From IMG/VR virus record IMGVR_UViG_3300004369_000629, positions 1-35,029 of that record: a stretch of DNA of 35,029 nt. One strand, given 5' to 3'. The notes below the pieces were generated by a model. The model saw only the letters and a list, made by a program, of their open reading frames with translations. It was not told the DNA's origin and searched no databases. The position numbers and the translations under genes are program-made. Of the stretch, positions 1-35,029 are shown piece after piece (position 1 is the first letter of the stretch; the number at the start of each line of letters is the position of its first letter). Source of the DNA: a virus.

Positions 1-22
1 AGGTGTCAAATACAAAAATCAT
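1..22 (-). CDS. Start of a truncated gene, N-terminal 7 residues only
   Basis: An ATG on the minus strand overlaps the stop codon of the cupin gene in an ATGA arrangement, and the frame stays open to the window edge, reading MIFVFDT. The same tight overlap is used by the other genes of this operon, which supports a real start. The VFD start resembles the first motif of HAD phosphatases, but seven residues cannot identify a family. The rest of the gene lies outside the window. Confidence 0.45.
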
Positions 23-378
23 TTTTGACTGTCGCCAGGACGTATTCTGTAGTTGTCTTCTACTGAATCAGGTGTGCTGACTTCTATTATGGTACCTGCA
101 ACATCACAGATAATTTGGTGTGGGAACAGAGGAACATTACGCCAAGTGTCGCCGGGCTTTAGTTTTATCTCTTTTTCTGAAGCGTCTTTGGTGTCAATAT
201 ACTTAACGGTATACTCACCGTCCCATACATACCATGTTTCATCTTTTTCACTATGGAAATGCATACTGAACCTTGCTCCTTGATTAAATTTCATTAGTTT
301 ACCACAGTACTTGTCGTTGGTAGCCCATATGAGTTCATGTCCCCAACCTTTTTCAATAAAGCCTTCTAGTCTAGCCAT
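19..378 (-). CDS. Small cupin-fold protein, probable sugar isomerase/epimerase-like
   Basis: The 119-residue protein has a single cupin barrel. A metal-site pattern is visible: HFHSEKDE near residues 40-47 gives His and Glu ligands, and a later His lies in LFPHQI near residue 87. The segment KLKPGDTWRNVP is typical of the second cupin motif. Small cupins in glycan clusters are often sugar-nucleotide epimerases or isomerases, and its place as the last complete gene of a glycan operon agrees with that. It starts one base after the stop of the next gene upstream. The substrate cannot be read from the sequence, and a non-enzymatic sugar-binding role is also possible. Confidence 0.7.
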   Translation of the reverse strand: MARLEGFIEKGWGHELIWATNDKYCGKLMKFNQGARFSMHFHSEKDETWYVWDGEYTVKYIDTKDASEKEIKLKPGDTWRNVPLFPHQIICDVAGTIIEVSTPDSVEDNYRIRPGDSQK

Positions 379-379
379 A

Positions 380-1135
380 TCAAAAGTATGTTATGTTGTT
401 ACGTGGAAAAAAGCATTCGTTGTTTTGTAATGGTTTGATTTTCATAGTCTCCAGCACTGCGGTCTTGCCTAAGCCCATTGCTAAACTATAGGCTACACTT
501 TGATTACCTACAAACAGATCAGCACCTTCAATTACAGCGGCCATCTCTAGCATATCTGTTACTTCGTAGTGCTGTATAGGTCCAACCACGTTAACAAAAT
601 CTTCGTGTTCATGTTCGTTGCCTAGAAAAATAGCGTTTTCTCCCATCTTGCCATCGTGATACATTTTTTGCCACATAGCATCACCACGTTGTAAATCTCT
701 ATAACGCATGGTGCGATTAACCACAACAGGTGCCACCTTGTTGGATGCGGCTGTTAGCCAAGTTTTGTCGTAATCCTCTACGTTAAATTCTATCTTGTGT
801 GTGATACACATGGCCTGCACGTAGTTGCCTTCGAACCCTCTAAACAGCACACCGCGGAACTTGTCTAAATCAACATCGTGAGTACCGTCCCATACTATCA
901 CATCATCAATGTACGGCTGTGCCAACAACAACGGTTTCAGCATGTCAAAATCTGCTTGTGTAAAGCGACCTCGGTGTGCTTCATCTACTTCTTCAGGTTT
1001 GTATGCGTAATCACTTACACAGTTTTCTATATTGTTGAGTGCAATAGCAATAGTGCCTCTGCCCATGCGTTCCACAGCAAACAAACTGTAGATCAAATCA
1101 CCAAATGTTCCCGAATGTTTATATACTTTGCTCAT
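380..1135 (-). CDS. GT9-like (heptosyltransferase-like) glycosyltransferase, short
   Basis: The protein has 251 residues. It opens with HSGTFGDLIYSL, like the GxxGD loop at the N-terminus of family 9 glycosyltransferases, and ends with ADLFVGNQSVAYSLAMGLGK, a variant of the donor-binding segment of that family. It is shorter than bacterial heptosyltransferases (about 320-350 residues). Its start overlaps the stop of the neighbouring GT9 gene by four bases, so the two are probably co-translated and may act as successive transferases. The donor sugar is not identifiable. The family is inferred from motifs; an inactive paralogue cannot be excluded because the GIDSG segment is changed to GNQSV. 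Confidence 0.6.
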   Translation of the reverse strand: MSKVYKHSGTFGDLIYSLFAVERMGRGTIAIALNNIENCVSDYAYKPEEVDEAHRGRFTQADFDMLKPLLLAQPYIDDVIVWDGTHDVDLDKFRGVLFRGFEGNYVQAMCITHKIEFNVEDYDKTWLTAASNKVAPVVVNRTMRYRDLQRGDAMWQKMYHDGKMGENAIFLGNEHEHEDFVNVVGPIQHYEVTDMLEMAAVIEGADLFVGNQSVAYSLAMGLGKTAVLETMKIKPLQNNECFFPRNNITYF

Positions 1136-2031
1136 AGATATTCCAATACTGCTTTTGATATTTTGTCTGCATCAAACAGACGGCTACAACGGAAGTCTTC
1201 TGGTCCGTGTATGCAATTGATTTGTCTTACTGGTTTGGGTTGTAGTTCATTACAACCAACACAATCAATTTCACTTTTGATTGCGGTTACTTCTTTATCC
1301 CTGGGTGCTACACGTTCCGGCAGCAAGTGTGTGTGCAGACTGACCATACTGGTTTTACTTGCAGACGCTATGTGATATGGCCCACTGTCTATGCCCACAA
1401 AACAATCAGCACCATCCATCAGCAGTTTGGTTTGCTGTAGATTCAGTTTGCCCCTTGCATCCACAAACAACGGATGATCTACCATGCCGTCCTGCTTACT
1501 ACCAACGCACACAATCTTAAAGTCTGTGCGTTCAGTAAACAACTTTTCAAACACCGCATACCATGTATCCCATGCCATGTTCTTCATTGCCCAGTACCAC
1601 TGTCTGATGTGTATACAGATGTACTTGTCTAATTCATTAACCAACTGAAAATGTTCTACTGCATTGTCATCTTGCTGTGGTTTGTAAAACAGTTCAGGCG
1701 ACATGTCCTCTATTGTACTGATGTCTGTGCCGAACGCACGATAGAAATAACAGTCCACATAGTGCATGTCTTTTGCACGTTCATAAGCATCATCCAAATC
1801 AACATACATGTCATAGGTGCTAGGGTCCGGCATTGCATTGGTATGATACAAATGATTGATATGTGGATTGTTGTTGAACACATCCAAGAACTCTGTGGCC
1901 ATGTCGATAGTTGAACGTGGAAAACGTTTGCGTAATTCACGTACAACACCAGTGGCCATAATCGCATCACCTAGTGCGGCTCTGCGTCTTACCAGTATGC
2001 GTGTTTCGGGGTACTCAGGTGGCTTTTTCAT
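1132..2031 (-). CDS. GT9 family glycosyltransferase (LPS heptosyltransferase-like)
   Basis: The 299-residue protein has both halves of a GT-B enzyme. The N-terminal half has RRAALGDAIMATGVVRELR near residues 12-30, the acceptor-side GxxGD loop. The C-terminal half has CVGSKQDG, then GKLNLQQTKLLMDGADCFVGIDSGPYHIA near residues 194-222, the conserved GIDSG-HIA donor-binding segment. Four Cys sit near the C-terminus (CVGC, NCIHG, RCSR), as in some other family members. Enzymes of this family add sugars, classically heptose, to the lipopolysaccharide core in the cytoplasm. The start overlaps the upstream gene by 17 bases. Confidence 0.8.
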   Translation of the reverse strand: MKKPPEYPETRILVRRRAALGDAIMATGVVRELRKRFPRSTIDMATEFLDVFNNNPHINHLYHTNAMPDPSTYDMYVDLDDAYERAKDMHYVDCYFYRAFGTDISTIEDMSPELFYKPQQDDNAVEHFQLVNELDKYICIHIRQWYWAMKNMAWDTWYAVFEKLFTERTDFKIVCVGSKQDGMVDHPLFVDARGKLNLQQTKLLMDGADCFVGIDSGPYHIASASKTSMVSLHTHLLPERVAPRDKEVTAIKSEIDCVGCNELQPKPVRQINCIHGPEDFRCSRLFDADKISKAVLEYL

Positions 2032-3115
2032 TGTCTAAATGATATTTTATTGTGTAGTAGAGGTCGTTAGAGAAACCTTCATCTCTGAAAATTTCAAAAT
2101 TTTGTTCTATCAGTGGTTTGCAATCGTTGTATATTTCAGCAATCTTTTCTATAGGCTGATTGATAAAGTCTAGTAGGCTTTTACGAGCCGCGATCAATCT
2201 TTCCCAGTTGTCTTGGATATTGTCGTAGCTGGTATCAATAATATGATCAAATGTATTGTATCCTCGATGCGTTCGTAACCAGTCAAGAGCACCTTGAGCT
2301 CCTACATAAAAGAATATCTGTTTATATGCAATGCTATTGAAGATTTTCTCGCTAAAGAATATTCCCGGGGACTCATAGAATGTTTCGATACTCAACCCAA
2401 CCAACGCCCTTAAATGAAATTTACAGTCAGTGTGTTCAACTTCAATAGTATCATCTAGCGAAGGCAACGGTACAACATTATGCATAGAAGCACATTCACT
2501 AATCACATGTTGTCTGACAGATTCATCTGATGTTCTAACAGCGTATGTGTTGATGTCATTAGGTATGTCAGACACTATGCACTTATAGTTTACAAGACTA
2601 TCTTTGATAACATCGTTGTTATGCAGTCCTGCTAACATGTACCGTCGCCAGTAGATATCTTTGGTACTGGCCCAGTATAGTTTCTTATCCTTGGGGTGAT
2701 TTATATCCTGTGTTGCGTCTCTGCCAGACACTTTAACTTGTTTGTCATATATTAAATTTGCAAACTGCGAAAACTGATTGACCCTGTACAGACCAAACCT
2801 TAACTCTGAAATATCGCGAGATATATTGTTCAATCTTCCATTGATCACTATAATCTTGTTAGGTATACAATCAGCCAATGAATTCAACGGAGCTATCCAT
2901 CCGTTGTTTTCGTCCAAATTCCCGTGCATGGCATTGAGTATTATCAGTGGAGCGGCCGGACTTGCAGGCACATTAGCAATACTAGCAGATAGTCTCGAAA
3001 TAAAATCAGCAGGATCATTGATATCAAGCATGTCAAATTGAAACATCAAATAATCATCAACAGGTAGTTCAATATCTACTACCAACCCATTGTACACAAA
3101 ATTAAAATTAGCCAT
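2015..3115 (-). CDS. Probable glycosyltransferase, GT-B fold
   Basis: The 366-residue protein has no clear N-terminal family signature. Near residues 255-290 it has FFSEKIFNSIAYKQIFFYVG followed by LDWLRTHRGYNTFDHIIDTSYD. This matches the donor-binding C-terminal pattern (F-SEK-x-I-x8-G, then GF-TF and SYD) seen in fucosyltransferase- and exostosin-like enzymes and in many phage glycosyltransferases. Its position between GT9 genes and a C-methyltransferase fits. The sugar and acceptor are unknown. The call rests on this one motif block and on context. Confidence 0.5.
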   Translation of the reverse strand: MANFNFVYNGLVVDIELPVDDYLMFQFDMLDINDPADFISRLSASIANVPASPAAPLIILNAMHGNLDENNGWIAPLNSLADCIPNKIIVINGRLNNISRDISELRFGLYRVNQFSQFANLIYDKQVKVSGRDATQDINHPKDKKLYWASTKDIYWRRYMLAGLHNNDVIKDSLVNYKCIVSDIPNDINTYAVRTSDESVRQHVISECASMHNVVPLPSLDDTIEVEHTDCKFHLRALVGLSIETFYESPGIFFSEKIFNSIAYKQIFFYVGAQGALDWLRTHRGYNTFDHIIDTSYDNIQDNWERLIAARKSLLDFINQPIEKIAEIYNDCKPLIEQNFEIFRDEGFSNDLYYTIKYHLDNEKAT

Positions 3116-3455
3116 TTTTTATTTCCCTCACTGGATCATCCAGCAACTTGGCCATATGATTTTTCATTTGTATTCTTAGATTATTAAAGTCTCTTATTTC
3201 CAACGCCCTGCGGCCTATTTCTTCTAGGTCAACATTGTCCAACTTGCATTTTTTAAAATCATCTTCCAAGTCCCAAATGGAATTGTGAAGATCCACCAGT
3301 GCTGTTAACCAAACGGATATTTTCTCAAAGTCAAATTCTTTGAATTGTGCTTGATAAAAATCCAGTTCTTCTTGATTTGCACCGTTGGTTCGCTGGTGTT
3401 TGACCTGTGCTATTGTGTATCTGTCTACCAGCTCAATCAGTGGAAACTTATACAA
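3108..3455 (-). CDS. Small all-helical protein, DUF6165-like
   Basis: The 115-residue protein is predicted to be almost entirely helical. It has LVDRYTIAQVKHQR near the start, a central LVDLHNSIWDLEDDFKK, and RDFNNLRIQMKNHM near the end. This order (LxDxxTIxxxK, then a VN/LHxxLWxxED segment, then NDxR) resembles the DUF6165 family of small proteins found next to glycosyltransferase genes. The function is unknown. It overlaps both neighbours by eight bases, so it belongs to the glycan operon and may be an accessory subunit. Confidence 0.5.
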   Translation of the reverse strand: MYKFPLIELVDRYTIAQVKHQRTNGANQEELDFYQAQFKEFDFEKISVWLTALVDLHNSIWDLEDDFKKCKLDNVDLEEIGRRALEIRDFNNLRIQMKNHMAKLLDDPVREIKNG

Positions 3456-4659
3456 CTCTTACCTCGGGGAAATATCTAATAAACTTATCGTTTGGGTTGT
3501 TTCTCTTTGTTAGTATTCTTGCTTTGATCTCGTCAAAGAAGTTCCATGCAAGCGGTACAAACACAACTTTGTGATTATCTGAGATGTTTTCTAATAGACT
3601 GTCCATGCTTACTACGCCAATGTCTTTGCCTGGACTGTATGTGTTTTGTTTAAGTTTATTGTCGTCAATAATTGCATCCAATGTTGTTTCAACATAGTTT
3701 AAAAAAGTATTACCTTTTGCGGCCGCACCATACCCAATAGCAGTGTAGCCTTGATCTTGTAAATCAGTAATTGCTTTATCATATTGTTGAGCAATTTGTT
3801 TAGCACGAGTGGCCCACACTGAGTATATGTCGGGTGTGTACAGTTCTTTTTCAAGTTGTTTAAGATTGTGTATGTGCTGGGGTCTGGACTGGGTAGCACT
3901 AATCACAAACACATAACTGGTCCCATGACATGGTGTTTTTACAACATCACACAAAAACAAACCTGCACGTTCACATAACTTTTGCATCGAGTTGATGTTG
4001 TAAAAGTTAACATGTTCGTGGTAGATTGTGTCAAACTCACCATTTTGCACCATTTCACTCTGACTTGTCTGTATAAACACATAACCCTTGTCTTTAATCA
4101 ATGGCTTGAGCAACTTTAAGTATTCGTCAGGGTTAGGGTTATGCGCAAATGCATTTTGTGCTACAACAATATCAAATTTATTATTGCCGATTTGGTCAAC
4201 TGCATGCTGATCCCAAAAACCACAAATCATTTCGTCTACTACACTGCTGTTGGTTGCATATAAGTTTTCTGCTGGGTCCACACCAAATGTTCTGTAGCCT
4301 GTTGCGCTGTACATGCTTAATTGTGTACCGTCATTGCATCCAATGTCCAGTACATTGCCACGGGCTTTGCCCACATACTCCTGAGTCCAATCACAAAACC
4401 AACGCATGTATTCTACATAGGTTTGACTAGTGCCGCTTACGTATGCGTAGTCTTTGTATATGATTTCTGGATCAACTACATCTGTTAATTGTAGATGATG
4501 ACATTCAGTACATCTGTTAACTGCTAGTGGGTACAGTTCGTTTTGTCCTGGTTGCTTTAAAAAGTTGTTTGCCAGTGGTTGCAGACCTAAGTCCAGTGTT
4601 AACTCTAAGTTGTCACTACCACATGCAAGACACTTTGTGAGTGGTGTACAGTTTTGCAT
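3448..4659 (-). CDS. SAM-dependent C-methyltransferase of sugar biosynthesis type
   Basis: The 403-residue protein has the three-part build of NovU/TylC3-type deoxysugar C-methyltransferases. An N-terminal zinc site is visible (C10xxC13 and C50xxC53). A Rossmann methyltransferase domain follows, with VLDIGCNDG near residues 103-111. The C-terminal domain carries AIGYGAAAKGNTFLNY and IDDNKLKQNTYSPG. The segment NLELTLDLGLQPLANNF is typical of the family. Such enzymes methylate a carbon of a keto-sugar nucleotide, which fits the 4,6-dehydratase two genes upstream that would make a 4-keto sugar. Length matches the family. Confidence 0.85.
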   Translation of the reverse strand: MQNCTPLTKCLACGSDNLELTLDLGLQPLANNFLKQPGQNELYPLAVNRCTECHHLQLTDVVDPEIIYKDYAYVSGTSQTYVEYMRWFCDWTQEYVGKARGNVLDIGCNDGTQLSMYSATGYRTFGVDPAENLYATNSSVVDEMICGFWDQHAVDQIGNNKFDIVVAQNAFAHNPNPDEYLKLLKPLIKDKGYVFIQTSQSEMVQNGEFDTIYHEHVNFYNINSMQKLCERAGLFLCDVVKTPCHGTSYVFVISATQSRPQHIHNLKQLEKELYTPDIYSVWATRAKQIAQQYDKAITDLQDQGYTAIGYGAAAKGNTFLNYVETTLDAIIDDNKLKQNTYSPGKDIGVVSMDSLLENISDNHKVVFVPLAWNFFDEIKARILTKRNNPNDKFIRYFPEVRVV

Positions 4660-4660
4660 T

Positions 4661-5380
4661 TTAGTTTTGTATAGGTTGACCGTTTGGTGCTATACTTCCT
4701 TCTACACCAAGTACGGGAATTTCGGTAACCAGGTCAGCTGGCAAGAACTTGTACAACACATGTTCTATGTCTGCGTATCCACCTTGCTTTACTCTATCTG
4801 CCAAGTAGTACAAACTGTCCTCGTATACCTTGATGATACGCTCTGTAATGTCAGCAGGCCACGACCAAAGTCTAGCCATGTACTGCAAGTCAATTCCAGT
4901 TACTCCTGGCGGAAACTGACTTTTGTACTTTTCACCAATGATGATTCTATCTGCATGTTGTTCGTACAGTGGCATTGTTGGAGCGAACTGACTGTTTAGA
5001 ACATAGCGACCTGACATTTTGTGAATCCTATCACAACCGTCAAAGTCGCCATCCTCCAAACATAGGCGAAGTGTCTTACCAAAACACAATATCTCAGTAC
5101 TGTTTTTTACAATATCCCAGTTATCAGTACTGTTGTATATCGCTTGTACTTCAGCGTCCTCACTGTAATCAATCAGCAAGTCTGAACGTTCTTCTAACAG
5201 GTCACTCTGGGAATCCGTTAGTGGTGTTCCGGTACACTCCATTACTATGATCTTTGCATCTGGAATATAACTTTTGATACTGGTTATTGTGGTTAATGTT
5301 TGTTGTAGTCTGGCCGCTGGGCTGTATACACCAAACTTTGAATTTACTGCACTTGTCATTACAAAACAATGTTTAATCAT
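4661..5380 (-). CDS. Unknown protein, possible GT-A-like glycosyltransferase
   Basis: I do not recognise the family. The 239-residue protein has no signal peptide or membrane segment. Its N-terminal half has QTLTTITSIKSYIPDAKIIVME, the strand-helix-strand layout of nucleotide-sugar binding folds, and a central RIHKMSGRYVLN that resembles a substrate loop in phage-encoded transferases. It lies one base from the C-methyltransferase and overlaps the dehydratase gene by four bases, so a role in the same sugar pathway is likely. A structural comparison would be needed to go beyond that. Confidence 0.4.
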   Translation of the reverse strand: MIKHCFVMTSAVNSKFGVYSPAARLQQTLTTITSIKSYIPDAKIIVMECTGTPLTDSQSDLLEERSDLLIDYSEDAEVQAIYNSTDNWDIVKNSTEILCFGKTLRLCLEDGDFDGCDRIHKMSGRYVLNSQFAPTMPLYEQHADRIIIGEKYKSQFPPGVTGIDLQYMARLWSWPADITERIIKVYEDSLYYLADRVKQGGYADIEHVLYKFLPADLVTEIPVLGVEGSIAPNGQPIQN

Positions 5381-6411
5381 TTACGCAACCATCTGTTGTT
5401 TTCCAAGGTCCAATGGACCACTTGTTTTATACGTTCGCTTAGTTTAATCTTTGGTTCCCACCCTAGGCTTGCTAACAAACTACCATCCAGTGCATAACGC
5501 ATATCGTGTCCTGGACGACTGGTATGGAAGTCGGTCATTTCATAGTTGAGTGGTTTACCTACTGCTTCAGCAATCCATTGTGCCAACTGCAGATTGTCAA
5601 CTTCTTCTGTACCTACCAAGTTAAACTTTGGACAATGTGCATGTCCATAGTCGCCTGTGTGTACATAGTCTTTCAAATTAAGAATGTGCATTAGCCCATC
5701 AGCAACGTCTTGGGCATGAATATACATTCTTGATCCAGCAACTGTACGTGTTGGGTCTGCGTGAATAATAACCTTGTTGCCATCACGCACGTTCTGTATG
5801 GTCATTGGGATAAACTTTTCAGGATGCTGTCTCTCACCAAACACGTTCATGGTGTGTGTAACAGTGATTGGCATCTTGTAAGTATTCTCATATGCTACAC
5901 AAAACTCTTCAGCGGCCGCTTTTGATGCACTATATGGATTGGTACTGTTATACCTGTCATACTCTTTATATGCCACACCAGGTGGTGCTATACCATATAT
6001 TTCATCTGTGCTGAAGTAAACAAACTGCTCAAGATTGGGCAAGTGTTTCCTTGCGTAGTCCAACATGTTCACAGTGCCCACAACGTTGTCTTGCACAAAC
6101 TCCATTGGGTATGTGATACTGCGATCTACATGACTGCCCGCGGCAAGATGTAGCACAATATCTATGTGTCCAATGTCCTGTACAATTTGGCTGTTGACTT
6201 CTGCTTTGAGATCATGAAAGATAACTCTCATGCGATGTGCTACTTCTTTAGGATCATGCTCCTGTAGTACATCCCACAAACGGTTTAGGTTGCCTGAAAT
6301 ATCTAGTCTGTCAAGACTCACAATATTCCAGTCTGTTTCGCGAAGGATCTTATCTATTACGTGATGCGCAATAAAACCCGCACCGCCAGTAATCAATACT
6401 GTCTTTGACAT
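5377..6411 (-). CDS. rfbB: dTDP-glucose 4,6-dehydratase-like extended SDR
   Basis: The 344-residue protein is an extended short-chain dehydrogenase. It has the NAD-binding TGGAGFIA near residues 8-15, the LHLAAGSHVDRS segment near 88-99, FSTDEIYG at 133-140 (Thr135, Asp136 and Glu137, the catalytic trio of 4,6-dehydratases), and Y160xxxK164. The length fits RfbB/RmlB (about 340-360). The reaction would turn an NDP-hexose into the NDP-4-keto-6-deoxy sugar, feeding the C-methyltransferase downstream. It is the first gene of the operon. A TGGAG ribosome site lies shortly before the ATG, and a late promoter lies 27 bases upstream. The exact nucleotide (dTDP, CDP or GDP) is not certain. Confidence 0.85.
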   Translation of the reverse strand: MSKTVLITGGAGFIAHHVIDKILRETDWNIVSLDRLDISGNLNRLWDVLQEHDPKEVAHRMRVIFHDLKAEVNSQIVQDIGHIDIVLHLAAGSHVDRSITYPMEFVQDNVVGTVNMLDYARKHLPNLEQFVYFSTDEIYGIAPPGVAYKEYDRYNSTNPYSASKAAAEEFCVAYENTYKMPITVTHTMNVFGERQHPEKFIPMTIQNVRDGNKVIIHADPTRTVAGSRMYIHAQDVADGLMHILNLKDYVHTGDYGHAHCPKFNLVGTEEVDNLQLAQWIAEAVGKPLNYEMTDFHTSRPGHDMRYALDGSLLASLGWEPKIKLSERIKQVVHWTLENNRWLRK

Positions 6412-6438
6412 ATAACTCCAGTGTTCTTTGAATAAATC

Positions 6439-6446
6439 TATTTATC
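6439..6446 (-). promoter_or_regulatory. Late promoter (GATAAATA) for the minus-strand glycan operon
   Basis: The minus strand reads GATAAATA, a match to the NATAAATA late promoter of marine T4-like phages. It is 27 bases before the rfbB-like ATG, leaving room for a normal leader with a TGGAG ribosome site. It should drive rfbB through the cupin gene late in infection. Confidence 0.65.
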
Positions 6447-6454
6447 GGTGTATG

Positions 6455-6613
6455 TTAGTTGCTTGCTGAAACCTTAGGATTCACAAATTTCTTTACACAA
6501 GTCATAACTTTACGAGGTGTGTCAAAAACATATTCGTGTGTTTCACCATCTTCAGTAGTAACTGAAACAATATAACCATTTGCTACTTTGCGTACATCGA
6601 TGTTTTCAAACAT
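6455..6613 (-). CDS. Small early protein of unknown function (52 aa)
   Basis: A 52-codon frame fills what would otherwise be a 311-base gap. The product starts MFENIDVRKVANGYIVSV and ends in KVSASN. It looks like a compact beta-rich fold: NGYIVSVTTEDGETHEYVF suggests a three-strand sheet, followed by a short basic helix (PRKVMTCVKKFV). An AGAGG ribosome site lies eight bases before the ATG, and a consensus sigma70 promoter lies just upstream, so it is expected to be expressed early. Similar small proteins are common in T4-like marine phages, often as host take-over factors, but no function can be assigned here. Confidence 0.7.
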   Translation of the reverse strand: MFENIDVRKVANGYIVSVTTEDGETHEYVFDTPRKVMTCVKKFVNPKVSASN

Positions 6614-6644
6614 AATAATGCCTCTTTTAGTTGATTAGAAGCTA

Positions 6645-6673
6645 ATTATAGACTCTATAGGAGTGTTTGTCAA
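6645..6673 (-). promoter_or_regulatory. Consensus sigma70 (early) promoter
   Basis: The minus strand has TTGACA (6668-6673), a 17-base spacer, and TATAAT (6645-6650). This is a perfect consensus promoter, placed to express the 52-aa gene with a leader of about 25 bases that carries the AGAGG site. Two more TTGACA boxes lie 20-50 bases upstream without a well-placed -10. Confidence 0.85.
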
Positions 6674-6675
6674 CC

Positions 6676-6694
6676 CATAGAAGGATATTCTATG
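6676..6694. repeat. Inverted repeat upstream of an early promoter
   Basis: CATAGAA and TTCTATG form a perfect 7-base inverted repeat around a 5-base loop, two bases upstream of the -35 box. No T-run follows, so it is not a typical terminator. It could be an operator, or a stabilising hairpin at the 3' end of the mRNA of the gene ending at 6723. Confidence 0.45.
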
Positions 6695-6722
6695 TCAATA
6701 TTACCTGTGTTTTTGTCAACCT

Positions 6723-7829
6723 TTATCTTACTGTGAAATTACCGTCTTTATAACTAACCTTTATTCCCTGTACGTCGTACAGCAGTTCTTCCTCGTTGTA
6801 CTCGAGATAGGCGCCGGTGAACTTGCGTCGTATGGCCCAGGAATAAACAGTTGCTAAATCAGTAATCACAGGCACTTCTTCTGACGCATCATAATCCTTA
6901 TATTCAGATGCTAGACCTCTGATCTCATCTGCTGACATTTCAGCAACTTCACGTATACTACTTACCCGATCGTTCGCGATTGAGTTAGAAGAAAGCAGGG
7001 TATCAACTATTTTTCCTATATCTTTCCAAGCAGATTCCAATTTGTCGTCGTCAGGGAAAAATTCTACGTCTTGTAATAAATTTTCAAAATTAGGAACTGT
7101 TTTGAACAACCAGGCTTTGAAGTCCTCTCCAAAACGATCCACTATTTTGTGAGGGCTCACTCGCTCATCCTTTTGGTTCATAAACTGTCTAGATGCTGTA
7201 TGTATCTGATATTTCTCTCCGTTGTATTGTGGTTTGGTAGGTATCAGTATGTACATAGGGCCGTCTTTATTATAATAGTCAAACAGGTTTTGTCCTTTAG
7301 TAGCCGCTGTACACCAACGTGTTCCTTGCCCGTAGTAACAAGCCGCTTCTTTGTCCTCGGGTGATATAATACGTACATTAGCATCTTTGTAGACTTCTTT
7401 AGCCTCGCCCTTAGGCATGCTTTCTTTTTCTTCAAGATCAGGATACTCATCAATAACACTGGCAAAATCACCAAAGCTCGCATAACGATTGATATCATTA
7501 CGTGGCGACGGTATCATCTTCTTTGCTTTAAGTTTATGGAACTTAGTCAAGTATTCTACAGCAGTACTTGTTAAATCTTCTAACTGTTCGCCAGCAATAT
7601 AAAACTTAATTAAGTTTTGTACATATTGTTTATTTTTAGTAGGGTCTGCTTGTTCAAGTGGCTTAATAATAAAGTCAGCAACAAACTTAGCAATTTGTTC
7701 TGGTTCTTTTATATCTTTAAAATTAGATGATAATGTACGGTCTTGTTCAACCCGAGCGGCAATTTTTTTACCCCAGTTTTGAACTGTTTTGTCTCGGCTG
7801 TATTCTCTAAGTAGGTCGTAATATCGCAT
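6723..7829 (-). CDS. Phage protein with a GTRWCTA-type domain, possibly packaged in the virion
   Basis: The 368-residue protein begins MRYYDLLRE. A central block, YYGQGTRWCTAATKGQNLFDYYN followed by GPMYILIP (roughly residues 166-198), is a pattern I recognise from uncharacterised proteins of many tailed phages; its function is unknown. The N-terminus resembles T4 capsid-targeting peptides, which are cut after an (I/L)xE site; here LRE is at residues 7-9. A late promoter lies five bases before the ATG, and no ribosome site is visible. The gene follows the UDP-sugar dehydrogenase gene but seems to be transcribed separately and late. A structural or internal virion role is an inference. Confidence 0.6.
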   Translation of the reverse strand: MRYYDLLREYSRDKTVQNWGKKIAARVEQDRTLSSNFKDIKEPEQIAKFVADFIIKPLEQADPTKNKQYVQNLIKFYIAGEQLEDLTSTAVEYLTKFHKLKAKKMIPSPRNDINRYASFGDFASVIDEYPDLEEKESMPKGEAKEVYKDANVRIISPEDKEAACYYGQGTRWCTAATKGQNLFDYYNKDGPMYILIPTKPQYNGEKYQIHTASRQFMNQKDERVSPHKIVDRFGEDFKAWLFKTVPNFENLLQDVEFFPDDDKLESAWKDIGKIVDTLLSSNSIANDRVSSIREVAEMSADEIRGLASEYKDYDASEEVPVITDLATVYSWAIRRKFTGAYLEYNEEELLYDVQGIKVSYKDGNFTVR

Positions 7830-7834
7830 TAAGA

Positions 7835-7842
7835 TATTTATC
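7835..7842 (-). promoter_or_regulatory. Late promoter (GATAAATA) abutting a start codon
   Basis: The minus strand reads GATAAATA with exactly five bases (TCTTA) before the ATG at 7829. In T4 the TATAAATA element covers about -13 to -6, so transcription would begin on the A of the ATG. It lies between the stop of the upstream dehydrogenase gene and this start. Confidence 0.65.
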
Positions 7843-8563
7843 GTATTTTGTTATTGTAGCGAATGGCCTCTTGTACCAGTGTTGCTTCTGGATGCTCATA
7901 TACTAATGCTTGTGTATCCTTGGGGAAGCAGGCTCCGCCAAAGCCACGTTCTTGTGTGACCCAACTGTGGCTATCACCAATCCTTGCATCTTGTGTTACA
8001 AAACGTCTAACATCTTCAAACTTGACACCTTGTTTTTGGCATATATCATACACTTGATTAAAGAATGCAACTTTGGTTGCTAGGAAAGCATTCTTAAAGT
8101 ATTTGGTCAGTACCAGTGTGGGTATATCGCTTTTGACAATGTATGCTTTGGCAAAGTGTCTAAAGAATACCATCTCCCAAAAGTCAACACTGCCACCACC
8201 TATATAGATATGTGTTTGATCAGCATAGTCTGCGTCTGCTGTTTCAGCACGTAAGAACTCTGGGTTAAATGTGATGTTATAGTCTACCAGCTGATCCAGA
8301 CCAGTTTGGTCTATTGTGCTTTTGACCAGTATGGGTATTTGTCTATCATAATTTCTAACTGCACTAGCGACTATTGAGAAGTTGCAACTGCCCTCACCGT
8401 TTGCTGGTGTAGGTACGCACACAATAACACCATCTGGTTGTTTGTCTGTGCAGGTTTCTAGTTCCGGGTAAAGTGGATCAAAAATAGTAAACGTGTCACG
8501 TTGACTAAACTTGTTGTATATGGCTCGTCCTACGTATCCGTAGCCGTGTAGATGAAAGTGCAT
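7838..8563 (-). CDS. Short UDP-glucose/GDP-mannose dehydrogenase family protein
   Basis: The 241-residue protein has the NAD loop GYGYVGR at residues 8-14, VCVPTP near 49-54, FNPEFLR (the family's ENPEFLREG segment), KYFKNAFLATKVAFFNQ, and the active-site block GFGGACFPKD with catalytic Cys212. These enzymes oxidise a UDP-hexose to the uronic acid in two steps. The usual length is about 400-450 residues. This one ends 29 residues after the catalytic Cys, so it lacks the C-terminal UDP-binding domain and has a shortened NAD domain. A near-consensus GGAG site and an early promoter lie upstream. It may be active in a reduced form or work with another subunit. Confidence 0.8.
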   Translation of the reverse strand: MHFHLHGYGYVGRAIYNKFSQRDTFTIFDPLYPELETCTDKQPDGVIVCVPTPANGEGSCNFSIVASAVRNYDRQIPILVKSTIDQTGLDQLVDYNITFNPEFLRAETADADYADQTHIYIGGGSVDFWEMVFFRHFAKAYIVKSDIPTLVLTKYFKNAFLATKVAFFNQVYDICQKQGVKFEDVRRFVTQDARIGDSHSWVTQERGFGGACFPKDTQALVYEHPEATLVQEAIRYNNKIR

Positions 8564-8577
8564 AAAAACTCCAAAAT

Positions 8578-8602
8578 AAAAGGGTAGCTAAACTACCCCT
8601 TT
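8578..8602 (-). terminator. Hairpin terminator after the barrel lipoprotein gene
   Basis: On the minus strand GGGTAG pairs with CTACCC around a 5-base loop, extended by A-T pairs and one G-T pair to about ten base pairs, followed by TTTTATTTT. It would end transcripts coming from the barrel protein gene. Its 5' arm directly abuts the -10 box of the next promoter. Confidence 0.65.
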
Positions 8603-8631
8603 ATTATATGTGAACTACTGTTAAATGTCAA
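8603..8631 (-). promoter_or_regulatory. Consensus sigma70 promoter for the UDP-sugar dehydrogenase gene
   Basis: The minus strand has TTGACA (8626-8631), a 17-base spacer, and TATAAT (8603-8608), all consensus. The predicted start near 8596 lies inside the 5' arm of the neighbouring terminator hairpin, so new transcripts would not form that hairpin. Confidence 0.85.
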
Positions 8632-9243
8632 TTAGAATTTAACTGATAACTTTGTACCAAGAATCATGTGCTTCTTAGCCCAGTCGCCATCCTCACCGTC
8701 AGTCTGATATTCAACATATGGTGTAAATTTTACAGCACTTGTCTCTGACTTGGAAAGAGTAAAGTCGTAGCCTGTTTGCCATTTAACGTTATCAATTTTG
8801 GCGTCGCCAGTTTTACCAGCACCAAACTCCCAACGTGGTTGTAGTTTAACCCATGCACTACCTGCCTTAAGACCGATAATACCACGGTATCTCCAGTTGT
8901 CATCCTTCACACCTTCGTGATATCGATACTCGATTCTGTGTGCAAGACTTAATGGACCTGCTTTCATAATCTTGTGTGTTAGCTTTGGACGAATCTCTGT
9001 GTTGGTACCATCTTCTGCATAACGAAGTGCAAGTTCTAACTTGTCTGTTAGTTTGTACTTGCCTTCTACGTGATCGTAGTCGTCATTGCCATAAGTCCTA
9101 ACTTCAAGACCCCAACTACCACTGCTAAGGTTATAGTTGTGCTCTGATGTGTTCCAGTTGTCATCTGCTTCTGCGTCTTTTGCACCACAACCGATTAATG
9201 TTGCAAGTGCAACTGCTGATACTAATGCTACAATTTTCTTCAT
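8632..9243 (-). CDS. Probable outer-membrane beta-barrel lipoprotein
   Basis: The 203-residue protein starts MKKIVALVSAVALATLIGC, a type II signal peptide with lipobox LIG|C19. The mature part alternates polar and aromatic residues in 10-12-residue strands, such as GSWGLEVRTYG, KLELALRYAED, LAHRIEYRYHEG and VKFTPYVEYQTDG. It ends in KLSVKF, the terminal Phe typical of outer-membrane barrels. This suggests a small barrel of about ten strands, KdgM-like in style, made in the cell and exported. It lies downstream of pstS with its own GGAG ribosome site. Possible roles are nutrient uptake, masking of the phage receptor, or membrane change. The fold is inferred from the strand pattern. Confidence 0.65.
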   Translation of the reverse strand: MKKIVALVSAVALATLIGCGAKDAEADDNWNTSEHNYNLSSGSWGLEVRTYGNDDYDHVEGKYKLTDKLELALRYAEDGTNTEIRPKLTHKIMKAGPLSLAHRIEYRYHEGVKDDNWRYRGIIGLKAGSAWVKLQPRWEFGAGKTGDAKIDNVKWQTGYDFTLSKSETSAVKFTPYVEYQTDGEDGDWAKKHMILGTKLSVKF

Positions 9244-9408
9244 TTATATCTCCAATGTATTTTGTTGTAAAAATACCACATTCACTGCGGCACCTCTATT
9301 AACTACGGTATTACTTATAGTTTAGTGTTGCCAATAAACAACATACTTAACTAGTCCTGGTTACGAGCTCCAGGGACACTCTATCGTTGCGCCCGGTTTT
9401 TCTTAAAA
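9244..9408. other. 165-base intergenic region between pstS and the barrel gene
   Basis: No gene or tRNA is visible. On the minus strand GTCC-TGG pairs with CCAGGAC with one bulged base, giving an imperfect hairpin near 9355-9380, but without a T-run. A weaker TGTTG/CAACA repeat lies near 9327-9344. A poor promoter match (TTGGCA, 15 bases, TAATAC) could serve the barrel gene. Read-through from pstS is equally possible. Confidence 0.4.
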
Positions 9409-10443
9409 TTACTTTAAATCTTTAGCCTTTAGAACTGGCAGATCAATCATACGATCTATCATTTCTTTACGCTCTACTTTTCCTAGTGGTATCATACCAG
9501 CATCTGACAGTACTCCGTCATCGCCCCAGTGCTTTAACCACTCTGACATATACTCTTCAATTCCTGGAACAACACCAATGTGCTGGTGTTTAACGTAGAA
9601 ATAAAGAGCACGTGATGCTTTGTACTCGCCACTGCCAATTGCTTCAAATGTTGGCTCTACACCATCAAGTACAGCACCTTGAACAGTATCACTGTTTTGA
9701 TCTAAATAACTGAAACCAAAAATACCATATGTTGTTTTATCTTCATTTAACTTTTGAACAATCAAGTTATCTTGTTCGCCTGCTTCAATGTAAGCACCAT
9801 CTGTACGCATAGCACGACACTTCTTGCCTTTCTTGTCGCCACGCTCTGCACTTAGTTTTTTTGCAACTGGGTCTTTACCGCAATATGATTTTTGATTAAT
9901 CATCTCAACAAAACTAGCACGAGTACCTGATGTTGTTGGAGGACCATAAACACGAATGTCTACGTCAGGATATGCTGAGTTTAGATCTGACCACTTCTTG
10001 TAAGGATTAGCAATCCAAGCAGTTCCATCTGCATTAGGAACTTCTGCGGTTAATGCTTTTCCTAAGTCACTACGACTGATAACTAATCGCTCACCTTGTT
10101 TACTGTTAGCAACTACAATACCATCGTAACCAACTTTGATTTCAGTAAGTTTGACACCATTGTCATCACAATACTTGAGCTCTTTCACTTTCATTCTTGA
10201 ACTTGCATTACCAATGTCAGTAAACTGTGTACCAATGCCATCACATACACCTTTCTTACCAACACTTGAACCACCTGATTCTACTACTGGTGTTTTGAAT
10301 TTTGGATTTTGTCCCAACTTCTCTGCCACGATTGTAGCAAATGGAAATACGGTTGAAGATCCAGCAATACTAATATAATCTCTTGCTGACGCAGTTGATG
10401 TCATAGCAAATGCTACCAGTGCTACTGCTAAAGTTTTTTTCAT
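9409..10443 (-). CDS. pstS: PstS phosphate-binding periplasmic protein
   Basis: The 344-residue protein has a cleavable signal peptide (residues 1-20, ending ASA|RD). The phosphate-binding segments of PstS follow: ISIAGSSTVFPF (residues 24-35), ESGGSSVGKKG, a central DIGNASSRMK, and GPPTTSGTRASF. It binds inorganic phosphate in the periplasm and would hand it to the host PstCAB transporter; no phage pstC, pstA or pstB is in the window. Phage pstS genes are known in marine T4-like phages, where in cyanophages the host PhoB regulates them. A Pho-box-like site upstream supports the same control here. The length is normal for the family. Confidence 0.95.
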   Translation of the reverse strand: MKKTLAVALVAFAMTSTASARDYISIAGSSTVFPFATIVAEKLGQNPKFKTPVVESGGSSVGKKGVCDGIGTQFTDIGNASSRMKVKELKYCDDNGVKLTEIKVGYDGIVVANSKQGERLVISRSDLGKALTAEVPNADGTAWIANPYKKWSDLNSAYPDVDIRVYGPPTTSGTRASFVEMINQKSYCGKDPVAKKLSAERGDKKGKKCRAMRTDGAYIEAGEQDNLIVQKLNEDKTTYGIFGFSYLDQNSDTVQGAVLDGVEPTFEAIGSGEYKASRALYFYVKHQHIGVVPGIEEYMSEWLKHWGDDGVLSDAGMIPLGKVERKEMIDRMIDLPVLKAKDLK

Positions 10444-10476
10444 TTTTTACTTTTTCCTATATTAAATGTACATCAT

Positions 10477-10500
10477 TGTGCAATCGTGCATTGCACACGA
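10477..10500. repeat. Nested inverted repeats in the pstS leader
   Basis: TGTGCAA (10477-10483) and TTGCACA (10491-10497) form a perfect 7-base inverted repeat. Overlapping it, TCGTG (10484-10488) pairs with CACGA (10496-10500). The two pairings exclude each other. They lie between the Pho-box-like site and the pstS start, so they could be an operator or alternative leader-RNA structures. Confidence 0.45.
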
Positions 10501-10518
10501 TTATTTAAACATAATAGT

Positions 10519-10536
10519 GTTACAGTAATATTACAT
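10519..10536 (-). promoter_or_regulatory. Pho-box-like PhoB binding site upstream of pstS
   Basis: The minus strand contains ATGTAATATTACTGTAAC: two TGTAA direct repeats at an 11-base step, like the E. coli Pho box. By eye 14 of 18 positions agree with the consensus CTGTCATAWAWCTGTCAY. It lies about 75 bases before the pstS ATG. This suggests control by the host phosphate regulator PhoB. Confidence 0.6.
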
Positions 10537-10552
10537 TAACATTAAGATTTTG

Positions 10553-11386
10553 TTACTTTGGTAGGAATGTTCTTGCGGAAGGGTAATCACCTGTGATAAC
10601 ACTGGTGCTGTTGCGTATGGATTCTGGGAAGTAATCATCTAGAGCAACAGGTGTAAACTTGTAGCGTTCATCTGTTTGTATAATGCCATGCCCTTTGCGT
10701 ATGCTTTCTTCAACATCCAATTGGTTTAGTATCCACGGATCGTTGGTTTCGTCATGTGCAAAACTGGCAATTTTTTGTTTGGCAAAATCTTCATTACCAA
10801 AATACGTAAAGTGCCATCCTGCATGTTCTATCATTTCCACATTAGCGTCTTTGTGGTTATACGGAAAGCCTTGCAGTTGATGTCTTGCTCGTCTAAAGTC
10901 TTCTGGGTTGTCCAACAGTTTCTTCCTACATGCACTGCTCCATACAACATAGTTGTCCTGATTGGTAAGCATATAGTTGAACCTAAAATTAAACAAGGGC
11001 ATTCTAAATGGCCATATGCTGGCACTGCTTGTTCTTAGTCTGGCTATGGTTTCAGTTCTAGGTATTTCATCTATATCGCTTACTATGATTATATCGTTGT
11101 CGTCTGCATCTTCTACACCTTTTAATATAGCGTTACGCTGATGTCTTTCCCTGCCCCATGTGTCTGTATTGTCGGGCATGTCGGTAACAGGATAGTAGAT
11201 GATTTTATCTGCCCATTGTGCAAAACGTTCCCGATTGTCGTAATACAACAGTTCCTTGGATTCGTTTTGGAATGTTCTGTTGGCTTCTACTAGTACAAAG
11301 TAATCTACATGATCATATAGTTCACGTAGCCTGTGTTCAAGAAGCTCAAACTCATTGAAAAAGGTGAAACTGTCGTATATTTTCAT
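10553..11386 (-). CDS. Glycosyltransferase family 17 protein
   Basis: The 277-residue protein starts KIYDSFTFFNEFELLEHRLREL, followed by VDYFVLVEANRTFQNESKEL and IIIVSDIDEIPR, with the DxD metal site at Asp104/Asp106. This order is characteristic of GT17 (beta-1,4-N-acetylglucosaminyltransferase III-like) enzymes, common in large phages and in bacterial glycan clusters. The donor is probably a UDP-sugar. The gene stands alone, head to head with the plus-strand glycan operon and followed by pstS. Confidence 0.85.
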   Translation of the reverse strand: MKIYDSFTFFNEFELLEHRLRELYDHVDYFVLVEANRTFQNESKELLYYDNRERFAQWADKIIYYPVTDMPDNTDTWGRERHQRNAILKGVEDADDNDIIIVSDIDEIPRTETIARLRTSSASIWPFRMPLFNFRFNYMLTNQDNYVVWSSACRKKLLDNPEDFRRARHQLQGFPYNHKDANVEMIEHAGWHFTYFGNEDFAKQKIASFAHDETNDPWILNQLDVEESIRKGHGIIQTDERYKFTPVALDDYFPESIRNSTSVITGDYPSARTFLPK

Positions 11387-11401
11387 AGCAATACTTAGTA
11401 T

Positions 11402-11409
11402 AATAAATA
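11402..11409 (+). promoter_or_regulatory. Late promoter (AATAAATA) for the plus-strand glycan operon
   Basis: AATAAATA matches the NATAAATA late motif and lies 29 bases before the ATG at 11439. TATAAT overlaps its 5' side, so weak sigma70 use is also possible. It should drive the genes from 11439 to 15785. Confidence 0.6.
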
Positions 11410-11438
11410 TTCGTACAAATGATTTTCAAGGACACTAT

Positions 11439-12083
11439 ATGCCACATGCAGTAGCGACGCTATATGATGACAACTATCGCGACCTCGCTGAACTAACAAA
11501 TGAACCCAAAATAGAATACTGTGAACGCTACGGTTACAAGTTCTTCGAACTAACCGAAATGAAGTACAGCAAGATCACAGGCTTCAACAAAATACACTAT
11601 ACACTAGAACTTTTTAAATTGCATCCTGACATTGACTGGTTGTTGTTTTGTGAGTGTGATGCAATGATTACCAACCTGACTATTCCTATTGACGAAAAAG
11701 CGGATAACGATTACCATGTTGTTGTTCCTGTAGACAGGTTGAATCTAAACACTGGTAATTTCCTAGTACGCAACACCGAGCAGGGTCGTGCATACTTGCA
11801 AATGATCATAGACAAAGAGCCAGACTATATATTGGTAGAATGGGCAGAACAGCAGGTTGTGATTGATACCATTGATGAATACCAGGATATTGTTAAAATT
11901 GTTCCGCAAAAGTATATGAACAGTTACGAACCGCAAATTTACGACTACTGTGATGCCAGCATGGATATCATGGGCAACTCAGGTGCATGGGAACAGGGTG
12001 ATTGGATAGTACACTGGCCCGGCACTTACAAAAACGTTAGACTCAAAAGAGCAGAGCGAGTTGGTAGACAAATAATCAGATGA
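11439..12083 (+). CDS. GT34-like (galactosyl/mannosyltransferase-like) glycosyltransferase
   Basis: I place the start at 11439 rather than the earlier in-frame ATG at 11355. The shorter version begins after the late promoter, has an AAGGA site eight bases upstream, and avoids overlap with the divergent GT17 gene. The product is 214 residues. It has the GT-A pattern of GMA12/MNN10 (GT34) enzymes: ATLYDDNYRDLAEL at the start, YCERYGYKF, then DIDWLLFCECDAMITN with the metal-binding ECD at residues 72-74, and LNTGNFLVRN. A C-terminal GDWIVHWPG gives the conserved His. It overlaps the next gene by four bases. Confidence 0.75.
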   Translation: MPHAVATLYDDNYRDLAELTNEPKIEYCERYGYKFFELTEMKYSKITGFNKIHYTLELFKLHPDIDWLLFCECDAMITNLTIPIDEKADNDYHVVVPVDRLNLNTGNFLVRNTEQGRAYLQMIIDKEPDYILVEWAEQQVVIDTIDEYQDIVKIVPQKYMNSYEPQIYDYCDASMDIMGNSGAWEQGDWIVHWPGTYKNVRLKRAERVGRQIIR

Positions 12084-12919
12084 AGATTTACATCACAGGT
12101 GGTACTGGATTCGTAGGTTTGAATTTGGTAGATTATTTCTATACCAGAGGACATGCTGTTACACTGCATGTTCGTACTGAAGATATCACAGCACAGTTGC
12201 AAAGTTTCCAGCCAGATGTTATAATAAACTGTGCGGCAGAGATATATGATGCTGACAAGATGTTTGAACCAAACATCATGCTTACATACAAGATACTTGA
12301 GTATGTAAGAGATGCAAAGTGTCGCATGGTACAGATTGGCAGTAGCAGTGAATATGGTCCAACAGAATATGCAACAGCAGAAGACACACTACTGAAGCCA
12401 GTGGACTTTTATCAAGGCACAAAGGCCGCGGCCACAATGATGTGCCAAGGTTGGGCAAGAGCGCACAATTTAAAGATTTACATAGCCAGGCCTTACAGTG
12501 TTTATGGACCAGGTGAAAGACCACATAGACTGTTCCCGCACTTGTGGAGAGCATTCAAGTACAATGAGCCCATGAACTTATACGAAGGCTATCATGACTT
12601 TATCTACATACATGATTTTTGTCGTGGTATAGAAATGCTAACACAAGACAACATTGCACCAGGAGAAATTTACAATTTTGGTAGCGGAGTGCAGGTAAGC
12701 AACAAAGAAGTATTGCAGTTGTTTGAAAAAGTAACAAAGAAAACAGCACCAGTAACAGAAGTATTTGAAATTAGGAAAGCATTCGAAAGTAAACTGTGGG
12801 TGTGCGATACCAGCAAGTCTAAACAGTTGGGATTCGAATGTAACTATTCATTAGAAGAAGGTATAATATATTTTTTAACCAAGGCACATTATGAGAGAAC
12901 ATCAACTAACAACAAGTAA
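12080..12919 (+). CDS. NAD-dependent sugar epimerase/dehydratase (extended SDR)
   Basis: The 279-residue protein has the cofactor loop TGGTGFVG (residues 6-13), NCAAEIYD near 50-57, GSSSEYG at 87-93, and catalytic Y111xxxK115. ARPYSVYGPGERPHRLFPHL follows, the substrate segment of NDP-sugar epimerases. The SSSEYG variant resembles GDP-mannose 4,6-dehydratase and synthase-type enzymes rather than RmlB, which has STDEVYG. At 279 residues it is somewhat short. It overlaps both neighbours (4 and 29 bases) and is part of the plus-strand glycan operon. Confidence 0.8.
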   Translation: MKIYITGGTGFVGLNLVDYFYTRGHAVTLHVRTEDITAQLQSFQPDVIINCAAEIYDADKMFEPNIMLTYKILEYVRDAKCRMVQIGSSSEYGPTEYATAEDTLLKPVDFYQGTKAAATMMCQGWARAHNLKIYIARPYSVYGPGERPHRLFPHLWRAFKYNEPMNLYEGYHDFIYIHDFCRGIEMLTQDNIAPGEIYNFGSGVQVSNKEVLQLFEKVTKKTAPVTEVFEIRKAFESKLWVCDTSKSKQLGFECNYSLEEGIIYFLTKAHYERTSTNNK

Positions 12920-13601
12920 GAATAATCAAATAAAAGTAGTTGCAGAATCCAAGGAAGCAGTAGCACATTTTGCTGAGCCCGAAAATCATGTAGGTACGAT
13001 CCTTAGGCAGATTAACGAAGAACGCATGTATGATCCAATATTTGCAGATGGTGAAGACATGACTGTGTTGGACTTAGGTGCTAACGTAGGACTGTTTAGT
13101 TTATATGCCGCAGACAGTTGCAAACGTGTAGTTGCGGTGGAAGCAGTACCCAGCACATTTAGAATTGCACAAGAAGTTACCAAAGATGCCAAGCAAATTG
13201 AAATGCATCAGTATGCTATCAACAACAAAGATGCAGATGTAAGTTTTTACCTAAACGAAAACTCCACAACAAACAGTTTAGTGAGTCACCAAGGCGATGA
13301 AATTACCGTGCCTGGGATTACTGTTGCAAGTTTGCTTGAAAAACTTGGGATTGATCATGTTGACTTTGTCAAGTGTGATATCGAAGGGTCAGAAGCAATT
13401 GCACTAACTGAAGAAACAGTAGGTGCTGTAGCAGACAAGATTGACTTTTGGTTTGTTGAAGTACATCAGACCAACAACGGAGAAGTACCGTGGCCAGGTA
13501 ACTTGGAAATGAACAGACAACAATTAAAAACTGTGTTTGAAAACTGTGGTTACACAGTTGAACCAGTTATACATGATCAACTATACGCATTCAAAGCATG
13601 A
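12891..13601 (+). CDS. FkbM-family methyltransferase
   Basis: The 236-residue protein has the SAM-binding segment VLDLGANVGLFSLYA (residues 59-73), VVAVEAVPSTFRIAQE, and VDFVKCDIEGSEAIAL, the DIEG block that marks FkbM-type O-methyltransferases. A C-terminal FWFVEVHQ completes the family pattern. In glycan operons such enzymes usually methylate a sugar hydroxyl. It overlaps the upstream gene by 29 bases and the downstream gene by four, so it is probably translationally coupled. The acceptor is unknown. Confidence 0.85.
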   Translation: MREHQLTTSKNNQIKVVAESKEAVAHFAEPENHVGTILRQINEERMYDPIFADGEDMTVLDLGANVGLFSLYAADSCKRVVAVEAVPSTFRIAQEVTKDAKQIEMHQYAINNKDADVSFYLNENSTTNSLVSHQGDEITVPGITVASLLEKLGIDHVDFVKCDIEGSEAIALTEETVGAVADKIDFWFVEVHQTNNGEVPWPGNLEMNRQQLKTVFENCGYTVEPVIHDQLYAFKA

Positions 13602-14218
13602 ACGAACTAGAACGTAGACTTATAGACGTAACCTATCAAGAAAAACTTAGTCACCTAAGCAGTACGCTTAGTGCATTGCCGATCATTGAAGAAATATATC
13701 ATCATCGCAATGACGACGAAGTTTTTATACTGAGCAATGGCCATGCCGGACTTGCACTGTACGTAGTTCTCGAGAAATACTACGGAGTTGATCCCGTAGC
13801 CATGTTGCATAAACATGGTATCCATCCGGGTAGAGATCTTGAAAATCATTTGTACTGTAGTACAGGCAGTCTCGGCAGTGGCCTCCCTATTGCACTTGGA
13901 CATGCACTGGCAACACCCGAAAAGCGTGTTTGGTGCATGATCAGCGACGGTGAAGCCGCCGAAGGTAGCATATGGGAAAGTCTACGTTATATCACAGACA
14001 ACAAGGTCAACAACATAGAAGTTTATGCAAACATAAACGGTATGGGTGCATACGATCCTGTTGACTCTGCAACACTGATCAATAGATTAAGAGCTTTTAT
14101 GCCACGTATTAGAATAAGACAAAGTGAATTACCCGACTGGTCATTTGCTAAAGATTTACTCACACACTATTACGTTCTCAAAGAACAAGACTACAAGGAG
14201 TTGATCAATGAGGCGTGA
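13598..14218 (+). CDS. Transketolase-like N-terminal (TPP-binding) subunit
   Basis: The 206-residue protein matches the N-terminal domain of transketolases. It has SNGHAGLALYVVLE near residues 46-59, TGSLGSGLPIALGHALA near 89-105, and the thiamine pyrophosphate motif SDGEAAEGSIWESL (117-130), ending with the Asn of ANING near 144-148. The normal transketolase is about 650 residues. Here the TPP domain is a separate gene and is shorter than the usual split subunit (about 270-280). It overlaps the next gene by 11 bases, which encodes the partner domain. In this context it may transfer a two-carbon unit onto a sugar rather than serve central metabolism. Confidence 0.8.
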   Translation: MNELERRLIDVTYQEKLSHLSSTLSALPIIEEIYHHRNDDEVFILSNGHAGLALYVVLEKYYGVDPVAMLHKHGIHPGRDLENHLYCSTGSLGSGLPIALGHALATPEKRVWCMISDGEAAEGSIWESLRYITDNKVNNIEVYANINGMGAYDPVDSATLINRLRAFMPRIRIRQSELPDWSFAKDLLTHYYVLKEQDYKELINEA

Positions 14219-14690
14219 AGCGGCAGACTTGTTGTTAAGCAGTATGGTTGACTCTGAACATGTACGTGTTGTTACTGCTGACTTGGGATTTGGTGTATTG
14301 GATCAAGTACGTGCGGCATTTCCAGAACGTTTTTACAATGTCGGAGCCGCAGAGTTTACCATGGCTGGTGTAGCAGTTGGAATGGCCAACGAAGGTGTAA
14401 TACCTGTGTGCTACAGCATGAGCAGTTTTTTGCTGTACAGACCATTTGAATTGTTGCGCAACTATGTTAATCACGAACGTATCCCTGTTAAGTTAATTGG
14501 TAGCGGGCGTGATTATGATTACAGCCATGATGGTGTAAGCCATTGGGCACACGACGACGAACAGGTATTGGCAGCATTGCCTAATATCAAACTGTACAAA
14601 CCAGGCACAGTAGAAGATTTAGAAAACATATGGCAAGAGTTCTTGTTCAGCACAGAGCCTGCTTACTTAAACCTAAGAAGAAAACTATGA
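14208..14690 (+). CDS. Transketolase-like pyrimidine-binding subunit, third domain missing
   Basis: The 160-residue protein matches the middle (PYR) domain of transketolases: VVTADLGFGVLDQ near residues 21-33, and NVGAAEFTMAGVAVGMA near 44-60, where Glu49 is the Glu that activates thiamine pyrophosphate. It ends at the end of that domain. The third, C-terminal domain found in split transketolases and in DXP synthase is absent. With the preceding gene it should form a minimal TPP enzyme. Its stop overlaps the next start in an ATGA. Confidence 0.8.
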   Translation: MRREAADLLLSSMVDSEHVRVVTADLGFGVLDQVRAAFPERFYNVGAAEFTMAGVAVGMANEGVIPVCYSMSSFLLYRPFELLRNYVNHERIPVKLIGSGRDYDYSHDGVSHWAHDDEQVLAALPNIKLYKPGTVEDLENIWQEFLFSTEPAYLNLRRKL

Positions 14691-14842
14691 GCAAACTGAT
14701 AAATCGTCTAAGACAAAAACTACGACATGTTTACCTAAAACAACTTAAAGCAGAGGCACGTCATAGAACTAAGAAGGCAGAAAAACTTCATGCTAAAATT
14801 ATTAAATTGGAACTAAAAATAAGGCGGCACCATGAGCACTAA
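14687..14842 (+). CDS. Small, highly basic helical protein (51 aa)
   Basis: I choose the ATG at 14687, which overlaps the upstream stop in an ATGA, over the in-frame ATG at 14630 inside the transketolase gene. The product begins MSKLINRLRQKLRHVY and is rich in Lys, Arg and His (RHRTKKAEKLHAKIIKLE). Heptad-like Leu/Ile spacing suggests a single coiled-coil helix. It overlaps the next gene by 11 bases. No family is recognised. It could be a small scaffold or subunit of the neighbouring enzymes, or an RNA- or membrane-surface-binding peptide. Confidence 0.6.
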   Translation: MSKLINRLRQKLRHVYLKQLKAEARHRTKKAEKLHAKIIKLELKIRRHHEH

Positions 14843-15785
14843 AGTTGTTTATGTTACAGGCTGTTTAGGCTTTATTGGATATCATGTTGCACAACACTGT
14901 TTAAGCAAAGGTTGGTATGTGCGTGGTATTGACAAAGGTACCTATGCCGCAAATGAAGATTTGCTTGCGGAGCTCGAAACAAATAATCGTTTTGTGTTTG
15001 AACGCAAAGACATTAATGACATAGACTTTTTGTACGATTGTGATTATATTATCAATACAGCCGCTGAAACACATGTAGATAATAGTATAGTAAGTAGTGA
15101 TGTATTTTTGCGCAGTAATGTTAACGGAGTGCATCATTTATTAAACTTAATTAAAGAAAAACACCGGTTTAAGATGCCTACACTGCTACACTTTAGTACT
15201 GACGAGGTTTACGGTGATATAGTAGACGGCAGTCACGTTGAAACAGATTTATTAAAGCCTAGCAATCCTTACAGTGCTACCAAGGCTGCCGCAGATCAAT
15301 TGATACTAGCATGGGCAAGAACATTTGGTGTTCCTTATGTTATTGTACGTCCTACAAACAACTACGGTGTAAATCAATACACTGAAAAGTTTATACCAAA
15401 AAGTATAAAAAGTCTACAACTGGGTAGAACTATCCCACTACACGATGCTGGTACACCAAGACGTACTTGGTTACATGTTAGCGATACTGCTGAAGCAGTA
15501 ACCACTTTAATCGAAAGTGGTGTACAAAACGAAATCTTTAATATTGCCGGCAACTATGAAGAACAGAACATTGTAGTAGCACGTAATATTATTAATATGT
15601 TCTATAAAGGCAAAGAACACGATACTGATCGACATTTAGACCTGTCAGTTACCAGACAAGGACAGGATGTGCGTTATAGTATTGATGATGAAAAGTTGCG
15701 TAGACTAGGTTGGGGAGCAGAGGCTGTGTTTGAAATTGAACTGGCTAAGATTGTGCGTCACTACCAGAAGAAGTTTGTGTGGTAG
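14832..15785 (+). CDS. dTDP-glucose 4,6-dehydratase-like extended SDR (second copy)
   Basis: The 317-residue protein has the cofactor loop TGCLGFIG (residues 9-16), NTAAETHVDNS near 75-85, FSTDEVYGD at 121-129 (catalytic Thr, Asp and Glu), Y147xxxK151, and RPTNNYGVNQYTEKFIPK, the RmlB-type substrate segment. It is a full set for a 4,6-dehydratase and is distinct from the copy at 5377-6411. It ends the plus-strand glycan operon and converges on the DUF2452-like gene with a 41-base 3' overlap. Two related dehydratases in two operons suggest two different sugars or different NDP carriers. Confidence 0.85.
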   Translation: MSTKVVYVTGCLGFIGYHVAQHCLSKGWYVRGIDKGTYAANEDLLAELETNNRFVFERKDINDIDFLYDCDYIINTAAETHVDNSIVSSDVFLRSNVNGVHHLLNLIKEKHRFKMPTLLHFSTDEVYGDIVDGSHVETDLLKPSNPYSATKAAADQLILAWARTFGVPYVIVRPTNNYGVNQYTEKFIPKSIKSLQLGRTIPLHDAGTPRRTWLHVSDTAEAVTTLIESGVQNEIFNIAGNYEEQNIVVARNIINMFYKGKEHDTDRHLDLSVTRQGQDVRYSIDDEKLRRLGWGAEAVFEIELAKIVRHYQKKFVW

Positions 15786-16278
15786 AATCCACAGGATTTC
15801 CATCATTGTCAACTTCGATCCACGTATAGTCACCTAACCACTTTACCCTAGCCAAGTATTCATATCCATCCGGAGCACTGGTGCTCCAGTCTTTCTCGCC
15901 TGTTAAAGTAAGTATTGTTCTTTTCTGTATAGAATGCCATACTAGATAATAAATCTGGCCGTGATATATTTGGAACTCGTAGTATGCGGCGTGAACAGCG
16001 TCAGTTATATACAGTCTGCGTTTAATTTGTTCTGCTTGTTTTTGTAGTACTGCTACAAGATCCATTATACGAGTGTACTCTTGCTCTGCATGCATGCGAG
16101 CAACATTGATCATAATGTCTTTTTGCTTTTCAACAGGAACTAGATCAAACTTTGGGCCACCTGCTTCAGTGGCATAAGGAGTTACATTTCTGTTAAAAAA
16201 CTCTACAAGATTACCACCTATTTCACTGTCGTAACTGTAACGTCCTTTGGCCTCGTTGCTGTTTTTCTTCTTGGCCAT
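15745..16278 (-). CDS. DUF2452-like conserved protein
   Basis: The 177-residue protein has a Lys-rich start, then GPKFDLVPVEKQKDIMINVA and a long helix, FQIYHGQIYYLVWHSIQKRTILTLTGEKDW, and YLARVKWLGDYTWIEVD. This order resembles the DUF2452 family, whose function is unknown. The C-terminus is Ser/Thr-rich and flexible. It is the last gene of the early operon with MazG-like and ferredoxin genes, next to the ferredoxin stop. Its 3' end overlaps the convergent plus-strand gene by 41 bases. Confidence 0.6.
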   Translation of the reverse strand: MAKKKNSNEAKGRYSYDSEIGGNLVEFFNRNVTPYATEAGGPKFDLVPVEKQKDIMINVARMHAEQEYTRIMDLVAVLQKQAEQIKRRLYITDAVHAAYYEFQIYHGQIYYLVWHSIQKRTILTLTGEKDWSTSAPDGYEYLARVKWLGDYTWIEVDNDGNPVDSTTQTSSGSDAQS

Positions 16279-16604
16279 TACTTTTCTATTAGATTTCGTT
16301 TATCCTTGATGTCTTTGTACTCTTCGGCTTCTGGTAATGGGTCTTTGGCTTTGTCGATATTAGGCCATTGCTCACTGAGTTCTGTGTTTATTTTTAACCA
16401 GTAATCAAGTTCTGCACCATCTAGATCACTATCAGCAACAATTGCATCCACAGGACATTCTGGAACACACACTGCACAGTCAATGCACTCGTCTGGATTG
16501 ATCACTAAAAAGTTCGGACCTTCATAAAAACAATCCACTGGGCAGACGTTTACACAATCTGTATATTTGCATTTTACGCAGGCTTCTGTTACTAAAAATG
16601 TCAT
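16278..16604 (-). CDS. fdxA: Proteobacterial-type 7Fe ferredoxin (FdxA-like)
   Basis: The 108-residue protein has two clusters of cysteines: C9, C12, C17, C21 and C25, then C40, C43, C46 and C50 in [12 protein letters not shown]. Together with the long acidic tail ([21 protein letters not shown]) this is the layout of seven-iron (3Fe-4S plus 4Fe-4S) ferredoxins of alpha- and gammaproteobacteria, usually 106-112 residues. It would carry low-potential electrons in the cytoplasm. It is part of an operon with a consensus early promoter. A likely use is to reduce the iron-sulphur clusters of the four radical SAM proteins encoded nearby, but that is inference. Confidence 0.9.
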
Positions 16605-17380
16605 GCTGTTATCCTCTTAAAATAATCTATTATTCTGTGTGCATCTTGCTCCCTCATTCCTTTAAGGGGTCTTGCTTTAAACTTTACTACATTTGCTTCT
16701 GACCAATCAAGTGTTTCTAGTTGTTCTATATGTTGAAATATTGGCATTCGATCTTTGATATAATGATAGTTATCCGGATCATAAACGCTCTTGTAAATTC
16801 CTAGCAGTTCATATTCACTTAACCATTTAGTGTCGTCGAACGGCGCAACACTTTCGATTGCTGTTTTCCAGTCACTACCTAGTTTCTGTTTAAGTCCAAC
16901 CCAGTCCTGTTTGAGATAAGGCATAAACTCTGTTACATAACTTTCATTACTAACACGGCCTGCACCAATTAACTGCTTAACCGCTTGTTCATATATCGCA
17001 TGGTGGTCGTTCCACACATCCTCTGTTCTAAAAACAGGATGCCCGTCTTGTATAAACTCCCATGGCTGTAAGTAAAATACATCTGCATCCTGTATTACAA
17101 TGTCCGAGTCTAAACTATCCAATAGGCTGAACTTTAACCCTTGTTGTTTGTACCAGCTGTCGTCCCAGCCAGGTAAATCAAAATCGCTGTCTTTTTTGAA
17201 TACCAATTTACTCAGATCAATATGAGGGAACTGTGCGAACTTTTCTAAAATATCAGTACTGCTCAACGGACTAACAATAACAGTTTGGTCTATAGTTGGA
17301 GACAAAAACTCATCAAAACTTAGTGCGCAACAGGCATCGTTTAAACGCCCAGGGCCAATCATCATTATGCGTGTTATCAT
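16601..17380 (-). CDS. Possible glycosyltransferase (DUF6492-like)
   Basis: The 259-residue protein starts [25 protein letters not shown] central part reads [34 protein letters not shown], where QDADV acts as a DxD-like site and the preceding QQ-LK motif is typical of DUF6492 glycosyltransferase-like proteins. A later [11 protein letters not shown] fits the same pattern. I infer a GT-A fold enzyme. It overlaps both neighbours by four bases and sits in the early operon with MazG-like and ferredoxin genes, which is unusual for a glycosyltransferase. Confidence 0.5.
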
Positions 17381-17646
17381 TTAAAAATATTACTGTAAAC
17401 TTTTAGTTTTTCAATCTTTTCGTCTTTGGCTCGATTTATATCTTCTTCTTTAACTAGTCCGGCTTCTATCATTAGCCCAATCATGCATACCAAATCGCCA
17501 ACTTCCATACTTAAATTTTCACGTTGCGTAGCGCCGGACTTGTGACTATTGTCTATACCAAAACGCACACACTTGCTGATTGCTTGTATAACTTCAGCGC
17601 ATTCTTCTTGGGTTATCCCTAAGATTTCTCGTTCTTTTTCAGTCAT
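17377..17646 (-). CDS. MazG-like nucleotide pyrophosphohydrolase
   Basis: The 89-residue protein is a single MazG-like helical domain. It has EECAEVIQAISK (residues 14-25, metal-binding Glu residues) and MEVGDLVCMIGLM (47-59) with the E-x-x-D pair. These enzymes hydrolyse nucleoside triphosphates to monophosphates. MazG-like proteins are common in marine T4-like phages and may alter nucleotide or alarmone pools. It is the first gene of an early operon. Its promoter -10 box ends six bases before the ATG, and no ribosome site is seen, so a leaderless start is likely. Confidence 0.8.
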   Translation of the reverse strand: MTEKEREILGITQEECAEVIQAISKCVRFGIDNSHKSGATQRENLSMEVGDLVCMIGLMIEAGLVKEEDINRAKDEKIEKLKVYSNIFK

Positions 17647-17652
17647 AACACT

Positions 17653-17681
17653 ATTATAAGCGATTGCTTATACTATGTCAA
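17653..17681 (-). promoter_or_regulatory. Consensus sigma70 promoter abutting the MazG-like start codon
   Basis: The minus strand has TTGACA (17676-17681), a 17-base spacer, and TATAAT (17653-17658), followed by AGTGTT and the ATG. Transcription would begin at or next to the A of the ATG. The promoter overlaps the last codons of the upstream radical SAM gene. Confidence 0.85.
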
Positions 17682-18549
17682 CTAGATAGGTGAGTTTGTC
17701 CGGTAATGCATCTGTGCAACTTTTGCACAAGCTCTTGTCTGAGAAACAAGTTTTGGTATTTTCTCTTAGTAAATTGACCATGCCTGGGCCAGTGAACAAA
17801 TCAAAATAACTGTCTCTGTTTAGATTGCCAATCACATGCTTCAAATCATAATCCATACAGCATATTACTACATCACCGTTTGGTTGCAACACCCATTGGT
17901 CGTAGTTGATTGTTTTACTACAGCGTACAGGTTTTTCGTGTCGCTCAATGAATTTGATTTCTTGATCTGTCTCTACTTGTTGTTTGTTTAAACTGCCTGC
18001 ACGATCGTGTCCGAACCAATTGTACAACTGTACACCCAGATGTTGTAGATCCTGGTGTATTTTACCGTGGTCACTCATGGTCATTGCTTCTAGCTTGATG
18101 CCTGCAGTTTGCACACCTCTGGTCATGATGTTGTAAACATCTTCCCATTCTTTGGTGTACTTCCAGCCTTTCATGTTGCCATACTCATCTGGAAAGTGTA
18201 TGCTAAATGTGTCTACCAACGGTTTGTGTGTGGTTAGCAGACCTAATACTTCATTGGCAGTATCTACTGTCCAGTTATACAGTGTGGTGTATATAGCAAC
18301 ACGATGATCGGACTCTAGTGCATAACGTAACATGTTGGTTGCTTCTGGGTTAACCCAGGCTTCAGCCATTCCGCTAAAGTCTATACGTGTATCCGGAGGT
18401 ACTTTGTCGACTGCTGTCTTGAATGTGTCCAAGCTCATGTACTTGGTGTCTTCACCGTACTTGAGTCTTAGATTTTCTTGGGGACAGAAATTACACATGA
18501 GTGGACAGCCAATCATGGTTGTAATTTCCAGGGTGGGCATTGTTTTCAT
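17668..18549 (-). CDS. Radical SAM protein with SPASM-like C-terminus
   Basis: The 293-residue protein has C15xxxC19xxC22 (GCPLMCNFCP), the 4Fe-4S/SAM motif, then DFSGMAEAWVNPE in place of the usual GGEP. The C-terminal part has VRCSKTINYDQWVLQPNGDVVICCMDYDL and SLCKSCTDA, an auxiliary cluster-binding SPASM-like region. Such enzymes use a 5'-deoxyadenosyl radical on peptides, sugars or other substrates. It is separated by three bases from the 448-aa gene. The substrate is unknown. Confidence 0.8.
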   Translation of the reverse strand: MKTMPTLEITTMIGCPLMCNFCPQENLRLKYGEDTKYMSLDTFKTAVDKVPPDTRIDFSGMAEAWVNPEATNMLRYALESDHRVAIYTTLYNWTVDTANEVLGLLTTHKPLVDTFSIHFPDEYGNMKGWKYTKEWEDVYNIMTRGVQTAGIKLEAMTMSDHGKIHQDLQHLGVQLYNWFGHDRAGSLNKQQVETDQEIKFIERHEKPVRCSKTINYDQWVLQPNGDVVICCMDYDLKHVIGNLNRDSYFDLFTGPGMVNLLRENTKTCFSDKSLCKSCTDALPDKLTYLVDIV

Positions 18550-18552
18550 AAA

Positions 18553-19899
18553 TTAATTGAATTTAAAAGCGAACTTACCCTTAGGAACTCCGCCGTAGTA
18601 TGTTTTACCGTTGTCTAATAGTATAGTGCCTTTAAAGTTAGGCGGATAAACTGCTTCGTATGATGTAACTGCAACATCATCGCCTTTCTTGCTAACTTTT
18701 GTATATAGCTGAACAATGCTGGCTGTGTTTAGGAGTGCTAACGCACCTTTTGTGAATTCTGGATTGCTATTAACAACGCCTGCAACTGCTTTTGCTAATC
18801 CTGCTAGTATAGCGTAACCTGTATTGAAACCAGGCTTGCTGGGGTCTGACTTGATTGTGCTTGCAAACTTTGTTGCTTCTTCACTCAGTCCGTCAAAATC
18901 ACGTTTACCTGATTCTATACAACTGTTTACTTCGTTACGCAGTGCAGGGGTACTTATACCTAACATTTCTCCCAATACAAACGGTCCTTGCATTGCTGTG
19001 TTTTTTGCAATAGCAGTAACTATGCTCCCGGCATACTCTACTGTACGCATTAGTTCTACGTTTTTTTGATTTAATATCAAACTGTCATAAAGATTCTTTA
19101 CACTTGCGGCAGCACCTTTACCACCCTTTGAACTAACACCTATCTTTACACCATTGGGTGCTGTAAATTCACTGTCTACTAGATTATGATTTTTACTTTG
19201 TGGCCAATAGATAGGCATGTTCGACCAGTCTGTTCCGCCTGCTAACGCAACTTTTGCTTCATCTGCTTGGCCGCCAACTATACCGCCCATCATGGCAACA
19301 GGTCCCATTATCTCACCAAAGTAGTCTCTGATAGTTTCTAATTGATCTACCATTCCTGGGAATACAGCAAGTTTGCCTTGTGCTGTTTGCTCTAGTGCAT
19401 TTGTTAAAATTTCGTTGCCAGATTTAGAAACTTGTTGGATTACAGATCCTGGCCCTTTAAACTGTTGGTTTGATCCAATAAGTGTTTGCGGATCCAATCC
19501 ACTAGCAACTTTCTTTGCACCTTTGGTTTGTAATGACCAACCTGCAGGCACTTCTTTGTTGCTCCATTTACTCATCATGTCCGGCGATATTTGTTTAAAG
19601 TACCTGCCCCACAATAGAACCTTGCCGTCTGAAGTTTGCACTCTTGCAACTGCAAATGCTAAACTAGTAGCGTTAGGCGCATTAACCCATTGTATAACTG
19701 TGTTATATTCTTTTTCAATATTAGAGATGCTAATATCTCTTGATTCAGGACTGTCGTACTGTTTTCCTTGTGTTTGAAAATCAGGAAAAGCACCAACGTC
19801 CACAAACTCTGCTATTTCTCCGTTTGTATGTACAAAAGGGTCACCTTGGTTACGACCAAACATACCTTTTGATTCAATAATAAATTCTTTTGCTCGCAT
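18553..19899 (-). CDS. Unknown 448-aa phage protein, possible virion or internal protein
   Basis: I do not recognise a family. The start MRAKEFIIES resembles the capsid-targeting peptides of T4 internal proteins, cut after (I/L)xE (here IIE, residues 7-9). The central segment NLVDSEFTAPNGVKIGVSSKGGKGAAASVKNL has an acidic residue and an SSK-GG loop arranged somewhat like a PD-(D/E)xK nuclease core, but this is weak. The C-terminal half is Gly/Ala-rich and helical (AILAGLAKAVAGVV). A weak late-promoter-like CTAAATA lies seven bases before the ATG. A role as an injected protein is one option. Confidence 0.5.
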   Translation of the reverse strand: MRAKEFIIESKGMFGRNQGDPFVHTNGEIAEFVDVGAFPDFQTQGKQYDSPESRDISISNIEKEYNTVIQWVNAPNATSLAFAVARVQTSDGKVLLWGRYFKQISPDMMSKWSNKEVPAGWSLQTKGAKKVASGLDPQTLIGSNQQFKGPGSVIQQVSKSGNEILTNALEQTAQGKLAVFPGMVDQLETIRDYFGEIMGPVAMMGGIVGGQADEAKVALAGGTDWSNMPIYWPQSKNHNLVDSEFTAPNGVKIGVSSKGGKGAAASVKNLYDSLILNQKNVELMRTVEYAGSIVTAIAKNTAMQGPFVLGEMLGISTPALRNEVNSCIESGKRDFDGLSEEATKFASTIKSDPSKPGFNTGYAILAGLAKAVAGVVNSNPEFTKGALALLNTASIVQLYTKVSKKGDDVAVTSYEAVYPPNFKGTILLDNGKTYYGGVPKGKFAFKFN

Positions 19900-19909
19900 A
19901 ATAGTGTAT

Positions 19910-20650
19910 TTAGTGCCGTTCTATGTCTTCTTCAATGCAGTCCCTGCCATATTGTACTTCAACTAGTGTACAAGGATCATTGTATGGATTGCGCAACTGG
20001 TGCCACACGCCCGGATTAATTTTATAGTAATCGTGTGTATTAAGCTCAACATTACCTACACAACACCGTCCTTGTGCTACTAACCAAAGCTCTGTGCGCA
20101 TATGATGACGCTGTTGACTTAGACTTTGTCCTGGTTCTATTGTAAGTGTTTTTACTTTAACACCTGGTACGCTATATAGCACATCATAATGACCCCAAGG
20201 GCGATCGGTTCTACTGTCTGTTTTTTCCCAAAACGCTGTCCAGTTGGTAAGTAGATCACTGCTACTGTTCATCTTGTATGTGCCGCCTACACCCCACTCG
20301 TATATGACGCCGCTGATGCCAGTCTCGGGAATGTTCTGTGCTGTGCGATCACCTCCGTTGGCAACAATGATTTCATCGTCTTTCCATGTTTCCTTAACTG
20401 TTTTAATCGCATTTCTTGCGCTGTCGTCGTCATCGTTAAACTCAATGACATAGTCTACCATTTGTAAATTCTTTACAATAGTAGCACGTTCGTTCCAATT
20501 CATAAATGCACGATCTTTTTTGCGTTCCAACCAAGCATCTGAGTTGATGCCTACTACCAAGTAGTCGCCTAGTTCTTTTGCCGCCTGAAAGTAAGCAATA
20601 TGTCCTGAGTGTAGCGGATCAAATCCACCTGTAACCAATACAACTTTCAT
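19910..20650 (-). CDS. Nucleotidyltransferase-cupin fusion
   Basis: The 246-residue protein has two domains. Residues 1-135 form a cytidylyltransferase-like domain (RfaE2/TagD type): TGGFDPLHSGHIAYF with the HxGH site at 14-17 and VVGINSDAWLERKK. Residues 145-240 form a cupin like the C-terminal part of type II mannose-6-phosphate isomerase: RPWGHYDVLYS at 150-160, a metal-site block SQQRHHMRTELWLV with Glu187, and GVWHQLRNP with His217. The fusion suggests it both activates a sugar phosphate and isomerises it, or senses it. It overlaps the methyltransferase gene by four bases. Confidence 0.8.
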   Translation of the reverse strand: MKVVLVTGGFDPLHSGHIAYFQAAKELGDYLVVGINSDAWLERKKDRAFMNWNERATIVKNLQMVDYVIEFNDDDDSARNAIKTVKETWKDDEIIVANGGDRTAQNIPETGISGVIYEWGVGGTYKMNSSSDLLTNWTAFWEKTDSRTDRPWGHYDVLYSVPGVKVKTLTIEPGQSLSQQRHHMRTELWLVAQGRCCVGNVELNTHDYYKINPGVWHQLRNPYNDPCTLVEVQYGRDCIEEDIERH

Positions 20651-21414
20651 CTCTTGTTAAAGTAAAGTCCCTTGTCGATCCATTGTGTTAAGATTTTGTC
20701 TTGTCTTATGTATCCAAACTTGTTTAAGCACTCAACAAAAGTCTTATTGATCAAATCCTTGTCAGCAAGATCAAACCAAGTTGTGGTTTTTGGATCCATT
20801 GGTTCGTGGTGTGATTTGTAGACTGCTGTGTGTATCCATGGGTCATCTGCTTCTTTTTTCATGTAAGCATCACAGCAATCAAATCCATTTACAGCTAACA
20901 TGTAAACTAAGTGTATAAGATTATGATTGTAGTACAACTGACTATTACTGTAGACAATTTCTTCATGTCCGTACTGTGTGTATGTTGACTGTGGAAATAT
21001 CATCATCAGCATACCATTTTCTACCAATTGTTGGTTCCAGGCACGTAAGGTGCGCATAGGATTGGTCATGTACTGAAATGTGTTGTGGCTCCAAATAAAA
21101 TCAACCTGTACACTCAGGGGTGGGTCATTGGAATCTAAATCAATGTTTGCTGGATGTACATTTGCATATTCACGTATTTCAGCATCCAGCAACTTGTCGA
21201 CTGCATGATCGCATGCATAAACCTTAAAGTTACGTGGCACAGGTGGGTCATCACGTGTCATCAAGTTTGCCCACCACTGCACATCTCTGCCTGTACCACA
21301 GCCAAAATCTGCTATAGTAGTTAGGCTGTCTAGAAAACTATCGTACTCGTATAACTGCTCTAGTGTTTGTAAACTGTGTTCGTGTGACTCGTATTCATTT
21401 TTAAATGTTATCAT
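20647..21414 (-). CDS. Class I SAM-dependent methyltransferase
   Basis: The 255-residue protein has the SAM-binding IADFGCGTGRDVQWW (residues 34-48), VYACDHAVDKL, FIWSHNTFQYM (motif IV) and GMLMMIFPQ. This is a typical Rossmann methyltransferase. The substrate is not evident. The phage context (next to uvsY, before a sugar nucleotidyltransferase-cupin) leaves small-molecule or glycan methylation as the likely role. It overlaps both neighbours by four bases. Confidence 0.8.
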   Translation of the reverse strand: MITFKNEYESHEHSLQTLEQLYEYDSFLDSLTTIADFGCGTGRDVQWWANLMTRDDPPVPRNFKVYACDHAVDKLLDAEIREYANVHPANIDLDSNDPPLSVQVDFIWSHNTFQYMTNPMRTLRAWNQQLVENGMLMMIFPQSTYTQYGHEEIVYSNSQLYYNHNLIHLVYMLAVNGFDCCDAYMKKEADDPWIHTAVYKSHHEPMDPKTTTWFDLADKDLINKTFVECLNKFGYIRQDKILTQWIDKGLYFNKR

Positions 21415-21863
21415 AATTGTACATCTTCCATTCCTGCTGTACGCAATCTAACCACATGACCTATCATGAAGTTTTTGCTTTCGAGGCCTTTCATCAGCCC
21501 CAACCATTTGTTACGCAATAGTGCTACTTCGTTAATGAATGTTTCAAAGTGTATAACATCATCTTCACCATCTACATACTTTTCTGCATCACGACTACTT
21601 AGTGCTCGCTGGTATCCCTCAAGATACTTTTGAAAGTATTTCCTACGTATCTTACGCAGTTCAATATTTAAAAAGTTCAGAACTGCTTCAATCTCTTGCA
21701 ACTGATTGAAACGGTGTTCTGTTATGCCTGGCAAATTTGCCGCGGCACGTTCAAGGCTACCATTGATATAGGTTTCCTTCCTGGCCTCATCCAGTTCTTT
21801 CTCATAGTGGCGGATAAAGTCTGGTATCTTACCGAGATCTGCTACAACTTTATTATACCACAT
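21411..21863 (-). CDS. uvsY: UvsY recombination mediator
   Basis: The 150-residue protein is helical and charged, with IRRKYFQKYLEGYQRALSSRDAEKYVDGE near residues 73-101, the conserved core of T4-like UvsY proteins. UvsY loads UvsX onto gp32-coated single-stranded DNA. The T4 protein is 137 residues. The gene lies two genes from uvsX, as in related marine T4-like phages, and overlaps a small gene by one base. It fits the replication and recombination block. Confidence 0.85.
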   Translation of the reverse strand: MWYNKVVADLGKIPDFIRHYEKELDEARKETYINGSLERAAANLPGITEHRFNQLQEIEAVLNFLNIELRKIRRKYFQKYLEGYQRALSSRDAEKYVDGEDDVIHFETFINEVALLRNKWLGLMKGLESKNFMIGHVVRLRTAGMEDVQL

Positions 21864-22090
21864 TATTCTTCGTAATCAGAGTAGTCTTCTTCGTCATCGT
21901 CACCAACATATTCCTTTACTGCTGAACTAGTATATTTGTCAACAAGGCCAAATTCTCTCAACTCCTTGTCGCTAATTGCATCATTTAACATACTTACTAG
22001 ATTGTCTGCGGCTTCTTGCCATTCTTTAGCTGGAATATATTGTTTAAGTATTGTATATGTTTCTACTAAAACATCTACATCAATTGACAT
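21863..22090 (-). CDS. Small acidic protein between uvsX and uvsY
   Basis: The 75-residue protein has a helical N-terminal two thirds (VETYTILKQYIPAKEWQEAADNLVSM) and a very acidic tail (DDDEEDYSDYEE). No family is recognised. Its start and stop overlap uvsX and uvsY by one base, so it is translationally coupled to both. Acidic C-terminal tails in phage replication proteins often compete with DNA for protein binding, as in gp32, so a role in the recombination complex is possible. Confidence 0.65.
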   Translation of the reverse strand: MSIDVDVLVETYTILKQYIPAKEWQEAADNLVSMLNDAISDKELREFGLVDKYTSSAVKEYVGDDDEEDYSDYEE

Positions 22091-23169
22091 TATTCATCTC
22101 CCAAATTATCAATGTCGGGCTCGCTTACGACGTCAGTAAATGTTCCTTCGGATATGTTCCCCCAATCATTCATGATTGTATCTAAACACCCGCCTTCATT
22201 GCGTTCCCATTCCTTACGGAATTGTTTAATTTCGTCACCTGTTGATGTTGTATATTTGAGCCTATTACCTTCTTTGACCAACAGGTCTTTCTTTTCGCAC
22301 AAGTCAACTAATCCACTGTAAGGATTCATACCTGTTTCATACGGAATCTTAACCTGTACACTTTCAAACGGTTTAGCATAACGTGTTTTCATTACCTTAC
22401 AACCTGCTCTAATACCTTTTACTTCACTTATCTTGTTACCTTCTTCATCTTCTTTAAGTTTCATCTTCTTCATTGCAACAACAATACTGCTTGCATAGAT
22501 AAAGCCTTGTCCACCTGATATCTTATCATCTGGATCAAACATGTCTTGGCTTGCATACGTATGGTTAGTTGCTACAAGTCCTACGTTAAGCGAGCCAATC
22601 ATGTTAACTGTGTTACGCACAAGCGAAGTAAGTGCTTTAGGCTTACGTCCCATATCACCTTTCATATCGCCTTTGTTAAACTGATCAACATCAGTAGGTG
22701 TTAGCAACATACCTAAACTGTCGATCACAAACAACACTTTGGGTCTGTCTTCTTCTGCTAGTGTTTTGTACTCTATCATAAAATCGCTAACAGTTTTAGC
22801 AACGTGATCAATCATAGCCATGTTAAGTTTTAACAGTTTCTCTGGACTGGTATCAACCTGTAATGCTTTCAGCCACGCTTCGTCGAGCGCATTTTCTGAA
22901 TCAATCAAGATGACAAAAATACCTTGTTCCTGTGCGGCTTTGACGATGTTACCTGAACATATATAACTCTTGCCTGCACCTGATTCTCCCGCAAACACTG
23001 TTACTTTACCTAGTGGAATACCTTTGTTAAAGTCACCACTGATTAAATAGTTCAGTGCATAGTTGCCAGTGCTGATCCAATCTGTTGGATCACTAAACCC
23101 AAAACTAACTCCATCAATGCTTTTGGTTAGTCCTTTACGAAATTTACTTACATCAAATGGTTTTGCCAT
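22090..23169 (-). CDS. uvsX: UvsX RecA-like recombinase
   Basis: The 359-residue protein has Walker A GESGAGKS at residues 61-68, Walker B KVLFVIDS with Asp150, ATNHTYASQDMFDPDDKISGGQGF as the L2-type DNA-binding loop, and a family N-terminus. The length fits T4-like UvsX (about 340-390). It promotes DNA strand exchange and recombination-dependent replication. An AAGGAAAA ribosome site lies 7-14 bases before the ATG. It follows the radical SAM block in the same direction, separated by two bases. Confidence 0.95.
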   Translation of the reverse strand: MAKPFDVSKFRKGLTKSIDGVSFGFSDPTDWISTGNYALNYLISGDFNKGIPLGKVTVFAGESGAGKSYICSGNIVKAAQEQGIFVILIDSENALDEAWLKALQVDTSPEKLLKLNMAMIDHVAKTVSDFMIEYKTLAEEDRPKVLFVIDSLGMLLTPTDVDQFNKGDMKGDMGRKPKALTSLVRNTVNMIGSLNVGLVATNHTYASQDMFDPDDKISGGQGFIYASSIVVAMKKMKLKEDEEGNKISEVKGIRAGCKVMKTRYAKPFESVQVKIPYETGMNPYSGLVDLCEKKDLLVKEGNRLKYTTSTGDEIKQFRKEWERNEGGCLDTIMNDWGNISEGTFTDVVSEPDIDNLGDE

Positions 23170-23171
23170 GT

Positions 23172-24329
23172 TTATTTTTCCTTATATAGATCTATGAATA
23201 TTTTACTACTATCAACGCCACGTCTGGCGTCCATTACTGCTAACTGCTTAAATGTTTCTGTTAAATTCTTTTCAAACGGTTGTTGTATATACTTTAGCAA
23301 ATTTTGATAACTGTTTTCCAACAAAAATCCCGGATGTTCTGCGATGCGTTCTTCTAACTGTTGCTCGACTAATTGTAACATCTTATCTGGCAAATGTCTA
23401 ATATTTAGGTACTCAGGAAACAACAACGGACCAATTACAAAAGCGTTTGGGTGAAAGTTCCAATCGTTCATAAACTTGTCCACAAACTTAAACACACTGA
23501 ATGGATTAAGTACAAAATACAACATGTTGAATGTAATTTTATGATCCAAATCTTTTATTTTTCTTAGGTTCCTGCAGAATGTTGCCCATTGTCCCCCATG
23601 TCGTATATAGTCGTACTCGTCACCCATTGTTTCTGCACTAACTGTCCAGTGTACATTCTTAAACTTACACGCTAAATCGAACACACGAGTATTTGTATGA
23701 CTTAAATTGGTGTTGATGCGTAAATTAACATCTGGATTGACTAATAACAGTTTCTCTAGTAGTTCTTCGTTTTCCTTCATTAACAAGGGCTCGCCGCCAG
23801 CCATGTAAACATGTTTTAGTGTATCCACATGTTTGAAGATATATGCTTTGAAGTCATCTCGTTGTTGTTTATTGGGTGTGTCTACTTTTATACCTAACTC
23901 GTTTGCCCATTGACTGCTAAAGTCTGCGTTACAATACACACAACTAAAGTTGCAGAGATTGGTCCAACGCACATCTATTTTTTCTAACCTATGCGCATTT
24001 ACCTTATCATACGTATCCAGTGGTACCTGCTTGAGTTCACGCAGGTAAAAAACTCTATCACTAATAATATCAAACTTATTCTCCCCTTGCTCTAGTTCAT
24101 AACAAGGATCACAGCGTTCACCCGGCTCATTGTTTAACATTTTGATCCGTGTTGCTTGATTGTTTTCACCGTTTAATATTTGCTCTATACTTTGTTCACG
24201 TATATTGCCAATGGGCGCACTGGATCTAATACAGGTTTTAACATTACCGTCAAAGTTATACATTAACCCAGTCCATGGGATAGGACAAAAGTTACGATTA
24301 GTTAAGTAATCTTTGGGTTCCATACCCAA
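23172..24329 (-). CDS. Twitch/SPASM-type radical SAM protein
   Basis: The 385-residue protein has C126xxxC130xxC133 (LCNFSCVYC) and MAGGEPLL, the SAM-binding GGE. An N-terminal cysteine-containing region (C15, C33, C73, C76) resembles the auxiliary cluster region usually found C-terminally in SPASM/twitch proteins. The C-terminal part is helical. Related proteins are common in marine T4-like phages but are uncharacterised. It overlaps the SDR gene by 28 bases, and its stop lies two bases before uvsX, so it is part of the operon that reaches into the recombination genes. Confidence 0.8.
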   Translation of the reverse strand: MGMEPKDYLTNRNFCPIPWTGLMYNFDGNVKTCIRSSAPIGNIREQSIEQILNGENNQATRIKMLNNEPGERCDPCYELEQGENKFDIISDRVFYLRELKQVPLDTYDKVNAHRLEKIDVRWTNLCNFSCVYCNADFSSQWANELGIKVDTPNKQQRDDFKAYIFKHVDTLKHVYMAGGEPLLMKENEELLEKLLLVNPDVNLRINTNLSHTNTRVFDLACKFKNVHWTVSAETMGDEYDYIRHGGQWATFCRNLRKIKDLDHKITFNMLYFVLNPFSVFKFVDKFMNDWNFHPNAFVIGPLLFPEYLNIRHLPDKMLQLVEQQLEERIAEHPGFLLENSYQNLLKYIQQPFEKNLTETFKQLAVMDARRGVDSSKIFIDLYKEK

Positions 24330-24853
24330 TATTCTCCAATTGCTATTTCTTCTACTTGCATGTCAGTGCCCGAGTCTAATATGTCAACAATACGTTTAGC
24401 CCATGCATCAGGGTTTACACCACTATCTCCTTGTGTGTTTACCTTTCCTGGTTTGACTAAGCAAAGTTTAGGCAGAGTATGCAGTCCACGTAGTTGGCGA
24501 ATGGCTTCTTCCAGTGTTGTTTTTTCCACGTGGTACTTTAACATATCAAACCCAGGCAAACAACTAACTGGTTCACTTGTCATAAGTGTACCGATATTAA
24601 CGATCTTCTTGTGTAGTTTACCTTGCCATGCTTCAAACACAGCAAACAATAGTTCTGTTTGTGCGAACCCAGCTTGAGCGTTATTAATAAACAAGTCGCA
24701 AGGCTCTATATATTTTAACATTTTCATTGTGTTTCTAATGTTATTACCATCACGACGACTAAGTCCAACAACTTCGTGGCCTTGTTCTTTGTAAATTTTT
24801 GCAAATGCTTGGCCAATGCCAGCACTGTGTCCTGTTATTGCTATTCTAGCCAT
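24302..24853 (-). CDS. Short-chain dehydrogenase/reductase (short form)
   Basis: The 183-residue protein has the NAD(P)-binding TGHSAGIG (residues 7-14), NNAQ at 57-60, and the catalytic Y107xxxK111, followed by VKPGKVNT. A Ser (Ser93 or Ser97) lies suitably before the Tyr. The classical length is about 250; this one is about 65 residues shorter, mainly after the catalytic Lys. The overlap with both neighbours and its place between an oxygenase-like and a radical SAM gene suggest a step in one pathway. The substrate is unknown. Confidence 0.75.
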   Translation of the reverse strand: MARIAITGHSAGIGQAFAKIYKEQGHEVVGLSRRDGNNIRNTMKMLKYIEPCDLFINNAQAGFAQTELLFAVFEAWQGKLHKKIVNIGTLMTSEPVSCLPGFDMLKYHVEKTTLEEAIRQLRGLHTLPKLCLVKPGKVNTQGDSGVNPDAWAKRIVDILDSGTDMQVEEIAIGEYWVWNPKIT

Positions 24854-25386
24854 TCAATTGGCTCCTTGTGAAATGTAAAACTTGCTACAATCCTTGGTAT
24901 CTTTGCATTGTCAGAGTACTGTTCGACACTGTGCGCAATACTGCTGTTGAACACTATAGGATAGGGCATGTCACGATACTCTGCTAATAACTCTCCCGTT
25001 GCTCCAGATAAATCATATACTTCACTGCCAAACTGATTTTTTACTTTTGGGTAGTTTTCTAGATTGTCTACTGTAAACCATTTGTTTGTCCAGCCTTTGG
25101 TATTAAGCACAGGAAAGTTCATTTTTGCTATAACAGGCTTTTCGTCTACGTGCATAGGTAAATCATTAGTATCTGTTATATATGTTATAGCACTGTCTTT
25201 AACTAATAACTTGTGTTGTTTAAAAAAGTCAAGCAGTGCAGGACTACTAGCAAACAAATTGCGTGTGTTTAAAAACTTCCAAGGGCTACCTTTGTACAGA
25301 CTAATGCTGTCGTCTGCAGATATATAGTCGATTATTTCGTTTGCAATGTCTGTAACGTCTGCTTTGATTTCAACGAAAGGCTTCAT
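24841..25386 (-). CDS. Probable Fe(II)/2-oxoglutarate-dependent oxygenase-like protein
   Basis: The 181-residue protein has H79xD81 (MHVDE) and, about 70 residues later, His152 (IAHSVEQ) followed by Arg165 (PRIVASFTF). This HxD-H-R order and spacing is the metal and 2-oxoglutarate site of the double-stranded beta-helix oxygenases. Such enzymes hydroxylate or otherwise oxidise proteins and small molecules. It overlaps both neighbours by 13-17 bases within the radical SAM block. The family is inferred from the motif spacing. Confidence 0.6.
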   Translation of the reverse strand: MKPFVEIKADVTDIANEIIDYISADDSISLYKGSPWKFLNTRNLFASSPALLDFFKQHKLLVKDSAITYITDTNDLPMHVDEKPVIAKMNFPVLNTKGWTNKWFTVDNLENYPKVKNQFGSEVYDLSGATGELLAEYRDMPYPIVFNSSIAHSVEQYSDNAKIPRIVASFTFHKEPIEWLE

Positions 25387-26314
25387 CGATCCCTCTAACT
25401 TTATCTTGTTCTTCTAAGAATGCTTCTAATTCAAAGTCATTGTTTCTTTGGGTTGCTACTAAATCAAACTGTCCAGCGCATGCACTGGTAAACTTGTTTC
25501 TATACTTAACACTCAGCACATCTGGCTTTTCCAAAAATGCATAACTGTGATCTAACTTGTTCTGCTTTACAAACTTGATAATGTTCTTAAAGTCTCTAAT
25601 GTTTAGTGCGCTAACTGTTGTCCAAGTGTTAAGTTTTATATTCATGTCCTTGTATATCATTAGGTTACTATAAAACTTATCCCATTTGATAGGCCAGCGT
25701 ACATAATCATGCACATCGCCTATACCATCTAAACTTGCTGTTACAGTTACATCTACGCCACTTGCTACAATGTCTTCAAGTTCTTCAATTACCAAACTGC
25801 AATTGGTATTAAGGCGTAATGACTTTAGGTTAGGTGGTAAGTTTTGCAATATCCGTTTGTAATTTTTACTTGCACTTGGTTCGCCACCGTTAATATCCAA
25901 GTGTACAACACGCTCAAGTGGTAAGTTCCAGTATGCGTTGCTGTTGTCTACTACAGGATATATCTTGTTGGTTAAACTGCCAATCTTTGTGCTGTAGGAC
26001 GCATCACAACTAAAGCATGCACTGTTGCATACGTTGTCCAGTATGCCGCCTACTGTGAGATAATCATGTTTGGTTTGTTGTTTGTCAAATTCTATAGCAT
26101 TTTGTCTAATGCTTTTGCCGTTGACACTTTCAGTATCACGACATCGTATGCATTCTGCAGGCCAGTCCTCATTCATGTGAATACGATACATCCAGTCGCT
26201 GTGTTCCATTTCTTCAAGACTGGCAAACTTTGGTGGATCCACCATGTGCCCACAACGGCTTACAGTACCGCCTGGGTTGAATCTAACAAAATGTTCTAAT
26301 CGAGGACACTGCAT
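25370..26314 (-). CDS. Radical SAM protein, twitch type
   Basis: The 314-residue protein has C96xxxC100xxC103 (VCNSACFSC), INGGEPSASKN (GGE), and TASLDGIGDVHDYVRWP, typical of radical SAM enzymes of the twitch/SPASM group. An N-terminal cysteine group (C3, C21, C55, C58) resembles that of the protein at 23172-24329, so the two are probably paralogues. It overlaps the oxygenase-like and sulfotransferase-like genes by 17-19 bases. Confidence 0.8.
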   Translation of the reverse strand: MQCPRLEHFVRFNPGGTVSRCGHMVDPPKFASLEEMEHSDWMYRIHMNEDWPAECIRCRDTESVNGKSIRQNAIEFDKQQTKHDYLTVGGILDNVCNSACFSCDASYSTKIGSLTNKIYPVVDNSNAYWNLPLERVVHLDINGGEPSASKNYKRILQNLPPNLKSLRLNTNCSLVIEELEDIVASGVDVTVTASLDGIGDVHDYVRWPIKWDKFYSNLMIYKDMNIKLNTWTTVSALNIRDFKNIIKFVKQNKLDHSYAFLEKPDVLSVKYRNKFTSACAGQFDLVATQRNNDFELEAFLEEQDKVRGIDEAFR

Positions 26315-26892
26315 AAATCTTTTGATCTCTGTATAACTTCTTTGTATACTTGTGGATAACGATGCTTTACTGTTTGCACTATCTGTTTAAACGTAACCAT
26401 ACGTCCTAGTAGTTCACCTACTAGAACTTGATCCAACTGTAGATAAAATTCAACTTTATCGCTTACACTTACTAATTTATTCTTATTGCTTACATTGTGA
26501 TGTAATTTGGTAATAGTGTTTAGTTGGTCCAATGGACGTAATATAAGTTTAGCATCAGTAAAACGCTGTAAATTAAGTAGCCAGTATAACTGTGGCGCAT
26601 AGTGATTGTTGAGAAACAGGTAGTTTTCAACAAAATGTAAAACTGTATAGTCATCTAGTTGGATGTCTTCAACAAACTTGGTTACACCACTTACATAACG
26701 TTCAACAGGATCGCGGACAAATACTTCAATTATGTCTAGTTGTTTTATTTCTTCTAGCTCTAGTTTTCTAAATCCAGAGTTGTGTAAACTAGTCGATCCG
26801 TTTTTGTGTATAGGATACACAAATCTTCGCGGAGCAACTTCTAATACCTCGCAGGAGTCCGGAAATAATATTGTATCAATTTGACTTAACAT
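26296..26892 (-). CDS. Sulfotransferase-like protein
   Basis: The 198-residue protein has YPIHKNGSTSL (residues 26-36), matching the PAPS 5'-phosphosulfate loop of carbohydrate sulfotransferases, and VFVRDPVERYVSG (57-69), the 3'-phosphate-binding block with the RDPxxRYxS pattern. These enzymes move a sulfo group from PAPS onto a hydroxyl of a sugar or other acceptor. The length is short but covers both motifs. It overlaps two radical SAM genes and is part of the accessory block. Confidence 0.7.
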   Translation of the reverse strand: MLSQIDTILFPDSCEVLEVAPRRFVYPIHKNGSTSLHNSGFRKLELEEIKQLDIIEVFVRDPVERYVSGVTKFVEDIQLDDYTVLHFVENYLFLNNHYAPQLYWLLNLQRFTDAKLILRPLDQLNTITKLHHNVSNKNKLVSVSDKVEFYLQLDQVLVGELLGRMVTFKQIVQTVKHRYPQVYKEVIQRSKDLCSVLD

Positions 26893-28012
26893 AGTTTAAT
26901 ACATCAATGTCTATTCTATATTTTAAAAGTTCGTTTAGGTCAGACTCTGTAGTAGCTTTAGGTGCGCAGTACCCACAAACACAAATATCCTTTACGCACT
27001 TAATTACTGGCATGGTTTTTGTTTCTAGTTGTGATCTAAGTGTGTCTAACATTACTTGGTAATTGTTTATATTACCCAACGGCTCAACACGGTTAGTGGT
27101 TACACTTGTTAGACAATCTTTTGTGCTAGAATAAACTTTACCGTTGTATTGCCTAAGAAATAAAAAGTACCAATTAACGCTACAGTTCCAATCTTTGAAT
27201 CCTTGCTTGTTGATATACAGTAAGTTTTCTTTATAATTCCCGTTCACACACATTTTACGTCCGCCACAGCAAGCTCTACCTTTTGCTATACTTAATACTT
27301 TTTCATCAGATTCGTCAACTTCGTTACCTGTGAAGTTTGCTTGTATTTTTTGAAACTGCTTGCCAGTATAGGCCCATTGTTCTTCTGTGTTGTCTAGTCG
27401 TTTAAGGAAGAATGGTAGACTATTGTCCTTGCAATACTGTACCATTCGTTCTACATCATCAAACATTTCTTTATCGTTGTGCATCAGCATCACACACTTG
27501 AAACTTTTGTTTATCTTTTTCAGTTGCAATATGTTTTTCTTATACTGTTCTTTTTGCTTGGGTATGTTCTCAGGATGATAACTTACAATAAACTCGTCAA
27601 TATATGGAATAATTTTACTCCACATCCTGGTACCAACAATACCATTTGTAGTGCATGTAATTGTAAGTTCCCAACGATCTTTATACTGTTGATATTTCTG
27701 CTTTACTAATTCTAGGATTTTAAGTATGTCCGGGTGTACTAGGCTTTCACCACCGTATACATTCAGCACAACTTTTCTATTGCTTTCTTTCCGATACTGC
27801 ATGTACAAGTCTACATATTCATACATGAAGTCAATGGACTTTACACACTCCGCCAGTGGTGGATGCTGTGTACTATTATCATGGCCACCAAATTCACCTA
27901 TAGCACAATAGGAACAATCTAAATTGCATTTCTTAGTCAATTCCCAATCTAGTAGAAAAGCAGGAGGTGCTGAGGGGTCAAGGCCGAATGTAATAGATTT
28001 AATTGGATTCAT
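26876..28012 (-). CDS. Radical SAM/SPASM-type protein
   Basis: The 378-residue protein has C29xxxC33xxC36 (KCNLDCSYC), VYGGESLVHPDI (GGE), and TCTTNGIVGTRMW. The C-terminal part is Cys-rich: GRACCGGRKMC and CVKDICVCGYCAP, a likely auxiliary iron-sulphur site. SPASM-type radical SAM enzymes often modify ribosomal peptides or protein targets. It is the first gene of the six-gene block downstream of gp32. No strong ribosome site is visible before the ATG, and the only separation from gp32 is a hairpin terminator, so it may be expressed by read-through. Confidence 0.8.
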   Translation of the reverse strand: MNPIKSITFGLDPSAPPAFLLDWELTKKCNLDCSYCAIGEFGGHDNSTQHPPLAECVKSIDFMYEYVDLYMQYRKESNRKVVLNVYGGESLVHPDILKILELVKQKYQQYKDRWELTITCTTNGIVGTRMWSKIIPYIDEFIVSYHPENIPKQKEQYKKNILQLKKINKSFKCVMLMHNDKEMFDDVERMVQYCKDNSLPFFLKRLDNTEEQWAYTGKQFQKIQANFTGNEVDESDEKVLSIAKGRACCGGRKMCVNGNYKENLLYINKQGFKDWNCSVNWYFLFLRQYNGKVYSSTKDCLTSVTTNRVEPLGNINNYQVMLDTLRSQLETKTMPVIKCVKDICVCGYCAPKATTESDLNELLKYRIDIDVLNYVKSN

Positions 28013-28026
28013 ATGTTATAAAAGGT

Positions 28027-28060
28027 AATATGTTGGGGCAAAAGGTAACCCCAACATATT
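28027..28060 (-). terminator. Strong hairpin after gp32
   Basis: AATATGTTGGGG pairs perfectly with CCCCAACATATT (12 base pairs) around a 10-base loop. On the minus strand it is followed by ACCTTTTATAAC. It should end or attenuate gp32 transcripts and set a lower level for the radical SAM block just downstream. The T-run is short, so it may act as a partial terminator or as a 3'-end stabiliser. Confidence 0.75.
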
Positions 28061-28088
28061 TAACACAAGTACTATTAGAAATAGTAAT

Positions 28089-29093
28089 TTACTTACTGCG
28101 ATTTCTAATCATTGCTAGTATATCTTCAGCACGTTTGCTGGAGTCACTAGCAGGTGCTTCTGCTGTTACAGGTTCGGCAGCAGTAGCGGGTGCGGCCTCA
28201 ACAACTGGAGCGGGTGTAGCAGTCTCCGCACTAGGCGTAGGTTGTGCTACAGAAGGTGATGAGTCTGCGCTCTGTGTTGCTGGTGCCGTGTTTGTTACCA
28301 TCATGCCTGCTGGTCTATAATACTGACCCCAACGCTCTGCATCATATGCTTCGCCGTCAACGCTGGCTTCAAACATTTCTTTAATTACTTTAAGTTCGAC
28401 TTCTCCAGGTTGCTTTGGTAAGAAATCACTGAGGTTAAACAGACCATGTGTGTCAATAGCCGCTTGTTCGTCTGCTGTTAATGCTGACTCACGTCTACTC
28501 CACTTGCTGGTGCTATAGTCTGCGTAGCCGCCTTTGCTGGTTTTTGTAACTGTAAAATCTAATCCTGCTGTAAAATCAGTTGGAAGATTTTCTAGTTCTG
28601 GATCCATTAGTGCCGATTTGATCAAGTTAAAGATCTGCGGACTAATCACAAGCCTACGAATAGGATTGTCAGGGGTTTTGTCATCAGCGAGAGCATTTTC
28701 TCGCACAAAGCCTTGGAACAAGTAAGATTTTTTCTTCCAGTACTTACGACCCATGTCTTCTAAACTTGGGTCTTTAAACCACCCACGTACTTCTGCTAGA
28801 ATAGGACATGCTTCTTTGTACATTTCTACACAAGGTACTTGTACAATAACAGGCTTGCTGTCTGCTTGTCCTTTAACTCCTGCAAACGGAAGTCTAATCA
28901 TTAGGCGTTCTGCCCAAAAGAAGTCGTTGCTTGAGTTGCCGTCTGGTAGGAATCTAAGTCTTGTGCTGGAACCTTCTGCTATGTTCCAGTGTGGATAAAT
29001 GGCGTTGTCGCCGCCACCTTGTGAATTGCCGCCTTGTCCGCGGGTGTCTTGCGCTTGTAGTTTTGCTCTGATTTCAGCTAATGAAGTTGCCAT
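28089..29093 (-). CDS. 32: gp32 single-stranded DNA-binding protein
   Basis: The 334-residue protein follows the marine T4-like gp32 layout: a short helical start (LAEIRAKLQAQ), an OB-fold core with YPHWNIAEGSSTRLRFLPDGN near residues 33-53, FFWAERLMIRLPF, and VPCVEMYKEACPI with paired Cys that may bind metal. FNLSDFLPKQPGEVELKVI follows, then a Pro/Ala-rich linker (about 245-310) and a C-terminal helix. It coats single-stranded DNA in replication, recombination and repair. An AAGGAG site lies before the ATG. The regulatory region holds early and late promoters and an inverted repeat. Confidence 0.9.
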   Translation of the reverse strand: MATSLAEIRAKLQAQDTRGQGGNSQGGGDNAIYPHWNIAEGSSTRLRFLPDGNSSNDFFWAERLMIRLPFAGVKGQADSKPVIVQVPCVEMYKEACPILAEVRGWFKDPSLEDMGRKYWKKKSYLFQGFVRENALADDKTPDNPIRRLVISPQIFNLIKSALMDPELENLPTDFTAGLDFTVTKTSKGGYADYSTSKWSRRESALTADEQAAIDTHGLFNLSDFLPKQPGEVELKVIKEMFEASVDGEAYDAERWGQYYRPAGMMVTNTAPATQSADSSPSVAQPTPSAETATPAPVVEAAPATAAEPVTAEAPASDSSKRAEDILAMIRNRSK

Positions 29094-29137
29094 AATAATT
29101 TCTCCTTAATAAAATTGCCGTAATAAATGTGCCTAGA

Positions 29138-29164
29138 TATAATATTGCACTGTGTAATATTATA
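29138..29164. repeat. Inverted repeat in the gp32 leader
   Basis: TATAATATT and AATATTATA form a perfect 9-base inverted repeat around a 9-base loop. It ends 44 bases before the gp32 ATG on the minus strand. T4 gp32 represses its own translation by binding its mRNA leader, so this hairpin is a candidate operator. The 5' arm contains the early -10 box. Confidence 0.6.
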
Positions 29165-29185
29165 ACAAATTTATTTATCTGTCAA
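29159..29185 (-). promoter_or_regulatory. Sigma70-type promoter for gp32
   Basis: The minus strand has TTGACA (29180-29185) followed by TATAAT (29159-29164) at a 15-base spacing, or TAATAT two bases further on at 17. Its start would fall inside the inverted repeat, so early RNA would lack the hairpin's 5' arm. Confidence 0.6.
29172..29179 (-). promoter_or_regulatory. Late promoter (GATAAATA) for gp32
   Basis: GATAAATA matches the NATAAATA late motif and lies directly next to the TTGACA box, inside the spacer of the early promoter. Late RNA would begin before the inverted repeat and carry the full hairpin. Confidence 0.6.
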
Positions 29186-29195
29186 GGAAAAATTT

Positions 29196-30629
29196 TTATT
29201 TTTTGTCCAAACCGCTTAGCCAACGAATCATATTCAAATCTTCATCTTCGCTTACGGTCCCGACACCAGCTGGGGGAGTGTTGCCCGCGGGCATTGTTGA
29301 TGCCGCATATGTGTCATTGTCTGGTTCTTGTGGGCGTGGTGCAGGAGCGGTTGTGTTTACTGCTTGTGATTGCAGTATTGCTTCAAGTTCTTCTGCTAGG
29401 TCTGGTTCACCGTTTTGGGCTAGCCAGGCAGCAATCATGGGCCTTGCATCTACATCTGGTCCTTGCTTGCTTAAATCTTGTAACTGAGCTGATAAATCAT
29501 CGTTATCAACAAAACTAATACCTGCTATTGCGGCAATAGCATCCTGTCCGTCAACACCAACTGTGATTGGATCGTCGAATAGTTCTGTCAGCTTATCAGT
29601 TGCGGCTGGGCCAAATGTTTCTTCTGTAACGTCTGTGGCCCAATCTTCAAATTGACTTGTGTAGGCTCTATGAACATATGGTAATGCGTCATTAAGCCTA
29701 TCGTCAAAAATCTTCTTAACAAAACGTTCACGCATTTCATCTATATCAACATTATCTTCTGGTTTGGCATAGTTTTCTGCCATTTGTAAAAGTAATGCGT
29801 GACCATTACGTCCTTTGAAACTTTCTAAATTCTTTTTAACTTCTTGATAGCGACCTATTGCCGCTTCAACCATGCGTGTTGTTTCTGTATCTTCAAATGT
29901 TCTGTTGTTCATGCTACGAGCAAAGTGTCGCATAGCACTCATTTCTTTAACCATTTCAGCAATAACTTCGCTACCGTTATCGTTAATCTCTCCACCACGA
30001 TTTAGGTGATTTGCTAATGCTCTAGCACCATGCAAGTTTTTATGGTCTAATAGGAAACGTTCGCCTACAGGAGTTTCGATAAAAATCTTGCTGATGTTTC
30101 TAGCACGGGCACCATGTTTGTCTGTATCTACTGATTCTACGTGCTTGATAATAATCTTGTGTTCACCTAGGTCTGCATAACTGGTATGCTTATCTCTATT
30201 GTCGCCATATAACTTTGCTTCTGCTACTATTTCATCAGTATCAAAAGTACCGTCAGCGGAACTTTGTTGTTTTAGGTTCCGCAAATCAAGATTGCTACGG
30301 TTTATATCTCTAACATCAAAATTTAACATATTTCTTTTCGCAAACGTGCGCAAATCTTTTAAAAAGTCAAACCATTTTTTTGTATCAAGATCGGACATTT
30401 TTTCTGTGATATTTACACCGTAATAAACTTTAAGAGATTCTTCGTCAATTACGCTAACAGTAACATTTCCGTAGTTCTCTCCATCTTCTCCTACGTAATC
30501 AAAGTTAAAAAATCTTGCACGTTCAGGATCGCTAGTACGATTGGCTTTGTCGTTGCCCAAACTAATATTGTCAAAGCGAGCACGGATTTTTTCAAATAAA
30601 GAAGCTGATATGTTATCTAATTCACGCAT
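29196..30629 (-). CDS. Unknown 477-aa phage protein, late expressed
   Basis: No family is recognised. The 477-residue protein starts MRELDNISASLFEKIRARF, has a mixed N-terminal half (FFNFDYVGEDGENYGNVTVSV), a helical middle, a Pro/Ala-rich linker (TTAPAPRPQEPDNDTYAAS), and the C-terminal peptide LNMIRWLSGLDKK. That last peptide recalls the RLAGI motif near the start of the 63-aa protein at 33295-33486. A late promoter lies five bases before the ATG, with no ribosome site. A structural or internal virion role fits this timing but is not shown. Confidence 0.55.
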   Translation of the reverse strand: MRELDNISASLFEKIRARFDNISLGNDKANRTSDPERARFFNFDYVGEDGENYGNVTVSVIDEESLKVYYGVNITEKMSDLDTKKWFDFLKDLRTFAKRNMLNFDVRDINRSNLDLRNLKQQSSADGTFDTDEIVAEAKLYGDNRDKHTSYADLGEHKIIIKHVESVDTDKHGARARNISKIFIETPVGERFLLDHKNLHGARALANHLNRGGEINDNGSEVIAEMVKEMSAMRHFARSMNNRTFEDTETTRMVEAAIGRYQEVKKNLESFKGRNGHALLLQMAENYAKPEDNVDIDEMRERFVKKIFDDRLNDALPYVHRAYTSQFEDWATDVTEETFGPAATDKLTELFDDPITVGVDGQDAIAAIAGISFVDNDDLSAQLQDLSKQGPDVDARPMIAAWLAQNGEPDLAEELEAILQSQAVNTTAPAPRPQEPDNDTYAASTMPAGNTPPAGVGTVSEDEDLNMIRWLSGLDKK

Positions 30630-30633
30630 TACA

Positions 30634-31179
30634 TTATTTATGCGTAAAAGGGCCGAAGTAAGTGTAACTGCTTAGTCGCAACTGACCTTCGGGGAGTACG
30701 GTAGGAACTCCATGATATTGATCTGGTCCGTTGATCATCAAGTAACCTGTATTAACCTTATAAGGGAATGTGTAACGTATTGTTTCGTCTGGGTTATAAA
30801 ACACTGTACCATGTTCTGACCCTGCATTATCTAATAGATATATCTGCATTGCTATTGGTAAGTCACCATCTGTGTGCATTTTACAAGTATATGGAGAGTA
30901 ATCAAGCCAAAAACTACTCCAGCAATCATATTCTGGAAAGTGTCCATTGATCGAATCTGCAATATCAAGACGTAGCGTATTTAGATGCTTATCCAATTCA
31001 AACAATATGCTGTCATGATGTGGTAATAATTTTCGTCTAGGCCACTCAAATTGTCCTTCTTGAAGTTCCCATTCGTAACTCCAAAAATCTTCATCCTGAA
31101 TCTTATCCACAATATCAGCAGAGTAGACATCTTCTACCAAGAATAGATTATGTTGCTTGTCAACAGGAGTAATCTTCAT
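30634..31179 (-). CDS. Fe(II)/2-oxoglutarate oxygenase-like protein
   Basis: The 181-residue protein has H102xD104 (MHTDGD), followed by MQIYLLDN, His156 (QYHGVPTV) and Arg168 (QLRLSSYTYF). This is the full HxD-H-R site of 2OG-dependent oxygenases, with the usual double-stranded helix strands around it. Phages often carry such enzymes; targets are mostly unknown. It starts four bases inside the end of the terminase gene, so it is translationally coupled to it. Its 3' end contains the late promoter of the next gene. Confidence 0.75.
   Translation of the reverse strand: MKITPVDKQHNLFLVEDVYSADIVDKIQDEDFWSYEWELQEGQFEWPRRKLLPHHDSILFELDKHLNTLRLDIADSINGHFPEYDCWSSFWLDYSPYTCKMHTDGDLPIAMQIYLLDNAGSEHGTVFYNPDETIRYTFPYKVNTGYLMINGPDQYHGVPTVLPEGQLRLSSYTYFGPFTHK
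30635..30642 (-). promoter_or_regulatory. Late promoter (CATAAATA) abutting a start codon
   Basis: CATAAATA lies exactly five bases before the ATG at 30629, inside the last codons of the oxygenase-like gene. Transcription would begin at the A of the ATG, the same arrangement as at 7835 and 33492. Confidence 0.65.
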
Positions 31180-32741
31180 ATCATGATAAATGGCATTGGT
31201 GCTACAAAATCATCTACACCATCACGCATTGCACTATCCAATTCACTGTCAAAACTCTGTAGTGCCTGTGTCATTCGTAACGCCAACAAACTGGCCATTA
31301 CTAAATCATCACGCTCGCCCTGTTTTGCACTAAAACTAGAGCCATGTGCCACAAATGTTTTAAGTTCGCTAATTAAATTTTGACTATGAATAGTCATCTT
31401 TTTACCTTCAATTAAACTCTTGAACTTTGCACACACTGTAATTTTACTTTTGTTGGTTGTGGTAAAGCCTTTACGATGCAATCTTGACGACCCTGCAGTA
31501 ACAGGTTGACTAAGAAATGTTCCTTTAATATTCTCTTCGCCCATCTCAGCAATCACTACCAGTCCTGCTTCGCCTAGTGTATTGTTTTCTATGCTATAGT
31601 AAATGTCGGTGGCTTTTCCTGTTAGTTCTGCAATATGATCACAGATTTCTTTAAGTATAACAATTTGTCGCTGTATAGGTGTTTTGTTGTGTTGCCACTC
31701 GCCGCACTGTATCATGGTAGGCAACTCGAATATTTGTATGGCCGCAGGGTCACCGCCTGTGCCAAGACTTGGGTCTAATCCCACTACGTATGTTTTACCT
31801 TTTTCGGGCTTTTTATACCAACGTACTTGGCCTTGTTTTTCTATAGGGTCTTTGCCCTCCATGTCAATCAGTGTGGTGCTGTTGATCAGTGTTTCATCGT
31901 ATATTAAGAATTCACAGCCGTGTTCACGTCGGAAACGTTCTTCGCCGATACGTCCTATTTCTTCTTCTTTCCACTTGTCGTCCCTGTCGGGATGTTCCCA
32001 CCAATCAGATTGGTATGCAAAGAATCCGTTTACTCCTAACCCATCAACAGTTGGGTTGCCATATTCGTCAATGTTCTTGTTTGCTTGTTTCCAAATAAAC
32101 GCAAACTGATCCTCATCACTGTTTGGAGTTGATGTGATAATTGCCTGACCACCAGTACTGAGTGTGGGCGATATGGATGTCCAAAACTCACGGGCAATAG
32201 TAGGTCTCACAAATGCAAACTCGTCACAGTATAGTAGTGTAATACTCATACCTCGTCCAGTTGTTTCAGTGGTTGTTTGCGAAACAATACGTGACCCATT
32301 TTCAAAGTCTATACTTCCTTTGTTATAGCTCACTACACCAGCACGTATAAAGTCAGGACATAGTTCATACGCATACCTAATACGTTGCATAATCTCCTGT
32401 GCACCTGTGTACTTGTGTGCGGCAATAAGAATTGTGCTGTCTGATTTAAACATGGCCCGCCACAGCAAATAGCCCGCGGCAGTGGTTGTTTTACCAGTCT
32501 GCCTTGGCATTAGACTTATGCTAAAACGATTTTTGTGATACGCATTAATTAATCTCTTTTGATACTCAAACGGCTTGTACATCATCTTGCCTTTAACAGG
32601 ATGCTGTATATTAAAATAGTTACTCATAAAGTGTTCTGGCCCTGTATCTGGGTCTGCGCACTTCATAAATTCTTGTATTTGCTCCTGTGTGAAGTTTACC
32701 TTCTGATAAGGAGTCTTAATAATGTTTGCTTCGTTTGACAT
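31176..32741 (-). CDS. 17: Large terminase subunit (gp17)
   Basis: The 521-residue protein has the ATPase Walker A LMPRQTGKTTT (residues 78-87), Walker B LLYCDE with Asp173/Glu174, and a C-terminal RNase H-like nuclease. The nuclease has VVGLDPSLGTGGDPAA near 325-340, SIENNTLGEAG, and GERDDLVMASLLA with the last catalytic Asp. It translocates and cuts DNA into the head. T4 gp17 is 610 residues; marine relatives are about 540. The start overlaps the -35 box of the divergent HNH promoter. Confidence 0.95.
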   Translation of the reverse strand: MSNEANIIKTPYQKVNFTQEQIQEFMKCADPDTGPEHFMSNYFNIQHPVKGKMMYKPFEYQKRLINAYHKNRFSISLMPRQTGKTTTAAGYLLWRAMFKSDSTILIAAHKYTGAQEIMQRIRYAYELCPDFIRAGVVSYNKGSIDFENGSRIVSQTTTETTGRGMSITLLYCDEFAFVRPTIAREFWTSISPTLSTGGQAIITSTPNSDEDQFAFIWKQANKNIDEYGNPTVDGLGVNGFFAYQSDWWEHPDRDDKWKEEEIGRIGEERFRREHGCEFLIYDETLINSTTLIDMEGKDPIEKQGQVRWYKKPEKGKTYVVGLDPSLGTGGDPAAIQIFELPTMIQCGEWQHNKTPIQRQIVILKEICDHIAELTGKATDIYYSIENNTLGEAGLVVIAEMGEENIKGTFLSQPVTAGSSRLHRKGFTTTNKSKITVCAKFKSLIEGKKMTIHSQNLISELKTFVAHGSSFSAKQGERDDLVMASLLALRMTQALQSFDSELDSAMRDGVDDFVAPMPFIMI

Positions 32742-32763
32742 GGTGATATATACTTTATATACT
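32735..32763 (+). promoter_or_regulatory. Sigma70 promoter for the HNH gene, overlapping the terminase start
   Basis: TTGACA (32735-32740), a 17-base spacer and TATACT (32758-32763) are followed by seven bases and the ATG at 32771. Transcription would begin next to the ATG. The -35 box covers two bases of the divergent terminase start codon, so polymerase here could also affect terminase expression. Confidence 0.8.
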
Positions 32764-32770
32764 ATTACTT

Positions 32771-33298
32771 ATGGCACATACACTCTTACTTAACAAAGAT
32801 TACACCCCTATATCAGTTCTACCACTGTCTGTAATACATTGGCACCACTCAATCAAATTAATGTTCTTAGGGCGCATACAAGTGCTGGAAACCTACCCAG
32901 ATTGGCACGTAAACAGCGAAAAACTTACCTTAAATGTGCCTAGTGTAGCAGTTACCAAGGAATACTTTAATCCTAAACGTTATGTACGTTTTAGCAGAGC
33001 AAATATTTATTTGCGTGATTTATACCAGTGTCAATATTGTACAGATGCATTTGACTTTAAGGATTTATCCATAGACCATGTCGTACCACGTGCCCGCGGT
33101 GGTAAAACTTCTTGGGAGAACTGTGTAACTTCTTGCAAAGGGTGTAATACTCGCAAGGCTGATAAATTACAAAAGCCAGTACGCAAACCGTTTAAACCAG
33201 ACTACTGGGGACTAGCATCAGCATGGCGCAACAGTCCTGTGGAAATCAAAGACCCTAAGTGGGAACAATATTTGGGACTTAAAGCAAAGGTTGCTTAG
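32771..33298 (+). CDS. HNH endonuclease
   Basis: The 175-residue protein has C87xxC90 (YQCQYC), then LSIDHVVPRARGG (Asp102-His103), Asn117 in SWENCVT, and C122xxC125N126 (SCKGCN). This is a complete zinc-finger HNH (McrA-like) nuclease. An N-terminal 85-residue domain (LNKDYTPISVLPLS) is shared with phage and bacterial relatives. It is the only plus-strand gene in the right third of the window, with its own early promoter. It may act in DNA processing or as a mobile nuclease; no split gene next to it supports homing. Its stop overlaps the convergent small gene by four bases. Confidence 0.85.
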   Translation: MAHTLLLNKDYTPISVLPLSVIHWHHSIKLMFLGRIQVLETYPDWHVNSEKLTLNVPSVAVTKEYFNPKRYVRFSRANIYLRDLYQCQYCTDAFDFKDLSIDHVVPRARGGKTSWENCVTSCKGCNTRKADKLQKPVRKPFKPDYWGLASAWRNSPVEIKDPKWEQYLGLKAKVA

Positions 33299-33486
33299 TA
33301 AGGCTTCTCGCCTGTGAGATATGGGCGACTGAACCACAACTTAAACCATTCGGGTGTGCCTGGTTTAATTTTCCGCTTTTTCATTATTTTAGCTTTTTCG
33401 TTTGCAGTATAACTGATATTACTGAGAGACTTTGATTTCTTCTTCTCAGTAATTCCTGCTAGTCGTTGTAGTTCTGCTATGGTCAT
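33295..33486 (-). CDS. Small basic late protein (63 aa)
   Basis: The 63-residue protein starts MTIAELQRLAGITEKKK. The RLAGITE segment resembles short N-terminal peptides I know from many small proteins of marine T4-like phages. The rest is Lys/Arg-rich with an aromatic end (GTPEWFKLWFSRPYL). A late promoter lies five bases before the ATG, and no ribosome site is visible. The (I/L)xE site ITE (12-14) may be a prohead protease site. The function is unknown; a minor virion protein is possible. Confidence 0.6.
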   Translation of the reverse strand: MTIAELQRLAGITEKKKSKSLSNISYTANEKAKIMKKRKIKPGTPEWFKLWFSRPYLTGEKPY

Positions 33487-33491
33487 ATTAT

Positions 33492-33499
33492 TATTTATG
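33492..33499 (-). promoter_or_regulatory. Late promoter (CATAAATA) abutting a start codon
   Basis: CATAAATA lies five bases (ATAAT) before the ATG at 33486. It covers the stop region of the upstream SGNH-like gene. This is the third case of the same spacing. Confidence 0.65.
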
Positions 33500-34163
33500 T
33501 ACCGATTATGCTCATAATCTTCTCAGCGGCTAGTGTTTGTGTAGGATAGGTAGTGTGAAACACTTCGGGCACAGGATTATCATTTAGTTCTGCGGCTTCG
33601 TTATATATTTCTACAACTTGTTTCTTTAGATTAATAACCTGTATGTTCTGTTCTCTAGCACGACTCTCGTAACCAGCAAACATTTCATCATCTAAGAAAC
33701 CTTGTAAACTAGCATCGTATAGTGTATTAAAATAACTTTTAACAGCGTCAATCACAGCAGGGTCCAATCCTAAATCCATTTCTCCCATTATGCAAGGGAT
33801 AGTATGGCTTACAAAAGGCTCTGGACCGTTTACGTTGTATCTGATGTTTGCTAGTGGGTTACCTGGAGAAAACTGTGCATTCCAATTTGGTTTTGCTGGT
33901 ACAGTCATTCTAGCAGGATCTGTACCAGCATAGATTATAACATCAGGATCTAGTTTCAACGCTCTGTGTAGTTGCATAAAAATGGCGGAATTGGATATCC
34001 CGCCACGTGCTAGGTTTGTTACTGTGCCTTCAAGTTGCTCACTAAAGTGTTTGCCAGGAGCACTCTCATCACGTGAACAGAAACTGTCGCCACAGACTAT
34101 GATTTCTAAGTTACTTCTTTTCCATCTGCTTGACTGCTTTTTCATACGCTTCTTGAGTAACAA
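33495..34163 (-). CDS. SGNH/GDSL-like hydrolase
   Basis: The 222-residue protein has IIVCGDSFCSRDES, with the nucleophile Ser27 in the GDS block, then NLARGGISNSAI with block II Gly54. Block III GxND is changed to AGTDPAR. A C-terminal His203 lies in VFHTTYP, preceded by Glu200 rather than Asp. Such enzymes remove acyl or acetyl groups from sugars or lipids. The start is uncertain: the longest reading overlaps the nuclease gene by 53 bases, and an in-frame ATG lies at 34145. The changed block III makes full activity doubtful. Confidence 0.65.
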   Translation of the reverse strand: MLLKKRMKKQSSRWKRSNLEIIVCGDSFCSRDESAPGKHFSEQLEGTVTNLARGGISNSAIFMQLHRALKLDPDVIIYAGTDPARMTVPAKPNWNAQFSPGNPLANIRYNVNGPEPFVSHTIPCIMGEMDLGLDPAVIDAVKSYFNTLYDASLQGFLDDEMFAGYESRAREQNIQVINLKKQVVEIYNEAAELNDNPVPEVFHTTYPTQTLAAEKIMSIIGT

Positions 34164-34593
34164 TGCCTTCTGCTAGTAAACGCTTTCTGTTGACTTCATG
34201 TGCCGCTTGTGTATCTTCTTTGCTTCCGCCGAAGTAAGGAACACAGTGTCCTTCTGCTTCCATGATTTCAGTTACACGTTTCATTTCGCCGTTGTATTCT
34301 ACTTTGAAGTCACCTAGGATACGTCCAAACTTGCCTTTCATATCCTCACCACTTTTGTCTTCTGTGGTAATAAGTTTACCACCGTGCTTCATAAGTTCTT
34401 TTAGTCTTGCTTTGGCGGCTTCACCAAACAAGTCCTCTACTCTATCGCTTGTTCTTGACTCTGGGGTATCTATTCCCATGATTCGCACACGTTCATCTTT
34501 TAAACAAACGCCGAATCCCAAATCAATGTCTACGTCTACTGTATCGCCATCAACTACGTTAATGACGGTTACGTCATACTCATTTTGTTGCAT
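34111..34593 (-). CDS. Staphylococcal-nuclease-like (thermonuclease) protein
   Basis: The 160-residue protein has VVDGDTVDVDID (residues 13-24, metal ligands), RVRIMGIDTPE (35-45), EAAKARLKEL with the catalytic Glu58 region, and KFGRILGDF with Arg91. This is a complete SNase core that cuts DNA or RNA. No signal peptide is seen, so it acts inside the cell or in the virion. An AAGGAG site lies before the ATG. The role may be host DNA breakdown, but family members differ. Confidence 0.85.
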   Translation of the reverse strand: MQQNEYDVTVINVVDGDTVDVDIDLGFGVCLKDERVRIMGIDTPESRTSDRVEDLFGEAAKARLKELMKHGGKLITTEDKSGEDMKGKFGRILGDFKVEYNGEMKRVTEIMEAEGHCVPYFGGSKEDTQAAHEVNRKRLLAEGIVTQEAYEKAVKQMEKK

Positions 34594-34610
34594 CTTGATT
34601 GCTCCTTTTG

Positions 34611-34623
34611 AATTACTGTAATT
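34611..34623. repeat. Perfect palindrome upstream of the nuclease gene
   Basis: AATTAC-T-GTAATT is a perfect palindrome 18 bases before the nuclease ATG, between it and the upstream gene. It could be an operator. The flanking TTATTATTATT run on the plus strand is AT-rich and shows no clear promoter. Confidence 0.35.
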
Positions 34624-34654
34624 ATTATTATTTTATATTACTAAATGTACTACA

Positions 34655-35029
34655 CTACCACGCCCTGCAACTCCAGTAACGAGCTTTGGTCTTGGGACCT
34701 GGATTATCGCAGTTATGACGTGCTCTAAAACTTTTTCTTCTTGCTGGATTGCTCTTTTTAATACTCATTGTTTTTTGGCCGGCCTTTTTAGCACTTGTGC
34801 CACCGTGTCCAAAATTGACTTTTTTAACATTGCCTGTCTTTGGATCTTTTACATAAACCTTAAACTTCTTAACATCACCACGTGTTGGCTTGTTTAGTTT
34901 AACAGTACGTCCTTGGTATTCTGCTTCGTCTAAATTAAACTTTTCTTTTGCTTCTGCTTTTGACATGCCGTACTCTGCGTTGAACTCTTCGTCTGTAAGC
35001 TCTTCCATGGCAAGAAGCATTTCTTTTAC
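34655..35029 (-). CDS. Conserved basic phage protein with C-terminal Cys motif, 5' end cut
   Basis: The frame continues to the window edge (VKE before the first visible Met), so the true start may lie outside. The visible part (124 residues) has an acidic start (EELTDEEFNAEYG), a Lys-rich middle (PTRGDVKKFKVYVKDPKTGN) and HGGTSAKKAGQ. The C-terminus is RRKSFRARHNCDNPGPK followed by ARYWSCRAW, with two Cys. I recall similar C-termini in proteins of marine T4-like phages but cannot name the function. A DNA-binding or head-associated role is possible. Confidence 0.6.
   Translation of the reverse strand, partial: VKEMLLAMEELTDEEFNAEYGMSKAEAKEKFNLDEAEYQGRTVKLNKPTRGDVKKFKVYVKDPKTGNVKKVNFGHGGTSAKKAGQKTMSIKKSNPARRKSFRARHNCDNPGPKTKARYWSCRAW

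What the first reader, a model, noticed from the sequence alone, without database searches (positions are those of the whole stretch)
32735..32771. HNH gene promoter embedded over the terminase start codon
A lone plus-strand HNH gene faces terminase. The -35 box of its promoter overlaps the terminase ATG, so binding of polymerase to this early promoter could hold terminase transcription back until late. HNH proteins next to terminases assist packaging in some phages, although here the orientation is opposite.
Basis: partly seen in the sequence, partly recalled or inferred. Interest (0 to 1): 0.5.

Follow-up and report, generated by a model that had tools for sequence, protein, structure and literature searches.

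The report
Nuclease promoter overlapping terminase gene start
In a group of uncultured giant bacterial viruses, a DNA-cutting enzyme gene and the DNA-packaging motor gene start back to back, and the switch sequence of the first lies on the start of the second; the overlap is real and recurs in relatives, but the motor gene's late timing probably comes from its own late-type switch.

Summary
Confirmed: TTGACA-17-TATACT (11/12) lies at 32735-32763 (+); its -35 overlaps the terminase (TerL) start codon by 2 nt, and the HNH ATG follows the -10 by 7 nt, so the mRNA may be leaderless. The genes are divergent, not facing. Divergent HNH-TerL recurs in 80 of the 80 best HNH loci kept. Of 60 distinct intergenic regions, 10 carry a sigma70-type promoter of at least 11/12 (0.15 expected from shuffles; 1.35 if TerL bases are kept); in all 10 the -35 touches the TerL start codon. 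Seven of the ten add a T4-late-type box for HNH; the window's clade has none. In TerL relatives without HNH, 37 of 38 upstreams have TAAATA 4-8 nt before the TerL ATG (shuffles 0.45), so TerL is ancestrally a leaderless late gene and needs no occlusion to be late. In the window that box is only TATATA, inside the sigma70 spacer; mutual exclusion is possible but untested. HNH is under purifying selection, has full-length bacterial homologues, and its predicted fold is PLMP-like plus HNH (IshB-like, kin of IscB). A packaging role is unproven.

The parts
32735..32740 (+). -35 hexamer TTGACA of the HNH promoter; last two bases lie in the TerL start codon
   Evidence: hexamer also present in L001, L003 and L083-85
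32758..32763 (+). -10 hexamer TATACT of the HNH promoter, 17 nt after the -35 and 7 nt before the HNH ATG (leaderless placement)
32739..32741 (-). start codon of the terminase large subunit, overlapped by the -35
32771..33298 (+). HNH nuclease gene, 175 aa; predicted PLMP-like domain (about 1-70) plus HNH (about 70-148); zinc Cys and DH/N residues conserved
31176..32741 (-). terminase large subunit (TerL), 521 aa, T4-superfamily type
32747..32752 (-). candidate degenerate late box for TerL (TATATA, 5 of 6 to TAAATA, 5 nt before the ATG), inside the HNH promoter spacer
   Evidence: weak by itself, since TATATA is not enriched at this distance in 1.04 Mb of window and relatives
33492..33498 (-). 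late-type box ATAAATA 5 nt before the ATG of the 63-aa ORF; a transcript from it would run antisense through HNH into TerL
   Evidence: same distance in L001 and L124, not found in L003
33295..33486 (-). 63-aa ORF convergent with HNH, 4-nt overlap of 3' ends

Best explanation
The site is a real early-type (host sigma70-like) promoter that makes a leaderless HNH mRNA from a divergent HNH-TerL module. In this phage group many genes are started by one of two promoter kinds, sigma70-like and T4-late-like (TAAATA), and both are often placed so that the start codon is the first base of the mRNA. TerL is by ancestry a leaderless late gene. Where HNH sits divergently beside it, the two promoters are squeezed into about 10-90 bp and can overlap each other and each other's start codons. 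In the window's clade HNH is driven by the sigma70-like site, so most likely early, and TerL late through a decayed box and/or late read-through from 33498. Shown: sequence, positions, recurrence, enrichment. Inferred: timing, start sites, polymerase used. Mutual exclusion of the two promoters is physically likely but not shown to matter.
For: Near-consensus hexamers, 17-nt spacer, ATG 7 nt after the -10. 10 of 60 distinct regions have a site of at least 11/12; shuffle mean 0.15, 1.35 with at most 5 in 300 draws when TerL bases are kept; all 10 touch the assigned TerL start codon. Exact TAAATA 4-8 nt before the HNH ATG in 20 of 60 (shuffles 0.95) and before the TerL ATG in 16 of 60 (1.2). TAAATA exactly 5 nt before 57 of 3527 candidate starts against a mean of 1.6 at distances 9-16 in 1.04 Mb; 15 of 78 ATAAATA sites in 318 kb. 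Sigma70 sites of at least 11/12 with an ATG 3-9 nt on: window 2 of 6, G001 7 of 28, G025 8 of 40, G012 7 of 51, G028 3 of 13, G004 1 of 7, and 0 of 10 in the rest. TerL without HNH: 37 of 38 have the late box, 28 at exactly 5 nt. gp55-type late sigma (phrog_234) in 8 of 12 long records, 5 of the 8 with the pair. Pair in 80 of 80 kept HNH loci. HNH dN/dS 0.084-0.117 in the close group.
Against: No transcript data. 25 of 60 regions have none of the motifs tested (no sigma70 site of 10/12 or more, no exact late box for either gene), so the grammar does not explain every member. The 10 sigma70 regions are related: 4 state changes on each tree of 56 rows, so few independent events. TTGACAT arises by itself from a TerL start ATG-TCA-A (8 of 60 regions, 3 of them without a site of 11/12). 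L083-85 and L004, close relatives, do not keep the promoter. TerL's own box in the window is only 5 of 6. 4 of 12 records gave no gp55 match, G001 among them (fragments), and none of the 40 window ORFs scanned (of 45 taken as genes) hit a gp55 family. The host, and so the polymerase, is unknown.
Confidence: 0.6

Rival explanations
1. One reading: RNA polymerase bound at the early HNH promoter blocks TerL transcription until late, so the overlap is a timing device.
For: The -35 overlaps the TerL start codon in 10 of 10 regions with a site of at least 11/12, and in the window the best TerL box candidate lies inside the spacer. Footprint overlap follows from geometry (inference).
Against: 50 of 60 regions have no such promoter; TerL has its own late-type box in 37 of 38 relatives without HNH, so lateness does not need occlusion; close relatives L083-85 and L004 lack an intact site.
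Confidence: 0.15
2. Coding and composition by-product: the -35 is just the reverse complement of a TerL start ATG-TCA-A, and the AT-rich gap supplies a -10 by chance.
For: 8 of 60 regions have TTGACAT at the TerL start, 3 (L011, L016, L124) without a site of 11/12; the whole-window count of 6 is not beyond the shuffle maximum of 6.
Against: 10 regions against 1.35 (maximum 5 in 300) when TerL bases are kept and only the gap is shuffled; five of the ten use another register (CATTGAC, 1-nt overlap); ATG at the same leaderless distance as at other genes. Relatedness of the ten inflates the excess.
Confidence: 0.2
3. TerL is expressed by late read-through from the ATAAATA promoter at 33498, through HNH in antisense, which also shuts HNH down late. 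This can hold together with the best explanation.
For: Late box exactly 5 nt before the 63-aa ORF, at the same distance from TerL (within 1 nt) in window, L001 and L124; no terminator-like site found on the minus strand between it and TerL.
Against: Such a site within about 2.3 kb was found in only 8 of 54 regions with enough sequence, so it is not general; L003 lacks it.
Confidence: 0.2
4. HNH is a free-standing homing endonuclease parked beside its target TerL.
For: Split inteins interrupt TerL at two sites in relatives; L150 and L164 have no endonuclease ORF of 90 aa or more between the halves while HNH sits next door; HNH and TerL identities disagree in the L128 group. Terminase neighbourhoods are endonuclease hot spots and collaborative homing is described (PMC10448857, passages read).
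Against: HNH is present in 17 of 17 TerL loci of 66.9% identity or more with enough upstream and is under purifying selection; AU tests do not reject congruence (p 0.10 and 0.575); near full-length homologues are widespread in bacterial genomes.
Confidence: 0.1

Closest known systems
Overlapping early and late promoters of T4-like phages (RB49, S-PM2, Syn9; PMC2984593, section 10 read)
   Same: One gene served by both a sigma70-type and a late-type promoter; seen here for HNH in 7 of the 10 regions with a site of at least 11/12
   Different: Here the promoters are divergent to TerL, overlap its start codon and are placed for leaderless mRNAs; the window's clade keeps only the sigma70 site
T4 late promoters (8-bp TATA box from -13, no -35; gp55; PMC2988020, passages read) and the late motif of jumbo phage CBB (PMC5259590, passages read)
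   Same: TAAATA core; gp55-type sigma in relatives
   Different: The box commonly ends 5 nt before an ATG, so by T4 spacing (my inference) +1 is the A of ATG
HNH next to terminase in HK97 (discussion passage of PMC10448857 read; gp74 name recalled)
   Same: HNH gene adjacent to the terminase gene and conserved there
   Different: Opposite orientation and a T4-superfamily TerL; cooperation in cutting not testable here
IshB (PLMP-HNH protein without RuvC; Altae-Tran et al. 2021, recalled; the name seen in one passage of PMC12477157) and IscB/IsrB (PMC9581776, passages read)
   Same: Predicted N-terminal PLMP-like fold plus HNH, 175 aa, no RuvC
   Different: The PLMP motif is not visible by sequence; little room for an upstream omega RNA (short gap, and a leaderless start in the window); no Rfam hit

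Membership tests
Sigma70-type promoter | -35 and -10 hexamers, 16-18 nt apart | tested here: met
   11/12, 17 nt
Sigma70-type promoter | Start site just after the -10 and use by host polymerase | not testable with these tools
   no transcripts; host unknown
T4-type late promoter (TerL in the window) | TATAAATA-like box about one helical turn before +1 | tested here: not met
   only TATATA, 5 of 6, at 5 nt; TAAATA exact in 16 of 60 pair regions and in 37 of 38 HNH-less relatives
T4-type late transcription (the phage group) | gp55-type late sigma encoded | tested here: met
   phrog_234 in 8 of 12 long records (5 of the 8 pair records), 0 of 14 control genomes; no match in G001, G026, G027, G013. 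The window is a fragment; none of the 40 window ORFs scanned (of 45 taken as genes) hit a gp55 family
IshB-like PLMP-HNH protein | N-terminal PLMP fold | tested here: met
   by predicted fold only: domain alone, 216 chains re-aligned, 10 rows with Z 2 or more; the nine above Z 5 are IscB/IsrB N-termini (best Z 7.1, rmsd 3.2, 53 residues; 9k30 Z 6.5, 1.8 A, 48), the tenth is IF3 at 2.4. Z under 8 is modest, and Foldseek alone gave no significant hit, its top rows being unrelated
IshB-like PLMP-HNH protein | PLMP sequence motif | tested here: inconclusive
   hhalign against the DtIsrB PLMP segment: E 0.057, probability 1% over 7 columns; profile search of PDB sequences: no hit
IshB-like PLMP-HNH protein | HNH domain and no RuvC | tested here: met
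   PF14279 and PF01844 in 42 of 42 members, no RuvC family listed; 175 aa
IscB-type RNA-guided nuclease | RuvC plus HNH, cognate omega RNA | tested here: not met
   no RuvC match; NF040563 42.8 bits against a cut-off of 175; no Rfam match in 30000-35029
HK97 gp74-type packaging HNH | Works with terminase in cos cutting | not testable with these tools
   biochemistry needed; similarity to gp74 not tested
T4 endonuclease VII (gp49) | Endonuclease_7 profile match | tested here: not met
   PF02945 not among the families of HNH or its aligned relatives at E 0.1 (42 members); a phrog named endonuclease VII (phrog_1035) matches residues 80-148, E 7e-14
Free-standing homing endonuclease | Sporadic presence, mobility, cut site in neighbour | tested here: inconclusive
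   presence not sporadic among the loci fetched; AU tests not significant; cutting untested

The most novel reading that the evidence does not exclude
A repressor-free early/late switch: an IshB-like (PLMP-HNH) nuclease, kin of the ancestors of IscB and Cas9, is a standing partner of the packaging motor in a large group of jumbo phages, and the two genes are wired by reciprocally overlapping leaderless promoters, host sigma70-type for the nuclease and T4-late-type for the motor, so that only one can be occupied at a time; the nuclease may take the place of endonuclease VII, which was not found in the 8 pair records searched.
Probability: 0.15. Interest if true: 0.65.

Novelty: new variant of a known kind. 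Interest (0 to 1): 0.45.

Why it matters
It gives a testable promoter grammar for a large uncultured jumbo-phage group in which many early and late genes appear to be made as leaderless mRNAs, the late ones from boxes set so that the start codon is the first base. It links that grammar to a conserved nuclease-motor gene pair and shows that a promoter can be built on the start codon of the neighbouring essential gene. The nuclease's likely IshB-like architecture places a kin of IscB/Cas9 beside the packaging motor.

Tried and rejected
Occlusion as the cause of TerL lateness: judged unnecessary, because the late box is ancestral to TerL. HNH as endonuclease VII: no PF02945 match. Complementary distribution of HNH and a separate endonuclease VII: phrog_423 and PF02945 were found in 0 of 8 pair records and in 1 of 4 records without the pair, so it is not seen. 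HNH transfer between lineages: identities looked incongruent, but AU tests gave p 0.10 (HNH data) and 0.575 (TerL data), so it is not claimed. A single origin of the tandem sigma70+late type (six rows) is not rejected on either tree (p 0.236 TerL, 0.437 HNH). CBB gp55 by tblastn found nothing in the fetched relatives; the family profile did, in other records too. A guide RNA near HNH: Rfam search of 30000-35029 gave no match. PADLOC hits of HNH (best 25 of 26 shown) cover only its HNH region. More distant HNH proteins are not beside TerL: L087 (37%) has no TerL in its 10.3 kb, and partial matches in G011-G017 lie elsewhere in those records. Literature on leaderless late transcription in T4-like or jumbo phages: none recognised in the listings; on a divergent HNH/TerL promoter: none in the listings. 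These searches cover open-licence PubMed Central papers only. One search stopped with a script error and was redone; (54 regions) is superseded (60 regions).

Full report
Observation. The window is a 35,029-base virus record classed as linear. The site is as described: TTGACA at 32735-32740, TATACT at 32758-32763, spacer 17, HNH ATG at 32771. The TerL start codon is 32739-32741 on the minus strand, so two bases are shared. The genes are divergent with a 29-nt gap, not facing. The nearest TerL relatives among phage records are PA5oct-type jumbo phages (about 53% identity); in PA5oct TerL and the HNH homologue lie about 111 kb apart. Other genes in the window are of T4-superfamily kind: UvsX, UvsY and a single-strand binding protein.

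The pair is conserved. In 80 of 80 HNH loci TerL lies divergently upstream, 10-84 nt away in 76 and 643-876 nt away in 4 (distances from aligned starts). A more distant HNH (L087, 37%) has no TerL in its locus. Of TerL loci with at least 200 nt upstream, 17 of 17 with identity of 66.9% or more have HNH, and 0 of 58 below; the cut was chosen after seeing the data, and the HNH scan also holds pairs whose TerL is 60-66% identical. HNH is under purifying selection (dN/dS 0.084-0.117 in five pairs of the close group, three of them with dS above 1; TerL 0.037-0.052 in the matching pairs), and C87, C90, C122, C125, D102, H103, N117 and N126 are invariant in 42 aligned proteins.

Promoters in the gap. 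From 100 loci (window, L001-L019, L122-L201; several are the same contig twice), 9 were dropped (2 without HNH, 2 without a nearby TerL ATG, 5 with a gap over 200), leaving 91 loci and 60 distinct regions. Ten have a plus-strand site of at least 11/12, against 0.15 in 200 shuffles. In all ten the -35 overlaps the assigned TerL start codon, by two bases (window, L001, L003, L175, L196) or one (L008, L155, L167, L171, L178). With the TerL bases kept and only the gap shuffled, 1.35 regions are expected, at most 5 in 300 draws. The ten are not independent: 4 state changes on each tree of 56 rows, L167 not included. Seven of the ten also have TAAATA exactly 5 nt before the HNH ATG; the window, L001 and L003 do not. 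Exact TAAATA 4-8 nt before the ATG was found for HNH in 20 of 60 (shuffles 0.95) and for TerL in 16 of 60 (1.2). Against this, 25 of 60 regions have no sigma70 site of 10/12 or more and no exact late box for either gene. L083-85 (HNH 90%) keep TTGACA but have TATACA; in L004 the best site is 7/12. TerL starts that read ATG-TCA-A give TTGACAT on the other strand by themselves (8 of 60 regions), so the -35 may have been recruited from coding sequence (inference).

Promoter grammar of the group. ATAAATA stands exactly 5 nt before an ATG opening at least 50 codons in 15 of 78 occurrences in 318 kb; of the other 20 7-mers of the same make-up, shifted overlaps of the same box reach 7-9 at their best distance and the rest at most 5. 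In 1.04 Mb and 3527 candidate starts, TAAATA occurs 57 times at 5 nt against a mean of 1.6 at 9-16 nt, with a second mode at 17-22 nt. T4 late promoters have an 8-bp box that begins at -13 (PMC2988020, passages), so a 5-nt spacing would put +1 on the A of ATG: leaderless mRNAs (inference). Sigma70-type sites also show a leaderless mode: of sites of at least 11/12, 2 of 6 in the window, 7 of 28 in G001, 7 of 51 in G012, 8 of 40 in G025, 3 of 13 in G028, 1 of 7 in G004, and 0 of 1, 4 and 5 in G005, G006-8 and G009 have an ATG 3-9 nt after the -10. A gp55-type late sigma profile matches 8 of 12 long records, 5 of 8 of those with the pair, and 0 of 14 control genomes.

TerL timing. Of the 60 TerL loci L021-L080, none of which shows HNH, 38 distinct upstreams could be read (20 duplicates, 2 dropped): 37 have TAAATA 4-8 nt before the ATG, 28 of them at 5, none with a Shine-Dalgarno by a simple pattern; shuffles give 0.45, at most 4 in 300. 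TerL is therefore most likely ancestrally a leaderless late gene. Beside HNH the exact box is found in 16 of 60 regions. In the window the best candidate is TATATA at 32747-32752, inside the HNH promoter spacer; TATATA is not enriched at this distance, so this is weak. A second source of TerL transcripts could be the late box at 33492-33498, whose transcript would run antisense through HNH; no minus-strand terminator-like site was found between.

Reading. The overlap is a real, recurrent layout. That it delays TerL is not needed and not shown. The most likely working: HNH is made early from a leaderless sigma70-type mRNA, in some lineages also late; TerL is made late. Overlapping early and late promoters in front of one gene are described for RB49, S-PM2 and Syn9 (PMC2984593, section 10). 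Mutual exclusion of the two polymerases at this strip is plausible from geometry.

The HNH protein. The predicted model has mean pLDDT 90.4. Residues 70-148 match HNH domains of Cas9, IscB and the Gme HNH nickase. The N-terminal domain folded alone (pLDDT 87.0) matches IscB and IsrB N-termini in all nine rows above Z 5 (best 7.1), the tenth row being IF3; Foldseek alone gave no significant hit and sequence comparison none. The architecture is that of IshB (recalled from Altae-Tran 2021; the name seen in PMC12477157). Whether it binds RNA is unknown; a leaderless start and a short gap leave little room for an upstream omega RNA.

TerL inteins. In relatives TerL is split by short-N split inteins at two sites, sometimes with an endonuclease ORF between; fragment lengths resemble AceL-TerL and GOS-TerL (PMC11766414, passages). 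The window's TerL is intact.

Noticed in passing
L124 (= L083-85 contigs), L150, L157, L158, L164, L182: TerL is broken by short-N split inteins, near residue 172 or 276; an ORF that looks like an endonuclease or is of unknown kind lies between the halves in L124, L157, L158 and L182, none of 90 aa or more apart from the intein halves in L150 and L164. They resemble the AceL-TerL and GOS-TerL inteins.
   Followed up: partly
window 17646-17681 (-): A perfect TTGACA-17-TATAAT promoter ends 6 nt before the ATG of a nucleoside triphosphate pyrophosphohydrolase-like gene: another leaderless sigma70-type layout, also in G001.
   Followed up: partly
L132, L134, L137, L144, L147, L148: Mirror image of the finding: with a 10-nt gap, a TAAGTA late-like box 5 nt before the TerL ATG reaches the first base of the HNH start codon. 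TAAGTA at 5 nt is mildly enriched, 8 against 0.9.
   Followed up: partly
L128, L135, L141, L143: HNH is 76-79% but TerL only 69-70% identical to the window's, unlike other relatives; AU tests did not establish transfer.
   Followed up: yes
L307 (Agrobacterium phage Atu_ph07), 1501-3692: TerL is annotated as two adjacent CDS; could be another interrupted terminase.
   Followed up: no
L183, L185: Exact TAAATA boxes 5 nt before both divergent start codons in a 40-nt gap: a symmetrical leaderless late pair.
   Followed up: no
window 23172-28012 (-): Three radical-SAM-like proteins of unknown role in one cluster.
   Followed up: no
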